Assembly: GCA_903875425.1 (NCBI GenBank)
Contig: CAIQWC010000012.1
Span: forward strand, 62,001-126,000
Length of the DNA: 64,000 nucleotides
Direction of reading: 5' to 3'
Source: an uncultured Actinomycetes bacterium
GTDB lineage: Bacteria; Actinomycetota; Acidimicrobiia; Acidimicrobiales; RAAP-2
The notes under the pieces are model-generated. The model ran no database searches. It was not told where the DNA came from and saw nothing but the letters and a program-made list of their open reading frames with translations. A program made the translations under genes and the position numbers. Shown piece after piece: positions 1 to 64,000 of this stretch. Within the stretch, counting starts at the first letter, position 1. The number at the start of each line of letters is the position of its first letter.

Positions 1-395
1 GAGGCGGAATCTTTAAAGCTCCGTTCGTCAAACCTTTCGCGTGGTTGTCCTCGGGAAGGGTTCTCGCGTCGTCAATGAGTAATTACGGCCAAGAACAAGC
101 CACCGTGAAGGTGGACCATACCTCAACGCTCTACCTATCGGAGTCCGCGCTTCCGGGCTGGCGCGCAACCATAACGCCGCTTAGCGGAGGGCAAAGCAGG
201 GACGCCGTAATCGGAAGTAGTAAGGGGATTCAAACGATTTCGATACCAAACGGAACCTGGAAGGTCCGGCTCTGGTACCGCGCGCCCCATTTAACCGTGG
301 GCCTCGCTGCTTCTGGCCTCGGCTTCCTCGCTTTGGTATTGGCTTTTGGCTTTCTCGCATGGGATCGTCGCCGGCGAGCAAGCTCGCGGAACTAG
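1..395 (+). CDS. C-terminal part of a YfhO-like membrane protein (partial)
   Basis: The frame is open from the left edge (first full codon at 3) to TAG at 393-395, about 131 residues, so the gene starts outside the window. A beta-rich stretch contains ESALPGWRATI and later IPNGTWKVRLWYRAP. One hydrophobic helix (about bases 295-355) and an Arg-rich tail follow. A PGW motif, a 'P-G---V---Y--P' strand, then a last membrane helix is the usual end of large YfhO-type membrane proteins of the cell envelope. The family call is by pattern only and the substrate cannot be told. Its stop codon doubles as the first three bases of the dapB -10 element. Confidence 0.6.
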   Translation, partial: GGIFKAPFVKPFAWLSSGRVLASSMSNYGQEQATVKVDHTSTLYLSESALPGWRATITPLSGGQSRDAVIGSSKGIQTISIPNGTWKVRLWYRAPHLTVGLAASGLGFLALVLAFGFLAWDRRRRASSRN

Positions 396-398
396 GGT
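393..398 (+). promoter_or_regulatory. Leaderless -10 element of dapB (TAGGGT)
   Basis: TAGGGT lies exactly six bases before the dapB ATG at 405. Transcription starting about seven bases after a -10 would begin on the A of ATG. No Shine-Dalgarno sequence fits. The TAG is also the stop codon of the preceding gene. Confidence 0.55.
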
Positions 399-404
399 TT
401 GACC

Positions 405-1178
405 ATGCGTATAGCGGTGCTTGGTGCTAGCGGCAAAATGGGTAGGGCGGTAATCGAAGCCGTGGAAGCGGCCCCTGATTTAGAACTCGTGGCCGCTATC
501 GATCAAGATCCACGGTCGATTCCGGGGCCCGCAACGATGCAGCGCTTATCGACGATTGAGGAACTCGGTGAAGTGGACGTCGTCGTTGATTTCACTGTTG
601 CGAGCGCAGCGCGTGTTTCCCTTCCACAATTGCTTCGCCGAAACATAGCTGTTGTCTCTGGTACGACGGGTCTGAGCGAAGTTGATCTACTCGAGATTGA
701 AAAGGCGAGCAGCGAGGGAAACTGCGCTGCAGTGGTCGCCGCAAATTTTGCGATTGGCGCTGTTTTGCTCATGAAGTTCGCCGAGATGGCCGCTCCGTAT
801 TTTTCCGCCGTGGAAATCATCGAACTACACCACGACGAAAAAAAAGACGCCCCCTCGGGGACGGCCATGGTCACCGCGGAACGTATCGCTCGAGGCCGCA
901 GCGAGGCGGGTATGCCTGGCATTGTTGATCCGACGGAGCACGAGGTACTCGGGGGAGCTCGTGGGGCGGTGGGTCCCGGGGGAGTTCACCTGCATTCGGT
1001 ACGATTGCCCGGTTTCGTGGCTCACGAAGAAGTTATTTTAGGAGACCAGGGCCAAAGTTTGACCCTTCGTCATGATTCGATGGACAGAAGTTCTTTCATG
1101 GCCGGCGTACTCCTCGCTGTGCGCAACGTGGGCGGCATGCACGGCCTCACGCGTGGCATCGAATCACTCTTGACCTGA
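405..1178 (+). CDS. dapB: 4-hydroxy-tetrahydrodipicolinate reductase
   Basis: DapB reduces the DapA product to tetrahydrodipicolinate with NAD(P)H in lysine and meso-DAP synthesis. The N-terminal Rossmann motif GASGKMGR lies at residues 7-14. The catalytic and substrate signature ELHHDEKKDAPSGTA is complete. The length of 257 residues is normal for the family (about 245-270). ATG 405 was chosen over an in-frame TTG at 399 because MRIAVLGASGKMGR is the usual start and the -10 hexamer sits six bases upstream. dapA follows after 42 bases on the same strand. Confidence 0.96.
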   Translation: MRIAVLGASGKMGRAVIEAVEAAPDLELVAAIDQDPRSIPGPATMQRLSTIEELGEVDVVVDFTVASAARVSLPQLLRRNIAVVSGTTGLSEVDLLEIEKASSEGNCAAVVAANFAIGAVLLMKFAEMAAPYFSAVEIIELHHDEKKDAPSGTAMVTAERIARGRSEAGMPGIVDPTEHEVLGGARGAVGPGGVHLHSVRLPGFVAHEEVILGDQGQSLTLRHDSMDRSSFMAGVLLAVRNVGGMHGLTRGIESLLT

Positions 1179-1220
1179 TCCCAAAACAGCCATAGGGGTG
1201 GCGGTAGCATGTGAAGCACG

Positions 1221-2123
1221 ATGTCTGTTGCCTCACCCCGTTTCGGTCGCGTCTTGACGGCGATGGTGACTCCTTTCGATAGCGACGGTGGGCTCGATCT
1301 TGATGGGGCAGCGAGTTTGGCTCGCTGGCTGGTGTCGACTGGTTCAGACGGCTTAGTCGTAGCAGGAACCACGGGTGAAGCTCCGGTGCTTACCGATGAA
1401 GAACGAATGGATCTCATCGAAGTCGTGGCGGCGGCGGTAACGGTCCCGGTACTTGCTGGGACGACTACGAATGACACGGCTCATTCAGTTGGTTTAACGA
1501 AACGGGCTAGGGATTTAGGAGCCGCTGGCGTGCTGGCGGTGACACCGTATTACAACCGGCCGAGTCAACGAGGCCTGATAGGCCACTTTGGTGCCATCGC
1601 TCAAGCTACTGATTTGCCTGTTGTGCTCTATGACATCCCCATCCGTACTGGGCGCAAGATTGAGAGTTCGACGGTCTTGGCGTTGGCCGGTTCCCATAGC
1701 AACGTGGTAGGCCTCAAAGACGCTGCCGGCGACGTGGCAACGACGGCTGAATTTATTCGCCAGGCACCGCAGGCCTTTGAGGTCTACGCCGGAGATGATG
1801 GCCTGATTATTCCGCTGATGGCTGTTGGCGCGGTTGGTGTGATCTCGGTTGCGTCTCACTGGGTAGCTGCACCGATGAAGGCCTCGATGGAAGCAATGGT
1901 CGAGGGCCGACTCGCCGAGGCAGTACTGCTCAATCAAGGTTTGTTGGCTTCGTACAGATTTGAATCACAGACCGATTGGCCGAATCCAATTCCGACGAAA
2001 GCCATACTTCGGGCGCTTGGTCTACCTAGCGGTCAATGTCGCTTACCCATGGGTACCGCGGACGCTTCGCTTGATGAAGCGGCAAGGAACCTATGCCGTG
2101 AACTCGGCCTCTTGCATGGCTGA
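1221..2123 (+). CDS. dapA: 4-hydroxy-tetrahydrodipicolinate synthase
   Basis: DapA condenses pyruvate with aspartate semialdehyde, the first step specific to lysine/DAP. The protein has 300 residues and a TIM-barrel pattern. It has GTTGE near residue 47, YYNRPSQRG around residue 110 with the catalytic tyrosine region, and the Schiff-base lysine in GLKDAAGD near residue 164. The stop overlaps the start of rnj by eight bases, so the two are translationally coupled. A TAGCAT hexamer ends ten bases before the ATG, a possible -10 with a very short leader. I see no lysine riboswitch in the 42-base gap. Confidence 0.96.
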   Translation: MSVASPRFGRVLTAMVTPFDSDGGLDLDGAASLARWLVSTGSDGLVVAGTTGEAPVLTDEERMDLIEVVAAAVTVPVLAGTTTNDTAHSVGLTKRARDLGAAGVLAVTPYYNRPSQRGLIGHFGAIAQATDLPVVLYDIPIRTGRKIESSTVLALAGSHSNVVGLKDAAGDVATTAEFIRQAPQAFEVYAGDDGLIIPLMAVGAVGVISVASHWVAAPMKASMEAMVEGRLAEAVLLNQGLLASYRFESQTDWPNPIPTKAILRALGLPSGQCRLPMGTADASLDEAARNLCRELGLLHG

Positions 2124-3783
2124 GACCACGCCGGTTCGCGTCATATTTTTCGGTGGTCTCGGAGAGATCGGGCGAAATTGTGCGGCCATCGAAGTCGAAG
2201 GCCGATTAATAATCGTCGACGTAGGCATTATGTTTCCCGAAGCCGACATGCCGGGTGTGGATCTGGTGCTTCCCGATTTCACCTATCTGCGCGAGAACGC
2301 CGACCGGGTCGACGGTATCGTGCTGACCCACGGCCACGAAGATCACGTTGGTGGACTGAGTTACCTCCTCAGAGATCTAGCAGCTCCGATCTACGGCTCG
2401 GCACTCGCCATAGGCATCGCGAGTCACCGGGTTCGAGAAGCAGGCCTCTCTGACCAGGCACGATTCGTGGAGGTTGCCGACGGTGAGACGGTCACCATCG
2501 GGCCCTGCGAGGTCGAATTTATAGCGGTGACGCATTCGGTACCGAGCGCTCACGCGATTGCGTTCCACACGCCCCAGGGTGTCATTGTGCACTCAGGTGA
2601 TTTCAAAATTGACTTACAACCCGTCGACGGTCGGCGCACCAACTTGGCACGCTTTGGAGAGATAGCAAACACGACGGGTATCCGCCTTCTCCTCGCCGAT
2701 TCCACAAATGCTGAAGAGCTTGGCTTCACCGCGTCCGAGACTGACGTCGGCGCAGTGCTGCGGGTAATTTTTCTCGCCCGTACCGATAAACGAATTATTT
2801 GCGCTTGTTTTGCCAGCCACCTCCACCGAATTCAACAAATTGTCGATGCCGCCGTACTCTCAGGTCGCAAAGTCGCCACCTTGGGTCGTTCCATGCAAAA
2901 CAACGTGGAGCTCGCTCGACGCTTGGGTATCTTGACGGTTCCGGACGGTACCTTGATCGACATCACGACCATCGATAGTTATGATCCTTCGCAGATCTGC
3001 GTCGTCTCTACGGGTAGCCAGGGTGAACCTTTGGCCGCACTGTCGCTCATGGCATCTGGTCAGTCTCGTTTTATCGAGCTGAGCGATCGTGATGCTGTGG
3101 TGATCTCGGCTCATCCCATACCCGGTAATGAATGGGGTGTCGGAAGGGTTATCGACCAGTTGCACCGACACGGCTGCGAAGTTATTCACTCTGGTAATCA
3201 TGCCGTTCACGTTTCCGGCCACGCTCGTCGTGGCGAGCTATCGATCTTGCAAAGCGTGACCAAGCCTGAGTACTTCGTTCCTGTCCACGGCGAATACCGT
3301 CATCTTTTCCACCACCGCGAGTTAGCTCAATCCATGGGCGTGGCTAAGGAGAATTCCTTACTTGCTCTCGATGGTGACATCGTGGTGCTTGATGAGAAGG
3401 GAATTCGAATCGAAGGCCACGTGCCTGCTGGATACCTCTACGTCGATGGCGCAGATGGTGACGTAGACCATGGCATATTGCGTGATCGCCAAGTTCTGGC
3501 AACGGAAGGCCTCGTCATGGTGGTGGTCACGGTCGATTTGGAAGCCCGCGACCTCGTGGCCGAACCCGAGATTATTACGAGAGGTTGGAAGGCGGAGTCG
3601 GCCGAAAGGATGCTTGCCTCGGAAGGCGTCGATACAGTCGCTGCCGCCGTACGCAGTGCCTTGAAGGATCCTGCCACCGATATTGATGCTCTGACCAAGG
3701 TTGCTCGTCGTGCCTTGGGCCGTTTTGTCGGAACCAAGATGCGCCGAAAGGCCATGATCGTGCCCGTTATCGTCGGTGTTTAA
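2116..3783 (+). CDS. rnj: Ribonuclease J
   Basis: A metallo-beta-lactamase/beta-CASP nuclease with 5'-exo and endonuclease activity in mRNA decay and rRNA maturation. It has 555 residues, the family size. The zinc motif THGHEDH is at residues 71-77, and the beta-CASP region includes VVSTGSQGEP and the C-terminal SGHARRGE. The frame stays open back to 1960 inside dapA, but ATG 2116 gives the family N-terminus (VRVIFFGGLGEIGRN). The dapA-rnj neighbourhood is common in actinobacteria. The stop TAA is interlocked with the stop of the opposing gene in a TTAA palindrome. Confidence 0.95.
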   Translation: MAETTPVRVIFFGGLGEIGRNCAAIEVEGRLIIVDVGIMFPEADMPGVDLVLPDFTYLRENADRVDGIVLTHGHEDHVGGLSYLLRDLAAPIYGSALAIGIASHRVREAGLSDQARFVEVADGETVTIGPCEVEFIAVTHSVPSAHAIAFHTPQGVIVHSGDFKIDLQPVDGRRTNLARFGEIANTTGIRLLLADSTNAEELGFTASETDVGAVLRVIFLARTDKRIICACFASHLHRIQQIVDAAVLSGRKVATLGRSMQNNVELARRLGILTVPDGTLIDITTIDSYDPSQICVVSTGSQGEPLAALSLMASGQSRFIELSDRDAVVISAHPIPGNEWGVGRVIDQLHRHGCEVIHSGNHAVHVSGHARRGELSILQSVTKPEYFVPVHGEYRHLFHHRELAQSMGVAKENSLLALDGDIVVLDEKGIRIEGHVPAGYLYVDGADGDVDHGILRDRQVLATEGLVMVVVTVDLEARDLVAEPEIITRGWKAESAERMLASEGVDTVAAAVRSALKDPATDIDALTKVARRALGRFVGTKMRRKAMIVPVIVGV

Positions 3784-4547
3784 TCGTCTTTCTTGGGTTC
3801 TCCGTGAGGCTGATTCGCAACGCCAAAGCGCCAGTAGGACTTTGCGTGCACTTGGTCATCGCTCAAGCCGCGGTCTTTGACGGCGGCACGTAACGCGGCG
3901 ACAACCCGTAGCTCTCCACCTAGGTAGATGTGCCCATCGAGTTCAGGTAGCGCTAGGGCCGCGAAGGCCGCGAGGAGGCCGGCGGGGTCATTGGGGGATC
4001 GGCCATCACGATCGACCAAGACGAAGGTGACAGCAATGTCTTCCGCTAAAGCAGGAAGGACGACATCGGCCTGATCCTCTACCTCGATGATGAAGAGCGC
4101 CTGACCTGGTGGCTCTATCGCTTCCGCCATCGCGTAGGCCGCCGACAAGAAGGTCAAATCTCCGATGAAGAGATGCCAATCAGCCTGCATATCTAAGCTG
4201 ACCTGACCACGAGGGCCGATGACACGAATCGCGGAACCAGTTGGCAGCGTCGCGGCCCACGTGGATCCCGGGCCCCCAGACGTAGTCTCAATCCAGAGGC
4301 GAAGTCGTCGCGCTGTAGCGTCAACGCTTCGAATACTGTAGCGACGCCGCGCAGCCTTATCGGGATTGGTGGTTGCGATATCAACCATGATGTCATTGCC
4401 GGGTTTGCCGACGAGGTCTTCAACGAGACCGGAGAATTCAAGTTCTATTAGTCGCGGACTCAGCTGTTCCCTTCGAATCAGGACCAAGGGTACGAGATGA
4501 GCGCCGAGGCGTTCGAGCAGCGCTGCGGTCTTAGAATCGACGGTCAT
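3780..4547 (-). CDS. Siderophore-interacting protein (SIP)-type FAD/NAD(P)H oxidoreductase
   Basis: This family reduces ferric siderophores in the cytoplasm. The protein has 255 residues. The FAD-binding signature RRYSIRSVD (R-x-Y-S-x-R) is at residues 68-76, then GPRG and a C-terminal SIP domain ending YWRFGVANQPHGE. ATG 4547 is chosen over a start 21 codons upstream because GGGAG sits five bases before it. It is the only minus-strand gene in the first 15 kb. It diverges from ftsK across 83 bases. No siderophore transport or synthesis gene is nearby, so the iron role comes from the family only. Confidence 0.85.
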   Translation of the reverse strand: MTVDSKTAALLERLGAHLVPLVLIRREQLSPRLIELEFSGLVEDLVGKPGNDIMVDIATTNPDKAARRRYSIRSVDATARRLRLWIETTSGGPGSTWAATLPTGSAIRVIGPRGQVSLDMQADWHLFIGDLTFLSAAYAMAEAIEPPGQALFIIEVEDQADVVLPALAEDIAVTFVLVDRDGRSPNDPAGLLAAFAALALPELDGHIYLGGELRVVAALRAAVKDRGLSDDQVHAKSYWRFGVANQPHGEPKKDD

Positions 4548-4630
4548 TGCACTCCCTGAGCTGGCACGCAGCAAGGTTATCGCTGGCGTCCTCCGCTTTG
4601 AACCACCCAAGCGTTAGCGTTGGTGCCATC

Positions 4631-7054
4631 GTGGCTACTTCCCGCCCCAGGCACGCAGCAAAGAAGACGACGACATCTCGGTCGAAAGCGCCGGTCTCAG
4701 AGCCGGGTATTTTGTCGCGCCATGCCATCGATCTCACGGCTATCGGTCTTGGGACTCTAAGTATTCTTCTAATTCTTGCGATTTGGTTCCACACACTGGG
4801 CCCTGTCGGTAAAGGTCTCGATACAGCCTTGGCTGATCTGTTCGGACGGGAGCGCTACCTCCTACCCGTCCTGACCGGATTCGCCGCAAGCATGCTGTTT
4901 GTTAACCGGGAAAATGTTGAACTCCGTCGTATCTGGGTGGGGGGATTAGTCGCGCTGGGCGCGATCTCGGGTCTCTTCGGCCTGTCGGGAGGTCGGCCGT
5001 CGCTGCGAGCCTCGACCGAAGAACTACGTGCTGCGGGTGGCTACCTCGGCTCGTTAATCGGTCACACCTTGGCTGCTGGTGTGGGAAGCCTTGGGGCCAC
5101 CATCATCTTGTTGGTCATGCTCTTTGTCGCCATTGTGTTGAGTACGGGTTTACCACTGAAGGTATTGGGTCAAAAGATTCAAACCATAGTGCGCTCCATG
5201 AGTGCCGTGGGGGCTCGATGGTGGAGCGGGGGAGACCTGGCCGAGAAAGCCAAGGACGCTTGGGTGGAGCCTGTGCTCGAGGTACCGCGAAAGATCGATA
5301 TCCCTGAAGGCTTTGTCGTTGCGGATCCTGAAGATGAACTTCTTGAACACGATGAACCGCTCCACGTCGCTGAGGTTGGTGAGCTCTACGACCAAGATGG
5401 TGATCCCCATGGCGCACTGGTACCCGACGAGCAAGCAGCGGCCTTTGCCGGAGCTGCGCCAGAAGTCGAAGTCGAAGCCTCGCCGCAAGCCAGGGTAGAT
5501 ACGAAGAAGAAAGCATGGAAACTACCTCCGCTGTCTATCTTGCAACGCAGCCAAATCCTCAAGCATGATCAGCGTGCCGTCGAAGCCGCGGGCCAACAGC
5601 TCGTCACTGCACTTGGTTCCCATGGCGTGGAGACAACCCTGGTTGGCTTCACGGTCGGACCTACCGTGACGCGCTATGAACTTGAGTTAGGGCCGGCCGT
5701 CAAAGTAGCCAAGGTCACCGGTCTCTCTAAAGACATTGCTTACGCGATGGCGTCTCCAGATGTTCGCATTCTGGCACCCATCCCCGGACGCTCAGCCATT
5801 GGCGTAGAAGTCCCGAATCGCCAACGTCAACTCGTGTCTCTTGGTGACTTGCTTGGCTCGAAAGAAGCAAAGAGCGATGCGAATCCACTCTCGGTGGCTA
5901 TTGGTAGAGACATTGCCGGGCGTACCGTTATGGAGTCTCTCGCAGGATTCCCGCACTTGTTGATCTCGGGAGCAACCGGTGCGGGTAAGAGTTCCGCTAT
6001 CAATTCATTGATCACCTCGATCTTGATGCGTGCAACGCCCGACCAAGTTCGTTTGATTCTGATTGACCCAAAGCGAGTAGAGCTAGGTCAATACAACGGG
6101 CTCCCTCACTTGTTAACCCCCGTCGTTGTCGACCCGCGTCAAGCAGCTAACGCCTTGGGTTGGGCTGTCAAGGAGATGGAGCGGCGCTACGACCTGTTGG
6201 CATCACACGGTGTTAGGGACATTACGAGTTACGCGCAAGCACGAGCAGCGGGACAACTCAAACATCACGGTAGACCCGATGACGCGGCAGCCATAGAGGC
6301 CATAGCCGAAAAGGCCCGCCTAGCGTCTCGAGGCGAGGACTACTCGCATGTCGACGTTTCAGTCGAAGAAGAATTTGAGGATCTACCCTATGTCGTCATC
6401 ATCGTTGATGAGCTCAACGACCTCATGATGGTGGCAGCCCGCGACGTAGAAGAGTCAGTTGTTCGAATCGCCCAGATGGCGAGAGCGGTCGGTATCCATC
6501 TCGTGCTAGCGACGCAACGTCCGTCAGTGAATGTCATTACGGGCGTGATCAAAGCCAACATTCCCTCACGTATGGCCTTCTCGGTTTCATCACTAGCCGA
6601 TAGTCGGGTAATTCTTGATCAACAAGGAGCCGAGCGCCTTATCGGCAAGGGTGACATGCTCTTGCTGACCGCTTCGTCTAACGTGCCACGCCGCATTCAA
6701 GCACCTTGGGTTTCCGAAGAGGAGGTCAGGGTTGTGGCCGCCCACTGGCGAAGCCTTGGGGGTGAAACGGAATCAGTCGTGGCTCTGGTGGGCGGCGCTA
6801 ACGCTGAGCAGGGGAGTCTCTTTGGCGGTGGGGGGTCAGGCAGCGACGACGATGATGAGCTCTTGGCTCAAGCGCGCCGAATCGTCATCGAAACCCAGCT
6901 GGGATCGACATCAATGTTGCAGCGAAAACTACGTGTGGGCTTCGCTCGCGCCGGGCGCCTTATGGACCTGCTCGAGCAACAAGGAGTCGTGGGTCCCTCT
7001 ACGGGTTCAAAGGCCCGCGAGGTTCTGGTCTCTTCCGAAGAACTGCTGGACTGA
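4631..7054 (+). CDS. ftsK: DNA translocase FtsK/SpoIIIE
   Basis: A septal, ATP-driven DNA pump that clears chromosomes at division. The protein has about 807 residues. It has an N-terminal membrane region of about four helices (residues 30-200), an acidic linker, the RecA-like motor with Walker A GATGAGKS at 447-454 and Walker B VVIIVDELND near 590, and a C-terminal winged-helix gamma domain (last 65 residues) that reads KOPS-type sites. GTG 4631 begins VATSRPRHAAKK; the frame is open further upstream but would run into the SIP start region. A TAGCGT hexamer ends ten bases before the GTG. Confidence 0.93.
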   Translation: MATSRPRHAAKKTTTSRSKAPVSEPGILSRHAIDLTAIGLGTLSILLILAIWFHTLGPVGKGLDTALADLFGRERYLLPVLTGFAASMLFVNRENVELRRIWVGGLVALGAISGLFGLSGGRPSLRASTEELRAAGGYLGSLIGHTLAAGVGSLGATIILLVMLFVAIVLSTGLPLKVLGQKIQTIVRSMSAVGARWWSGGDLAEKAKDAWVEPVLEVPRKIDIPEGFVVADPEDELLEHDEPLHVAEVGELYDQDGDPHGALVPDEQAAAFAGAAPEVEVEASPQARVDTKKKAWKLPPLSILQRSQILKHDQRAVEAAGQQLVTALGSHGVETTLVGFTVGPTVTRYELELGPAVKVAKVTGLSKDIAYAMASPDVRILAPIPGRSAIGVEVPNRQRQLVSLGDLLGSKEAKSDANPLSVAIGRDIAGRTVMESLAGFPHLLISGATGAGKSSAINSLITSILMRATPDQVRLILIDPKRVELGQYNGLPHLLTPVVVDPRQAANALGWAVKEMERRYDLLASHGVRDITSYAQARAAGQLKHHGRPDDAAAIEAIAEKARLASRGEDYSHVDVSVEEEFEDLPYVVIIVDELNDLMMVAARDVEESVVRIAQMARAVGIHLVLATQRPSVNVITGVIKANIPSRMAFSVSSLADSRVILDQQGAERLIGKGDMLLLTASSNVPRRIQAPWVSEEEVRVVAAHWRSLGGETESVVALVGGANAEQGSLFGGGGSGSDDDDELLAQARRIVIETQLGSTSMLQRKLRVGFARAGRLMDLLEQQGVVGPSTGSKAREVLVSSEELLD

Positions 7055-7106
7055 ACCAAGACCATGCTTTGGTATTTCCTGGATTCCCGGCGCGCTGCCT
7101 CTGGCC

Positions 7107-7112
7107 TAGGGT
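7107..7112 (+). promoter_or_regulatory. Leaderless -10 element of thrB (TAGGGT)
   Basis: TAGGGT is separated by GAATAT from the thrB ATG at 7119, the leaderless spacing. Part of the hexamer (AGGG) could alternatively act as a Shine-Dalgarno sequence, so this case is less clear than miaB or ispH. Confidence 0.5.
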
Positions 7113-7118
7113 GAATAT

Positions 7119-7985
7119 ATGCTCGCTAGCGCTCCCGCAAGTTCCGCGAATCTAGGTCCAGGCTTCGACACCTTGGCCTTAGCCCTCGCTTGCTACGTCC
7201 AAGTTGAGATTGAGCCTTCGTCAAAATTGATCGTGCGCACCGAAGGGGAAGGCGCTGGTTTATCGGATAACGCCAGTCATCTGGCAGCCAAGGTTGCCGT
7301 CGATGTCGCGGGGCATGATCGCCTCGCTATTACGGTTCGCTCCAGCATCCCGGTGGCCCGAGGTATGGGCTCTTCAGCCGCGCTCGCCGCCGCCGCTGCT
7401 GCTGCAGCGGGATCCCCGGATCCCCTAGCAATTGCGGCAGCCGTTGACGGCCACCCGGAAAATGCCGCTGCTTCAGTGGTCGGAGGGCTCGTTGGTGCTT
7501 GCTTCATTGGCACTACTGTTCGAGTGGTTCGACTTGCCCTTGACGAGGAACTCGAGTTCGTACTCATTAATCCAGAGCGGACGTTGCCAACAGCGAGCGC
7601 GCGAAAAGCTCTACCCGAGAAGGTTGATCGAGCCGACGCGGTATTTAACCTCAGTCGAATGAGCCTCCTCCTCGCAGGCTTAGCGGATTACCGCTTTTTG
7701 AGCCATGAAGCAACGCAAGATCGTTTGCACCAGAGTTACCGCATACCCATGTTCCCCGAGTCGGTCGAACTTATGGAAGCACTCGATAGGGCAGGGGCGA
7801 GAGCATCGTGCTGGTCGGGAGCCGGACCTAGTTTGTTGGCGATTTGCGGTCCCGGAGAGGCTGATGCCGTGTCAAGGGGCGCCGAAGCAGCGCTGTTGGA
7901 ATACGGCGTCGAGGGTACCGTGAGCACTCTTGCGGCCGATCGGCGGGGCCTGGTGGTGGGCGAAGACGCTCGAGAACTGTTCTGA
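7119..7985 (+). CDS. thrB: Homoserine kinase
   Basis: A GHMP-family kinase that phosphorylates homoserine for threonine synthesis. It has 288 residues. The N-terminus ASAPASSANLGPGFDTLA is the ThrB signature, and the ATP loop PVARGMGSSAALAAAA is at about residues 78-93, with an Ala run longer than usual. The C-terminal SWSGAGPSLLAI completes the fold. It lies alone between ftsK and miaB; thrA, thrC and asd are not in the window. The gap to ftsK is 64 bases. Confidence 0.93.
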   Translation: MLASAPASSANLGPGFDTLALALACYVQVEIEPSSKLIVRTEGEGAGLSDNASHLAAKVAVDVAGHDRLAITVRSSIPVARGMGSSAALAAAAAAAAGSPDPLAIAAAVDGHPENAAASVVGGLVGACFIGTTVRVVRLALDEELEFVLINPERTLPTASARKALPEKVDRADAVFNLSRMSLLLAGLADYRFLSHEATQDRLHQSYRIPMFPESVELMEALDRAGARASCWSGAGPSLLAICGPGEADAVSRGAEAALLEYGVEGTVSTLAADRRGLVVGEDARELF

Positions 7986-8007
7986 TCCGTCACTGGTGCT
8001 AAGACCG

Positions 8008-8013
8008 TAGAAT
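8008..8013 (+). promoter_or_regulatory. Leaderless -10 element of miaB (TAGAAT)
   Basis: TAGAAT, a close match to TATAAT, is followed by CAAACG and then the GTG start at 8020. There is no purine-rich Shine-Dalgarno sequence in the gap, so this is one of the clearest leaderless candidates. Confidence 0.6.
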
Positions 8014-8019
8014 CAAACG

Positions 8020-9408
8020 GTGGCAAAGAAGTTTCACATTCGTACCTTTGGTTGTCAGATGAACGAGCATGACTCGGAGCGTCTCGCCGGCATGCTTGTG
8101 GCTGATGGCATGGAGCCAACGGAAAACCTTGAATCTGCGGATGTGGTGGTGCTTAACACGTGCTGCATCCGAGAGAACGCTGATAACAAGCTCTACGGAA
8201 CGCTCGGACACCTCGCGACTACGAAAGCTGAGAATCCGGGTATGCAAATTGCCGTAACCGGTTGTTTGTCTCAGAAAGATAGAGGAGGCGTACTCGATCG
8301 AGCCGGATGGGTCGACGTGGTAGTGGGTACGCATAATTTGGGCTCGACTGCTGGCTTGCTCCGCAAGGCCGTCACTGACGGACCCCAGGTGGAAATTCTG
8401 GACGCACCTGATCCGGACGGCGATTTAGATCCGAGCTTGGCTCTCCATGCTGTACGGGAGGCATCACACACAGCATGGATGACCATTCAGACGGGATGCG
8501 ACAACACTTGCGCCTACTGCATTGTGCCGGCTGTTCGCGGCGGAGAAATCTCGCGACCTCTTGACGATCTTGTCCGCGAAGCCGAAATGCTGGCTCGTCG
8601 CGGAGTGCGAGAGATCACGCTACTCGGACAAAACGTAAACTCCTACGGTCGCGATATCACGAAACGCTCTCCCATGTTTGCGCAACTCCTCAGAGCCGTG
8701 GGCGACGTTGACGGTATAGATCGGATACGCTTCACCAGTCCGCACCCCAAGGATCTTCGTCCCGACACCGTGGCCGCAATGGCTGAGGTTGATGCCGTGT
8801 GCAACCAACTGCATCTACCGCTTCAAGCGGGGTCTAATCGTGTTCTCTCTGCCATGCGACGTGGCTACACGGCTGAGCGATACCTCGAAAAACTCGCGAT
8901 GGCTCGTGCGGCAGTCCCAGATCTTGGGGTGACCACTGACATTATTGTTGGCTTCCCCGGAGAGACAGAAGCTGATTTCGAACGCACCCTGGAAGTAGCG
9001 GCTGAAGCCGAGTTCGATTCCGCATTCACCTTTATCTTCTCGCCACGCCCCGGAACCGCGGCTGCTGACTTAAGCGATCAGTTCATTGATCCCGAGATCG
9101 TTAGTGACCGCTTTGCTCGTCTTGATACCGTCGTCCAGCGCGCTGGTCTTATCAAACACGAAGCTCGAGTCGGCATGGTGGAACGGGTGCTGGTGGAAGG
9201 CCCAAGTAGGCGCAATAGCGAGGTGGCAGCCGCGCGCACCACGCAAGGCAAGTTGGTTCACTATCAACCTTCGGATGCTCGGGCACTTCAAGCGGGAGCC
9301 CTGGTTGACGTCAAGATTGTCCACGGAGCTCCCCACCACCTCGACGGTGAGCAGCTTGCGTTAGTGGAGACCACCAAGGTTCGTCGTCGCTTAGAAGTGC
9401 GGAGCTGA
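8020..9408 (+). CDS. miaB: tRNA (N6-isopentenyladenosine-37-C2)-methylthiotransferase
   Basis: A radical-SAM enzyme that adds the methylthio group to i6A37 of tRNAs reading UNN codons. It has 462 residues, the family size. The N-terminal UPF0004 domain carries cluster cysteines in FGCQMNEHDSE, NTCCIRE and TGCLSQ. The radical-SAM motif CDNTCAYC lies near residue 160. A C-terminal TRAM domain (about 380-445) binds RNA. The substrate-forming enzyme MiaA is encoded directly after it, so both steps of the A37 modification are linked. The start is GTG. Confidence 0.95.
   Translation: MAKKFHIRTFGCQMNEHDSERLAGMLVADGMEPTENLESADVVVLNTCCIRENADNKLYGTLGHLATTKAENPGMQIAVTGCLSQKDRGGVLDRAGWVDVVVGTHNLGSTAGLLRKAVTDGPQVEILDAPDPDGDLDPSLALHAVREASHTAWMTIQTGCDNTCAYCIVPAVRGGEISRPLDDLVREAEMLARRGVREITLLGQNVNSYGRDITKRSPMFAQLLRAVGDVDGIDRIRFTSPHPKDLRPDTVAAMAEVDAVCNQLHLPLQAGSNRVLSAMRRGYTAERYLEKLAMARAAVPDLGVTTDIIVGFPGETEADFERTLEVAAEAEFDSAFTFIFSPRPGTAAADLSDQFIDPEIVSDRFARLDTVVQRAGLIKHEARVGMVERVLVEGPSRRNSEVAAARTTQGKLVHYQPSDARALQAGALVDVKIVHGAPHHLDGEQLALVETTKVRRRLEVRS
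9401..9404 (+). promoter_or_regulatory. Shine-Dalgarno sequence supporting a CTG start of miaA
   Basis: GGAG at the very end of miaB lies eight bases before CTG 9413. The only regular start codon near the miaA N-terminus, GTG 9431, has no comparable sequence at the right distance. Confidence 0.45.
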
Positions 9409-9412
9409 GACC

Positions 9413-10315
9413 CTGGCCACGCTTGCCCTCGTGGGCATGACTGCAAGTGGGAAGTCGCAGTTGGCCTTTGAGGTAGCGCGCCACTCGGGGAGCGTAGAGA
9501 TTATTTCCGTTGATTCGATGGCGGTCTATCGAGGTATGGATATCGCGACGGCTAAGGCTCCGCTGTGGCAACGAGAAGCCGTTCCTCACCATCTCATCGA
9601 CATCTTGGACCCTAGTGAAGAAATGACCGTATCGTGGTTCCAGTCTGAAGCGAAGACCGCTCTTCGAGCCATAGAGGAGCACGGTCACCATGCGCTCTTG
9701 GTGGGTGGAACCGGGCTCTATCACCGCGCTGTGATCGACGATCTCGAAATACCTGGTCAGTTCCCTGAGATTCGTAAGGTACTTGAAGCTCAAGCAATCC
9801 AAGATCCCAAGAATCTTTATTCTCGCTTGGCTGCTCTGGATCCCCTAGCAGCGTCTCGCATGGAAGCAAGTAATTCGAGGCGCGTGGTCAGAGCTCTAGA
9901 AGTTATAGAGGGCAGCGGAAGATTATTTTCGAGTTATGGTCCTGGGCTCGAGGCGTACCCTGATTCGAAGGTAATTCAGATTGGGATTTCCCGACCTATT
10001 GAAGAGGTAGATGCTGCCATTGAGGCGAGAGTGGGGGAGTGGTTAGACCAGGGCCTCATCGCAGAAATCGACCAACTTCTCAGCTCCTCTAGGGGTCTCT
10101 CTCGAACCGCCCGCCAGGCCATTGGTTATGCGCAGTTGTTTGCTTGGCGACGGGGGGAGTGCTCCCTCGAAGAAGCGGTGGCGTCCACTAAGACCTCGAC
10201 TCGTAAGTTTGCTCGTCGTCAGCGCTCTTGGTTTAGCCGGGATCCTAGGGTGCAATGGTTTGAAAACACGGAGGCGGCGAGCCACTACCTTATGGCCCGC
10301 CTGAGCGAGGCATAG
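9413..10315 (+). CDS. miaA: tRNA dimethylallyltransferase, probable CTG start
   Basis: Transfers dimethylallyl to A37 of tRNA, giving the substrate of MiaB. About 300 residues. The P-loop VGMTASGKSQ, the DSMAVYRGMDIATAKA motif and GGTGLYHRAVIDDL are all present. In this frame a stop (TAG 9392-9394) precedes codons that include only CTG 9413 and GTG 9431 as possible starts. GTG 9431 would begin at the P-loop itself and lose its first beta strand, while CTG 9413 gives LATLALVGMTASGKS, the normal MiaA beginning, with GGAG eight bases upstream. The function is certain; the CTG start is an inference. Confidence 0.9.
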   Translation: MATLALVGMTASGKSQLAFEVARHSGSVEIISVDSMAVYRGMDIATAKAPLWQREAVPHHLIDILDPSEEMTVSWFQSEAKTALRAIEEHGHHALLVGGTGLYHRAVIDDLEIPGQFPEIRKVLEAQAIQDPKNLYSRLAALDPLAASRMEASNSRRVVRALEVIEGSGRLFSSYGPGLEAYPDSKVIQIGISRPIEEVDAAIEARVGEWLDQGLIAEIDQLLSSSRGLSRTARQAIGYAQLFAWRRGECSLEEAVASTKTSTRKFARRQRSWFSRDPRVQWFENTEAASHYLMARLSEA

Positions 10316-10341
10316 CTGGGTGAAGGTGGGAGAATAAGACC

Positions 10342-11142
10342 ATGGAGCTACATTCTTTTCAGATCGGGTTAACGAAATTCGATGGAGCCGGAAACGACTT
10401 TCTCGTCATGGTGGACCTTGAAGATCGAGTCCAAATCACACCTGACGAAGTAGCTTCGTTGACTAATCGCCAACATGGTATTGGTTCAGATGGTTTCATC
10501 ACGGTGACGGGACCTTCTGGCGGGGGAGACGTCACGATGGCCTTACGCAATCAGGACGGATCATTTGCCGAAATATCAGGAAATGGTTTGCGTTGTGTGG
10601 CTCACGCCGTCGTGAGGGCAGGGATCGTGGCAGCTGGTGCCTTCTGGGTGATGACTGGCGCGGGCCTTCGTCGTGTGCGTTGCTCAGCGCCAGAAGGTGA
10701 TGTCGCCACCAACGAAGCGTCCATGGGTCATCCCGAAATAGAGTCCGTAGTCGACGACGTCCATGAGGCGTTCATCTCCGTCGGGAATCCTCACCTCGTA
10801 AAAGTCGTTGATTCGCTGGAAGGCTTGGACGTAGAGCGCGAAGGTCATCGGCTTCAGTCGCTTCGACAAGGTGGCATCAACGTTGAGTTCATTGAGATAC
10901 TCAATGATCAAGAAATAAATCTCGGTGTCTATGAGCGCGGCGTAGGGCCGACCTTGGCGTGTGGGTCAGGTTCTGTCGCGGCGGTCGTAGCGAGTCATGC
11001 ACTCGGTCTGACGAGCGAAATCGTAACGGTGCACAACCCAGGAGGTCCGCTCGCCGTTCGTATCGAAAATGGCGAAGCCTGGCTCTCGGGAACGACGCAC
11101 CACATCGCTGATTTTGTGACCACCCTCGAGCGGAGTTCATGA
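10342..11142 (+). CDS. dapF: Diaminopimelate epimerase
   Basis: Converts LL-DAP to meso-DAP with two active-site cysteines. It has 266 residues. FDGAGNDFLVM at the N-terminus, the first catalytic cysteine in GNGLRCVAH, and the second in ACGSGSVAAV are all present. GAGAAT lies six bases before the ATG, one base off the TANNNT pattern seen elsewhere, and GGAG lies ten bases upstream, so the translation mode is unclear. The stop overlaps the hflX start (ATGA). Confidence 0.95.
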   Translation: MELHSFQIGLTKFDGAGNDFLVMVDLEDRVQITPDEVASLTNRQHGIGSDGFITVTGPSGGGDVTMALRNQDGSFAEISGNGLRCVAHAVVRAGIVAAGAFWVMTGAGLRRVRCSAPEGDVATNEASMGHPEIESVVDDVHEAFISVGNPHLVKVVDSLEGLDVEREGHRLQSLRQGGINVEFIEILNDQEINLGVYERGVGPTLACGSGSVAAVVASHALGLTSEIVTVHNPGGPLAVRIENGEAWLSGTTHHIADFVTTLERSS

Positions 11143-12419
11143 CCTACATACCCACCACGCTCATTGAGCGCACGTTCCGAGAACGGATCATCTTGGTCGG
11201 GGTGATTTTTCCTGGCACCAATCCGGAAGCCTTGGACGTCGAGCTCGATGAGCTTGAGAAATTAGTGCTTACCGCCGGGGCTGATGTCGTCGCTCGTCTC
11301 GTGCAGAGAAAGGATGCACCGGATCCCGCAACCTATATTGGTTCTGGTAAGGCTCGTGAACTTCACGAACTTTGCTTGTTCCACGATGTTGACACGGTGG
11401 TCTTCGATCACGGGTTAAGTCCGGCCCAACAGCGCAACCTTGAGAAATTGCTCGGTCGAACGGCTATCGATCGAACAGCGGTGATTTTAGATATTTTCGC
11501 GCAAAATGCTCGAAGTCCAGAGGGCAAGGCGCAGGTCGAGCTAGCACTGCTTCGCTATCGATTACCGCGACTACGAGGAAGAGGTCAAGGGCTGAGTCAG
11601 CAAGCCGGTGGTATCGGTACACGCGGACCCGGTGAGACACAACTCGAAGTCGATCGGCGACGCTTGGTTCGCCGCATGCACAAGCTCGAAGCGGAGCTGA
11701 AGGCGGTGACCAAGACTCGGTTGACACAGCGTGCTCAGCGAAGTCGTGGGCGACGGCGTGAGGTGACGCTCGTAGGGTATACCAACGCTGGTAAGTCAAC
11801 GTTGTTGAATCGACTCACCGATGCCGATGTTCCGGCAGCTGATCGACTTTTCGAGACACTAGATCCCCGGACACGACAAATGGCGCTACCCGGAGGAGAA
11901 ACGGTATTGCTGACCGACACCGTTGGGTTCGTATCGAAATTGCCACACGAACTCGTGCAGGCATTCCGATCAACCTTGGATTCGGTACAACTCGCGGATC
12001 TACTTATCCATGTGGTTGACGCTTCAAGTCCGGATCCCCTTGGCCAGATTCGAGCCGTTGAAGAGGTGCTGAGAGAGATTGGCGCAAGCGAGGTACCTGT
12101 ATTAATGGTGTTCAACAAGGCTGATAGGGACCCTAAGGAGGCAGCTCGATTGTCTGGCGATCATGAAGGATCACTGCCTTTCTCCGCAACCGAGGGAGGA
12201 GGTGTCGATCAGCTTCTCCGGGCGATGGCGGATCGTCTGCGAGTGGCGGACCGGATTGCTCGATTGAGCATTCCTCACAGCCGAGGTGACATTATTGCGG
12301 CGGTGCACCGTGAAGGGGAAGTGGTTACGGTGGAACGCGACGATGAGGTGACGGTTATGGACGTGGTGCTCGACGAGGCCGGACGAGGGAAGTTTCGAGA
12401 GTTTGAGGTGGCACGATGA
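11139..12419 (+). CDS. hflX: GTPase HflX
   Basis: A ribosome-associated GTPase that splits or rescues stalled ribosomes. It has 426 residues. The N-terminal nucleotide-binding domain (about 1-185) is Arg-rich, with GIGTRGPGETQLEVDRR. The G domain has G1 GYTNAGKSTLLN, G2/switch FETLDPRTRQ, G3 DTVGFVSKLPHELV and G4 NKAD. It overlaps dapF upstream and dapC downstream by four bases each, so it is translated as part of a dapF-hflX-dapC unit. hflX beside miaA/miaB is a frequent bacterial arrangement. Confidence 0.94.
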   Translation: MTYIPTTLIERTFRERIILVGVIFPGTNPEALDVELDELEKLVLTAGADVVARLVQRKDAPDPATYIGSGKARELHELCLFHDVDTVVFDHGLSPAQQRNLEKLLGRTAIDRTAVILDIFAQNARSPEGKAQVELALLRYRLPRLRGRGQGLSQQAGGIGTRGPGETQLEVDRRRLVRRMHKLEAELKAVTKTRLTQRAQRSRGRRREVTLVGYTNAGKSTLLNRLTDADVPAADRLFETLDPRTRQMALPGGETVLLTDTVGFVSKLPHELVQAFRSTLDSVQLADLLIHVVDASSPDPLGQIRAVEEVLREIGASEVPVLMVFNKADRDPKEAARLSGDHEGSLPFSATEGGGVDQLLRAMADRLRVADRIARLSIPHSRGDIIAAVHREGEVVTVERDDEVTVMDVVLDEAGRGKFREFEVAR

Positions 12420-13537
12420 GTAGTGCGAGTTTTGTACCACCCGCCTATCCCTACGAGCGCCTTAACGCTATTCGCGCCATGGCCGAGAACCATGAAGGCG
12501 GCGCGATTGACTGCTCCGTGGGTACGCCGTGCGATCCGCCCCTGGCAGCCGTTGTGGCGGCCCTGGCAGGCTCAGGGGCTGAGCGGGGTTACCCGACGTC
12601 GGCGGGCAGCCCCATCTTGAGGGAAGCGATTAGCGATTGGTTCCTGCGGCGATTCGCGGTTTCTGTGTCCCGCGATGACGTGGCGGCCTGTGTGGGTACC
12701 AAGGAATTTGTCGCGTCAACCGCAGGCTTTATGGCGCTGCGTGAACCGGGCCGGGATGTGGTGCTCTTTCCCGATATCAGTTACCCGACCTATGAAATGG
12801 GTGCCATCTTGGCCGGCTTGAGACCCGTGCGGGTGCCGCTCGTAAAGGGTCGGCTCATGCTCGAAGCCATCGACCCCGAGGATGCAGCGAGGGCCGTAAT
12901 GGTGTGGAGTAACTCGCCATCGAATCCGACCGGCTACCTCGATGACTTATCGGCCGTAGCCTCGTGGGGTCGCGCGCACGACGTACCTGTATTTTCTGAC
13001 GAGTGTTATTGCGAGTTCACGTGGTCACGCGCTCCTGAGACAATGCTGTCGCATGGTCTCGATGGGGTAGTGGCGGTTCACTCACTCTCAAAGCGCTCAA
13101 ACTTGGCCGGTTTACGCGTTGGCTTCTACGCCGGAGATCCATCCATCGTGAATTACCTTCGAAGCGTTCGCCAGCATGCCGGGCTCATGGTTCCCGGTCC
13201 AGCTCAAGCAGCAGGAGCAGTGGCGCTCAATGACGATGCGCATGTGGAGCAGCAGCGCAGTCGCTATATGAATCGCCTTTCACGCTTGGTCGATGCCTTG
13301 ACGTTGGCGGGGTTCCCCTGCGAGTTACCAGAGGGTGGTTTTTACCTTTGGATAGAAGTTCCATCGCAATTCGACGACGCCTTCGCCGCCGCTGCGTTTC
13401 TCGCCGAAATCTCGGGCTTAGTGGTGAGTCCAGGAGAGTTCTATGGACCCTCGGCGTCACGGTACCTGCGCGTGGCGGTAGTACAGCCAGATGATCGAAT
13501 CGCACTGGCAGCTACACGCCTCACGGCTGCCAACTAG
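12416..13537 (+). CDS. dapC: Succinyldiaminopimelate aminotransferase (class I/II PLP aminotransferase)
   Basis: Transaminates N-succinyl-2-amino-6-ketopimelate in the succinylase lysine pathway. It has 373 residues. It has the fold-type I pattern: SPSNPTGYL, SDECYCEF with the PLP-ring aspartate, and the Schiff-base lysine K226 in SLSKRSNLAGLRVG. Sequence alone would allow other aspartate-type aminotransferases. The position directly before dapD and dapE and the start overlap with hflX make DapC the best call. Confidence 0.87.
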   Translation: MSSASFVPPAYPYERLNAIRAMAENHEGGAIDCSVGTPCDPPLAAVVAALAGSGAERGYPTSAGSPILREAISDWFLRRFAVSVSRDDVAACVGTKEFVASTAGFMALREPGRDVVLFPDISYPTYEMGAILAGLRPVRVPLVKGRLMLEAIDPEDAARAVMVWSNSPSNPTGYLDDLSAVASWGRAHDVPVFSDECYCEFTWSRAPETMLSHGLDGVVAVHSLSKRSNLAGLRVGFYAGDPSIVNYLRSVRQHAGLMVPGPAQAAGAVALNDDAHVEQQRSRYMNRLSRLVDALTLAGFPCELPEGGFYLWIEVPSQFDDAFAAAAFLAEISGLVVSPGEFYGPSASRYLRVAVVQPDDRIALAATRLTAAN

Positions 13538-13563
13538 TCCTTGGGAGTACTCGCTCAGTCCAT

Positions 13564-13569
13564 TACGCT
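13564..13569 (+). promoter_or_regulatory. Leaderless -10 element of dapD (TACGCT)
   Basis: TACGCT followed by TAGACC and then ATG 13576. It sits in the 38-base gap after dapC and would give dapD-dapE its own transcript. No Shine-Dalgarno sequence is visible. Confidence 0.5.
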
Positions 13570-13575
13570 TAGACC

Positions 13576-14396
<821 letters not shown>

Positions 14397-14400
<4 letters not shown>

Positions 14401-15455
14401 CCGATCTGCTTGCGCTAGCCCAAGAGCTCGTCAACATTACCTCCACGAGCAAAAACGAGGCAGCGATAGCGGATTTCGTCGAGGCTTACCTGCATGGCAA
14501 TGAGCACCTCGACGTGACTCGTATTGGCGACAACGTCATCGCGAAGACCGATCTCGGAAGATCGCGACGAGTTATTGTGGCGGGTCACCTCGATACGGTT
14601 CCAACTCCAGGGATCACGACGCGCCGTGAGGGGAAACTACTTTTTGGACTCGGCGCCGCCGATATGAAGGGCACGATCGCCGTTATGTTGGATCTCGCTG
14701 GACAACTTGGCGCCCCTCGTTATGACCTCACGTGGGTGTTCTACGCACGAGAAGAAATCACTCGTAGCGAGAGTGGACTTCTTGAAATTAAATCTTTGCG
14801 GCCAGATCTCCTCCGCGGCGACGTTGCAATCCTGGGGGAGCCGACGAAGGCAAAGATCGAAGCGGGCTGCCAGGGTACTTTGCGTGTCACTGCGAAGCTG
14901 TCAGGTAGATCAGCCCATACTGCGCGACCGTGGAAGGGCTTGAATGCAATCCACCGCCTCGGGACCCTCATCGAAGATTTGAGTCGGTTGGAACGCCGCA
15001 AGGTGGAGATCCAGGGTGTTGGTTACGCGGAACAAGTTGAGGCGGTCAAGATCGGTGGCGGCCATGCAAATAACTCGGTGCCCGATGAGGCATGGATAAC
15101 TATCAACTACCGTTTCGCACCCGACCGAAGCATCGACCAAGCAATAGCTTGGCTCAGCGAGTCGCTGCTATCGAGGCACCTCAACGAAAGCGCTGACAGC
15201 CTCTCGATTGACGACGCGGCTGAGGGTGCGCTTCCGAGTCTCGATGACCCTGTGATTGAGGCGCTACTGGCGGCGTCGGGTGGAGATGTTTCAGCCAAGC
15301 TTGGCTGGACCGACGTGGCAACGTTTGCAGGCCTAGGGATCCCTGCAGTGAATTTTGGTGCGGGCGACCCTGAGTTGGCCCACCACGTCGAAGAGTACGT
15401 AGCGGAGGCAGATCTCGTCAACGTTCACGGAGCTCTAAAGCAATTACTTAGTTAG
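14397..15455 (+). CDS. dapE: Succinyl-diaminopimelate desuccinylase
   Basis: An M20 metallopeptidase that removes succinate to release LL-DAP. It has 352 residues and a GTG start overlapping the dapD stop. Metal ligands are visible in AGHLDTVP, GAADMKGTIA and YAREEI, with GEPTK following; a lid/dimerisation domain (about 165-280) carries GRSAHTARPWKG. KLGWTDVATF and the late histidine in ELAHHVEEYV complete the site. The gene ends the lysine island. Confidence 0.92.
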
Positions 15456-15729
15456 TCACGCTTACGATCATCTCTCGTGGGAACACGTCAGGCATTGGAG
15501 GATCTGGGTGATTACCCAACAGGGGCTTTAACTCAATGACGGCCCTTGTTGCAGGCGCAGCGGCGCCTGGCCTCGGTGTCCTCAGCGTCGCTATTGAGTA
15601 CGTACGCCGTCGCAACCTCCAATGAACCTCTTACTTATGGATGGGTCGTGGCTACGAGCCAAGGGACCGCGCGCGAGGTGAGAGCATCAGGGAATGGTGA
15701 AGCGGCCTCGAGGGCCTTATCAAATTGAC

Positions 15730-15743
15730 ATAATGAACATTAT
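15730..15743. repeat. Perfect palindrome ATAATG-AA-CATTAT
   Basis: Six-base inverted arms with a two-base centre, just after a TTGACA at 15725-15730. It looks like a Fur/Zur-sized operator core, but no gene starts beside it. It may be a relict site or simply chance. Confidence 0.3.
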
Positions 15744-15768
15744 CGGCGTACAACCAAGAGAAGCCAAC

Positions 15769-15795
15769 AGCGGTTTCTTGTCTATTCAAGCCGCT
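15769..15795 (-). terminator. Candidate hairpin after the hydrolase gene
   Basis: AGCGG and CTTG pair with CAAG and CCGCT around a six-base loop, with a three-base bulge. It lies four bases beyond the hydrolase stop. There is no T-run, so Rho-independent termination is doubtful. Confidence 0.35.
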
Positions 15796-15799
15796 TTGG

Positions 15800-16474
15800 C
15801 TAGAGATCCAGGAAATCAATCGTCTTAGTGATGACGTCAATGTTGCCCGGCAGGCCGAAATGATCTACTCCTGACACGACGTGCGTCTCGAGTTGGTGAA
15901 TCATGAGTGCAAGTTCGTCTTGACTGATTCCCTCCTCACTCCCGATGATGCTGAGAACAGGAAAACGGAGTTGTAATGAATCAGGGACCACCAGAGCTTG
16001 GCGGTCTCTTGCCAAGAATGCCGCTAGAGCGCCGTTGGGGGCGTCGTTGGCACTCGCGAGCCGCCAAAAGAGTCGGAGGCGAACATCCTCTGGTTCTCGA
16101 TCAGCCTTGAGGGCTGCCACGAGGTCACCAAATTCGTGGGCCATAAGGACTCGATCACCCAAGCCCAGTAAGACCAGGCGATCGAAAGCCTCTGGGTGGG
16201 CGCAGGCCACGCGCAGCAGCAAATCAGCCCCTTGTGAGAAGCCAACGGCGGTGATCGGCGCATCGTGGCGGAACTGGCTCCAGATCAAACCTTCGCAATC
16301 GACATAACGCTTGGGATCCGTCGATGCGTCGGGATCGCCATGGCCTGGAAGATTGACGGGAACAGCCTCAACCCCGAAATCACGAAGGATGTCCACCCAG
16401 CCTGTTCTCCCCCAGTCCCCCTCGAAACTTGAGGCAAACCCGTGAACAAAATAGATGCAGCGGCGTTCGGGCAT
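15800..16474 (-). CDS. Alpha/beta hydrolase
   Basis: A small serine hydrolase of 224 residues with no signal peptide. It has YFVHGF as oxyanion loop, the nucleophile elbow GFSQG (Ser about residue 99), and a C-terminal SGVDHFGLP holding the catalytic histidine. Short cap-like helices lie between. The substrate cannot be read from the sequence; carboxylesterase or thioesterase-like activity is possible. It diverges from cysK over 99 bases and has a leaderless-type -10 at 16481-16486. Confidence 0.8.
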   Translation of the reverse strand: MPERRCIYFVHGFASSFEGDWGRTGWVDILRDFGVEAVPVNLPGHGDPDASTDPKRYVDCEGLIWSQFRHDAPITAVGFSQGADLLLRVACAHPEAFDRLVLLGLGDRVLMAHEFGDLVAALKADREPEDVRLRLFWRLASANDAPNGALAAFLARDRQALVVPDSLQLRFPVLSIIGSEEGISQDELALMIHQLETHVVSGVDHFGLPGNIDVITKTIDFLDL

Positions 16475-16480
16475 AAGCAG

Positions 16481-16486
16481 AAGTTA
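16481..16486 (-). promoter_or_regulatory. Leaderless -10 element of the hydrolase (TAACTT)
   Basis: On the minus strand TAACTT is followed by CTGCTT and the ATG at 16474. No Shine-Dalgarno sequence lies in the gap. It faces the cysK promoter region. Confidence 0.5.
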
Positions 16487-16502
16487 TCCAAAAATGAATA
16501 CC

Positions 16503-16533
16503 TTGACATGATTGCCGGATACCTTGCTAAAGT
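16503..16533 (+). promoter_or_regulatory. Probable cysK promoter
   Basis: TTGACA at 16503-16508 is a full -35 match. TAAAGT at 16528-16533 fits the TANNNT -10 type used elsewhere here, with a 19-base spacer (longer than ideal). The -10 overlaps the operator-like site that follows. Confidence 0.45.
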
Positions 16534-16553
16534 TGATTAAGTAAGTCAGGTAT
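16529..16553 (+). promoter_or_regulatory. Putative Rrf2-family (IscR/CymR-type) operator before cysK
   Basis: By eye this 25-base stretch agrees at about 21 of 25 positions with the IscR type 1 consensus as I recall it. The right half AGTCAGGTAT is a full match; the left half has GTTGATTA where the consensus has GACT. It overlaps the -10 and ends 20 bases before the start codon, a repressor-like position. Rrf2-family regulators control cysteine or Fe-S genes in other bacteria; no such regulator is in the window. Confidence 0.45.
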
Positions 16554-16573
16554 TACTCGACGAAGGAGCCACC

Positions 16574-17506
16574 GTGCCAATCGCAGATGACATCACCCAA
16601 TTGATCGGTAACACCCCGTTGGTCAGAATTCGCAAAGTCGTAGAGCCCGGTGGCGCTGAAGTGGTTGCCAAGCTCGAGTTCTTTAATCCCGGCGGCTCGG
16701 TGAAGGACCGCATTGGCTTCTCCATGATCGACGATGCCGAGCGGCGAGGCGAGCTCAAGCCTGGCATGACCATTGTGGAGCCCACCTCGGGAAACACCGG
16801 TATCGCCCTGGCCATGGTTGCAGCGGCGAAGGGCTATAAAGCCATCTTGACCATGCCCGAAACCATGTCCAAGGAACGCCGAGTTTTGCTTCGGGCCTTT
16901 GGCGCTCAACTGGTGCTAACGCCAGGTCCTGATGGTATGGGAGGGGCCATCGCCAAAGCTATGGAGATCGCCGCTTCCGACGATAGCTATTGGATCCCCC
17001 AACAGTTTGAGAACCCTGCGAACCCCGCCATCCACCGCCACACCACGGCGGAGGAAATTTGGCGTGATACCGAGGGCAAGGTTGACATCATCATTGGTGG
17101 TGTGGGCACGGGTGGCACCATTTCGGGTATCGGTGAGGCGATGAAGGAGCGAAACGCTGCGATTCAAGTCATCGCGGTCGAGCCCGCAGCATCTCCTGTA
17201 CTTTCCGGTGGCGCCAAGGGTCCTCATCCGCTACAAGGTATTGGCGCCGGATTTATACCGAAGAACTACGACGCATCCGTGGTCGACGAAGTTATCGCGG
17301 TGGCCAACGAAGACGCTATCGCCACCGCACGTCGTGCGGCCACCGAGGAAGGCATTTTGGTGGGCATCTCCTCAGGCGCAGCGCTTTGGGCTTCGGCCCA
17401 GGTGGCAGCTCGCCCTGAAAACAAGGGGAAACGCATCGTGGTGATTATCCCTTCGAATGGAGAGCGCTACCTCTCGACGGTGCTTTACGAGGGCCTCGGC
17501 GACTAA
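16574..17506 (+). CDS. cysK: Cysteine synthase (O-acetylserine sulfhydrylase)
   Basis: Makes cysteine from O-acetylserine and sulfide with PLP. It has 310 residues. The PLP lysine is K44 in [34 protein letters not shown] and [10 protein letters not shown] are the standard substrate and phosphate loops. GTG 16574 is preceded by AAGGAG at five bases, a strong Shine-Dalgarno sequence, unlike its leaderless neighbours. cysE follows after three bases, so the product and its activator/partner are made together. Confidence 0.97.
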
Positions 17507-17509
17507 GTC

Positions 17510-18211
17510 ATGGCACTGCAATTAGGGCGAGACATCAAGGCAATCAAAGATCGAGATCCCGCTGCTCGATCTTGGGTCGAGATCATCCTCGTCTATCCAG
17601 GACTGCATGCAGTCTGGTCCCATCGGCTCGCGCACTGGTTGTGGAATCACAAGCTGCGTTTTATCGCGCGCTTACTCTCATCCTTTGCGCGTCTTATCAC
17701 CTCAGTAGATATTCATCCTGGTGCGACGATCGGTTCGGGCCTCTTTATTGATCACGCCATCGGGGTCGTAATTGGTGAAACGACGATCATTGGCAACGAC
17801 GTCACGCTCTACCAAGGCGTCACGCTTGGTGGAACTAGCTTGGCCAAGGGGAAACGGCACCCGACTTTGGGCGATGGGGTCATTGTCGGCTCTGGCGCGA
17901 AGGTGCTCGGTCCTATTGCGGTAGGCGACGGTGCCCGAATCGGCGCCAACTCAGTGGTGGTTCGTGATGTACCCGAGGGAGCTGTGGTCGTTGGTGTTCC
18001 GGGCCAGGTGATCTCCCGTAGCCAGCCAGTGGTGGGCGCAACCGCCGTAGATGCGGATCAGTCGCTCTCCCCCGATCCCGTCGGTTCGAGCCTGCAAGCC
18101 TTGCTCGCGCGTATCGAGGAGCTAGAACAACTCGTCACGGGTTCCAAGGGTGCAGCCATCGTCGGACCCGCCGCCGACGGCCTCTGGAGAGGTGAGGACT
18201 TCTCGATCTAA
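17510..18211 (+). CDS. cysE: Serine O-acetyltransferase
   Basis: Acetylates serine for cysteine synthesis. It has 233 residues. A helical N-terminal domain (1-65) with the actinobacterial-length truncation is followed by the hexapeptide beta-helix: [24 protein letters not shown], then [12 protein letters not shown] and VVVGVPG. The last residues are EDFSI; a C-terminal Ile is what inserts into the CysK active site in the cysteine synthase complex, so complex formation is likely (inference). A 35-residue low-complexity spacer precedes the tail. Confidence 0.95.
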
Positions 18212-18232
18212 GCCAGGAAACCGTCACCTGGT

Positions 18233-18254
18233 TTAGTTAACAAATACGAACTAA
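18233..18254 (+). promoter_or_regulatory. Inverted repeat TTAGTT-N10-AACTAA, candidate MFS operator
   Basis: Perfect six-base arms ten bases apart. With the -10 at 18271-18276 the right arm falls on the -35 region, so a bound TetR- or MarR-like repressor would block the exporter promoter. No such regulator gene is adjacent, so this rests on symmetry and place only. Confidence 0.35.
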
Positions 18255-18270
18255 TTCGCTCTTCTGCGGT

Positions 18271-18276
18271 TAACCT
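18271..18276 (+). promoter_or_regulatory. Leaderless -10 element of the MFS exporter (TAACCT)
   Basis: TAACCT, then CTCACC, then ATG 18283. The gap is pyrimidine-rich, so no Shine-Dalgarno pairing is possible there. Confidence 0.55.
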
Positions 18277-18282
18277 CTCACC

Positions 18283-19779
18283 ATGGGTTTTCGTAAATCG
18301 TCCACACGCCAGCCCCTCGAACCCCTCGGAAGAGACGTAACGAGGACCACCATCGTGGTGGTTATCGGAATGGTCATGGCCATTTTGGACACCACGATTG
18401 TGAACGTGGCGCTTGACCGTTTGGCCACCGATTTTCACACCAATATCTCGACAATCCAATGGGTAACCACTGGGTATCTCCTAGCGCTCGCCATCGTGAT
18501 CCCCTTGTCGGGTTGGGCGGTACATCGTATTGGCGCCAAACCTCTCTACCTTGGGGCTTTAGTAATTTTTGTGCTTGGTTCCATGCTGTGCGGAATGGCT
18601 TGGTCGGCGAGTTCGCTCATCGCCTTCAGGGTTATTCAAGGATTTGGAGGCGGCATGATTATGCCGGTCGGCCAAACACTGATGGCCCAAAGTGCGGGAC
18701 CTTCGAAAATGAATCGCGTGATGGCCGTAGCGGGCATCCCCACCATGCTCGGTCCAATCCTTGGCCCGGTTATCGGCGGACTCATCATTACGAATTTGTC
18801 ATGGCGCTGGATTTTCTTTGTGAATCTGCCTGTCGGTCTCATCGGTATCGCCTTGGCCATCAACTTGCTCAAGCCTTCAACGAGCGATAGAGACCATCGC
18901 TTCGATCTCCTCGGTTTTGCCCTACTCTCCCCTGGTTTGGCCATCTTGGTCTACGGACTGTCATCGGTGAATAACCCAGGAGGCTTCCTCAATCACACGG
19001 TCCTGTGGTGTCTCTCGCTTGGAGTGATCTTGACCGTGCTCTTCGTTCTGCGCTCGCTCAAGGCCCCGGAACCTTTGATTGATATGAGTCTTTTCCGAAA
19101 CCGCTATTTTTCCGTAGCGACCATGTGCTCATTTCTGCTTGGAGCCTCGCTCTATGGCACGTCGTTCCTCTTGCCGCTCTACTACCAGCTAGCCCGAGGC
19201 CAATCCGCGCTAGTGGCCGGTTTGATGATGGCTCCGCAAGGCGTCGGCGCCGCACTCATCCTCCGAAAGGGCGCGCTGTTAGCCGATAAGCACGGAGCGC
19301 GAAAGGTGGTGCCCTGGGGTATGGCCCTACTCGTTATCGGCACCTTTGCCTACACGCAGCAGACGGTGAACACGAGTTTTGTTCTCCTGGCGGTTTCCCT
19401 GTTTGTTCGGGGAATCGGTTTAGGGCTCGCCATGATGCCAGTGTTCTCAGCCGCCTTCCAAGGCCTTCGCCACGATCAAGTACCACGCGCTTCGACGGCG
19501 TCCAATATCATTCGCCAAGTTGGAGGTTCAATAGGTGTGGCGATTATGGCTGTTGTCCTTCAAGCTCAGATCAGTCGGGTTCTGCCTGACGCTCACGTAC
19601 ACGCCACGACGGGAGCCATTCCCTACGCCATCGGCGTGAAGCTAGCGCACGCGTTCGGCAACACCTTCTGGTGGTCACTCGCCCTCTGCGGTGTAGCGCT
19701 CATACCATCGCTATTTCTGCCTGATAACCCTACGGAAGCCGCACCAAAGGACGAGGGCGCTATTGCCATGGTCGAATAG
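18283..19779 (+). CDS. MFS exporter of the DHA2 (EmrB/QacA, 14-helix) family
   Basis: A proton-driven drug/metabolite exporter in the cytoplasmic membrane, 498 residues. AILDTTIVNVALDRL in helix 1 carries the DHA2 motif D1. GWAVHRIGAKPLYL after helix 2 is motif A. GPILGPVIGG in helix 5 is antiporter motif C. The hydrophobicity pattern fits 14 helices with a short C-terminal tail. The substrate is unknown. It is a single-gene unit between cysE and ppa. Confidence 0.9.
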   Translation: MGFRKSSTRQPLEPLGRDVTRTTIVVVIGMVMAILDTTIVNVALDRLATDFHTNISTIQWVTTGYLLALAIVIPLSGWAVHRIGAKPLYLGALVIFVLGSMLCGMAWSASSLIAFRVIQGFGGGMIMPVGQTLMAQSAGPSKMNRVMAVAGIPTMLGPILGPVIGGLIITNLSWRWIFFVNLPVGLIGIALAINLLKPSTSDRDHRFDLLGFALLSPGLAILVYGLSSVNNPGGFLNHTVLWCLSLGVILTVLFVLRSLKAPEPLIDMSLFRNRYFSVATMCSFLLGASLYGTSFLLPLYYQLARGQSALVAGLMMAPQGVGAALILRKGALLADKHGARKVVPWGMALLVIGTFAYTQQTVNTSFVLLAVSLFVRGIGLGLAMMPVFSAAFQGLRHDQVPRASTASNIIRQVGGSIGVAIMAVVLQAQISRVLPDAHVHATTGAIPYAIGVKLAHAFGNTFWWSLALCGVALIPSLFLPDNPTEAAPKDEGAIAMVE

Positions 19780-19840
19780 TGATCAGTGGGGGCTCTAGGG
19801 TAGTCAGATTCGAATTCCCATAAAAGCAATGGAGGGCGTT

Positions 19841-20335
19841 GTGGCCGGAGACAAGATCGAAGTAATCGTAGAGATTCCTCGAGGTTCTCGTAATAAGTAT
19901 GAATACGACCACGAGTCGGGTGCGATTAAGTTGGATCGTCGTCTCTACACGGCGATGGCCTACCCAGCTGATTACGGTTTCGTTCCCAACACACTCGGTG
20001 GTGACGGTGATCCACTCGACGCCCTCATCATCTTGGATGAACCAACCTTCCCAGGCTGCCACGTTGACGTCCGAATTGTGGGGGTGTACTTCATGGTCGA
20101 CGAGTCCGGGCCCGACGCAAAGTTGCTTTGCGTTCTCCATGGCGACGCCCGCTGGGAGCACGTCAAGGACCTCGAAGATCTCTCACCTCATCTCAGAGAA
20201 GAGATCGCTCACTTCTTCCGGGTATACAAAGATCTTGAACCGAATAAGTCCGCTGAGCCTGGTTACTTCGAAGGCCGCGACGCCGCCGTCAAAGAACTCA
20301 ATGAGTGCTTTGAACGTTTCACCACCACGCACTAG
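19841..20335 (+). CDS. ppa: Inorganic pyrophosphatase
   Basis: A soluble family I PPase that hydrolyses PPi with Mg2+ and so drives biosynthetic reactions. About 164 residues. IEIPRGSRNKYEYDHE-like N-terminus, the DGDPLDALI metal-binding core and HFFRVYKDLEPNK are all conserved. The start is GTG 19841, because GGAGGG ends four bases before it; an in-frame ATG at 19829 would place that sequence inside the gene. TAGGGT at 19797-19802 may be the -10. It converges with htrA, eight bases apart. Confidence 0.95.
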   Translation: MAGDKIEVIVEIPRGSRNKYEYDHESGAIKLDRRLYTAMAYPADYGFVPNTLGGDGDPLDALIILDEPTFPGCHVDVRIVGVYFMVDESGPDAKLLCVLHGDARWEHVKDLEDLSPHLREEIAHFFRVYKDLEPNKSAEPGYFEGRDAAVKELNECFERFTTTH

Positions 20336-20343
20336 ACCACGCG

Positions 20344-21516
20344 TCACGCATTGGGATTATGTCCCAAGATCACCGTCGTTACCGCGTGTTTCGTCGATGA
20401 CCAGTAAGTGATAGAGACTTTGTCTCCTGGCTTTTTTGCGTGAACGAGGTCTGTGAACTGCGACGCTGTGGTGACCTTGGTGCCGTCAAAGTTCGTGATC
20501 ACGTCGCCCGGGGCGAGGGGGCTCGAAGCAGCCGGTGTCCCCGGTCCTATGGCGAGGATGACCACGCCCACCACTGGGACAATGTGATACGTCGTGCGCA
20601 GCTGCTTGGTAAGGCTGGTGACTTCGACGCCCAAGAAGCCCGAATGTTTCGTTGGGAGTGACGTCCCTCCCCCTCTCAGTTTTGGTAACAGCGATTTGAT
20701 CTGCGCAGCAGGAATTGCGAACCCAATGTTCTGTGCCGATACGCCGTCACTACTTGTCGCCGCAACCGCGGTATTCATACCCACAACGTCACCGTTGGAG
20801 TCCAGCAAGGGTCCACCGGAGTTCCCCGGATTAATCGCTGCGTCAGTCTGAATGATGTTGGTGAGAGTTTCAGAGAACGAGGCGTTGCCAGCGGTTACCG
20901 TGCGACCGAGCGCCGAGATGATGCCTGAGGTGACCGTAGGCGTAGCAGCTTGTAATGCCAGCGCGTTACCAATGGCGACGACCGCGTCGCCGACGACCAG
21001 TTTGTTCGAGTCGGCGAAGTGCACCACGGGTAAGTTCTTGGCGCCGGTTATGTGTAAGAGCGCAACGTCATCTCCTGGTATCGCACCGATCAAGGTGGCG
21101 GCTTGCGAGTGCTTGGAACCAGATCTGGTGACGCGGATCGATCCCCCAGCTGCTGCTGCCGATATGACGTGATTATTGGTGATGACGTATCCGTCGCTCG
21201 AAATAATCATTCCGGTGCCCTGGTCCTCGCCGCCACCTGCTTTGACATCGATAGAGACCACGGTGGGCAAGACCGCTGCCACGAGTGTGGGAATAGGCGT
21301 TCCGTTTGGCAGGAGTGCTGATCCGGGACTTTGTCCTCTACTTGAGACCCAGCCGCCCAGGAGGCCGCCAATAATTGCTGCACTAATCACTGCGATACCA
21401 GTTCGTTTCCAAGCGAGCTTGGCCGGACTTGGTGATTCCGGGGCGTTGCGGTGGGGCTGTTCTCCCATCAGGGGAAAGTAAGCCTCAGGCGCGTCTGGTT
21501 CTACGGTAGGGGGCAC
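20344..21516 (-). CDS. HtrA/DegP-type membrane-anchored serine protease with PDZ domain
   Basis: A trypsin-like quality-control protease outside the membrane. It has 390 residues. One transmembrane helix spans about 38-57 after a cytoplasmic Pro-rich tail. The catalytic triad is H116 (TNNHVI), D150 (GDDVALLH) and S233 (GNSGGPL). The PDZ domain covers about 290-385 with GFLGVEV and APGDVITNFDG. Its GTG start has GGAG eight bases upstream. It stands as a single gene, and no two-component regulator is beside it. Confidence 0.92.
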   Translation of the reverse strand: MPPTVEPDAPEAYFPLMGEQPHRNAPESPSPAKLAWKRTGIAVISAAIIGGLLGGWVSSRGQSPGSALLPNGTPIPTLVAAVLPTVVSIDVKAGGGEDQGTGMIISSDGYVITNNHVISAAAAGGSIRVTRSGSKHSQAATLIGAIPGDDVALLHITGAKNLPVVHFADSNKLVVGDAVVAIGNALALQAATPTVTSGIISALGRTVTAGNASFSETLTNIIQTDAAINPGNSGGPLLDSNGDVVGMNTAVAATSSDGVSAQNIGFAIPAAQIKSLLPKLRGGGTSLPTKHSGFLGVEVTSLTKQLRTTYHIVPVVGVVILAIGPGTPAASSPLAPGDVITNFDGTKVTTASQFTDLVHAKKPGDKVSITYWSSTKHAVTTVILGHNPNA

Positions 21517-21619
21517 GATATCGCTCCGGATCTCAAGGAGAGGCTCCAGCCTAGGGCCCGAGTACCAGAATCGAGGTTCGGGCCGATCGGGCTTGCTTAG
21601 GCAGTAGATTGGTCAGTCC

Positions 21620-22858
21620 ATGACACGCCGCATTGACATCGATATCACCTCCAAACTGGATGACGACCGCTTCACGTGGCGCGCCTCGGGAGCCAAGGAG
21701 CCCCGCGGGACCCTGTCGGGTTCTCTCCTTCCTGGTCAGGTGAGCGCGGGAGTCACGATGCGTGCTGAGATCGAGGTCAGCATCGAGGGAGTAGAGGTTG
21801 TCAAACTCGACAGTATTGACAGCGCCGCAAAGCCCGCCAAAAAAGTTGAGACGATTGAACTCCTGGGGTCGGGTCGCGAACAAGCTGGCGTGACCTGGAC
21901 GCTCGAGGCCAAGAAGAAGGGTCGCCGCGACGGCGATCGCAAACCTCGTGGTGACGGTGAGCGCCGTCCAGCCCGCGCAGGCGATAGCCGCGACCGTGGC
22001 CCGCGCCCAGAAGGCGCTAATCGCTCCTCGAGTGAGCGTCGTCCTGGAGACCGCCGAGCGCAAGGAGACCGTCGCCCGCAGGGTCGTAGTCAGGGAGATC
22101 AATCAACCCTCCCCCAGTCAACCGAACATCGAAATCGCTTTCTCGCTGAACTGAGTTCTGAGAGTGTCCCTGTCGCTGAACAACTTCTTCGAGGTGGTAT
22201 GCCTGCGGTCCGCCAAGCCATTGCGGAGCAAGAGCGTGCTGGCGGACTTCCCGCACCCAGCGAAGCCATTGTGGCGATGGCCGAAAAATTACTTCCTGGC
22301 ACCTTGCTCGCAGCGTGGAAAGACCGTGCCGCGGCCGCTATCAGTGCTGGCAAGGAAACTCGTTTGCGTGATCTTCGAACCATCGTTTCCTCATCACGAT
22401 CGCTATCGCTGGATGAAGAAGCAAAGACCATGGCGAAGCAACTACGTGAGGCGCTTGATCATCGTTCCAAGGTTCTCTCGGACGAATGGCTTAGCCGCAT
22501 TACTACGGCCCTCGACGAACATCGCTACGTTGATGCCCTCAAGACTGCTGCTCGGACACCGGACCACGCCACGCGTCTCTCGGCGGAGGTAGCGACGCGT
22601 CTGGCTGACTCTGTTTCTGAGGCCATGACGCCCGAAACGCCTCCTCGAGAGTGGATGGCGATGCTTGATGCAGTGTGCGATACGCCGATTCGGCGCAACG
22701 TCAAGCCTGTCGGCATACCGGCCGAGACCGACGTCGAGACTGCTGCGCGAAATGCTGCGGGACTGGTACCGGCCTTGGCCAAGCTGCTGGGCCTCAGGAT
22801 TCCTCCCCCACCTCCGCGTCGGCCGGTTCGTGTGGAGCGTCGTTCAGAGCCATCGTAA
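21620..22858 (+). CDS. Unknown protein with Arg/Gly-rich linker
   Basis: I do not recognise a named family. It has 412 residues. An N-terminal beta-rich module (1-95) is followed by a very basic, disordered linker (about 100-165) full of RRDGDRKPRGDGERR-type runs, and by an all-helical C-terminal domain (175-395) with a Pro/Arg tail. The layout resembles RNA- or ribosome-associated proteins, but no catalytic motif is seen. TAGATT ends nine bases before the ATG. Its last 65 bases overlap the opposing GNAT gene. Clean codon use throughout supports a real gene. Confidence 0.75.
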   Translation: MTRRIDIDITSKLDDDRFTWRASGAKEPRGTLSGSLLPGQVSAGVTMRAEIEVSIEGVEVVKLDSIDSAAKPAKKVETIELLGSGREQAGVTWTLEAKKKGRRDGDRKPRGDGERRPARAGDSRDRGPRPEGANRSSSERRPGDRRAQGDRRPQGRSQGDQSTLPQSTEHRNRFLAELSSESVPVAEQLLRGGMPAVRQAIAEQERAGGLPAPSEAIVAMAEKLLPGTLLAAWKDRAAAAISAGKETRLRDLRTIVSSSRSLSLDEEAKTMAKQLREALDHRSKVLSDEWLSRITTALDEHRYVDALKTAARTPDHATRLSAEVATRLADSVSEAMTPETPPREWMAMLDAVCDTPIRRNVKPVGIPAETDVETAARNAAGLVPALAKLLGLRIPPPPPRRPVRVERRSEPS

Positions 22859-23285
22859 GTTTTCGGGCTTTAAGCCCGGCATTCTCACAGATCTGCTTCA
22901 TGGGCCGATCCCCGGGAAGTACGAGTACGTCAAAGGAGCGCGCGCCTTCGCGTCGAGCCGCGGCCAACACTTCTCGGAACAGCGCGGTACCGAGGCCCTC
23001 AGAACGCGCCTCAGGGCTCACGTAGATGCCCAAGTGTCCTCGGGTACCTTCTAGTCGCACCGTGCCCAGAAAGGCCCCTGAGCCGCTCTCAGGAGCGATA
23101 AAAACGAGAGATGCAAGCTCTCCGAGAAGACCGCGTGTGTTTTCTAGCGAGAGAAGCTCGATACCGCCGAACAGTTCCCTCACCAGGTCAGGACCACCCC
23201 TGCGATGTTCGAGTTCCTGGCGGGCGGTTTCTAGAAGTTCGGCGATGGCCTGAACTTGGTCGTCGGTGAGGTCTTCAACCTTCAC
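22794..23285 (-). CDS. GNAT-family N-acetyltransferase
   Basis: 163 residues with the acetyl-CoA fold. A helical N-terminus leads to strands with FLGTVRLEGTRGHLGIYVSPEARSEGLGTALFRE, whose R-x-x-G-x-G/A-like loop is 'RSEGLGTA', then DVLVLPGDRPMKQICENAGL. The substrate is unknown. Its GTG start overlaps the stop of the gene upstream, so it is the last gene of the DUF4193 operon. It converges on and overlaps the 412-residue gene by 65 bases. Confidence 0.8.
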   Translation of the reverse strand: MKVEDLTDDQVQAIAELLETARQELEHRRGGPDLVRELFGGIELLSLENTRGLLGELASLVFIAPESGSGAFLGTVRLEGTRGHLGIYVSPEARSEGLGTALFREVLAAARREGARSFDVLVLPGDRPMKQICENAGLKARKLTMALNDAPHEPADAEVGEES

Positions 23286-23788
23286 GACGTAGCCGAAGGT
23301 CCCAAGGTCTGAATCTTGCCCAGTATCGTCCGACGTGCCCTTCGAGAAGCCTCATAGGCGCGAATCCGCTGCCGTTCATCAGCCGAAAACGAATCGAGGA
23401 GGCTGACGACGTGAGAAGCGCTGAGCGAGTCGTAATCGGCGATGAGGTCATCGATCGCGGGAGCTACGGCAGACTCGCCGTCGACCGCCGTGTCGTTATT
23501 CGTTTGCTTTTGCGTCGCGTCGCTTTCGGGCGCTTTGCTCTCAGCGTCTTCGTGATTCCCGTCTGGCGTCGTGGTGCTCGCGAACATCGTCTTCAGCGAC
23601 GCTGCGGCGTAGGCAGTGGTTAGCTCGCCCAGTAATTTTGCACGGCGAGATTGCTCAGCAACGACCCTACGGGCGCGGTCCGAGAGCACCGCGCGTTCTT
23701 GAGTGTCGCTGAGAAGCATGCCAAGGGGCACCAAGAGTAGATCTCCAGCACAGGTTCCTAGATCGCGAGGTGAATCAGACGCAGTCAC
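23282..23788 (-). CDS. Small unknown protein with C-terminal DUF8129-like helical module
   Basis: 168 residues, function unknown. The N-terminal half (1-65) is helical with a hydrophobic start. A low-complexity acidic/Thr-rich linker (70-110) follows. The C-terminal 50 residues, from IDDLIADYDSLSASHVV to RRTILGKIQTL, resemble the short helical module (YD-L, then YE and RR-IL) at the ends of many actinobacterial proteins. It is translationally coupled on both sides (14-base overlap with DUF4193, GTGA overlap with GNAT). Confidence 0.7.
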   Translation of the reverse strand: MTASDSPRDLGTCAGDLLLVPLGMLLSDTQERAVLSDRARRVVAEQSRRAKLLGELTTAYAAASLKTMFASTTTPDGNHEDAESKAPESDATQKQTNNDTAVDGESAVAPAIDDLIADYDSLSASHVVSLLDSFSADERQRIRAYEASRRARRTILGKIQTLGPSATS

Positions 23789-24221
23789 GACAGAGTTCGC
23801 GCTTCTTATCGCTCAGCTGCTTAAAGCTCTTTACGAGGAAGCAACTTTTACAGACGAACTCATCGGCCTGCTTCGGCAGAACTCGTTCCATCCCTTCACC
23901 CGTGGGGTCTGGTTCGCTCGCATCAACATCGTCATCGGGATCGTCCACGACGAGGCGTTCCTTGAGGATCTCATCGAGACTGGCCTCAACATCGTCGGCG
24001 TCCAAGATGACATCATCTGCTTCGACAATCGGTTTCGCCACCGGAATTTCCAGGGAATCTTCATCATCATCGTCTACATCGACGACATCGTCCTCGGCAT
24101 CTTCATCAAGAACTACTTCAAGATCGTCATCGATCTCCTCGTCAATCTCTTCATCGAGATCCACGTCGAATTCCTGGTCTACTTCTTCTTCACTTTTGGC
24201 GTTGTTCTTACGCGGTGTCAT
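23775..24221 (-). CDS. DUF4193 zinc-ribbon protein with long acidic region
   Basis: 148 residues. The C-terminus has the DUF4193 signature RVLPKQADEFVCKSCFLVK with a second Cys pair in CRDC, a probable zinc ribbon. The first 100 residues are dominated by Asp and Glu, longer than the usual roughly 100-residue members. ATG 24221 is preferred because GAAGG lies five to six bases before it. The frame continues upstream to ATG 24326 with ordinary codon use, so a 183-residue form is possible. Function unknown; the family is largely actinobacterial. Confidence 0.8.
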   Translation of the reverse strand: MTPRKNNAKSEEEVDQEFDVDLDEEIDEEIDDDLEVVLDEDAEDDVVDVDDDDEDSLEIPVAKPIVEADDVILDADDVEASLDEILKERLVVDDPDDDVDASEPDPTGEGMERVLPKQADEFVCKSCFLVKSFKQLSDKKRELCRDCV

Positions 24222-24516
24222 CTTGCCTTCCGTATCGCTATCGGTGGCATCATAGACACGGAAAGGGGTCAGGCAGTGCATAGGCACACCTACGGGGAGT
24301 TCGACCCGGGAAGCCTTTGGTGCCATCGCTCCGTTCGCGTCCTTTCGGACACGTCCAGCCTCGACGTTCTCTACTCAGCCCCCCGGGCCAATTCTCAACC
24401 CGTACCCTTGAGAAGCCCTCGTGTCTCCACTCACACTTCCAAAGGAAACCCCGAGTATTACAAGGTATGGCGCCTTCGTCAAAGGCAAGACCAAGGGCAA
24501 AACCCGCGTGCTTGTG
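24222..24516. other. Intergenic region before the DUF4193 operon
   Basis: 295 bases between the ThyX-like gene and ATG 24221. Its part nearest the gene may be coding if the longer start at 24326 is used. The rest holds the inverted repeat listed separately. I see no tRNA, clear promoter or other gene. Confidence 0.4.
24392..24414. repeat. Inverted repeat TTCTCAA-N9-TTGAGAA
   Basis: Perfect seven-base arms around CCCGTACCC, which itself has mirrored C runs. There is no T-run after it in either direction. It could be a protein-binding site for the DUF4193 operon or a transcript-end stem after the ThyX-like gene. Confidence 0.4.
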
Positions 24517-26136
24517 CTATAGAACGCGCAGCCGACGCTGCTCGGCCCGTCGTTCTGATTCGAGCCGCTCAAGATCACTGGCGCCGTGATCCATATGGGT
24601 CATGGCTGCACCAATTGCTCGATGCCCGGCCGTATTTTCTATCTCGCGATGCATGGCCTGAGCCACGCGTCGATAGGAGGGATGACCCTGTGGCCCTGAG
24701 CGAAGTTCGAGGAGATGCATTGCTTCGCGGGCGTTCATTTGCATCACGTAACGAATCCGATAGGCCAGACTCACGGCGTAGCCTGCCTGCTCGGGCATGG
24801 TGCGTGCGAGATCAAGGTAGAGCGCCCGCGAACGTTCCATGGCGTCTTCGTATTCAACGTCGAGCTCTGCTTCTTCGATAATCGCCGGCATGTCGTATCC
24901 CAAGGAAACATCCAGGGGTTGCCAGTCGATCGTCAAGAGGCGATGTCGTTGCAAGTCTCGAAACGCCCCATAGTCAGTCGTCAATTCGAAGCGGTAATCA
25001 GTGCGCTCGAATGCTCGACCGGGACGATGGCGACGGTTCTCTCGTTCGCCCACATAGGCGTCGAACATGGCGACCTTGTCCTCGTGACTCAGTCCCTTAA
25101 CCCGGCTGAGCGCTTCTGATTCGGATAAGCGTGTGGCCGCGAAGACAATGGCGGCGAGCACCTTGTCTTCGCCTTCAGGATCGAAGGAAACGAGGCGCAC
25201 CTCATCTTCGACTGGCGTGAGTTGTGGTGCCATGGCGTCTGGCCAGATTCGCTCGAGCACTCGGTGAGTGTCAGAACGTGTGTCTTGGAAGTACTTGGTC
25301 CAAACTCCCCCGCGGTCAGCGATGTCGACACGCCGTAAGAAACTGGGGATGACCTTCCTTAGTTCTTCGAGCATCATGTCCGCGTACTGGCGTGACTCGG
25401 GAAGCGCAAGCGCTCGCATGCGAAGGAGGAGCGACTCGTAGGCTTGGCCTGATCCGTAAATACCGACGTTCGAAAGTGACGAGGCCGGCAACAGTCCACG
25501 AACTGCATCGAGCGCTTTGGCTCGAATGGCTTGGCGGTATACGAAATCAGAATCACCGGATTCTTGCGGGTAGCGCTGCGTCAACCACTGCTGCACCTTA
25601 GGGAGCATGATGGCATAGGAGTCAAAGAGACGATCCATGTCACCGATGTAGCGAGCGCCCATCGGGGAATCTAAAATTTCTGGACTTCGGTAGTATCGGT
25701 AGAAGCCGTTAGGCATCCGAGCGTCATAGCTCAGGTAGCGAGTGGATTGCTCGAGGTAACTCATGAGCCGACCCCACTCGAGGATCTTGGTCAGCACGTT
25801 CGATGCTTGCTCACAAGCGAGGTGGACACCACCGAGCTGGGCAACGGAGTCGTCTCCATATTCGAAGAACACCTTCTCATAGAGCTCCTCGGCTCTCCTT
25901 AACCCCACGGTGGCATCAAAGCTGAGATCGCCACTGAGATCGAGATCGCCAACAAATTCATCGAGGAAGAGTCGACGAAGGCTCTTGGGGCTTCGTGAAT
26001 AGCGAGCAAAGAGCGCACCTTTGACTACCTCGGGAAGGTTGACGAGGGCAAAGACGGGCTGGTCGAGATTGGTGAAATAGGGCCTCAGGACAGCCTGTTC
26101 ATCGTCGGTGAACAACTCAACGGAGTACGTAGACAT
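24517..26136 (-). CDS. Tandem ThyX-like protein (FAD-dependent thymidylate synthase homologue)
   Basis: 539 residues, about twice a normal ThyX. The N-terminal half (to about 270) carries EWGRLMSYLEQSTRYLSYD, matching the ThyX 'S-NE-S-RY' part but with EWGR in place of RHR, and later LRMRALALPESRQYADMML. The C-terminal half (about 310-539) carries LQRHRLLTIDWQPLDVSLGYD, keeping RHR but not the NE-S-RY part, then LELRSGPQGHPSYRRVA. So each half keeps a different part of the active-site motif. True thymidylate synthase activity is not proven. It follows helY after 23 bases. Confidence 0.75.
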   Translation of the reverse strand: MSTYSVELFTDDEQAVLRPYFTNLDQPVFALVNLPEVVKGALFARYSRSPKSLRRLFLDEFVGDLDLSGDLSFDATVGLRRAEELYEKVFFEYGDDSVAQLGGVHLACEQASNVLTKILEWGRLMSYLEQSTRYLSYDARMPNGFYRYYRSPEILDSPMGARYIGDMDRLFDSYAIMLPKVQQWLTQRYPQESGDSDFVYRQAIRAKALDAVRGLLPASSLSNVGIYGSGQAYESLLLRMRALALPESRQYADMMLEELRKVIPSFLRRVDIADRGGVWTKYFQDTRSDTHRVLERIWPDAMAPQLTPVEDEVRLVSFDPEGEDKVLAAIVFAATRLSESEALSRVKGLSHEDKVAMFDAYVGERENRRHRPGRAFERTDYRFELTTDYGAFRDLQRHRLLTIDWQPLDVSLGYDMPAIIEEAELDVEYEDAMERSRALYLDLARTMPEQAGYAVSLAYRIRYVMQMNAREAMHLLELRSGPQGHPSYRRVAQAMHREIENTAGHRAIGAAMTHMDHGASDLERLESERRAEQRRLRVL

Positions 26137-26159
26137 CGTCCGCCGAGCCTATGGCCGCC

Positions 26160-28325
26160 TTAGGGCTGGCTGGCGGATACCTCGAGACCTCCAGCGGCCA
26201 CTACCGAGCGCACAATCAGGCTCCGGGCCTCACTCGCGGCTTCAACAAGGTCTTGATGGGTATTGGCATAGCAAACCTGCTCGCACAGGTCAGCGACTTG
26301 CTTGACAATACGAACGAAGTCGCCGGCGGCGACCTCGCCAATATCTCTGCGAGCCACTTCGAGGACTACTCCGAGTGGGGCGCCATGTGCCCAAGAGGCC
26401 ACCGCGGTGGCGATACCACCATCAGCTTTTCTCGATCGAGGAATCTTGTGAAGCGCTTCGAGAGCGTGAAGGGTTTCAGAGCGCGCCACGATCAAATCAG
26501 TTCGTTCCTGGAGCGCTCGCTGTCTCGGGCCACCCAAGCGATCGGGCAGGGCTCCCTTGGCTCGTTTCGGACCCTTCTTCGGGTTGCTTGGCGCAACAAC
26601 CCGAGCATGGCGTGGCTCGAACACGAGCGATGAGAGCGCGCCAGCCACGAGCGCTGGTTCGAGATCCTCGAGGTAGCCCGCATCAATAATCTCGGCGAGC
26701 AGCAAATCTGACTCGTGGTACAAACCCTCAAGGAGAAGGCCGCGATTCGTCAGCTGCCAGCCGTCGAGGTAGCCAAGTTCTTCCAAGATGCCGAGTCGTC
26801 GTTCGAACTGAGCTGCGATGTCGCGCTTATTCGCATGGGCCCCCCGTCGTCTCGCTTCGAATTGGGCATAGGTCTGGTCCAGGATTGCTCGAGCCCGGTC
26901 TTGTGTGTAGCGGTGGACGAGGTTCGAGGTCAGGTTGTAGGTCGGTCGGAAGCTCGAGTGCAATTCCGGGGGTGGCGCGGTAGCAACTCGAGCCACCTCA
27001 GAGACCGGCGTTTCCCCCGCGAACACCACGACTGCGTGACCCTCTTCATCGAGACCCCGGCGCCCTGCGCGTCCGGACATTTGGGCGAACTCGCCGGAGG
27101 TCAGGGTTGCTCGACCGGAACCTCCGTACTTCGTGAAGCGGTCCATAACTACGGTGCGAGCGGGCATATTGATGCCAAGCGAGAGCGTCTCAGTGGCGAA
27201 GACCACCTTGAGAAGACCTTCGGAGAAGAGAGTTTCTACCGCCTCTCTAAAAGCTGGAACCATGCCTGCGTGGTGTGCGGCGACGCCAGCTTCGAGTTGC
27301 TCAACCCAATCGTCATAACCAAGGGCATCGAGTTCGTCGTCAGTAAACATCTCGACCTGACTTTCGACAATGGCCCTGATGCGATTTCGATCGGCGCTCT
27401 TCGTGAGGCGAACACTGTCACGAAGTAATGCTCTCGCGGCATCATCGCAGGCGGCCCGCGAGAAAATAAACCAGATAGCCGGTAGGAGTTCCTCGTCATG
27501 GAGGAGATGGATCAGTTCGCTACGGCGCGGAGTCTTATAGGCATCCGTGTTTGGTCCGGGCCGACCTCCCCGCCAGGCGTTGGCTCCCCCAGCCCGACGC
27601 CGGATAGCGCTTTGGTCTATGCGAAGTCCGTAATCGGAGACTCGGTCGCCTTGTAACAAGTCGAAGAGTTCAGGATGGAAGGTTGCTCGAGGCGTGACCG
27701 CCACGTGGTGGTGCAAGGTGATGGGTCGCTCCCGCTCCACGATCACATCGGTGCGGCCTCGATTCGTAGCAATCCACTCGCCAAGTACGGCGGCGTTAGA
27801 TACGGTGGCTGACAGGCAGACAAATTGGACATCAGACGAGGTCATGATGATGACTTCTTCCCACACACCACCTCGATAGGGATCTTGGAGGAAGTGGACC
27901 TCGTCGAGCACCACGAGGCCAAGTCGGTCGAGCTGTGGTGAGTTGTTAAGCAACATATTGCGCAATACCTCGGTGGTCATCACCACAATGGGGGCGCTGG
28001 CATTTTGGGACGTATCGCCGGTTAAGAGACCGACACGATCAGCACCGTGCTGGCGCTTTAACTCCAAATACTTTTGATTAGAGAGCGCCTTTAAAGGCGT
28101 GGTGTAAAAGGACTTACAACCTTGGTCGAGCGCGCGCTGAACGCCGTAGTCCGCTACGAGCGTCTTGCCCGCTCCCGTGGGAGCGCTAACAAGGAGCGAT
28201 GCGCCATCGTCGAGAGAATCGAGGGCGCGCTGTTGAAAACTATCTAGTTCGAACCCCTGTCGCGCAACGAAGGCCAGGCGTCGTTCGCGGATCGCGTCGA
28301 GTTCGTCAAGTGCCCCCCTACTCAC
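26160..28325 (-). CDS. helY: Ski2/Mtr4-like DEAD/DEAH-box RNA helicase HelY
   Basis: An ATP-dependent helicase, presumably acting in RNA turnover. It has 721 residues. The Q-motif region FELDSFQQRALDSL, Walker A SAPTGAGKT, TTPLKALSNQK (Ia), VVLDEVHFLQD (DEVH, motif II), SATVSN (III) and QMSGRAGRRGLD (VI) are in order, followed by the helical C-terminal region. The GTG start overlaps the tatC stop. tatC-helY is the order also known in mycobacteria. It is shorter than mycobacterial HelY (about 900). Confidence 0.93.
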   Translation of the reverse strand: MSRGALDELDAIRERRLAFVARQGFELDSFQQRALDSLDDGASLLVSAPTGAGKTLVADYGVQRALDQGCKSFYTTPLKALSNQKYLELKRQHGADRVGLLTGDTSQNASAPIVVMTTEVLRNMLLNNSPQLDRLGLVVLDEVHFLQDPYRGGVWEEVIIMTSSDVQFVCLSATVSNAAVLGEWIATNRGRTDVIVERERPITLHHHVAVTPRATFHPELFDLLQGDRVSDYGLRIDQSAIRRRAGGANAWRGGRPGPNTDAYKTPRRSELIHLLHDEELLPAIWFIFSRAACDDAARALLRDSVRLTKSADRNRIRAIVESQVEMFTDDELDALGYDDWVEQLEAGVAAHHAGMVPAFREAVETLFSEGLLKVVFATETLSLGINMPARTVVMDRFTKYGGSGRATLTSGEFAQMSGRAGRRGLDEEGHAVVVFAGETPVSEVARVATAPPPELHSSFRPTYNLTSNLVHRYTQDRARAILDQTYAQFEARRRGAHANKRDIAAQFERRLGILEELGYLDGWQLTNRGLLLEGLYHESDLLLAEIIDAGYLEDLEPALVAGALSSLVFEPRHARVVAPSNPKKGPKRAKGALPDRLGGPRQRALQERTDLIVARSETLHALEALHKIPRSRKADGGIATAVASWAHGAPLGVVLEVARRDIGEVAAGDFVRIVKQVADLCEQVCYANTHQDLVEAASEARSLIVRSVVAAGGLEVSASQP

Positions 28326-29062
28326 CGCCGGAACAGCCAGCCAATACCGATCGCGACGAAATAGAACACGACCAAGGGGATCATCAGCATCAGCATGGAG
28401 AAGGGATCGCTAGAGGGAGTGAAGATGGCCGAAGCCAAGGTAATAGCAATCACTGCCCATCGCCACCAATGGAGGAGTTGTCGCCAGGTGACAACTCTCA
28501 AGAATTCCAAGGCCACCAAGATAACGGGGAACTCGAACGCCGCGCCAAAGATCACCATCATCCACATCACGAGGGATAGGTATTGCTTGGGATTGTAAAT
28601 GGGACGCAGGTCCGGCCCCCCAATAGCGGTAAGCCAACTCAGCGCGTGTTCCAAGGTTATGTAGGCAATAGCCGCACCGAGAGCAAAGAGCAGTAGAGAA
28701 ATCACAATGAAGGGAATCGCATAGTGCCGCTCCTTACTTTTGAGACCCGGAGTGACGAAGCGCCAAAATTCAAAGAGCAGCACGGGTGAACTGAAGATCA
28801 GCCCCGCAAAACAAGCGATTTGGAGTCGCACCGAGATACCATCAAGTGGACCCGTTACGTAGAGGCTGCAGTGGTGGTGGCTTGCTAAGCAAAAGGGTTG
28901 CAGAAGAAAATTCAAAAGCGGCGCGTAGAGGGTGAAGCCAATGATGGATCCAATCAGGATCGCCGCAATCGAGACCATGAGACGTTTTCGCAACTCGCCG
29001 AGGTGCTCGGTGAGCGTGAGGGTGTTGGCCTTGGAGTTACTGAGGCGATCTTTAAGGGTCAC
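28322..29062 (-). CDS. tatC: Sec-independent protein translocase TatC
   Basis: The polytopic receptor for twin-arginine signal peptides. It has 246 residues with six helices. HLGELRKRLM at the cytoplasmic N-terminus is the signal-peptide contact, and FEFWRFVTPGLKSKERHY the second signature. A Cys pair lies in the first periplasmic loop (CLASHHHC). It sits six bases after tatB and overlaps helY by four bases. No separate TatA gene is seen in the window. Confidence 0.95.
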   Translation of the reverse strand: MTLKDRLSNSKANTLTLTEHLGELRKRLMVSIAAILIGSIIGFTLYAPLLNFLLQPFCLASHHHCSLYVTGPLDGISVRLQIACFAGLIFSSPVLLFEFWRFVTPGLKSKERHYAIPFIVISLLLFALGAAIAYITLEHALSWLTAIGGPDLRPIYNPKQYLSLVMWMMVIFGAAFEFPVILVALEFLRVVTWRQLLHWWRWAVIAITLASAIFTPSSDPFSMLMLMIPLVVFYFVAIGIGWLFRR

Positions 29063-29068
29063 GCTGGC

Positions 29069-29467
29069 TCAGTTCAACCGAGGATCAAAGGGGAGGTCGG
29101 GAGAGGGTCTGGCTGCGGGTGGTGATGGCGGTGGTGCGAGCGTCGGAGCTCCGGGATCGACGCGCAGTCCTTGATCCACAGAGCCCACAGGTGCCTCTCC
29201 GGGATCTTCTTGCAGGGGCGATTCACCCATATTCGCCAACGTGTCGAGGAGGGACATGGGCGAACGAGCGTAGCGAGCAATATCACCGGTACTTGGGAGA
29301 TCAGGAACGGTGGCTCGCACTTCAGATTCTACTTTTTGAGAAAAGCTTCTCACCGCTCGCCAGAATCCCCCGAGTTGCCGGGCAATCTGAGGAAGCTTGT
29401 CGGGACCAACGAGTACCAGCGCCACGATGGCGACGATGAGCAACTTGGCAGGGCTCAGGCTCAGCAC
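29069..29467 (-). CDS. tatB: Twin-arginine translocase subunit, TatB-like
   Basis: 132 residues. A single N-terminal membrane helix ends in LVGPDKLPQIARQLG, the TatA/TatB hinge, followed by an amphipathic helix (GGFWRAVRSFSQKVESEV) and a long Pro-rich tail. The GP hinge and length favour TatB over TatA. It begins with GTG at 29467, and the operon tatB-tatC-helY starts here. Confidence 0.85.
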   Translation of the reverse strand: MLSLSPAKLLIVAIVALVLVGPDKLPQIARQLGGFWRAVRSFSQKVESEVRATVPDLPSTGDIARYARSPMSLLDTLANMGESPLQEDPGEAPVGSVDQGLRVDPGAPTLAPPPSPPAARPSPDLPFDPRLN

Positions 29468-29473
29468 GTGGCC

Positions 29474-29479
29474 ATCCTA
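29474..29479 (-). promoter_or_regulatory. Leaderless -10 element of tatB (TAGGAT)
   Basis: Minus-strand TAGGAT, then GGCCAC, then GTG 29467. It drives the tatB-tatC-helY unit, separate from lepB 26 bases upstream. Confidence 0.55.
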
Positions 29480-29504
29480 CCGAGTGAGGGCTCACGCCCG
29501 GTCG

Positions 29505-30140
29505 CTACGGGAATCCGATACGACTCAGGGGCCAGATTCTGAGTACGACGTGGCCAATGATGTCTGACCCTGGCACGGTGCCCCAAGTCCGACTATCGCA
29601 TGAATCAGTTCGATTGTCACCCATGACGAAATACTGATTCGCAGGAATCTTCTGTTTCGTAATTGCCGGTCCGAGCGGTGTGGCAGGAAACCAGGGTTCA
29701 GCGATCACCTTCCCGTTAATGGTCACGTTGTTACCCTGAGAGCCAATCACCTCACCGGGAAGGCCAATCACCCGTTTCACGAGGTCGGTCACTCCCGGAT
29801 CCCCGCAAGCGTTGTGCTCCGCGGGAGGCGCGTGAAACACGACGATATCGCCACGCTCAACGGAACGGAAGTCATAGGTCACCTTGGAAACGACGATACG
29901 GTCCCCGATTTGGAGGGTGGGCTCCATAGACGCGGAGGGTATATAGAAAGTCTGGAAGAGAAAGGTCCTCACCAAGAAGGCAACGAGAAGCGCGACGACG
30001 AGAACGACTACCCACTCGGTGATCGCACGCTTTCCTTGCCTTCGAGCCCGGTGACGGCCGCGAGCCTCAGTACGCGACGCACTTGGCTGCGAAAAGAAAT
30101 CACTGGGGTCTGCAGATTGATCTGCGTCTTCAGGGTGCAC
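29505..30140 (-). CDS. lepB: Signal peptidase I
   Basis: Cleaves Sec and Tat signal peptides on the outer face of the membrane. It has 211 residues. One N-terminal helix (43-61), the nucleophile S71 in IPSASMEPTL, the general base K122 in LVKRVIGLPGE, and GDNRTDSCDSRTWG near the C-terminus are all present. Start GTG 30140 has TAACCT ending eight bases upstream, close to the leaderless spacing. It stands where mycobacteria have pafB and pafC. Confidence 0.95.
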   Translation of the reverse strand: MHPEDADQSADPSDFFSQPSASRTEARGRHRARRQGKRAITEWVVVLVVALLVAFLVRTFLFQTFYIPSASMEPTLQIGDRIVVSKVTYDFRSVERGDIVVFHAPPAEHNACGDPGVTDLVKRVIGLPGEVIGSQGNNVTINGKVIAEPWFPATPLGPAITKQKIPANQYFVMGDNRTDSCDSRTWGTVPGSDIIGHVVLRIWPLSRIGFP

Positions 30141-30191
30141 GATCAGGCAGGTTAGCGGAGGACGGGCATGTCCATGGTTCGCTTCGGAATC

Positions 30192-31574
30192 TCAGAGCGA
30201 CTCGATGAGGCGATCAACGCGTTCGTCGTGCGACTTAAACGGGTTTTTGAGCGTCAAGGTGCGCTGCGCTTGGTCATTGAGTTTGAGGTGCACCCAATCG
30301 ACGGTGTAGTCCCGGCGCTGTTCTTTGGCTCGCTTTACGAAGGCACCCCTGAGTCGAGCCCTTGTGGTTTGAGGAGCGCTCACGACGGCCTCGCGTATCG
30401 CATCATCGGAAATGATCCTCTCGGCCTGATTACTGCTTTGCAATCGGTAGAACAAACCCCGAGCAGGATTGATGTCGTGATAGAGCAAATCGATCATCGC
30501 GACCTTTGGGTTAGTGAGCGCCAGTGCGCTGCGCTGTCGATATTCATCAATGAGTCGACGTTTGGCTATCCAATCGATCTCTCGCCATAATTCATCTGGA
30601 TCACGCCATAGAGCGTCGATGGTGTTAGCCCACATGTCGAGTGCTCTGTCTTCTTCTGGCTGCAAGCCTTTTGAATCGCGATATTTCAAGGCACGCTCAA
30701 CGAATTCAGTTTGAATCTCAAGTGCCGAAAGGTCTCGGCCGTTGGCGAGCCGAACCTTGGCCTTTAGCGTTGGATCTTGGGAAATCTCACGAATAGCTCG
30801 AACCGGATTCTCGAGCGTCAAATCTCTCAAGATCTGTCCATGGTCTTCGAGGATGCTCAGCATGACGCAGGTGGCGCCCGCCTTGAGAAAGGTTGCGTGC
30901 TCTGACATGTTGGAGTCACCCACGATGACGTGTAAGCGTCGATATTTGCTCGCATCAGCATGAGGTTCGTCCCGAGTATTGATTAACGGTCGAGATCGCG
31001 TGGTTGCCGAAGACATGGATTCCCACATGTGTTCCGCTCGCTGTGAGATCACGTAGCGAGTGTTTCTCCCGTCGAAGAGAACCTTGCCGGCTCCTGCATA
31101 AATTTGTCGGCTGACGAGAAATGGGATGAGGTACTGCTCATAGGTGACGGGGTCCACATCACGGGGGGTGAGGTAGTTCTCGTGGCTGCCGTAGGAATTA
31201 TTAGCGGAATCAGTATTGTTTTTGAAGACGTAAATTTGACCCCGGTGACCGTCTTCATTCAGACGTTCCTGCGCGCCACTCACGAGCTGATTGAGAATCC
31301 ACTCCCCCGCTTTGTCATGGGCGACTAAGTCCGAAATCTTGTCGCACTCAGGGGTGGCGTACTCGGGGTGACTCCCAACATCGAGGTAGAGCCGAGCACC
31401 ATTTTCGAGGAATACATTCGAACTACGCCCCCATGAAACAACTCGCTTAAAGAGATGACGCGCCACTTCGTCTGGCGAGAGGCGACGCTGTCCCTGATGG
31501 GAAAACGTAACCCCAAATTCAGTTTCGATACCGACGATTCTCTTCTGCACGTAACGAACAGTATCGGAGAACAC
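30192..31574 (-). CDS. pafA: Pup-protein ligase PafA
   Basis: Uses ATP to join the C-terminal Glu of Pup to lysines of target proteins. It has 460 residues. [12 protein letters not shown] holds the catalytic/metal-binding glutamates; [21 protein letters not shown] and [22 protein letters not shown] are the conserved core of the carboxylate-amine ligase fold. GTG 31574 has GAGG at five bases; GTG 31550 would give the more usual short N-terminus. The start lies 19 bases after prcA. Confidence 0.96.
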
Positions 31575-31593
31575 GCCGCCTCAGGGGCGTTGA

Positions 31594-32277
31594 CTACGAC
31601 GCGCCAAGGAGCGTGGCTATGGTGGCGTCATCGAGACGCTCGAAGGTGCGGCGACCGTTACCCTCAGACAACATAGCAGCTTCGAGGTCCTCGGGTCCAA
31701 GGGTTCTCTCGGTCCCAGCAAGTGCAGCGACGCAGGCTTTGACTGCTGCGTCCAGCTCCCATGAAGCGTCGAATCGGCCTGCAAAGTTCTGGCGAATCGT
31801 TTCCGCTTCGCCACCCAGGACGGCCCATTCCCCCTCATCGGTGATGGTTCCCTCATAGGCGACGTGAAACAACTGAGTCGGGCGCTGTTCATTGGCAAGT
31901 TCGGCAACGAGGATTTCTACTTCGAGCGGCTTCATCTCATGGGTGAAGACGTTGCCGAGGTACTGAGCGTAGAGATTCGCCAGCGATCGGGCATCGACGT
32001 CGGAGCGAGAAAACTGAAAACCTTTTAAGTCGGCATGCCTAACGCCAGCGACACGTAGTTGATCGTATTCGTTGAACTTACCGACGCCAGCGAAAGCGAT
32101 GCGGTCATAGATCTCTGAGATCTTGTGCAGGGTTTTCGAAGGATTCTCCGCGACGAGTACCACACCCTGGTTGTAGATTGCTGCGATCAAGGACCGGCCG
32201 CGAGCGATGCCTTTTTGGGCATACTCCGCACGGTCTTTCATAATTTGCTCGGGTGCTACGTAATAGGGCATGCTCAT
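31594..32277 (-). CDS. prcA: Proteasome subunit alpha
   Basis: Forms the outer, gating rings of the 20S core. 227 residues. The N-terminal gate segment MSMPYYVAPEQIMKDRAEYAQKG matches the bacterial PrcA pattern with an alpha-helix H0, and SLIAAIYNQGVVLVAENPS follows. There is no catalytic N-terminal threonine, as expected for alpha. Its start overlaps the prcB stop by four bases, so the two ring types are co-translated. Confidence 0.95.
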   Translation of the reverse strand: MSMPYYVAPEQIMKDRAEYAQKGIARGRSLIAAIYNQGVVLVAENPSKTLHKISEIYDRIAFAGVGKFNEYDQLRVAGVRHADLKGFQFSRSDVDARSLANLYAQYLGNVFTHEMKPLEVEILVAELANEQRPTQLFHVAYEGTITDEGEWAVLGGEAETIRQNFAGRFDASWELDAAVKACVAALAGTERTLGPEDLEAAMLSEGNGRRTFERLDDATIATLLGAS

Positions 32278-33077
32278 CGCAGTGAACCTCCGGCGGCGCC
32301 ACCGAGTTCGCGGCGGCGCTCAATCGCTTCTTCAAAGCGTCTCGCAACCTCGGCATCATCAATGCGCTGGTAACCCTGATTGCTAACGCAGGCCACAAGG
32401 GGGTAGATACCGCGAACCATATCCGGACCCCCGGTGGCTGAGTCAGCATCGGCTGCTTCGTAGAGCGCTAAGACGGCGAGCTCCACAGCTTCGTCGACGT
32501 CTAAATTGTCTCGATAGCCCAATTTGATCGTGGTCCGTGCGTCGCGACCACCCGACCCCGTCGCTTGGAAGTCGGTCTCTTCGTAGTGACCGCCAGTGGG
32601 GTCGTAGGTAAAAATACGCCCGGTATTCTTCGCGAGATCAAAGCCACAAAATAAAGGTACGACAATGAAACCTTGCATGGCCATGGGTAGGTGGGTACGC
32701 ACCATCTGGGCGAGTTGGTTTGCTTTACCTTCGAGACTGAGGGTGACGCCTTCCACTTTTTCGTAGTGCTCGAGTTGTACCTGGAAGAGCTTGACCATCT
32801 CTAAGGCCATGCCGGCTGATCCCGAGATAGCAACAGCGGAGTAGCGATCCGCAGCGAATACTTTCTCCATCGCTCGATGCTCAATCGCGTGGCCGGCGGT
32901 CGCACGCCTATCCCCTGCCATGAGGACTCCATCACGGTAGCGAATAGCTAACACGGTGGTGCCGTGTGGCGACATCGTCGCCGCGTTTTCGGAGATACCT
33001 TGTATGCCCCGTGTGGCGAGCAAGGAGGCAAAATCAGGGCCTGGATCCAGCTGAGGTTTAAACAAAGGAAGGGCCAC
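32274..33077 (-). CDS. prcB: Proteasome subunit beta
   Basis: The catalytic ring subunit, 267 residues as precursor. The propeptide runs to residue 39; cleavage at HG|TTVLAIRY exposes Thr40 as the nucleophile. Asp and Lys equivalents (GDRRAT, and K in MEKVFAAD) are present, with GSGG further on. The GTG start shares one base with the pup stop, as expected for one operon. Confidence 0.96.
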   Translation of the reverse strand: MALPLFKPQLDPGPDFASLLATRGIQGISENAATMSPHGTTVLAIRYRDGVLMAGDRRATAGHAIEHRAMEKVFAADRYSAVAISGSAGMALEMVKLFQVQLEHYEKVEGVTLSLEGKANQLAQMVRTHLPMAMQGFIVVPLFCGFDLAKNTGRIFTYDPTGGHYEETDFQATGSGGRDARTTIKLGYRDNLDVDEAVELAVLALYEAADADSATGGPDMVRGIYPLVACVSNQGYQRIDDAEVARRFEEAIERRRELGGAAGGSLR

Positions 33078-33274
33078 TATTCGCCACCCTTTTGAACGTA
33101 GTTGCGCACGAATTCTTCGGCATTGTCTTCAAGCACCAGGTCAATTTCGTCGAGCAAACTATCGAGATCGGCTTTCAATTGCTCCGCCCCCGCGCTACTT
33201 GTCGGTTCTCCTGTTTCAACGTCTTGCGAATGGTCTGCTTGCTTTGGGCGCTGCGTGCGCTCTTGTTCAGCCAT
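33077..33274 (-). CDS. pup: Prokaryotic ubiquitin-like protein Pup
   Basis: 65 residues, disordered and acidic, with a helix-forming Mpa-binding segment (EQLKADLDSLLDEIDLVLED). The C-terminus is VQKGGE. It ends in Glu rather than Gln, so the product needs no deamidation before PafA can use it. The usual place between dop and prcB confirms the call. Confidence 0.97.
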   Translation of the reverse strand: MAEQERTQRPKQADHSQDVETGEPTSSAGAEQLKADLDSLLDEIDLVLEDNAEEFVRNYVQKGGE

Positions 33275-33286
33275 GTGCCAACCTCC

Positions 33287-34771
33287 TTATTGACCCAGTA
33301 AATCTAAGAGCTGTCGTGCGCTCTGGGATCTTGCAAAAATATCCTCAGTCGAAGCCTTCGTGCCCCTCATGGGATCCATCATAGGTACGCGCCGCAGAGG
33401 ATCCTCCCCAATATCGAAGACCACCGAATCCCAATTGGCTGTGACGACCTCCGACGGGAATCGCGATAGTGCCGTGCCTCGGAACCAGGCTCGAGTGTTT
33501 TCAGGTGGGTTAGTACAGGCGCTCAGGGCGCTGTCAGGGTCAATAATCGTCTCTAGACCGGCACGCTGGGCAAGCGATCGCTCTGGCCGAAGGTCGTGAT
33601 ACTGAAGGTCAATAGCCTGAAGCCGGGGATCCGACGGCCTGAGTTGATGACGATCTGCGAAAGCGCTCAACAGGCGCCACTTGGCCACCCAGTCAATGGT
33701 GCTAGCCATTGATAAGGGATCAAGGCTCAATCCAAGAAGTGCCGCCCGCCATCGCTCGAGCAGCATCGAGGCAATTGCTGGACCGCCGAGGAATGTAGCG
33801 TCTTTCCCGTCAAGGTAGTGCGTCGCAGCATCGAGGTACTGATATTGAATCTCAAGCGCCGTCATAGAACCTCGATCGGTCGGGATGGCGACCGTCACGC
33901 TGCTGTCTTGGCTGATGAGGTGGACGGCATGGACGGGATCGAGGGGGAAACCAACGCTCTCGGGTAACGCTCCATCTTCGAGCATGGCCAAAATCACACT
34001 GGTCGTCGCTAATTTCAAAAAAGTAGCAACTTGAGAGCAGTTGGCGTCGCCGATGATCACATGGAGTCGTCGAAATTGCGAAGCGTCGGCGTGGGGTTCA
34101 TCGCGAGTGTTAATGATGGGACGCTTAATGGTCGTCTCAAGTCCTTCGACGGCTTCGAAGAATTCAGCGCGCTGCGAAATTTGGAAATGCTCGAGGTCCA
34201 GAGCGCCGACACGTTCAAGCCCTACTTTTCCTGAGCCGCAGTAGATCTGACGAGTCACAAAATGAGGGATGAGGGCATTGGCGATTGCGTCAAATGCGAC
34301 GCTCCGGTCCACGAGATAGTTCTCGTGACAGCCATAGCTTTGTCCTTTGGCGTCCGAGTTATTTTTGTACACCACGATTTCGGGCGCCTCGGGATACACC
34401 CGTTTAACGGCCTCCATGGCTTCCAACATGACGATCTCACCAGCGACGTCAAAGAGCACTGCTTCGAGCGGCGTCCGGCACTCAGGACTCGAGTACTCGG
34501 GATGGGCGTGATCTACGTAGAAGCGCGCTCCATTGGTGAGTACGGTATTCGCGAGATGCCGCTCGACTGCTGGTGCGCGGTCGCTGTCGCACTGAGATCC
34601 TCGAGCGTCGCGATGTGGTGACTCACCTTCAAAATCCCAACTGCTGTGATGCGCTAGGGATTGGGCATAGGCGCTCACCAATAGCGTCGAGGTAACGATG
34701 GGGTCGGCCAAGGGGTCAGCACTCGTAATCCCGTATTCAGTTTCAATGCCGAGAACTTTAGGAAGTGCCAC
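33287..34771 (-). CDS. dop: Pup deamidase/depupylase Dop
   Basis: 494 residues, a PafA homologue that cleaves the Pup-lysine bond. VLGIETEYGITS carries the metal/ATP glutamates; VYKNNSDAKGQSYGCHENYL and [22 protein letters not shown] are shared with PafA. The extra segment after residue 20 (DPLADPIVTSTLLVSAYAQ), the Dop loop region, sets it apart from PafA. Because Pup here ends in Glu, depupylation should be its only role (inference). Confidence 0.96.
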   Translation of the reverse strand: MALPKVLGIETEYGITSADPLADPIVTSTLLVSAYAQSLAHHSSWDFEGESPHRDARGSQCDSDRAPAVERHLANTVLTNGARFYVDHAHPEYSSPECRTPLEAVLFDVAGEIVMLEAMEAVKRVYPEAPEIVVYKNNSDAKGQSYGCHENYLVDRSVAFDAIANALIPHFVTRQIYCGSGKVGLERVGALDLEHFQISQRAEFFEAVEGLETTIKRPIINTRDEPHADASQFRRLHVIIGDANCSQVATFLKLATTSVILAMLEDGALPESVGFPLDPVHAVHLISQDSSVTVAIPTDRGSMTALEIQYQYLDAATHYLDGKDATFLGGPAIASMLLERWRAALLGLSLDPLSMASTIDWVAKWRLLSAFADRHQLRPSDPRLQAIDLQYHDLRPERSLAQRAGLETIIDPDSALSACTNPPENTRAWFRGTALSRFPSEVVTANWDSVVFDIGEDPLRRVPMMDPMRGTKASTEDIFARSQSARQLLDLLGQ

Positions 34772-34779
34772 GACGTGCC

Positions 34780-36471
34780 TTAGAGGTACTGGCCGGTGCC
34801 TACTCGCTCGATGGCGCGACCACCGGCCGCGTCGCCATCGCGAGACACCAGGGTTCGTACGTAGACGATGCGCTCACCCTTCTTACCTGAAATTCGAGCC
34901 CAGTCATCAGGGTTCGTCGTGTTAGGCAGGTCTTCGTTCTCTTTGTACTCTTGCCTAATCGAGACTAAGAGGTCATCGACGCGCAAGCCGGTACCTACAC
35001 CTTCGATCTCTCGCTTCACGGCTAGCTTCTTGGCTCTTCGAACAATGTTTTCGATCATGGCTCCCGAAGAGAAATCGCGGAAGTAGAGGGTTTCTTTATC
35101 ACCGTTTTGGTACGTGACCTCGAGAAATTCCGTGTCTTCTTCAGCCCGGTACATCTCCGTCACGGTTTGTTCGATCATGAGGCGTACGGCTTTCTCGGGG
35201 TCTCCCCCGCCGAGGTTAAGAACACACGATTCGTCGATGGGGAGATCTGCGTGGAGATATCTAGAGAAGATGGATGCGGCTGCTTCTTCGCCGGGCCGGT
35301 CAATCTTAATTTTCACGTCGAGCCGTCCGGGGCGCAAGATGGCTGGATCGATGAGGTCCTCACGATTAGATGCACCAATCACAATGACGTCGCGTAAGGA
35401 CTCAACACCATCAATCTCGGCGAGGAGTTGCGGAACAATGGTGGACTCCATGTCAGAGCTAATACCGGTACCACGAGTACGAAACAAAGAATCCATCTCA
35501 TCAAAGAACACGATGACGGGAACTCCCTCAGCAGCCTTCTCACGGGCGCGTTCAAAGACCAGTCGAATCTGGCGTTCGGTCTCACCGACGTACTTGTTCA
35601 GCAGTTCAGGCCCCTTGATGTTGAGGAAATAACTACGGACGTTCTCCTGGCCCGTAACTTCCGCCACCCGATGGGCTAGAGCATTAGCCACCGCCTTGGC
35701 GATCAGCGTCTTGCCACATCCTGGCGGACCGTAGAGCAAAATACCTTTCGGTGCGGGAAGGTGGTACTTCGCAAATAGCTCACGGTGAAGGTAGGGCAAT
35801 TCGACCGCATCGGTTATCGCCTCGATCTGCTCATCGAGGCCGCCAACTTGATCGTAGGTAACGTCAGGGACCTCTTCGAGTACGAGATCTTGACTCTCTT
35901 TTCGCTCAAGCCGCTCAACGACGATGCCTGATCGCGGATCGAGCACCATGACATCACCGGTTTTGAGACTCATCACATCAAGGGCTTCAGAAATACCAAC
36001 GATACGCTCCTCCCCACTTTGAACCACCACCATGGCTCGGCGACCATGGTCAAGAAGCTCTTTGAGATTAACGACGTCACCAGACAAGTCGGCCTCGCGA
36101 ATAGAGACAATGTTCAGCCCTTCATTGAGGACTACCTCGTCACCTCGTTTGATCTGCGCGGGGTCTAGATCGGGATGCAGCGTCACGCGCATCTTGCGAC
36201 CAGAAGCCACGATGTCAGCGCTGCCATCTTCGTTGAGACTTAAAAAACTGCCGTAGGCCGAAGGGGGTTGGGTGAGCTTGTCGACCTCCATGCGCATAGC
36301 GGTCATCTGCTCTTTTACCTGCTGAAGCATGACGGTCAGTTGCTCGTTGTGAGACCTACTCTGGCGTAACTGACCGTTGATCTCCAGCAAGCGCTCCTCG
36401 AGATCGGCTATCTCCGCCTTAGCGGCTTCGAGACGTTCACCTGGCTCTTGCTTGTCAGTAGTGCTCACCAT
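34780..36471 (-). CDS. mpa: Proteasome-associated AAA ATPase Mpa/ARC
   Basis: The ring ATPase that unfolds pupylated proteins into the proteasome. It has 563 residues. An N-terminal coiled coil (about 10-68) recruits Pup. Two OB domains follow (about 75-205). The AAA module has GPPGCGKT near 245, FFDEMDSLF and the arginine finger region. The C-terminus GQYL has the penultimate Tyr needed to open the 20S gate. ATG 36471 has GGGAGG six bases upstream, and TAGGGT (36488-36493, minus) may be the -10. Confidence 0.96.
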   Translation of the reverse strand: MVSTTDKQEPGERLEAAKAEIADLEERLLEINGQLRQSRSHNEQLTVMLQQVKEQMTAMRMEVDKLTQPPSAYGSFLSLNEDGSADIVASGRKMRVTLHPDLDPAQIKRGDEVVLNEGLNIVSIREADLSGDVVNLKELLDHGRRAMVVVQSGEERIVGISEALDVMSLKTGDVMVLDPRSGIVVERLERKESQDLVLEEVPDVTYDQVGGLDEQIEAITDAVELPYLHRELFAKYHLPAPKGILLYGPPGCGKTLIAKAVANALAHRVAEVTGQENVRSYFLNIKGPELLNKYVGETERQIRLVFERAREKAAEGVPVIVFFDEMDSLFRTRGTGISSDMESTIVPQLLAEIDGVESLRDVIVIGASNREDLIDPAILRPGRLDVKIKIDRPGEEAAASIFSRYLHADLPIDESCVLNLGGGDPEKAVRLMIEQTVTEMYRAEEDTEFLEVTYQNGDKETLYFRDFSSGAMIENIVRRAKKLAVKREIEGVGTGLRVDDLLVSIRQEYKENEDLPNTTNPDDWARISGKKGERIVYVRTLVSRDGDAAGGRAIERVGTGQYL

Positions 36472-36596
36472 CTACCTCCCGCTTCAGACCCTATCTGGCC
36501 TCGTGGCCCTGAGTGCCCGCCCCTGGCGTGGGCAAGCGCTAGATTTAATGCCTGAGTAGCGCGTAGGCGCTTTGGAGCGAACCGAGGAGATTAGCG

Positions 36597-36833
36597 ATGA
36601 AGGTCTGGATCGATCAGGATCTGTGCACCGGTGACGGTCTGTGCGAAGAGATCGCACCGGCAGTGTTCACGCTTCTCGAAGACGGTCTGGCGTACGTGAA
36701 GCAAGACGGTGAGGTTCAAAATGTGCCCGGTGGGTCCGGGTCGCAAGTTGATGTTCCCGACGAATTGAAAGAGTCAGTCACCGAAGCGTCAGAAGAATGC
36801 CCCGGTGAGTGCATCTTCATCGAGGGCGAATAA
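36597..36833 (+). CDS. Small ferredoxin with CxxDxxC motif
   Basis: 78 residues. Ligands are C10, C16, C68 and C72: CTGDGLC has Asp13 in the place of the second cysteine of the usual CxxCxxC, and ECPGEC closes the cluster. Such proteins hold a 3Fe-4S cluster, or 4Fe-4S with Asp as ligand. GAGGAG lies eight bases before the ATG. It diverges from mpa over 125 bases. Small ferredoxins of this type often serve P450s, but no partner is nearby. Confidence 0.85.
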   Translation: MKVWIDQDLCTGDGLCEEIAPAVFTLLEDGLAYVKQDGEVQNVPGGSGSQVDVPDELKESVTEASEECPGECIFIEGE

Positions 36834-36859
36834 CAGACTGATCGCTGAGGCCTCGATCG

Positions 36860-37633
36860 TTACTGCTCCAAGAGCAGGCGGGCCGTGGTGAGAAAGCCGG
36901 TGTGGGCCACCATCCGATGATCAGGACGAACACTTTGTCCCTCAATGTGCCACGTGCGTCGAAGCACTTCCATGGTTTCGGCCATGGCAAACGCTGAAGC
37001 ATCGAGCGCGGCTCGTAGTTGCGCTGTCTGATTGATGCCAGGCAGATAGGCCAAGAGCAGTCCACCGGGTCGCATCGCACGAGCTGCGTGTTCAACAACC
37101 TTCCAGGGGTCGGGCATATCGAGAACGATGCGATCAAGGTCTCGTTCGTCGATGCCGTGGGTGACGTCCCTAATCTCAATACGGTAGTCAACTGCAGGCC
37201 CGAGCATCTGAGCGACGTTTTCTTTAGCAATCTCGGCAAAGTCTTCGCGCAACTCGTATCCAACTACCGAAGCGCCGGCGCGAAGCAAGGTCATGGAGAG
37301 CGCGCCCGATCCCACCCCAGCTTCGAGAACGCGAACCCCCGGCGCAATGTCAGCCTCGAGGAGAATGGCACCTAAATCCTTGGGATAGATCACCTGAGCA
37401 CCGCGCGGCATTTTAACGACTACGTCACAGAGTCGCGGTCGAACAGCGATGAACGATCTCCCCGTTGACGCCTCTATCCGAGAGCCTTCTAGGGCTCCAA
37501 TCACCCTGTCATGGTTCACGATGCCGGCATGGGTATGAAATTCTTGCCCCGGAACCAAGGTGACGAGATAGCGACGCTCCTTGGAGTCGATGAGCATGAT
37601 GCGTTCGCCAGCGTGCAGCACGTCATTACTCAC
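36860..37633 (-). CDS. trmI: tRNA (adenine-58-N1)-methyltransferase
   Basis: Methylates A58 in the T-loop of tRNA with SAM. 257 residues: an N-terminal beta domain with RPRLCDVVVKMPRGAQVIYPKD, then a Rossmann methyltransferase domain with VLEAGVGSGALSMTLL (motif I), VGYELREDFAEIAKEN and LDMPDPWKVVEHAA (motif IV). Mycobacterial trmI is likewise located by mpa. It is the last gene of a four-gene unit starting at 38376; its GTG overlaps the upstream stop. Confidence 0.93.
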   Translation of the reverse strand: MSNDVLHAGERIMLIDSKERRYLVTLVPGQEFHTHAGIVNHDRVIGALEGSRIEASTGRSFIAVRPRLCDVVVKMPRGAQVIYPKDLGAILLEADIAPGVRVLEAGVGSGALSMTLLRAGASVVGYELREDFAEIAKENVAQMLGPAVDYRIEIRDVTHGIDERDLDRIVLDMPDPWKVVEHAARAMRPGGLLLAYLPGINQTAQLRAALDASAFAMAETMEVLRRTWHIEGQSVRPDHRMVAHTGFLTTARLLLEQ

Positions 37634-37830
37634 AAGGAGATCTCTCCATCTTCTTTCATAGTTACAAGTACTTGTTGCCCGGGTTTAATGGGCATGGAAA
37701 TAGTGGCGCGATCTCGTTGATTTCGATCTCGCTGTAAGAGCCACGTTGACGCAACAATGATCCACCAGGCCCAATGGCCTCCCGTGGTGGCGCGTCGCGT
37801 CGCGCGACGAAATACCCATCGAAGAAACAT
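37630..37830 (-). CDS. Small unknown membrane-associated protein (66 aa)
   Basis: The basic N-terminus (MFLRWVFRRATRRATTG) is followed by a short hydrophobic stretch (HWAWWIIVASTWLLQ) and a soluble tail ending KPGQQVLVTMKEDGEISL. ATG 37830 has AAGGA nine bases upstream. The stop overlaps the trmI start, so it is probably expressed with trmI. I recognise no family. Confidence 0.6.
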   Translation of the reverse strand: MFLRWVFRRATRRATTGGHWAWWIIVASTWLLQRDRNQRDRATISMPIKPGQQVLVTMKEDGEISL

Positions 37831-37834
37831 GGTT

Positions 37835-38038
37835 TCAGATCCTTCGAACTTCGACGACCGCTTTCGAGCGTCGACCCTTGCGACGTCCAAGCAAGAAGGC
37901 GAGCGTCACACTCAGCACCGCGGTTGCCCCGGCTACCCCGACTGCTCCCCTGGCAGCACTCGCTACCGTCTCCTCACCCTCGCCCACGAGATCTTCCATG
38001 GCGCCGTGGAGCGCTTCACGACTAATTCGCTCGGTCAT
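37835..38038 (-). CDS. Small unknown single-helix membrane protein (67 aa)
   Basis: An acidic, amphipathic N-terminus (MTERISREALHGAMEDLVGE) is followed by an Ala/Val/Gly-rich membrane helix and a very basic end (RRKGRRSKAVVEVRR). The ATG overlaps the stop of the gene upstream (ATGA) and the next gene starts four bases after its stop. The helix-plus-basic-tail form is known from small regulators and holin-like accessory proteins, but function is not known. Confidence 0.6.
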   Translation of the reverse strand: MTERISREALHGAMEDLVGEGEETVASAARGAVGVAGATAVLSVTLAFLLGRRKGRRSKAVVEVRRI

Positions 38039-38376
38039 CGCTTCGCCTTGGTTATTCTGCGCTTGGCCGGTCCACTCACCACTCTCCACGCGGCAAGCGC
38101 AAGGATCGCCACGGCCGTAACCACGACGATGAGATAGGGAATCCAGGAAAGATTTCCCCTAAAGACGGCGGTTGCAGTTTGAAGCGCGCGGAGCTCAGCG
38201 ACGAGGCCGAGAACGAGACCAAAGGCTAAGAATATGGATCCAGCGATGCCAAATCCAACGAACCGGGCAAGAGACTTCAGGGGCGCGAGGGTTTCTTGCT
38301 TGATGTAGCCAAGGATCATCTCAACGAGACGACTACCGCGATCCTTCAGGACTTTGGACTTTTTGCGAACCGCCAC
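38035..38376 (-). CDS. Unknown two-helix membrane protein (113 aa)
   Basis: A basic, amphipathic N-terminus (residues 1-35) leads into two membrane helices (about 43-65 and 82-102) and a basic tail. The shape fits the phage-holin-like superfamily III/DUF1469 type of small actinobacterial membrane proteins; this is from shape only. The GTG start has a leaderless-type -10 six bases before it, so it heads the operon with two small proteins and trmI. Confidence 0.65.
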   Translation of the reverse strand: MAVRKKSKVLKDRGSRLVEMILGYIKQETLAPLKSLARFVGFGIAGSIFLAFGLVLGLVAELRALQTATAVFRGNLSWIPYLIVVVTAVAILALAAWRVVSGPAKRRITKAKR

Positions 38377-38382
38377 ACGCCG

Positions 38383-38388
38383 ATCCTA
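38383..38388 (-). promoter_or_regulatory. Leaderless -10 element of the membrane-protein/trmI operon (TAGGAT)
   Basis: Minus-strand TAGGAT, then CGGCGT, then GTG 38376. The hexamer is identical to those of tatB and the DUF512 gene. Confidence 0.55.
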
Positions 38389-38561
38389 CTTGCGTCAACA
38401 CCGATGAGCGGTGGAGCCATCAGACAGGGTGATCCTCCACGTATTCCCGTCGCTAAGACTCAAGATCCGCCCTGCCAAATCGCGAGCGAGAGACCACGGC
38501 GAGGGCTGAGGATCGAGACGATGGACATACTGATGTTTCCCGTGACCTATCGTCGGTATCC

Positions 38562-40565
38562 GTGGGAACCTCTAATGGCGGAATCATCAACGGGCAGGAC
38601 TGGGAAGACCTCGCAGTTCGCGTCATTCGCGGCCTGTCTATGGACGCACCGACCAAGGCAAAGTCGGGACATCCAGGAACAGCGATGGCGCTCGCACCGC
38701 TTGCGCATGTGCTCTTTGGGCGGGTGATGAATTTCGATCCCCATCATCCTTCATGGCCCGATCGGGATCGCTTCATACTCTCGCCGGGTCACGCCTCGAT
38801 ACTTCAATATGCGCTCCTGCACCTCACGGGTTTTGATATCTCGCGCGAAGACTTAATGGCGTTCCGAGTTTTGGGCTCCAAAACCCCCGGACATCCTGAG
38901 GTTCATCACACGCCTGGCATTGAGGTTACGACGGGACCATTAGGCCAAGGATTTGCCAATGCTGTAGGCATGGCCATGGCCGAGACCCATCTGAGAGCCC
39001 GCTACGGCGATGCACTCATGAATCATCACGTCTTCACCATCGTCGGCGATGGATGTCTCGAAGAAGGAATCAGTCACGAAGCAGCGTCCCTTGCAGGTCA
39101 CCTTGGCCTTGGACACTTAGTGGCGATTTACGACGACAACCACATCACGATCGATGGACCTACCGAACTCGCACTCAGTGACGACGCAGCCGGTCGCTTT
39201 CGTTCCTATGGATGGCACGTGGTGGAACTTGGCGAAGTACCCAATGATCTTGATGCCATTGAAGCGGGTATCCGCGAAGCGATGGCGGAAACGTCAAAAC
39301 CTAGTTTGGTAATCTTGCGTACTCGCATTGGCTACCCGTCACCTACGTTCACCGACAGTGCTGCGGCTCACGGTAATCCGTTTTCTGCTGAAGAGGTATC
39401 GGCGACGAAGCAAATTTTAGAGATTCCCGATGAACCCTTCTATGTTCCTCAAGATTTGTACGACCGCTACCGTGAGGTAACGCGACGTGGACGCGAGGCC
39501 CGTGAATCGTGGATGCAACGCTGCCAAGCCGATCCACGGTGGCCGGCCCTTGAACGCGAGCTTGACGGAAACGTCTCGGCCTATGAAGCTACCGAACCGC
39601 TGGTCTTTGACACTGCAAAACCATTAGCAACGCGACGAAGCTTTGCTCAATCGATGGCGGCAAGTTCGTCACTGCTGCCATCGATCATCTCTGGTGGAGC
39701 GGATTTAACGGAAAACACCGGAACCGAGCTCGCGGGCGCTACAGCCTTCTCAGCCCAGAATCCGGCTGGATCCAAAGTCCACTACGGCATTCGTGAGCAT
39801 GCCATGGGGGCGATCATGACCGGCATGGCGCTCCATGGGGGTGTTTTACCGGTTGGTGGAACCTTCTTCGTCTTCTCTGACTACATGCGGGGAGCCATTC
39901 GAGTGGCCGCAGTGTCGAAAGCCAGGGTGATTTACGCCTTCACCCACGACTCTATTGGTGTCGGCGAAGACGGTCCAACGCACCAACCCATCGAACAGCT
40001 AGCGAGTTTGCGGGCGATGCCTGGTTTGACGGTCATCCGTCCAGCCGATGCCAACGAGACAGAAATCGCCTGGCGCTATGCCGTGCAAGCCGACGGTCCA
40101 GTAGCCATGATTTTGAGCCGTCAGAATCTCCCGGTTCTCGAAGAAACTGCCAAGCTGGCTGCCGCACACTTGCGAGACGGTGCCTACATTGTGCGAGGTG
40201 CCGAAACTAATCCAGACGTGATTCTTTTAGGAACTGGATCCGAAGTGTCGCTGTGTCTTGCGGCCTCTGAAACCTTGAAAGCGCAAGGTATCGCAACGCG
40301 CGTGGTTTCTATGCCTTGTCAGCGCTGGTTCGATGAGCTCGACCCTGCCAAACGCGCTGAGATACTCCCTCCTGGCACCCCTACGCTGTCGGTAGAAGCC
40401 GGCTCAACCTACGGATGGGCGGCCTACGCCACGAGATCCATGGGTATAGATCGCTTTGGTACCAGCGCCCCCGGCGATCAGGTGTTCGAATATCTTGGTG
40501 TTACGGCCGACAACGTAGTTCGAGTAGCCAAAGAGATGCTCGGAATAACGTCCGGAGCCGCGTAA
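38562..40565 (+). CDS. tkt: Transketolase
   Basis: A thiamine-diphosphate enzyme of the pentose phosphate pathway. 667 residues. KAKSGHPGTAMALAPLAH at the N-terminus, the ThDP motif GDGCLEEGISHEAASLAGHLGL...YDDNHITIDG, and the pyrimidine-domain GIREHAMGAIMTGMALHGG are present, with HDSIGVGEDGPTHQPIEQ. The start is GTG 38562, and TATCGT ends eight bases before it. No other pentose phosphate gene (tal, zwf) follows, which is unlike most actinobacteria. Confidence 0.95.
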   Translation: MGTSNGGIINGQDWEDLAVRVIRGLSMDAPTKAKSGHPGTAMALAPLAHVLFGRVMNFDPHHPSWPDRDRFILSPGHASILQYALLHLTGFDISREDLMAFRVLGSKTPGHPEVHHTPGIEVTTGPLGQGFANAVGMAMAETHLRARYGDALMNHHVFTIVGDGCLEEGISHEAASLAGHLGLGHLVAIYDDNHITIDGPTELALSDDAAGRFRSYGWHVVELGEVPNDLDAIEAGIREAMAETSKPSLVILRTRIGYPSPTFTDSAAAHGNPFSAEEVSATKQILEIPDEPFYVPQDLYDRYREVTRRGREARESWMQRCQADPRWPALERELDGNVSAYEATEPLVFDTAKPLATRRSFAQSMAASSSLLPSIISGGADLTENTGTELAGATAFSAQNPAGSKVHYGIREHAMGAIMTGMALHGGVLPVGGTFFVFSDYMRGAIRVAAVSKARVIYAFTHDSIGVGEDGPTHQPIEQLASLRAMPGLTVIRPADANETEIAWRYAVQADGPVAMILSRQNLPVLEETAKLAAAHLRDGAYIVRGAETNPDVILLGTGSEVSLCLAASETLKAQGIATRVVSMPCQRWFDELDPAKRAEILPPGTPTLSVEAGSTYGWAAYATRSMGIDRFGTSAPGDQVFEYLGVTADNVVRVAKEMLGITSGAA

Positions 40566-40637
40566 CACTCTTGTTGGAGTGACCGATGGCCATTCCGCTA
40601 GGATGCCTCCATTCGATCTAACGACTAGGGGGGGGTC

Positions 40638-42926
40638 ATGACGCTTGAAACTGTTGAAGCAATGAACGTGGCTCTGCCCGTGCTCATGGCGGCAGCAGCT
40701 AACCGACGTGATGCTCTCTTTGGTACGGGGGTGACGTACTCGCCCAAGGTCTTTATCCCGCTAACCATGCTGTGTCGGGATCGCTGTGGTTACTGCACCT
40801 TTGCCAAGGCTCCCGCTCGCCTCGATGCGGCCTACCTAGAAATTGAGCAAGTTCTGGCCATTGCTCGCCTTGGTGCTGAACGCGGCTGCACCGAAGCGCT
40901 ATTCACCTTGGGTGAGCGCCCGGAACTACGCTACGAACAAGCCGCCGATTGGTTGGCCGAGAGAGGCTATGACTCCACGGTGTCCTACCTGGCGGCCGCC
41001 ATGAAGGCGGTGCGCGATGAAACCGGACTGTTGCCGCACGCCAACGCTGGCGCACTTGATCTCAGTGAATTAGCGGCGCTTCGAAGCACTTCAGCGAGCC
41101 AAGGAATGATGCTCGAGTCTCTCCGCGATGATCTCGAAGCGCATCGTCTCGCTCCCGACAAGACTCCGGAACGTCGGCTCGCTACCTTGCGCTACGCAGG
41201 CGAATTAAAGATTCCCTTCACCACGGGTCTGCTGATAGGTATCGGCGAAACCCGCCAAGATCGCGTCGACGCCCTTGAGGCTATTGCGGCCTCTCACTTA
41301 CGGTACGGCCACGTCCAAGAAGTCATCATTCAAAACTTTCTTCCCAAAGCTGGCACCGCCATGGCTCACGATGCTCCGGCGGCGATTGATGAGTTTCTTT
41401 GGAGCATCGCCATGGCTAGGTTAATTTTGCCGGACGACGTGCACCTTCAAGCCCCGCCGAACTTGATCGACGATGTGTCAATGTTGATCGACGCCGGAGT
41501 CGATGACCTTGGTGGTATTTCGCCAGTCACCCTTGATCACGTCAATCCGGAGCGAGCGTGGCCCGAACTTGAGCGTCTCTCGGAAACCTTGGCGGAAAGA
41601 GGCCGTGAGCTCCTGCCTCGCCTCACGCTCTACCCCCGCTACGCCCTCGATCCCGAAACGTGGATAGATGAAGAAAATCGCTCGCATGTATTAGCGCTCC
41701 ATGACGCTGAAGGTTTTGGAAGGGGTGATTCGTGGGTGTCAGGGGGCGAAGCACGGCCGCCGCAGTTGCTTGGGAAGACCTCGGGATCGATCCGAGATGA
41801 AATTTCAGGAATACTCGCCGACGTTACCGACGGGGCACGGCTTGACGCGCAGCAGATTGTGACCTTGTTCTCGGCCCGCGGCATGGAGGTCTCTGCGATA
41901 GCGGAAGCCGCCGATCAGATGCGTCGCGATCTGGTGGGTGACGAAGTTACCTTCGTAAGAAATCGCAACATTAACTACACCAATGTTTGTACGTTCAAGT
42001 GTCGCTTCTGTGCATTCTCCAAGGGTCCCCTTTCGCTAAACCTTCGTGGTGATCCCTACTTACTCGACTTATCAGAAATTACGAATCGGGTTGCCGAAGC
42101 CGAGGCTCTCGGTTGTACCGAGGTGTGCATGGTCGGAGGTATTCATCCATCCTTCGACGGTGACTACTACCTTGATGTGATCGAAGCAGCCCGAAAAGGT
42201 TCAGCGACGATGCACATTCACGCACTGACGGCTCTAGAAGTTCATGAAGGAGCAAAGCGCTCGGGCCTTGATCTCGAGGGCTACCTGATTGCTCTGAAAG
42301 ACCGTGGCCTTAAAACTCTGCCGGGCACCGCTGCGGAAATATTGGATGATGAAATCCGCGCAATCTTGTGTCCCGACAAGATCAACACGCAAGAGTGGCT
42401 CGAGGTCCACGAGGTAGCGCACTCGGTTGGTTTGAAGTCCAACGTGACCATCATGTTCGGCTCCGTAGAGGGCGCTCAGAGTTGGGCTAAGCACATGATC
42501 GTTACCCGTGACCTGGCAGAACGGACAGGTGGGTTCACAGAATTCGTGCCACTTCCCTTCGTCCACATGGCTACGCCGATCTACCTGCGGGGTCGTTCCC
42601 GTCGGGGCCCAACATTTCGCGAAACCCTCCTGATGCACGCCGTCGGTCGTCTCGCCTATGGAAGTTCCATCCCCTCGGTTCAAGCCAGTTGGGTAAAAAT
42701 TGGTCGTGAAGGTTCCCAACAGCTACTCCAAGCTGGCGTCAATGACTTAGGAGGCACCTTGATGGACGAAAATATCTCGCGAGCCGCGGGGGCCTCTCAC
42801 GGTCAAGCCATGGACGAGCAAAGCCTCCAAGAGATCGTTGAGCCCCTAGGCAGGCCGCTGGTCCAAAGAACCACCCTCTATGGTCGGGTATGGCCGAATC
42901 CCGCTCCCGTCGCCAGCAACAGTTAA
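40638..42926 (+). CDS. fbiC: FO synthase FbiC (fused CofG/CofH)
   Basis: A radical-SAM enzyme that builds the deazaflavin FO, the core of coenzyme F420, from tyrosine and a pyrimidine. It has 762 residues in two modules. CofG has the cluster motif at C46, C50, C53 (CRDRCGYC); CofH at C451, C455, C458 (CTFKCRFC). A long G run before ATG 40638 is the Shine-Dalgarno sequence, and TAGGAT at 40599-40604 may be the -10. F420 use is typical of actinobacteria; other F420 genes are not in the window. Confidence 0.95.
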   Translation: MTLETVEAMNVALPVLMAAAANRRDALFGTGVTYSPKVFIPLTMLCRDRCGYCTFAKAPARLDAAYLEIEQVLAIARLGAERGCTEALFTLGERPELRYEQAADWLAERGYDSTVSYLAAAMKAVRDETGLLPHANAGALDLSELAALRSTSASQGMMLESLRDDLEAHRLAPDKTPERRLATLRYAGELKIPFTTGLLIGIGETRQDRVDALEAIAASHLRYGHVQEVIIQNFLPKAGTAMAHDAPAAIDEFLWSIAMARLILPDDVHLQAPPNLIDDVSMLIDAGVDDLGGISPVTLDHVNPERAWPELERLSETLAERGRELLPRLTLYPRYALDPETWIDEENRSHVLALHDAEGFGRGDSWVSGGEARPPQLLGKTSGSIRDEISGILADVTDGARLDAQQIVTLFSARGMEVSAIAEAADQMRRDLVGDEVTFVRNRNINYTNVCTFKCRFCAFSKGPLSLNLRGDPYLLDLSEITNRVAEAEALGCTEVCMVGGIHPSFDGDYYLDVIEAARKGSATMHIHALTALEVHEGAKRSGLDLEGYLIALKDRGLKTLPGTAAEILDDEIRAILCPDKINTQEWLEVHEVAHSVGLKSNVTIMFGSVEGAQSWAKHMIVTRDLAERTGGFTEFVPLPFVHMATPIYLRGRSRRGPTFRETLLMHAVGRLAYGSSIPSVQASWVKIGREGSQQLLQAGVNDLGGTLMDENISRAAGASHGQAMDEQSLQEIVEPLGRPLVQRTTLYGRVWPNPAPVASNS

Positions 42927-43867
42927 TTGATTCCATCCGTTTGAGTGTCAACGCACTCGAACTGGCAGACTCCGACGTCCTCGATCTCAAGATTGTTGAC
43001 ACGACCCTACGTGAATTTTCCGACGCTTTCGAGGTCTTTCGACCCTATCGAGACCAACGCAAACTCACGATGTTCGGATCGGCACGAACGCCGCCGGACG
43101 ATCCTATCTACGCCATGGCGCGTGAATTAGGGCAGCGCATCGCCGATGAGGGCTGGATGGTGGTTACCGGGGCTGGACCGGGCATCATGCAGGCGGGAAC
43201 CGAAGGAGCCGGGAGGGCGCGAGCCTTTGGCGTCAATATCGTGCTCCCCCATGAGCAGGGAGCCAATCCTGTTATTGCTAACGACCCCAAGTTGGTCGAG
43301 ATGCGGTATTTCTTTACCCGAAAGGTTGCCTTGATTCGTGAATCGCACGCCTATGCGGTACTTCCAGGCGGGTTTGGCACGCTCGACGAGATCTACGAAC
43401 TCTTAACGCTGCTTCAAACCGGTAAAGCAAACCCCGCCCCAGTGCTGTTAGTGGAACGAGCCGGTGATGATTACTGGCAGCAATGGGAGCATTTTCTTGA
43501 AAATACGGCCATGGCGCGAGGCTACGTTTCCGACGATGATCGATCGCTCTATCGGGTCGTCACCGGTGTCGATGAAGCGATGGATGAGATTCGCACCTTC
43601 TACAGTAATTATCGATCGATCCGTTTCTTTGGCGAAGTACTGGTGATCAGACTCAACCGCGAACCGACTGCCGCACAGCTAGGGTCGCTTAACGAAAGGT
43701 TTAACGACATCGTGGTAGCAGACACGATCCAGTCCTGTGCGGCGCGCGAAGACGAGATCAGCGAAGATGATGATGTTTCGGCCGCGAGAATTTCTTTTCG
43801 CTACAATCGGGTTGACTTTGGTCGGCTCCGCCAGCTCATTAACGAGCTCAATGCGTTCCCTGACTAG
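42890..43867 (+). CDS. LOG-family protein (TIGR00730-like, long form)
   Basis: 325 residues. The family releases bases from nucleoside monophosphates (cytokinin-type phosphoribohydrolase). GSARTP, VVTGAGPGIMQAGTEGA, RKVALIRESHAYAVLPGGFGTLDEIYE (PGGxGTxxE) are complete. N- and C-terminal extensions (1-60 and about 250-325) make it longer than plant-type LOGs (about 200). It starts inside fbiC, overlapping 37 bases. The stop TAG forms CTAG with the stop of the opposing gene. Confidence 0.85.
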   Translation: MAESRSRRQQQLIDSIRLSVNALELADSDVLDLKIVDTTLREFSDAFEVFRPYRDQRKLTMFGSARTPPDDPIYAMARELGQRIADEGWMVVTGAGPGIMQAGTEGAGRARAFGVNIVLPHEQGANPVIANDPKLVEMRYFFTRKVALIRESHAYAVLPGGFGTLDEIYELLTLLQTGKANPAPVLLVERAGDDYWQQWEHFLENTAMARGYVSDDDRSLYRVVTGVDEAMDEIRTFYSNYRSIRFFGEVLVIRLNREPTAAQLGSLNERFNDIVVADTIQSCAAREDEISEDDDVSAARISFRYNRVDFGRLRQLINELNAFPD

Positions 43868-44076
43868 TCGGAGAGATCGACCCCTTCGATAAGGTGAATA
43901 GCCTTTTCAATACTCCGTCGGGCTCTGGTCAGCACCTTTTCCTGAGCTGCTTGGGGTGAGGACTTAGGATCGGGCTGATTCAAGGCTGATCGCAAGAGAT
44001 CCATAGCCTGATCGGCCACAAGGTCAGCGGATTCACGGAGTTTCACGACTGCCTCGTCGAGTGAATCTTGGCTCAT
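43864..44076 (-). CDS. Small unknown helical protein (70 aa)
   Basis: Charged, fully helical by pattern (heptad-like spacing), no cysteines and no membrane segment. The ATG overlaps the stop of the acyl-CoA ligase gene (ATGA), so it is made from the same transcript. The end of the protein, HLIEGVDLSD, is reached exactly where the convergent LOG gene ends. Function unknown; the coupling is the main support for it being real. Confidence 0.6.
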   Translation of the reverse strand: MSQDSLDEAVVKLRESADLVADQAMDLLRSALNQPDPKSSPQAAQEKVLTRARRSIEKAIHLIEGVDLSD

Positions 44077-45704
44077 AGAGAACCTTCTTCGAACATGGTG
44101 ACGGTCAGTTCTCCGCGCTCGTGCATGGCGCGAATAACCTTCTTGTCGAATTTTCCAACGGAGGTCTTAGGTATTACTTCCATTTCACACCACCGCTCCG
44201 GTAGCCACCAATGGGCAATCAGGGGCGCTATGAACTCCCGTAACTCGGCGAAAGGAACTTGGCTGTTCGGAGCGTAGACGACGCAGACGAGGGGCCGTTC
44301 GAACCAACGCTCGTCAGGTACCGCAACGACACAGGCTTCGAATACTCCGGGGTGACTCATCACGACATTTTCTATTTCCACCGATGAAATCCATTCGCCG
44401 CCCGATTTTATGACATCTTTAGTTCTATCGGTGATTGCCATGTAGCCGCGAGCGTCCAGGGTGCCGACATCGCCTGTTTTGAGCCAGCCATCGTGGAAGC
44501 TAGCAAGATCCTCATCGCGGTAGTAGCTCGCCGTAACCCATGGGCCACGGACCTCAAATTCTCCGACGCTCACGCCATCAGGGTCGAGCACGTCGCCGCC
44601 TGGGCTCACGACCCGTACCTCGACGCCTGGGACCACGCGACCGGCTTTGAGTCGGTAGTCCGTCACGTCACCCTTGCTGCGATGCGCTGGCGGAATTGCT
44701 ACGGCAGCCAAGGGGCTCGTTTCCGTCATGCCCCAACCTTGCGTGATGGTGATCCCATGACGCTGCTCAAACTCAGTGATGAGAGTTTCGGGCACCGAGG
44801 AACCTCCAGCAATAACCGATCGAAGTGACGACAGATCTACGTCGTGACTCGAAGACCACGCCAGTAAACTATTCCAAATCGTTGGTACGCCACAAGAAAT
44901 GCTTGGTCGCGTGTCCCCAATAATCCGCGCGAGAGCCTCGCCCGTCAGGTATTGCTGCGGCATCACAATGTCGGCGCCTACCATCCAAGCGCTGTACGGC
45001 GTACCCCATGCATTGGCATGGAACATAGGAACGACGATGAGAATACGGTCTTGCTCTGAGATGCCGAGCGATCCCGATGCCGTTTCGGCCAGTGAGTGGA
45101 GATAGGTTGATCGATGCGAATACACGACGCCCTTGGGATTACCGGTAGTACCACTCGTGTAACACATAGCAGCGGCTGTATCTTCTTCAAACGTCGGCCA
45201 TTCGAAGGAATCCTCGGCCGAGGCAAGAAGATCCTCGTATCGAACAACGTGACCAGGAAGTACTGATGCATCACCGTCACCAGCCACAATAAAAAGCTTT
45301 ACCGTGGTCAACTGATCGGTAACTCGCCCTAGGAGCTCAACGATCACGTCATCAACGATGATGACCGAATCCTCAGCGTGGTTGATGACGTACGCCAGTT
45401 GCTCGGGAAAGAGCCGAACATTAAGGGTATGCAACACGGCGCCCATTGATGGAATGGCTAAGTAGGCTTCTAAGTGGGTTTGGTTGTTCCAAAGAAATGT
45501 GCCGACGCGGTCCCCCGAAGAAACCCCATGGGCCTTTAGGCCTGACGCGAGTCGTGTGGCTCGCTGAGCCACCTCTGCATAGGTAGATTCCGTGTAGTGG
45601 TCAGCGAAGACCGTAATTACCTTTGAATCAGCGCAATAGGCTTCACCGCGGCGCATGATGTCGCGCACAAGCAAGGGTCTTGGCTGCATGGTACTCGTCA
45701 GCAT
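44073..45704 (-). CDS. Acyl-CoA ligase (AMP-binding, long-chain/medium-chain fatty acid type)
   Basis: Activates a carboxylic acid with ATP and CoA. 543 residues. The P-loop YTSGTTGNPKGVVYSHRS, GWGMTETSPLA, the hinge GWLKTGDVG and the C-terminal KTSVGKFDKKVIR catalytic lysine are present. The gate region (FHANAWGTPYSAW) resembles FadD/AlkK-like ligases. ATG 45704 has AGGGGGAAC just upstream. No beta-oxidation gene is beside it, so the substrate is open. Confidence 0.88.
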   Translation of the reverse strand: MLTSTMQPRPLLVRDIMRRGEAYCADSKVITVFADHYTESTYAEVAQRATRLASGLKAHGVSSGDRVGTFLWNNQTHLEAYLAIPSMGAVLHTLNVRLFPEQLAYVINHAEDSVIIVDDVIVELLGRVTDQLTTVKLFIVAGDGDASVLPGHVVRYEDLLASAEDSFEWPTFEEDTAAAMCYTSGTTGNPKGVVYSHRSTYLHSLAETASGSLGISEQDRILIVVPMFHANAWGTPYSAWMVGADIVMPQQYLTGEALARIIGDTRPSISCGVPTIWNSLLAWSSSHDVDLSSLRSVIAGGSSVPETLITEFEQRHGITITQGWGMTETSPLAAVAIPPAHRSKGDVTDYRLKAGRVVPGVEVRVVSPGGDVLDPDGVSVGEFEVRGPWVTASYYRDEDLASFHDGWLKTGDVGTLDARGYMAITDRTKDVIKSGGEWISSVEIENVVMSHPGVFEACVVAVPDERWFERPLVCVVYAPNSQVPFAELREFIAPLIAHWWLPERWCEMEVIPKTSVGKFDKKVIRAMHERGELTVTMFEEGSL

Positions 45705-45759
45705 GTGTTCCCCCTGGCAATCGTGCTTAGAACCTGAGACTAGCGCCGAGTATCTCCAG

Positions 45760-47256
45760 CTAGCGAATTGCTACTTGACCCGGAACAACCGGACTTGGTA
45801 AATCGCTCTCGCCCATGAGAAACGTGTCTACTGACCGAGCGGCGGAGCGACCCTCCGCGATGGCCCAGACAATCAGACTCTGGCCCCTCGTGGCGTCTCC
45901 GCACACAAAGACCCCCGGCTTCGACGTCGCCCATGACTCATCGGCTTCGATCGTGCCGTGTTGGGTGAGCGTTAATCCAGCCGCCACCGTAGTGGTCTCA
46001 GGACCGCTAAAGCCAAGTGCCAACAAGACCAAATCAGCTTTTAATTCGAAAGCAGATCCTGGTACCGCCTCGAAATTCATCCGACCATCACCGGCGTCCA
46101 CCATTTCGACGCGTTGGCCTCGAAGAGCGCTCACTCGCCCATCACTACCCACGAATTCCGTCGTAGTCACCGAATAGAGCCGTTCTCCGCCTTCCTCATG
46201 GGCCGAGGAGGTCCGAAAGATCATGGGCCACGTAGGCCAAGGATTAGCGCTAGAACGAGTTTCGGGTGGCTGCGGCATGATTTCGAGCTGTGTCACTGAC
46301 AACGCGCCTTGGCGATGCGCTGTGCCAAGACAGTCGGCGCCGGTGTCTCCGCCTCCGATGATCACGACATGGGCGTCCTTGGCATCAATCGGGTGCTTCG
46401 GCAGGAGCGAACCTTGGACCATATTGGCTGGCTTGAGATACTCCATCGCCGGATAGATGCCAGCGAGGTCACGACCCGGGATGGTCAGGTCTCGAGGGAT
46501 TGTGGAACCGATAGCCAACACAATGGCATCAAATTCTGACTCCAGTTCAGCGAGAGACACCGATACGCACTCCGATGAGCGAGATCCCATTCGAAGCCCT
46601 AGTCCTCCCACTTCGACACTACAACGAAATTCAATTCCCTCTTCGTCGAGCTGAGCTAAACGACGATCGAGAATGGATTTTTCCATCTTGAATTCCGGAA
46701 TACCGAAGCGAAGCAGGCCCCCAGGTTGCTCGCCCCGTTCGAAGACCACAACTCTGTGACCGGCACGCCCGAGTTGTTGAGCAACGGCAAGTCCGGCGGG
46801 TCCAGATCCGACCACAGCTACTGCCTTACCCGTTGAGCGAGAGGCTCGCAGGGGCCGCACCAAGCCATCGTTCCATGCGCGCTCCGCTATTTCATACTCA
46901 GTTCGTTCAATCGCTACGGGTTGCTGGGAGATACCAAGTACGCAGGATCCTTCGCAGGGTGCCGGACAAAGGCGCCCAGTAAATTCTGGAAAGTTATTCG
47001 TAGAATGCAGACGCTCGGCCGCCTCAGCCCAATCACCTCGAAAGACGAGATCGTTGAACTCGGGAATTAAGTTGCCCAAGGGACAACCTTCGTGACAGAA
47101 GGGAATACCGCAGTCCATACAACGAGCCGCTTGGTTTTTGCTCTCATCTTCTTCGAAGGGCTCGTAAACCTCACGCCAGTCACGCAGTCGCACGGGGACC
47201 GGGCGCCGACGAGGACCAGTTCGGTCAAATTCCAAGAATCCAGTTGGTTTAGCCAC
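45760..47256 (-). CDS. gltD: Glutamate synthase (NADPH) small chain
   Basis: Feeds electrons from NADPH to the GltB large subunit. About 498 residues. N-terminal Fe-S cysteines lie in [17 protein letters not shown] and [12 protein letters not shown]; the FAD site [15 protein letters not shown] and NADPH site [10 protein letters not shown] follow. GTG 47256 begins [12 protein letters not shown]; the frame continues ten codons further upstream. It overlaps the end of gltB by eight bases, so translation is coupled. Confidence 0.94.
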
Positions 47257-50200
47257 GAGCACTCTCCATAATGACGTGATCCACATCTAATCCCTCAGTA
47301 ATTGCTCGCTGAGTTGCTTCGAGAACGCGACGGTAATCTCGAGGCATCACCTTAATTATGTTCGAAAAGGTCGATTCCTTGTCACGCAATAGTGACGCGG
47401 CCCGTGGAGACTTCGTTACTGCGACGTAATCTTCGAGCAGGGGAACGAGCCAAGCAATGTCGCTCTCGTCGAGAACTTCGAGCTCGACCATCTCCGGGTT
47501 AACCCTTTGTCCAAGCTCGCAATCGGGGTCCCATACGTAGGCGATACCACCAGACATACCCGCGCCGAAGTTACGGCCTGTTTCTCCGAGCACCACCACA
47601 CGCCCACCCGTCATGTACTCGCACGCGTGGTCGCCGACACCCTCAACCACGGCGGTGGCACCCGAGTTGCGGACGCAGAATCGCTCCCCTACTTTGCCGC
47701 GCAAGAAGATCTCTCCGGAGGTAGCACCGTAGCCAATGACGTTACCCGCGATGATCTGTTCGTGAGATTCAAAAGTGGCTGACTCACTCGGTCGAACGAT
47801 GATGCGGCCACCCGAAATACCCTTACCGACATAATCGTTAGCATCGCCAATCAATTCAAGGGTTAAGCCTCGAGGAATGAAGGCTCCAAAGCTCTGACCA
47901 GCCGTACCTTCAAAGACCAAGGAGACGGTACCGGGCTCGAGACCCGCTCCGCCGAAACGTTTGGTGATCTCGAAGCCAGCCAAGGTACCTACCGTTCGAT
48001 CACGATTCGAAATACGAGTTGCAGCCTCGAAGGGAGTTCCCTCGTCGAGTGCGCGACGGAGATCCTCTAGGTAAACCTGATCAAGGGACTCGTCGAGGCC
48101 GTGATCTTGCGATTCGGTGCATCGACGGGATCCAGCACCCTCGGGAACAGCGAAGATGGGAGTGAGATCGAGGCCCTGGGCTTTAGCGTGATTGATAGCG
48201 TCGCGCGCATCGAGCAGCTCCGCGTGACCGATGGCTTCATCAAGGCTGCGAAGACCAAGCGACGCTAGTAATTCCCGAACTTCTTGAGCGATGTACTCAA
48301 AAAAGGTCTCCACAAACTCCGGCGTGCCGCTGTAACGCTCGCGCAGCGTCGGGTTTTGGGTAGCGATGCCTACCGGGCAGGTGTCAAGGTGGCACACGCG
48401 CATCATGATGCAGCCAGAGACAACGAGAGGAGCGGAAGCAAAGCCGTACTCTTCGGCACCAAGGAGCGCGGCGACGATGACATCTCTTCCTGTTTTGAGT
48501 TGGCCGTCGACTTGGACCACGATACGGTCTCGTAAACCGTTAAGCAGCAGGGTCTGCTGCGTCTCAGCGAGTCCTAACTCCCAGGGTCCGCCTGCATGTT
48601 TGAGGGAGGTCAAGGGTGCAGCGCCGGTGCCACCGTCCGATCCAGAAATCAAAACTACGTCCGAATGAGCTTTCGTAACGCCCGCGGCTACTGTGCCCAC
48701 TCCGATTTCCGAAACAAGTTTGACGTGCACCCGTGCTTGGGGATTAGCACTCTTGAGGTCGTGGATGAGCTGGGCAATATCCTCGATGGAATAAATATCG
48801 TGGTGTGGCGGAGGTGATATCAGGCCAACACCGGGTGTCGAATGGCGCGTTTGGGCGATCGTGGGCGTTACCTTGTGGCCGGGAAGTTGACCTCCCTCAC
48901 CAGGTTTGGCGCCTTGAGCAATTTTAATCTGCAAATCGTCGGCGTTGACGAGATACTCACTGGTTACTCCAAATCGACCAGACGCCACTTGCTTGATCGC
49001 CGATCTACGTGAATCACCGTTGACGTCAGGTGTGAAACGTGTCGGGTCTTCTCCGCCTTCCCCGGTATTGGAGCGACCGCCTAGGCGGTTCATCGCAATC
49101 GCGAGCGTCTCATGTGCCTCAGCCGAGATTGAGCCATACGACATCGCGCCAGTGTTGAAGCGCTTAACGATTTCCGAAATCGGTTCCACCTCGTCGACGG
49201 GAATAGGAGTGACCGCTTCTTCGTTAAACCTAAAGAGTCCCCGCAGGGTCGATAGTGCTGTCGCTTGATCATTAACGAGCGACGTGTACTCCTTGAAAAT
49301 CTCGTATCGCTTAGAACGAGTAGCGTGCTGAAGCTTATAAACCGTCTTGGGATTGAATAGGTGTATTTCACCCTCACGGCGCCACTGGTAGTCGCCACCG
49401 ACTTCGAGTTCGCGATGAGCCAGCTCGCTAGGACGGCCCGGTTGCGACTTGGCGTGCCGGGTAAGTACCTCATTGGCGATATCGCTTAGCCCTACCCCTT
49501 CGATTCGACTGTCGGTCCCGGTGAAATAGGTGTCGGTGACTTCCTTCGCAATACCAACGGCCTCGAATAGTTGGGCACCGGTATAAGACGAAATCGTCGA
49601 GACGCCCATTTTGGACATGACTTTCAAGACGCCTTTGGCGGCTGCCTTGATGTAGTTGGCATGCGCCTGGCGCTGGGAGATGCCAGAAATCTGACCCTCT
49701 GCAAGCATGTCATCGATAGTGTCGAGTGCGAGATAGGGATTTACCGCTGCGGCGCCGAAACCGATGAGCAGTGCCATGTGGTGAACCTCTCGAGCATCCC
49801 CGGCTTCGACAATGAGTCCCACCTTGGTTCTCGTCTTTTCGGCCACCAAGTGTTGGTGAACGGCTGCCGTTAGCAGCAACGAGGGGATGGGAGCTAATTC
49901 GTCCGAAGAGTTACGATCGGAAAGAACAATGACATTGGCTCCGCCCTGAATGGCTTGTGAAATTGCTTCGCAACACGAGGTAATCGCACGCGCAAGGGAC
50001 TCACCGGAGTCCTCACCATCTGAGGGGACCCGGAACAGTCCATCGACGGCGAAGGCCTTGAAGCCAGGTGTCTCCCCGTATTCGTTGACATAGAGCAGTT
50101 TGGCTAACTCATCGCGATCGATAATGGGACTGGGAATCACAATCTGCGCACAACTACTTGGATCGGCCGACAGTAAGTTTCCCTCCGGGCCGACCACGCT

Positions 50201-51799
50201 ACCGAGCGCCGTGACTAGTTCTTCACGAATGGCATCAAGTGGCGGATTAGTCACCTGTGCGAACATCTGGCTGAAGTAATCGAAGAGCAAGCGCGGTCGT
50301 TCCGAAAGCACTGCTACGGGTGTATCAGAGCCCATCGAGCCAATGGCTTCGGCCCCAGTGGAGGCCATGGGACCGATGATGACGCGCAAATCCTCAGCGC
50401 TATACCCAAAGAGCCTCTGATGACGAACAACACTGGAATGTTGGGGCGTCAACATATGGCGCTCGGGTAAATTATCGAGATTCACGAGATTGTCTTGAAG
50501 CCACGCACCGTAGGGTTGCTCATTGGCTAGTGCGTCCTTGATTTCGCGATCATCAATGATGCGACCGGCCTTCGTGTCGACCAAAAACATCTTTCCTGGC
50601 TCTAGCCGACCCTTCGCCACCACCTTCGCGGGATCAATATCTAGAACACCAACTTCCGAGGCAAAAATAACTCGATCGTCATCGGTCACCCAATAACGAG
50701 CAGGGCGCAAACCGTTACGGTCGAGGACCGCTCCAACCACCTCCCCGTCAGTAAAGGCAACGTCAGCCGGTCCGTCCCAAGGTTCCATGAGAGATGCATG
50801 AAACTTATAAAAGTCGCGTCGAGCACTATCCATGTGCTCGTGACGCTCCCATGCCTCTGGGATCATCATCAAGACGGCGTGGGGCAAACTCCGACCACCG
50901 AGGTGTAAGAGTTCTAGTACCTCGTCGAAAGATGCCGAGTCCGAAGCACCTGGCTCACAGATAGGGAAAATCCGAGCGATGTCTCCGGGAATGGCATCGC
51001 TCGCCAAGAGCGCTTCTCGAGCACGCATCCAATTTCGGTTTCCCTTGATGGTGTTGAATTCACCGTTGTGGGCGATGAGCCGGAACGGGTGGGCCAGAGC
51101 CCATGAGGGAAACGTATTGGTCGAGAATCGCGAATGAACCATGCAGATGGCCGACTCAAATCGCTCATCGTGGAGGTCCGGGAAGTAATGGCGAAGCTGA
51201 CTCGAGGTCAACATTCCCTTATAAACAATGGTTCGGGAGGATAGAGACGCCACGTAGGTGTCGGTAATTTCGTGCTCAATGCGCTTGCGAAAGGGGTATA
51301 CACGTCGATCGAGATCGATACCGCGGAGTTGATCGGCCGTCACGAAGAGCTGAATCATGGTCGGCTCGGCAGATTTGGCACCGTGACCGAGACCTTCGTT
51401 ATTGGTAACTAGGTCTCGCCACCACAGAATGGTCACGCCCTCTTGGTCGGCGATCGCCTCCACGCCGGCCTTGACGGCGGCGAGCGCGGCATGGTCTCGA
51501 GGAGCAAACATGATACCGGCGGCGTATGCGCCCGATATGGGAAGTTCGACGGGTGAGATCGCTCTGAAGAACGCGTCTGGAATCTGCGTCAAGATGCCAG
51601 CACCATCGCCGGTAGAAGGTTCAGAGCCCGATGCACCACGATGTTCGAGGTTTTCGAGGATAGTCAGAGCATCTTCCACATAGGCATGCGACGCAACACC
51701 CCGAATATTGGCGATCATGCCCACGCCACAGGCATCATGCTCATAGCCTGCCCTATAAAGGGTGCCGTTAGCTGCCTCGGGGCCCAGGGGGATGGCCAT
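47249..51799 (-). CDS. gltB: Glutamate synthase large chain
   Basis: Makes two glutamates from glutamine and 2-oxoglutarate. 1516 residues. A short propeptide ends before Cys24 in [10 protein letters not shown], the amidotransferase nucleophile. The central domain, FMN-binding synthase domain ([14 protein letters not shown]) and the 3Fe-4S motif [15 protein letters not shown] follow, then the C-terminal beta-helix of GXXGXXXG repeats ([20 protein letters not shown]). ATG 51799 has GGAG eight bases upstream. With gltD it forms the ammonium assimilation unit. Confidence 0.97.
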
Positions 51800-51911
51800 A
51801 CCAGTAGTCTCCTCGTCGTCCTAGATAACGGGACGACGTTGGCCCGATGTAGTCGCAATATGTTAGCAGTGTGAGTTTCATTCGTTCCACGCCCATGCAG
51901 GAAGGCCAATC

Positions 51912-53018
51912 ATGAGTCCACGGAGGGTTTTGATTGTCGGTGGCGGCCTTGTTGGCCTGAGCTGTGCCTACGAATTAGTCACTCGGGGAGTCACGGTAAC
52001 GCTCGTCGATCCCGCGCCCGCCCTTGGGGCGACTCGAGCCGCGGCTGGAATGCTCGGCGCAGTATCGGAGACACACTTTGGGGAGACGGATCACGCTCCC
52101 CTACTGCTAAGCGCTGCGGCAGCTTGGCCCGCGTTTGCCGCCGCGATCGTTGCAGCATCAGGTATCGATATTGCCTTCCATGCAAGCGGAACGCTGCTGT
52201 GTGGCGTGACGCAAAGCGACAGGGTTGAAATGGATCGACTGGCGGCCCTTCACCTAAACCTTGGTCTCGAGACTCGCGAGGTGAATCGCAGCGAATTGCG
52301 CACCATAGAGCCCTCCCTCTCTGCTCGTATCACCCGAGCTCATCTTGTTTCCTCCGACCACCAAGTTGATGGTCGGGCAACGGCGGCAGCGCTTCAGGCC
52401 ATTGTGCGTCGACTCGGTGCATGTTTCGTACCGCAAAGCGTGATCTCCATTGCGCCCCAGCCATCGGGTGTCACCGTTACCGACAACGTGGGCCACACCT
52501 ACGAGGTGGACCACGTGGTCGTAGCCGCAGGATCGAAGGTCAATAGCATTGAAGGCTTGAACCGTGACCTCGTTCCGAAGGTGAGGCCCGTAAAGGGAGA
52601 AATTCTTAGGCTCTTTGATCCACAGCGAAGTCTGCGCCACGTGATTCGGGCCATGGTTGCCGGGCGTAGCGTCTACCTCGTGCCTCGACCGAACGGCGAA
52701 GTCGTCCTCGGGGCTACGAGCTTTGAGAATAGTGACGATGAAACCGTTCGCGCGGTGGCCGTGTTCGAACTGCTCTCAGATGCTCGAAGTGTTTTTCCCG
52801 GTCTTGACGAGCTGTCATTTATGGAGGCCAGTGCGGGACTGCGTCCTGCGCGAGACTCGGGAAATCCCTTCATTGCTAGAGATGGGGATCGCATCACGGT
52901 CTTAGGCGGTCACAACAGAAATGGAATCCTTCTCTCCCCCATCACTGCAGCGGTGGCGGCGGGCTTAATTCTCGAGGGAGCACATCCTCAGGCAGATCTC
53001 TTTGAGGTGTTGACATGA
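51912..53018 (+). CDS. thiO: Glycine oxidase ThiO (FAD-dependent)
   Basis: Makes dehydroglycine for the thiazole of thiamine. 368 residues, with the FAD site VLIVGGGLVGLSCAYEL and the AATRAAAGMLG-type segment; the C-terminal part has GLRPARDSGNPFI and GHNRNGILLSP, both conserved in the DAAO/ThiO family. AGGAAGG lies seven bases before ATG 51912. It diverges from gltB over 112 bases. No TPP riboswitch sequence is visible upstream. Confidence 0.9.
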   Translation: MSPRRVLIVGGGLVGLSCAYELVTRGVTVTLVDPAPALGATRAAAGMLGAVSETHFGETDHAPLLLSAAAAWPAFAAAIVAASGIDIAFHASGTLLCGVTQSDRVEMDRLAALHLNLGLETREVNRSELRTIEPSLSARITRAHLVSSDHQVDGRATAAALQAIVRRLGACFVPQSVISIAPQPSGVTVTDNVGHTYEVDHVVVAAGSKVNSIEGLNRDLVPKVRPVKGEILRLFDPQRSLRHVIRAMVAGRSVYLVPRPNGEVVLGATSFENSDDETVRAVAVFELLSDARSVFPGLDELSFMEASAGLRPARDSGNPFIARDGDRITVLGGHNRNGILLSPITAAVAAGLILEGAHPQADLFEVLT

Positions 53019-53224
53019 GCAGTCTCAGCATTACGGTGAATGGAGAGCCCAAGACCGTAGACCCCGGTACCACAGTTGAAGCGCTCGTTGACGCGTATTC
53101 ACCGACTCGCAAGGGTGTCGCAGTGGCCATACATCGAGCTATTGTGCCGAAGTCGCTCTGGCGTGAGACGCTAGTGGAGCCAGGATTCGTGATAGAGATC
53201 GTCGCAGCCGCAGCGGGCGGGTAA
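53015..53224 (+). CDS. thiS: Sulfur carrier protein ThiS
   Basis: A ubiquitin-fold protein whose C-terminal thiocarboxylate donates sulfur to the thiazole. 69 residues ending AAAAGG, the required Gly-Gly. Its ATG overlaps the thiO stop (ATGA). The gene order thiO-thiS is usual, but thiG, which should follow, is absent here. Confidence 0.93.
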   Translation: MSSLSITVNGEPKTVDPGTTVEALVDAYSPTRKGVAVAIHRAIVPKSLWRETLVEPGFVIEIVAAAAGG

Positions 53225-53234
53225 AGGAGTAGCA

Positions 53235-53396
53235 ATGACATCTTCAGTAGAAAGCCTGATCGAAGCCCTTGACGCAAGGATTCTTGACGCCATCGAGAAA
53301 CGAGCAACCGGCGAGACCATTGTCGATCTCTGTGAAGCCCGCGCTTGGCTCACGAATCCTGCTCAAGCCCACAGCGCACAAGGTCGCCAGTCGTAG
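53235..53396 (+). CDS. Small gene after thiS (53 aa), unknown
   Basis: 53 residues: begins MTSSVESLIEALDARILDAI, then EKRATGETIVDLCEARAWL and a short polar tail. A strong AAAGGAG sits five to six bases before ATG 53235, which lies ten bases after the thiS stop. The first 40 residues form an amphipathic helix pair by pattern, with one cysteine. I recognise no family. Its place after thiS and before a tRNA suggests that it is the last gene of the thi unit. Confidence 0.6.
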   Translation: MTSSVESLIEALDARILDAIEKRATGETIVDLCEARAWLTNPAQAHSAQGRQS

Positions 53397-53442
53397 CCTC
53401 AGTCTCGATGCTGCCCCAATACGTCCTAGACTAAATGTGTTG

Positions 53443-53520
53443 CGGGCTGTGGCGCAGCTTGGTTAGCGCGCTTGACTGGGGGTCAAGAGGTCCCGGGTTC
53501 AAATCCCGGCAGCCCGACCA
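53443..53520 (+). tRNA. tRNA-Pro (anticodon GGG)
   Basis: A complete cloverleaf: the acceptor stem CGGGCTG pairs with CAGCCCG, the D-stem GCGC/GCGC, the anticodon stem CTTGA/TCAAG with loop CTGGGGG (anticodon 53478-53480 GGG), and the T-stem CCGGG/CCCGG with loop TTCAAAT. The discriminator is A at 53517 and CCA is encoded at 53518-53520. It reads CCC/CCU proline codons. Confidence 0.97.
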
Positions 53521-53648
53521 TTTCTTAATTAAATGATGCGGCGGCCCACGTCGCAGGTGATAGCCGGGGCGTCTCGGTGGCGCGGGCCTACCCCCGCCGC
53601 AAGCGCGGAGCCGCTTCGACGAGGGGCGTAGCTAACGGCGAGGCGGAC

Positions 53649-54167
53649 TCAATCGAGACGCTTGAGCGTGTCGCGGTATCGCTTGGCATTCGCTACATAC
53701 CAAGCCGCACCTTGTTCAATGTGCTCACGGTTATTAAAGCCTTCTTTGATCTTCGCTGGGATCCCCAGCGCCATGGCGTTATCGGGAACTACCATGTCGT
53801 TCGTCACCACCGCGTTCGCCCCAACAATGGACCACTGCCCCACGTGGGCGCGATGGAGCACGACTGATCCTGAGCCGACGAGAGCGTTGTCGTGGACGAT
53901 GCATCCCTCGAGATGGGCGATGTGGCCAACGATGCAGCCAGAGCCAACCCTTGTGTGACTATCTGGCACGGTATGGACGACCGTTCCATCTTGAATTGAG
54001 GTTCGCTCGCCGATGGTGATGGATCCGTGATCACCGCGAAGTACGGCCCCCGGCCAGATACTCGAAAAAGCTCCGATGGTGACATCGCCAATGACCACTG
54101 CGTCTGGATGGACGAAGGCATCAGGGTGAATGGTGGGAGACACGTCGTTGAGCGAATAGATAGCCAT
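53649..54167 (-). CDS. Gamma-carbonic anhydrase-like hexapeptide protein
   Basis: 172 residues of left-handed beta-helix. HPDAVVIGDVTIGAFSSIWPGAVLRGD is the family signature; candidate zinc histidines are in TVVHT and VGHIAHLEG (the three-His pattern of gamma-CA/CaiE/YrdA). The second and third histidines five residues apart are as in Cam. CO2 hydration is likely but not certain, since many YrdA/PaaY-type members lack activity. It has its own leaderless-type -10. Confidence 0.87.
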   Translation of the reverse strand: MAIYSLNDVSPTIHPDAFVHPDAVVIGDVTIGAFSSIWPGAVLRGDHGSITIGERTSIQDGTVVHTVPDSHTRVGSGCIVGHIAHLEGCIVHDNALVGSGSVVLHRAHVGQWSIVGANAVVTNDMVVPDNAMALGIPAKIKEGFNNREHIEQGAAWYVANAKRYRDTLKRLD

Positions 54168-54173
54168 GGACTC

Positions 54174-54179
54174 AGCCTA
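54174..54179 (-). promoter_or_regulatory. Leaderless -10 element of the gamma-CA-like gene (TAGGCT)
   Basis: Minus-strand TAGGCT, then GAGTCC, then ATG 54167. It lies in the 16-base gap after the small zinc-ribbon gene. Confidence 0.5.
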
Positions 54180-54183
54180 GATC

Positions 54184-54396
54184 TCAGTGACTGAGCCACA
54201 CAATGAGTTGATAGAGGCGCCAGCCTAAATAGATCACTGTTGCTCCAAGCATCAAACGAAACTTCCAGGGCAATGCTTGGCGCTCTCGTGTAGAAATAGG
54301 AGATCCGCAGACGGGGCAGCATCCATCTTCGAGGGTTTCTACCCCCACCGATCGGTCGCAATCATCGCACCAAAGCTTGGCTGCTTCAGCCGACAC
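54184..54396 (-). CDS. Small zinc-ribbon membrane protein (70 aa)
   Basis: Two cysteine pairs, CDDC and CPVC, form a probable zinc ribbon (residues 10-30); a single membrane helix (about 50-66) ends the protein. GTG 54396 overlaps the der stop by eleven bases, so it is translated with der. Function unknown; many small actinobacterial zinc-ribbon proteins have this form. Confidence 0.65.
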   Translation of the reverse strand: MSAEAAKLWCDDCDRSVGVETLEDGCCPVCGSPISTRERQALPWKFRLMLGATVIYLGWRLYQLIVWLSH

Positions 54397-55672
54397 GCAC
54401 CCTCAACTTCATAGGAGTGGAACCGAAATCGAAGCGTTCTCGCAAGGAGCGCTCAACGTAGCGAAGGTACGTTGCTGGCAGTGTCCCGCTCGTAAAGAGG
54501 GTGAACGTGGGAGGCTCAATCGCCCCCTGTACGGCGTAGCGAATCCTTACCCCTGGAGCGGGATGGAGGTTCTGAAGATCTCGAATAGCTCTATTGAGCG
54601 AGCCGGTAGACACGCGAGATTGATAGGCTTCCGTCGCTTCAAATACTGCAGGCAGAATTTTGTGAACCCCGCGTCCTGAAATTGCTGCGACTTTCAATAC
54701 GGGCGCAGTTCCTAAGAAGGCCAGACGCTCACCGACGGAAGCCATCACATCTTCCCGATCCTCGGTGGCGACGAGGTCCCACTTATTTAAGACCACAACG
54801 GCAGGGCAACCAGCGGCGGTGATTCGTTCCGCGAGTCGTTGATCTTGGTGGGAGGCTCCAATTGTTGCGTCCACGACCAAGAGGGCGATATCGGCACGAT
54901 CCAAAGCATCGAGCGCGCGAATCACCGAATACTGCTCAGCCCCGCGCTCAGTTTTAGCCCTACGCCGCATGCCAGCAGTATCAATGAATCGCATGGGACC
55001 TTCCTCGGTCTCAATGATGGTGTCAATGGAGTCTCGCGTGGTCCCTGGCATGTCATGGATAACGGAACGCTCCTCTCCAATCATGCGGTTGAAAAGTGTG
55101 GACTTCCCCACGTTGGGTCGCCCAACGATGGCGACACCGAGAATGCCATCATCTACGTCATCGTCCTCGACTGCTTCGGGCAGCTTGTCCACGACCGCAT
55201 CCAGGAGGTCTCCAGTACCTCGACCATGTTGTGCGCTCACGGGTACGGGATCTCCGAGGCCAAATTGCATCGCATCCCAGATCGCTATCTCTCGCGATTC
55301 ATCATCAACCTTGTTGGCCACGACGATGGTTGGCTTCCCCGAGCGCTTAACGATGCGCGCGAATTCAATATCTTCTTGAGTGACACCCACAGATACGTCA
55401 AAGATTAAGAGAACCAAGTCAGCCGTCTCGAGCGCTTTCTCGGATTGGTTCGATACTTTGTCATCAAGTTCGGATCCGCTTGCCAGCCAGCCGCCAGTAT
55501 CAACAATGCTGAACCGGGAGCCTGCCCAATCAGCTTCGACCGATTTGCGATCACGCGTGACTCCGGGGAACTCTTCTACGACGGCGATTCTGCGACCAGC
55601 GATACGGTTCAAGAGCGATGATTTACCAACATTGGGCCGGCCAACGATTACTACTTCAGGTAGGCGGCTCAC
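54386..55672 (-). CDS. der: Ribosome biogenesis GTPase Der (EngA)
   Basis: Two tandem G domains act in 50S assembly. 428 residues. Domain 1: GRPNVGKSSLLN, DTGGW, NKVD; domain 2: GRPNVGKSTLFNRM, DTAGMRRR, NKWD. A C-terminal KH-like domain follows. In many actinobacteria der is fused or adjacent to cmk; here cmk is fused to an acyltransferase elsewhere and der follows the DUF512 gene instead, with overlap. Confidence 0.95.
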   Translation of the reverse strand: MSRLPEVVIVGRPNVGKSSLLNRIAGRRIAVVEEFPGVTRDRKSVEADWAGSRFSIVDTGGWLASGSELDDKVSNQSEKALETADLVLLIFDVSVGVTQEDIEFARIVKRSGKPTIVVANKVDDESREIAIWDAMQFGLGDPVPVSAQHGRGTGDLLDAVVDKLPEAVEDDDVDDGILGVAIVGRPNVGKSTLFNRMIGEERSVIHDMPGTTRDSIDTIIETEEGPMRFIDTAGMRRRAKTERGAEQYSVIRALDALDRADIALLVVDATIGASHQDQRLAERITAAGCPAVVVLNKWDLVATEDREDVMASVGERLAFLGTAPVLKVAAISGRGVHKILPAVFEATEAYQSRVSTGSLNRAIRDLQNLHPAPGVRIRYAVQGAIEPPTFTLFTSGTLPATYLRYVERSLRERFDFGSTPMKLRVRVG

Positions 55673-57042
55673 AGGGTGACTCCCGTCAATTGATCTACGA
55701 GCGAACGAAGCGCTGAACCTTCGGACGCTATTACCTGGACCGTTCCAGGGAGGTCACTCACCTTAAGGCCGTCGAGGAAGCGATTTTCGCTGAGCGCCAC
55801 ATCAGGAATTAAGTAGGTGTGCTCAGCGCCCAAGCGCTCGATGGTGCGAGCAATGTCCTCGCCGACCATCAGTCCAGCCACGCTGATGTTTCCCCCAAAA
55901 AACGTATTCTCGACCACGGCAACCTTGAGTGCGCTGCATCCGGACCCATTGAGGAGGCCTTGGATCAGAGGGGCGGCATAGGATCCCGTCAAAATCGTCG
56001 CTTCGGTAGCCGCGTCTCCGCCTAGCCCCGAGGTGCGTTCAGCTCGATACCCCCAGGGAGGCGCTCCATCGACGCTTCGAAAGAATCCACCACCCTCGTG
56101 GTCGAACCCTAGTGCTTGACCCGCTTGGAACTCCGCCTCGAAGCTTCGCCACATGCCGATACCGTTCTCAACTTGGGTCAGGTTCTCGTAAAAATCGAGC
56201 GCTGGCAACTGCATATTGGCCACGAGGTAGAACTCGTCCGACGCCCAGATGCGTCGCTCGCCAAATAGCCGCGTGCTCGCATCACCGACCCGAGATACAA
56301 CATCGATGACCGCGGCAGCCTCCTCCGGGGTGTGTGAGCGCATAGCGGCCTCAGTGGAGTGATCTGAGGTCCCTAGCGGTACGACCCCGACGCTGCGGAG
56401 ACGGCCGAAACGATCGAGGCAATCAAGCAAGGTCTGCTCTAAGACTTCCCCATCGTTAACACCAGGACACACGACGACTTGGCCGTGAACGTCAATGCCT
56501 GCGTCGAGCAAGATATCAAGCCACTCAAGACTTGTACCACCGCGTCGATTACGAAGCAGGGAGCCCCTCACCTCTGAGTCGGAGGCATGAATCGAAACAT
56601 AAAGCGGACTCAAACCTTCTTCCATGACGCGCTCAGCGTCGAGCTCCGTAAAGCGGGTTAGGGTCGTGAAATTTCCGTAAAGAAAACTCAGACGATAATC
56701 ATCATCTTTGAGGTAAAGACTCGGGCGCATCCCCTTGGGGAGCTGATAGATAAAGCAAAACTCGCAGTGATTATCGCAGGTTCGGATGCGGTCAAATACG
56801 GCCGAGTCGACTTTGAGACCAAGAGGTTGTCCGTGTTCCTTGGCGATAGCGACCTTGCGACCGATGCTGGCTCCTGACGATCGCACCACGAGAGAAACGT
56901 GAGCCCCATCGATGAGTTGCTGGTACTCAATGACGTCGAGCGGCGTGACACCGTTGATCGTGACCAGGGTATCGCCAACGGCGAGACCAGCCTTCGCAGC
57001 TGGGGATCCAACCTGTACGTGAGAAACGATCGGCTCAGCCAC
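55669..57042 (-). CDS. DUF512 family protein with PDZ and radical-SAM-type motif
   Basis: 457 residues: an N-terminal PDZ-like domain (1-70, GSPAAKAGLAVGDTLVTING), a CxxxCxxC motif at C89, C93, C96 (CDNHCEFC) typical of radical-SAM proteins, and the DUF512 C-terminal domain. Function unknown in general; a link to ribosome assembly is suggested by its frequent neighbour der, whose start overlaps the end of this gene. The start is GTG 57042. Confidence 0.88.
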   Translation of the reverse strand: MAEPIVSHVQVGSPAAKAGLAVGDTLVTINGVTPLDVIEYQQLIDGAHVSLVVRSSGASIGRKVAIAKEHGQPLGLKVDSAVFDRIRTCDNHCEFCFIYQLPKGMRPSLYLKDDDYRLSFLYGNFTTLTRFTELDAERVMEEGLSPLYVSIHASDSEVRGSLLRNRRGGTSLEWLDILLDAGIDVHGQVVVCPGVNDGEVLEQTLLDCLDRFGRLRSVGVVPLGTSDHSTEAAMRSHTPEEAAAVIDVVSRVGDASTRLFGERRIWASDEFYLVANMQLPALDFYENLTQVENGIGMWRSFEAEFQAGQALGFDHEGGGFFRSVDGAPPWGYRAERTSGLGGDAATEATILTGSYAAPLIQGLLNGSGCSALKVAVVENTFFGGNISVAGLMVGEDIARTIERLGAEHTYLIPDVALSENRFLDGLKVSDLPGTVQVIASEGSALRSLVDQLTGVTL

Positions 57043-57048
57043 AGGTCA

Positions 57049-57054
57049 ATCCTA
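57049..57054 (-). promoter_or_regulatory. Leaderless -10 element of the DUF512-der operon (TAGGAT)
   Basis: Minus-strand TAGGAT, then TGACCT, then GTG 57042. It faces the ispH promoter; the two -10 elements lie 33 bases apart, so their -35 regions overlap. Confidence 0.55.
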
Positions 57055-57087
57055 CCGGTTGACACCTCGACTCCCCCGTGCCGCCGC

Positions 57088-57093
57088 TAAGTT
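57088..57093 (+). promoter_or_regulatory. Leaderless -10 element of ispH (TAAGTT)
   Basis: TAAGTT, then ACAGGC, then GTG 57100. A TTGACA at 57059-57064 is 23 bases upstream, too far to be a normal -35. Confidence 0.5.
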
Positions 57094-57099
57094 ACAGGC

Positions 57100-58131
57100 G
57101 TGACCGTTGAAGAAGTGCTGCTTGCTGAACCCCGAGGCTTCTGTGCAGGGGTCGAAAAGGCAATCAAGGCGTTGGCGTGGATGGTTGAAATTTTTGAGCC
57201 TCCCGTCTACTGCTATCACGAAATTGTCCATAATCGCTATGTCGTAGAGCGTTTCCGCGATCAGGGTGTCATCTTTGTCGATGATGTGTCTGAGGTTCCA
57301 GCCGGGGCTCCCCTGATGCTGAGTGCTCATGGCTCAGCCCCCGAAGTGGTCGAGGCCGCTCGTGAGCACTCGAGGGTGGTGGTCGACGCAGTGTGCCCCT
57401 TGGTGACGAAGGTTCATCATGAACTCAAGGTTCGCGCTCGCAAGGGCTACCAAGTTCTCTACATTGGTCACGCCGGTCACGAAGAAGCGGTCGGTACGAT
57501 GGCCGTGGCTCCAGAGGTGGTCCATCTCGTGCAATCGGAAGACGATATTCGTGTCGCTCGAGCCAGCATCTCTTCCGATACTCCGGTCGCGCTGCTCACA
57601 CAAACCACGCTGTCGTATAACGAGTGGAGTCAGCTCATGGATTGTGCGAAGGAAATATTTCCTGATCTTTGGATCCCGAATCGAAGCGATCTATGTTTTG
57701 CCACGACCAACCGTCAAACGGCCTTGCGAGCGATCGCCAGTTCGGCGGATTCGGTGATTGTGATCGGATCAGCCAATTCGTCGAATACCGTTGCACTCGC
57801 TGACGTAGCAGAAACATCGGGATGTCCGAGGGTGATGAGAGTTAATAACGCCTCGGAAATCCCCGATGACCTCTTCGGAATTGTCGGAGTAACGGCTGGG
57901 GCTTCAGCCCCGGAAGAGCTCGTCGAAGCGGTGATCGCCCGCCTCAATCCTCGCAAAGGAGCCCGGGTGGTCAAAGTCACCGAAGAGAGCGAGTACTTCC
58001 CTCCCCCACCAGAGCTGCGAGACCTTGTCAGAAAGGTTCGACCGAATGAACCGAATCTGTTGGCGAGCGATGCGGAAATATCAGCCGCCACAGTACTAGC
58101 CTCTCTATCCCAGCGATCAAATCCCAAGTAA
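57100..58131 (+). CDS. ispH: 4-hydroxy-3-methylbut-2-enyl diphosphate reductase
   Basis: The last enzyme of the MEP isoprenoid pathway, with a 4Fe-4S cluster. 343 residues: LLAEPRGFCAGV has C15, the first cluster cysteine; DAVCPLVTKVH the second; SDLCFATTNRQ the third. GHAGHEEAVGTM and IGSANSSNT contact the diphosphate. It is divergent from DUF512-der and separated from the glycosyltransferase by 86 bases. Confidence 0.95.
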   Translation: MTVEEVLLAEPRGFCAGVEKAIKALAWMVEIFEPPVYCYHEIVHNRYVVERFRDQGVIFVDDVSEVPAGAPLMLSAHGSAPEVVEAAREHSRVVVDAVCPLVTKVHHELKVRARKGYQVLYIGHAGHEEAVGTMAVAPEVVHLVQSEDDIRVARASISSDTPVALLTQTTLSYNEWSQLMDCAKEIFPDLWIPNRSDLCFATTNRQTALRAIASSADSVIVIGSANSSNTVALADVAETSGCPRVMRVNNASEIPDDLFGIVGVTAGASAPEELVEAVIARLNPRKGARVVKVTEESEYFPPPPELRDLVRKVRPNEPNLLASDAEISAATVLASLSQRSNPK

Positions 58132-58217
58132 TTGCTGACTTCAGGCTAATCTGATCGCCGGATAACAGAGCGAGTCTCGCTCTAAGCGTTGGCCGCAATA
58201 GAGATTGGATCGTTACC

Positions 58218-59006
58218 GTGAGTTTGGAACAACAGCGCTTGGCGGATATGCGCCGACTGGTCATCGATGAAGCCCGCCAAGAGTTCAACGCTCGGTACCC
58301 GGGCCTGCGTTTTCCCAAGGCGGTCGCTTTAATCTGCGCCTATGAAGAAGAAGGCAATATCGGAGATGTCCTTGACAAGATGCCCAAGCAGGCGTGCGGT
58401 ATGGAACTCGCCACCGTGGTCATTGTCGATGGTGGAAGTGATCGAACCAAGGAGATATCACTTGAGAAGGATGCAATCACCTTCGCCTTTCCGGTCAACC
58501 TAGGTCACGGGGTGGCGCTTCAGGTCGGCTATCGCCTTTGTATCGAGTTTGGGGCTCAATATTGCGTGACCTTGGACGCTGACGGGCAGAATGATCCCTC
58601 GGAAATTCCGGCACTCCTAGAACCCATCGTGTCCGACGAAGTCGATTTTGTTGTCGCCTCCCGTCGCTTAGGGAAGGACACCACCACTGATCGCTTCCGC
58701 AAAGCGGGCGTAGTCTTCTTTTCGTCGATCATGAATGCTATGACCGGTGCCACGTTGACCGATACATCGAATGGATACCGGGGATTACGCGTTTCGATGC
58801 TTGACGACGTGGTCGATCGGCTGCAACAAGAGCAGTATCAAACTGCGGAGTTATTAATTACCTGTCTGAAGCGAGGGTGGCGTGTCACTGAGTGTCCCAC
58901 CCTGTGGTTACCGCGGCAATCCGGTACAACCAAGAAGGGCACCAACTGGCTCTTCGGCTTACGATACGCACGCGTGGTGTTCTCTACTTGGTGGCGCGAG
59001 CGATAG
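58218..59006 (+). CDS. Family 2 glycosyltransferase
   Basis: 262 residues, GT-A fold, without membrane helices. ALICAYEEEGNIGDVLDKM at the N-terminus, IVDGGSDRT, and DADGQNDPSE (DxD-like metal site) are typical; TDTSNGYRGLR follows. Similar to the dolichyl-phosphate-type branch of GT2. The acceptor cannot be read from the sequence. Its 3' end overlaps the convergent cmk gene by 23 bases. Confidence 0.85.
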   Translation: MSLEQQRLADMRRLVIDEARQEFNARYPGLRFPKAVALICAYEEEGNIGDVLDKMPKQACGMELATVVIVDGGSDRTKEISLEKDAITFAFPVNLGHGVALQVGYRLCIEFGAQYCVTLDADGQNDPSEIPALLEPIVSDEVDFVVASRRLGKDTTTDRFRKAGVVFFSSIMNAMTGATLTDTSNGYRGLRVSMLDDVVDRLQQEQYQTAELLITCLKRGWRVTECPTLWLPRQSGTTKKGTNWLFGLRYARVVFSTWWRER

Positions 59007-60303
59007 AAGCCGCATCCTTGAGGCTTTGCTCAAGTGCGCCCCGCAACTGCTCAGTCATGACCCGAAGCGCTGAGCGTGATACCCGACCTTTGGCAGTACG
59101 CGTCGGAGGGGTGATGGCTTCGCTGGCGTAGAGAAACACTCGATGCGGTCGAGGTAGTTTCTGACCTCGAGGCCATGCGGCTTCGGAGCCAGCAATGCCC
59201 ATGGGGATGACTGTGGCTCCTGTTCGAGCAGCCAAGAAGGTGGCGCCCTCCATGATTTCCATCACTCGATTACCCGACTGACGAGTTCCCTCGGGAAACA
59301 TCACCAAGACGCCGCCGGCCCTAAGCACAGCTTCAGCGTGCTCCAGGGCCGATCGGTCCGCCGATTCACGATGAACAGGGAACGCACCGAGAATAATCAG
59401 CAGTTTGCCGAGCGCCCGATGCTTCCAAATTTGATCTTTGGCCATGAAGAAGATCTTGCGCTTCGTAAGAAAGATAGAAAAGCCAAAATCGACGGCCGAA
59501 CGATGAACCGGAGCAATCACCACAGCTCCTTCGAGCGGTACCTCACCAGGTCCCGATAGCGAGGGACGGAACAGCAACCACAAAAAGCTGTAAATGAGCG
59601 AACGACAGAAGCGATAGAACACCGATTTATGCAAATCTGGCTCGAAGGCGGAACCGCGTCTCGGTGGCGCGACTGAGCCGATAACGCCGCGCGCTTCAAG
59701 GGTGGCGAGCGCTTGGGTGACAATGTCTTCGACACTCCGCGACGTGGTGTCAATGGTGAGCGCATCATCGGCCTTTCGAAGCGGCGAGACGTGGCGATTT
59801 GAGTCGAGCAGGTCACGACGTTCAACACTTTGAGCCCCTTCTTCGGGCCGGCGCGCGCCGCGTTCTTCTAAATCAGCGGTCAGGTACAGCTTGAGCGAAG
59901 CCTCTGGGAAAACTACCGTGCCAATGTCCCGCCCTTCCACGATGCCGCCCCCATGCTTCTTAACCCATTCGCGTTGCCACCGCACGAGGATCTCTCTGAC
60001 CGCCGCGTTGGCAGCAATCGCCGAAACTGACTGATTCACCTCCTCACTTCTGAGTTGTTCGGTCACGTCGATATTGTTGACTACTGCTCCGCTGTCTAGA
60101 TCGAGAGAAGCGGCGGCCGCCAAGGCGCCGACAGCCTCTTGGTCGTAGGGATCAATACCAGCGTTAAGTACCGCAGCCGTGATGGCGCGGTAACTCGCTC
60201 CCGTATCAAGGGTTTTGAGGCCAAGGCGCTTCGCTAAGGCGCGGCCCGTCGTGGATTTACCAGAACCAGCGGGACCGTCGATGGCGACGACAAGATCGTT
60301 CAT
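58984..60303 (-). CDS. cmk: Cytidylate kinase fused to a PlsC-type acyltransferase
   Basis: 439 residues in two domains. Cytidylate kinase (1-205) has the P-loop GPAGSGKST at residues 10-18, EGRDIGTVVFP and SNRHVSPLRKADDALTIDT. The C-terminal acyltransferase (about 225-439) has HRSAVD (H267-x4-D272) and FPEGTR (336-341), the 1-acylglycerol-3-phosphate acyltransferase motifs. The order aroA-cmk-plsC is found in other bacteria as separate genes; here the two are joined by a short basic linker. Its ATG overlaps the aroA stop. Confidence 0.92.
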   Translation of the reverse strand: MNDLVVAIDGPAGSGKSTTGRALAKRLGLKTLDTGASYRAITAAVLNAGIDPYDQEAVGALAAAASLDLDSGAVVNNIDVTEQLRSEEVNQSVSAIAANAAVREILVRWQREWVKKHGGGIVEGRDIGTVVFPEASLKLYLTADLEERGARRPEEGAQSVERRDLLDSNRHVSPLRKADDALTIDTTSRSVEDIVTQALATLEARGVIGSVAPPRRGSAFEPDLHKSVFYRFCRSLIYSFLWLLFRPSLSGPGEVPLEGAVVIAPVHRSAVDFGFSIFLTKRKIFFMAKDQIWKHRALGKLLIILGAFPVHRESADRSALEHAEAVLRAGGVLVMFPEGTRQSGNRVMEIMEGATFLAARTGATVIPMGIAGSEAAWPRGQKLPRPHRVFLYASEAITPPTRTAKGRVSRSALRVMTEQLRGALEQSLKDAASIARATK

Positions 60304-61571
60304 GCGAGGCTCGAGAGTTGTGAAAAGAATCCAGGGAAACTCGTTTCAACGCAATCCTCATCGCTGATGGTGGCTCCGTTGCCGACGGTGCCCGCTATCG
60401 CGGCACTCATCGCCATTCGGTGATCACCCTGGGGATCGACGACGATTGACGCAAAGCGACTCGCGGATCCGACTCCCGTGATGGTCAAGTCATCCCCGAT
60501 TACTTCGACCTGAGCCCCCAGACTCCGTGCCAGCGAAGCGCTAGCACTAAAGCGATCAGATTCTTTGACTCTGAGCTCGCCAAGGTCTCTCAACACCGTG
60601 GTTCCCGAAGCGCCAGCAGCAGCAACAATAAGAATCGGAACCTCATCGAGCGATGGAATCTCGTTTGCTGCTATCTCCGTGGCGTGAAGATCACTAGGGC
60701 GAACCGTGAGCGTCATAGAAGCATCTTGGCGGGCTACGGAGATGTCAGCTCCCATCCTGATCAAAACATCGACGAAACCTGATCTCCCAGGTCCCGAGTA
60801 AAGGTTTGGGATGATTACGGTTCCCTTGGCAGCCAAGAGTCCCGCGACGACAAAGAAGGCCGCTTGCGACGGATCCCCAGGTATGGTCCACGAGCGCGCT
60901 TTTGGAATTCCTGGGAGCACCGTTGTATTGATGGTGGCCTCAGTGGTGGTGGTGACATGAATTCCCGCGTGGGCGAGCATCTCTTCTGTATGAATTCTTG
61001 TTGGGGTGTGCTCACGGACTACCGTTGGACCGTCGCCGAAGAGACCAGCAAAGAGAACCGCTGATTTGACTTGCGCGCTAGCAACCGGAAGCGTGTAATC
61101 AATCGCCCTTAGCGCGGCGTCACGCGAAACTATCACCGGTGCTAAACAACGCTGACCGGATCCTTCAACGGATATCCCCATTTGAGCTAGAGGAAGCTTG
61201 ACCCTATCCATGGGTCGAGAGGACAAGGAAGCATCGCCCGTCAATGTTGCACTGATACCGAGTCCCCCAAGGAGGCCCAAGAGGAGTCGGAAGGTGGTTC
61301 CCGAGTTCCCACAATCGAGTGGACCTAGGGGTTGCACCATACGGTCAGCACCACCGTCCACGACCACTGTCCCTGCGGCGATGACCGAAATTCCTAGATC
61401 CCTGAGCGCCTGCGCAGTGCTTAAGACGTCTCGGCCCGACGACAAGCCCTCGATAGTGCTGGTACCGGGGGCCAGGGCCGCGATGAGCAGAGCCCTATGG
61501 GAAATGGACTTGTCCCCCGGCGTCGTTATGCTGCCCGTGAGTGACGAAGCGGGAGTCACGATAAAAGGCAT
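60300..61571 (-). CDS. aroA: 3-phosphoshikimate 1-carboxyvinyltransferase (EPSP synthase)
   Basis: Sixth step of the shikimate pathway. 423 residues. GDKSISHRALLIAAL carries the PEP-binding lysine; CGNSGTTFRLLLGLL, SSRPMDRVKLPL and DEVPILIVAA are conserved. The class I/II status was not resolved. Its ATG overlaps tyrA by one base and its stop overlaps cmk by four, so tyrA-aroA-cmk are one translational unit. Confidence 0.95.
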   Translation of the reverse strand: MPFIVTPASSLTGSITTPGDKSISHRALLIAALAPGTSTIEGLSSGRDVLSTAQALRDLGISVIAAGTVVVDGGADRMVQPLGPLDCGNSGTTFRLLLGLLGGLGISATLTGDASLSSRPMDRVKLPLAQMGISVEGSGQRCLAPVIVSRDAALRAIDYTLPVASAQVKSAVLFAGLFGDGPTVVREHTPTRIHTEEMLAHAGIHVTTTTEATINTTVLPGIPKARSWTIPGDPSQAAFFVVAGLLAAKGTVIIPNLYSGPGRSGFVDVLIRMGADISVARQDASMTLTVRPSDLHATEIAANEIPSLDEVPILIVAAAGASGTTVLRDLGELRVKESDRFSASASLARSLGAQVEVIGDDLTITGVGSASRFASIVVDPQGDHRMAMSAAIAGTVGNGATISDEDCVETSFPGFFSQLSSLA

Positions 61572-62638
61572 TAGAGCACCTGTGTTGTCGAAGGGAAACC
61601 GATGGCACTAAGCCCTTGTTGGAATCGATCAACCTCGTCGCGATTAACAACCACAATGAGGACACCGTATCCACCTTCGATGGAGTGAGCAATTTCGAGA
61701 TCAACCATGCTGACGCCCAGTTCCGAAGCTGCAGTGGCCACTTCTGCGATCACTCCTGGACGGTCCGGTACGGGAATTCGAACCTGAGACAACAAGTCTG
61801 GGTCGCTCGTTCGACCCGGTAGCGCCCGTCGTGAAACGGAGGCTGACGACAGTACCGTCGTGAGCGCGGCGCGATCCCGTTTCGCAATAGCCTCTGAAAG
61901 CATCGCAAGTCGATCGGTGAGATCACCGAGACCCTTGAGAATCGCGGTGGCGTTGGCGAAACAAACATCGGGCCATATGCCTGGATGACCCGCAGCAATA
62001 CGAGTCATGTCTCGGAAGCCTCCGGCCGCAAGCTGTAACAAGGCGGCATCGGATTCCGCGGCCACCGCTGCCTCATTCATCAAGGAGGCGGCCACAAGAT
62101 GCGGTACGTGGCTAATGAGGGCAACGAGCCGGTCGTGATCATGGGCTTCGAGAGCAATCACCGAGGCACCGATTTCAAGTATCACACTCATAAGGTCTGC
62201 AAAACGATCAGGACTCGTGTTCTGCCGTGGCGTCAGCACCCAGGTGGTGCTGAGAAACAAGTCCTCTCTAGCCCCCGCGATACCGTGTTGCTCTGAACCA
62301 GCCATGGGGTGGCCACCGATGAATCGTTCGTCAGACACCGCCTCACAAATGTCTCCCTTAACACCCGCAACATCGGACACGATTACCCCAGGATCATCGA
62401 CCCGCTTAGCCAAGGCGTCAAGCACCACGGCGGCCGTCACGGCAGCGGGGACGGCCACGAAGACCAGGGATGCGTCTAGGTCGTCGCCGATGACATCGAT
62501 GCATCCTTTCGAGAGCGCTGCCTCGCACTCTTGAGCGTTATTGTCAAAACCACTGACGTGCCATCCAGCCGCGCGGAGCGCTAGTCCAATGGACCCACCG
62601 ATTAAGCCAGTGCCGAGAATCTGAGCCCTTCGCTTCAT
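61571..62638 (-). CDS. tyrA: Prephenate dehydrogenase with ACT domain
   Basis: Oxidative decarboxylation of prephenate on the way to tyrosine. 355 residues. ILGTGLIGGSIGLAL is the NAD(P) loop, and SDVAGVKGDICEAV plus GGHPMAGSEQHG form the active site. A C-terminal ACT domain (about 280-355, VPDRPGVIAEVATAASELGVSMVDLEI) suggests feedback regulation by an amino acid. It overlaps aroH upstream by four bases. Confidence 0.94.
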   Translation of the reverse strand: MKRRAQILGTGLIGGSIGLALRAAGWHVSGFDNNAQECEAALSKGCIDVIGDDLDASLVFVAVPAAVTAAVVLDALAKRVDDPGVIVSDVAGVKGDICEAVSDERFIGGHPMAGSEQHGIAGAREDLFLSTTWVLTPRQNTSPDRFADLMSVILEIGASVIALEAHDHDRLVALISHVPHLVAASLMNEAAVAAESDAALLQLAAGGFRDMTRIAAGHPGIWPDVCFANATAILKGLGDLTDRLAMLSEAIAKRDRAALTTVLSSASVSRRALPGRTSDPDLLSQVRIPVPDRPGVIAEVATAASELGVSMVDLEIAHSIEGGYGVLIVVVNRDEVDRFQQGLSAIGFPSTTQVL

Positions 62639-62997
62639 CGCGGTAAGTCATCCCTCAGTCCCTGTGCTCCGTGCAGGTATACGTGATGGATAGCGTCACG
62701 ATCGCGTGTGGTCTCCACGTGAAGCATTACCCGAAGACATAGTGGGGTTGAGCCCTTAACGGGAATTTCCCTCGCGCAAATCAGTGGTACCGCCCCAAAG
62801 CCAACACCACGAGCCGCAGCTGCTGGAAAAATAGAGACAATGTCCTCGGTGGCCGTGAACAACACACTGATGACATCGTCGACGACCAGTTCATTTTGAC
62901 TCAGTAACTCCAAGAGCATCTCTTGGGTTCGCTCCGTGATTTGTTCGGGGGTGTCCGCCGCAACGGTGGTTGCTCCTCTGAGCGCTCGTACTGCCAT
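62635..62997 (-). CDS. aroH: Chorismate mutase, AroH type
   Basis: Converts chorismate to prephenate. 120 residues with the alpha/beta-barrel AroH form: VRALRGATTVAADTPEQI, VLFTATEDIVSIFPAAAAR and LRVMLHVET. This is not the helical AroQ type more common in actinobacteria. ATG 62997 has a leaderless-type -10 that uses the rluB stop codon; it feeds the tyrA step next door. Confidence 0.93.
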   Translation of the reverse strand: MAVRALRGATTVAADTPEQITERTQEMLLELLSQNELVVDDVISVLFTATEDIVSIFPAAAARGVGFGAVPLICAREIPVKGSTPLCLRVMLHVETTRDRDAIHHVYLHGAQGLRDDLPR

Positions 62998-63003
62998 ACG
63001 ACG

Positions 63004-63009
63004 ATGCTA
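63004..63009 (-). promoter_or_regulatory. Leaderless -10 element of aroH (TAGCAT)
   Basis: Minus-strand TAGCAT, then CGTCGT, then ATG 62997. Its TAG (63009-63007) is the stop codon of rluB. Confidence 0.55.
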
Positions 63010-63780
63010 GTTGCCGACCTCGGGCTCGACGGGTCTGTCGACCTGGCCATAGGATTCAGAACTTGACGAGATCGCACCGGCGAGCCGCTGGAGCTCTTTA
63101 ATGGTGAGCGTCCGGAACTCCCCCGGTTTCAAACTGGCATCACCGATGCCGCCGATTCGAGTCCGAACCAGACGTTGCACGGGATGACCCACTTCATCGC
63201 ACATTCGTCGCACCTGGCGATTCCGACCCTCGTGAATCGTAATGCGCAACACACCCTCAGCCACCCGGGAAACCTTGGCGGGAGCGGTTCGTCCATCTTC
63301 GAGATCGACCCCTTCGCGGAGCCGTCGAATGGTCGCAGGACTCGGATCGCCAGTTACCGCTACGAGGTACTCCTTATCGACTCCTTTTGATGGATGCATT
63401 AAATCGTGCGCTAGGGCCCCGTCGTTGGTCACGATGAGTAGTCCCTCAGTCTGAAGATCTAAACGTCCCACAGGGAAGATCCGAGGGGTCTCAGGGAAGT
63501 ATGAGACCACCGTGGAGCGCCCCTGAGGGTCGAGAGCGGTAGTGACGACGCCTGCAGGCTTGTTAAACAGATAGTGAACCAGTCCAGGCGCCACGGGTGC
63601 AAGACCACCGTCGACCTCGATCCGAGCGGTGCTCGGATCAATTTTATCTCCCAAGGTCGCCACCACCCCGTTGATAGTTACCCGACCGTCTTCAATCAGG
63701 TTTTCACAGACCCTGCGACTACCGTAGCCAACTCGAGCCAAGACCTTCTGCAGGCGCTCGAAGGCCTGCTCCTCGGTCAT
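63007..63780 (-). CDS. rluB: 23S rRNA pseudouridine synthase, RluB/RsuA family
   Basis: Isomerises a uridine in 23S rRNA. 257 residues. An N-terminal S4 domain (RLQKVLARVGYGSRRVCENLIEDGRVTINGVV region) binds RNA; the catalytic Asp lies in GRLDLQTEGLLIVTNDG; IHEGRNRQVRRMCDEVGHPVQRLVR is the C-terminal signature. The start overlaps the scpB stop by four bases, the usual scpA-scpB-rluB order. Confidence 0.93.
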   Translation of the reverse strand: MTEEQAFERLQKVLARVGYGSRRVCENLIEDGRVTINGVVATLGDKIDPSTARIEVDGGLAPVAPGLVHYLFNKPAGVVTTALDPQGRSTVVSYFPETPRIFPVGRLDLQTEGLLIVTNDGALAHDLMHPSKGVDKEYLVAVTGDPSPATIRRLREGVDLEDGRTAPAKVSRVAEGVLRITIHEGRNRQVRRMCDEVGHPVQRLVRTRIGGIGDASLKPGEFRTLTIKELQRLAGAISSSSESYGQVDRPVEPEVGN

Positions 63781-64000
63781 GGAGTAGAGATCTCACTCGC
63801 TAGCGACAGGGCGTCTTCATCGCTAGGTAGGAGTTCTTCTGGTCGCGGTAGCTGTTCGAGTGACGAAAGGCCTAAGCGGTCTAGGAACATCTCGGTGGTA
63901 CCAAAGAGGACGGGTTGTCCAGGACCGTCGGCGCGGCCAACTTCTTGAATGTAACCACGCTGCTCAAGGAGCCGCACGACACCATCTACATTGACCCCTC
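63777..64000 (-). CDS. scpB: Segregation and condensation protein B (partial)
   Basis: The frame is open to the right edge, so only the C-terminal about 74 residues are in the window. GVNVDGVVRLLEQRGYIQEVGR followed by LFGTTEMFLDRLGLSSLEQLP is the second winged-helix domain of ScpB, the SMC-kleisin partner used in chromosome segregation. The end is acidic. Its stop overlaps rluB. Confidence 0.92.
   Translation of the reverse strand, partial: GVNVDGVVRLLEQRGYIQEVGRADGPGQPVLFGTTEMFLDRLGLSSLEQLPRPEELLPSDEDALSLASEISTP

Follow-up and report, generated by a model that had tools for sequence, protein, structure and literature searches.

The active site of the thymidylate synthase ThyX (Pfam PF02511, NCBIfam TIGR02170) is shared by several subunits. 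In the Mycobacterium tuberculosis enzyme, subunit A gives RHR and R199 (R174 in the Thermotoga maritima numbering used below), subunit C gives Q103 (through its backbone), S105, R107 and Y108 (T. maritima 86, 88, 90 and 91), and subunit B gives Ser71 (T. maritima T55) and Arg190 (PMC6514825). The dUMP site has been described with Ser88 and Gln89 on one monomer and Gln75 and Arg182 on another (PMC3498832), H53 sits on a third monomer (PMC11940539), and S88, R90, Y91 and R174 are catalytic in characterized ThyX (PMC8316439). ThyA (PF00303) performs the same overall reaction with an unrelated fold and would require DHFR. In 2009, Valas and Bourne noted a duplication of the ThyX domain in Chloroflexi and a small number of other species and called it uncharacterized; the passage concerned mentions neither motif loss nor composite sites (PMC3224940). 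Judged by that description, it is very likely the same family as the tandem protein treated here. Protein gp020 of Microcystis phage Ma-LMM01 (PHROG 36506), another member, is annotated merely as thymidylate synthase or ThyX homologue. A full-text literature search, with most subscription papers outside its coverage, returned no account of a reciprocal split of residues or of composite-site logic and no description of the phage members of the tandem family; as far as it reached, tandem ThyX has never been characterized.

Here, we describe a tandem ThyX that resembles T. maritima TM0449 and M. tuberculosis ThyX in the fold of each half, catalytic residues, presumed substrates and presumed THF-sparing chemistry and differs from them in being about 540 amino acids long, with two domains, the motif divided between the halves, a score under the TIGR02170 cut-off and an expected two, not four, sites per tetramer-equivalent. 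Our main reading, to which we give a probability of roughly 85%, is that it is a fused two-domain ThyX, the cell's sole enzyme converting dUMP to dTMP, acting through composite sites; we infer assembly, site number and activity.

The gene lies in the window (the whole 64,000-nucleotide stretch of DNA that was analyzed) on the minus strand (26136..24517; the strand was missing from the earlier note), as do all features located below. It is an unbroken open reading frame of 539 amino acids that spans exactly 24517..26136, with ATG at 26136 and TAG at 24519..24517. Its codon-position GC (66/41/62%) is typical of a real gene, and its GC content equals that of the window. PF02511 (Thy1) matched two stretches of the protein (126.5 bits; cut-off, 24.8), and the cut-off of the TIGR02170 thyX equivalog was missed (49.9 versus 87.9 bits). 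The leading PDB matches of a full-length AlphaFold2 model (alignment of 25 relatives; pLDDT, 87.2; pTM, 0.85) were ThyX throughout. The C-half (about residues 301 to 539; 24520..25236) has a ThyX fold in its AlphaFold model (Z of 17.0 to 6j61 and 16.9 to 1o26), and the N-half (about residues 1 to 300; 25237..26136), modeled alone with AlphaFold2 (pLDDT, 84.1), matched 3ge9 with Z of 13.2 over 183 residues, versus Z below 4 for the first unrelated PDB entry. The two Thy1 stretches and the ThyX fold of each half bear out the earlier note's claim of two ThyX-like domains in one chain. Direct BLASTP of half against half gave nothing significant, and an N-half profile did not match the C-half of the tandem protein, the divergence being too great; homology of the halves therefore rests on Pfam, folds and trees.

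For 135 distinct tandems, encoded by actinobacteria, plasmids and large phages and as little as about 20% identical to the window protein, both halves were aligned with 31 canonical ThyX, including that of T. maritima. The T. maritima reference sequence was checked against its known residue numbers. The first 118 relatives were chosen without catalytic motifs (patterns GDDSVAQL or ALFARYSR, or whole-domain or whole-protein searches); about 19 viral proteins were fetched or cut with patterns touching catalytic motifs and are to that extent a biased sample.

The N-half keeps the folate loop, GDDS, the ExSxRY active-site loop and the R147 equivalent and has lost RHR and R174. ARYSRS (residues 44 to 49; 25990..26007) holds S47, the S30 of the folate loop, conserved in 135/135 N-halves. 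GDDS (residues 94 to 97; 25846..25857) corresponds to T. maritima GHET 52 to 55; S55 is invariant (135/135), and H53 is replaced by D in 112 of the 135, including the actinobacterial ones, with D95 being H in the 23 divergent members. The dUMP-side active-site loop, EQSTRY (residues 129 to 134; 25735..25752), supplies the equivalents of E86 (134/135), S88 (135/135), R90 (135/135) and Y91 (Y or F, 135/135; Y134 is F in one tandem), and RGLLP (residues 213 to 217; 25486..25500) supplies R213, equal to R147 (135/135). LEQSTRY (128 to 134) and, at the place of the lost RHR, EWGR (120 to 123; 25768..25779) both read in the sequence as the earlier note had them; across N-halves, R78 is kept in 16%, H79 in 1% and R174 in 0%, position 174 being M, L, F or I.

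The C-half shows the converse. RHR (residues 397 to 399; 24940..24948; R78-H79-R80, FAD and dUMP binding by homology) and R479 (24700..24702; the dUMP-activating R174) are present in 135/135 C-halves, and ExSxRY, R147, S30 and T55 are lost: S88 persists in 7% of C-halves, R90, Y91 and R147 in 1% each, S30 in 20%, T55 in 2% and H53 in 0%. The claim that this half keeps LQRHR (395 to 399) without the NE-S-RY part thus holds in the sequence, and its relatives keep the pattern. R80 alone is kept by both halves (86% of N-halves). The degenerate segments carry conserved motifs of their own, EWGR in the N-half and WQxL and NRRHxPGR in the C-half; the latter lies in the clade-specific NRRHRPGRAFE (residues 367 to 377; 25006..25038), which replaces GHxTPFE.

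All catalytic residues of ThyX are thus present in the tandem polypeptide, divided between its halves. The complete ten-residue set occurs in no single half, all ten fall in the expected half in 134/135 chains, and the contiguous RHRx7SxR is absent from every single domain of the 135 proteins (RHR in C-halves only, SxR in N-halves only). S131, R133, Y134 and R213 of the N-half and R397-H398-R399 and R479 of the C-half were invariant in 118/118 tandem relatives and then, one Y134F apart, in 135/135 with very divergent phage members included; from these alignments, the reciprocal pattern is judged not to be chance. E58, N163, R165 and N169 lie off the clean split: the actinobacterial clade has them in the C-half (85 to 92% overall; NAR, residues 468 to 470, 24727..24735, equals N163-A-R165, with N in 87% and R in 85% of C-halves), whereas most phage and Bacilli members carry R165 in the N-half. 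The D in place of H53 in actinobacterial N-halves is a further misfit. The third-subunit role is therefore less certain, and its FAD-side contacts may have shifted.

Numbered on T. maritima, the published roles are residues 78 to 80 and 174 for subunit A, 86 to 91 for subunit C and 55, 165 and 53 for subunit B. R147 presumably belongs to the subunit that carries S88, as in the HAMAP/UniProt annotation, and would join role C. The kept and lost residues of the tandem split along these roles, so that, by residue content, the C-half is an A-only domain and the N-half a B+C domain. Neither half appears to work alone, and a working site would draw on both. To judge from the residues, the most likely assembly of the fused chain is a pseudo-tetramer in which two composite sites are complete and the other two are dead. 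Two chains would assemble like ThyX from two N-halves and two C-halves; with C-halves at positions A and D and N-halves at B and C of a D2 tetramer, every role would be filled in two sites and none in the other two. In a complete site, the C-half would supply RHR and R174 (flavin binding and dUMP activation), one N-half would add the ExSxRY loop with R147 for the dUMP phosphate and for catalysis, and the other N-half the folate loop and GDDS helix. The mirror sites would be dead, having an N-half without RHR and a C-half without SxR. As ordinary ThyX does, the enzyme would draw on methylene-THF for its flavin and dUMP and release THF, making DHFR unnecessary.

The earlier note had raised, as one option, one hybrid site per fused pair. 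The hybrid site is supported, the split of losses matching subunit roles; its construction from one pair alone is less likely. Each site probably takes three half-domains of two chains, giving one complete site per chain and two per dimer. C-halves were considered as third subunit and rejected, as they lack equivalents of S30, H53 and T55. The residues lost would be those that serve only dead sites, a prediction that the ten residues fit. Since a ThyX site is common to several subunits, fusion would have let each copy shed residues serving only the other site. The tandem would then be a natural example of complementary loss following gene fusion. It makes testable whether ThyX needs four sites at all and offers a defined two-site form of a symmetric enzyme, in which individual residues could be altered at a single site.

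The dead sites may have a use: the motifs NRRHxPGR, WQxL and EWGR could mark conserved non-catalytic pockets for a nucleotide, NADPH or folate that regulate the two working sites or feed them. We think this unlikely; if true, the same site would exist twice in one chain, in a catalytic and in a regulatory form. The same motifs lend something to a very unlikely reading in which substitute residues keep all four sites active, or make sites within a single half active, and no composite arrangement exists. Such sites would have to function with M, L, F or I at N-half position 174 and with variable C-half positions 88 and 90, although S88, R90, Y91 and R174 matter in characterized ThyX (PMC8316439), and the split agrees with published subunit roles.

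Composite sites acting as the cell's synthase agree with what else the genome encodes. The source genome (1.61 Mb; 97.7% complete; draft in 46 contigs) has neither a normal thyX nor a thyA, the presence of which was the first part of what the earlier note had set against its proposal: profile searches found no second Thy1 (single ThyX) and no match to ThyA (PF00303). Thymidine kinase, dNK and DHFR were likewise not found in it, and it carries thymidylate kinase (tmk) and two dUTPase-family genes. On this genome context, the role of thymidylate synthase in the cell almost certainly falls to tandem ThyX. In the order (Acidimicrobiales), Thy1 matched 113/118 genomes, nearly always twice, and among the matches listed such pairs almost always shared one frame of about 540 amino acids or more. 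ThyA matched 5/118 genomes (3 strongly), thymidine kinase was found in 30/118, and DHFR exceeded its cut-off in 2/118 (G042 and G061), each time directly adjoining a ThyA gene. The five genomes without a Thy1 match, all drafts in many contigs, are also without ThyA. A genome that lacks both ThyA and DHFR must have a synthase that spares THF, as ThyX chemistry does, and most members of the order, which also lack DHFR, appear to rely on tandem ThyX as their only thymidylate synthase. G042 and G061 also retain Thy1 matches, and their thyA-folA pair was apparently gained. In G298, which has two Thy1 matches as well, a ThyA match is split into two frames (219 and 98 amino acids), and ThyA is perhaps being lost there.

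This inventory bears on the earlier note's other option, a non-synthase flavoprotein. The halves would then have decayed toward another role, as might be argued from the absence of the canonical contiguous motif in either half, from the score under the equivalog cut-off and from C. glutamicum, whose ThyX homologue is not required to make thymidylate according to the titles of PDB entries 3fnn and 3ge9. With every catalytic residue invariant but divided between halves, ThyA, thymidine kinase, dNK and DHFR all missing from a genome that is 97.7% complete, and the ThyA/DHFR picture repeated across the order, a pseudoenzyme is highly improbable. It is scarcely credible that the protein, at least in some phages, acts on a different nucleotide, as a PolB-type UMP/dUMP methylase or modified-base synthase: phages often modify bases and PolB (4p5b) is a structural neighbor of the halves, but its match ranks below canonical ThyX, which come first, and no other dTMP source was found in the bacteria. 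An error of assembly or annotation, or gene decay, conceivable in a 46-contig draft, has the intact frame and the normal codon-position GC against it and is already refuted by the same architecture in well over 100 independent genomes or records.

Relatives occur beyond this class. Tandem ThyX is also found in other classes of the phylum; a search of the named genome collection matched at least 571 places, and of these the best 80 are nearly all titled Acidimicrobiia or other actinobacteria. Plasmids of Miltoncostaea, Euzebya, Parabacteroides, Paenibacillus and Bacillus carry it, and NCBI annotation already labels plasmid members FAD-dependent thymidylate synthase. Some large phages have it too (Tunturi_5, Vibrio XC31 and BONAISHI, Microcystis Mvi-JY20 and Ma-LMM01), as do IMG/VR contigs, of which many measure about 200 kb; the Tunturi_5 protein alone, as a query against viral contigs, gave no match. 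Ma-LMM01 gp020 has the same tandem architecture and residue split at about 22% identity to the window protein, whose full-length model matches it over 524 columns. The family shows that thymidylate synthases can escape motif-based annotation.

In the tree, N-halves form one clade (UFBoot 100) and C-halves another (UFBoot 97), which argues for a single ancient duplication and fusion, inherited since then as a unit; exact placement is uncertain because of long branches. A 470-amino-acid tandem from a human fecal phage (L177; MT835736) is nearer to single ThyX in sequence and shows the same split (SRRY in the N-half, RHR in the C-half). With L177 removed, FastTree support rose from 0.78 to 0.98 to 0.99, and it may be a second, independent fusion. 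On a 278-kb Parabacteroides distasonis plasmid (L127; NZ_OY725790; Bacteroidota), the tandem thyX, 47% identical to the window protein, neighbors a galactose epimerase and an ATPase. Records titled as a Bifidobacterium breve MAG (L120) and an Acidobacteria MAG (L082) hold tandem thyX of the Acidimicrobiia type (65 to 66% identity) and are probably mislabeled bins. Two IMG/VR tandem frames of about 905 amino acids (L166 and L167) are both interrupted by an intein-like insert at an identical position in the N-half folate-site helix (GHS^CYDE...ISGN^SVAEH). One candidate from a Streptomyces-like genome (L026; G378:C1:3664000-3667000) was rejected as a tandem, being a canonical thyX cut into two Thy1 pieces by an intein-like insert directly after the RHR segment (RHRVGW^C...HN^SYNEESGRY).

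The neighbors of the window's tandem thyX are housekeeping genes. Among named relatives with full flanks, a DEAD/DSHCT helicase gene was a neighbor at 45/45 loci and a DUF4193 gene at 29/45, which marks tandem thyX here as an old chromosomal housekeeping gene. Elsewhere, the tandem gene of phage Tunturi_5 adjoins a dCMP deaminase gene and lies near a dUTPase gene, that of the Euzebya plasmid lies near dcd, and Ma-LMM01 gp020 is expressed together with RNR (ribonucleotide reductase) and dUTPase (PMC5780444). Close to tandem thyX, window positions 30192-34771 hold two Pup-ligase/deamidase-like genes and two 20S proteasome subunits (named by eye), with TatC, TatA/B and signal peptidase between.
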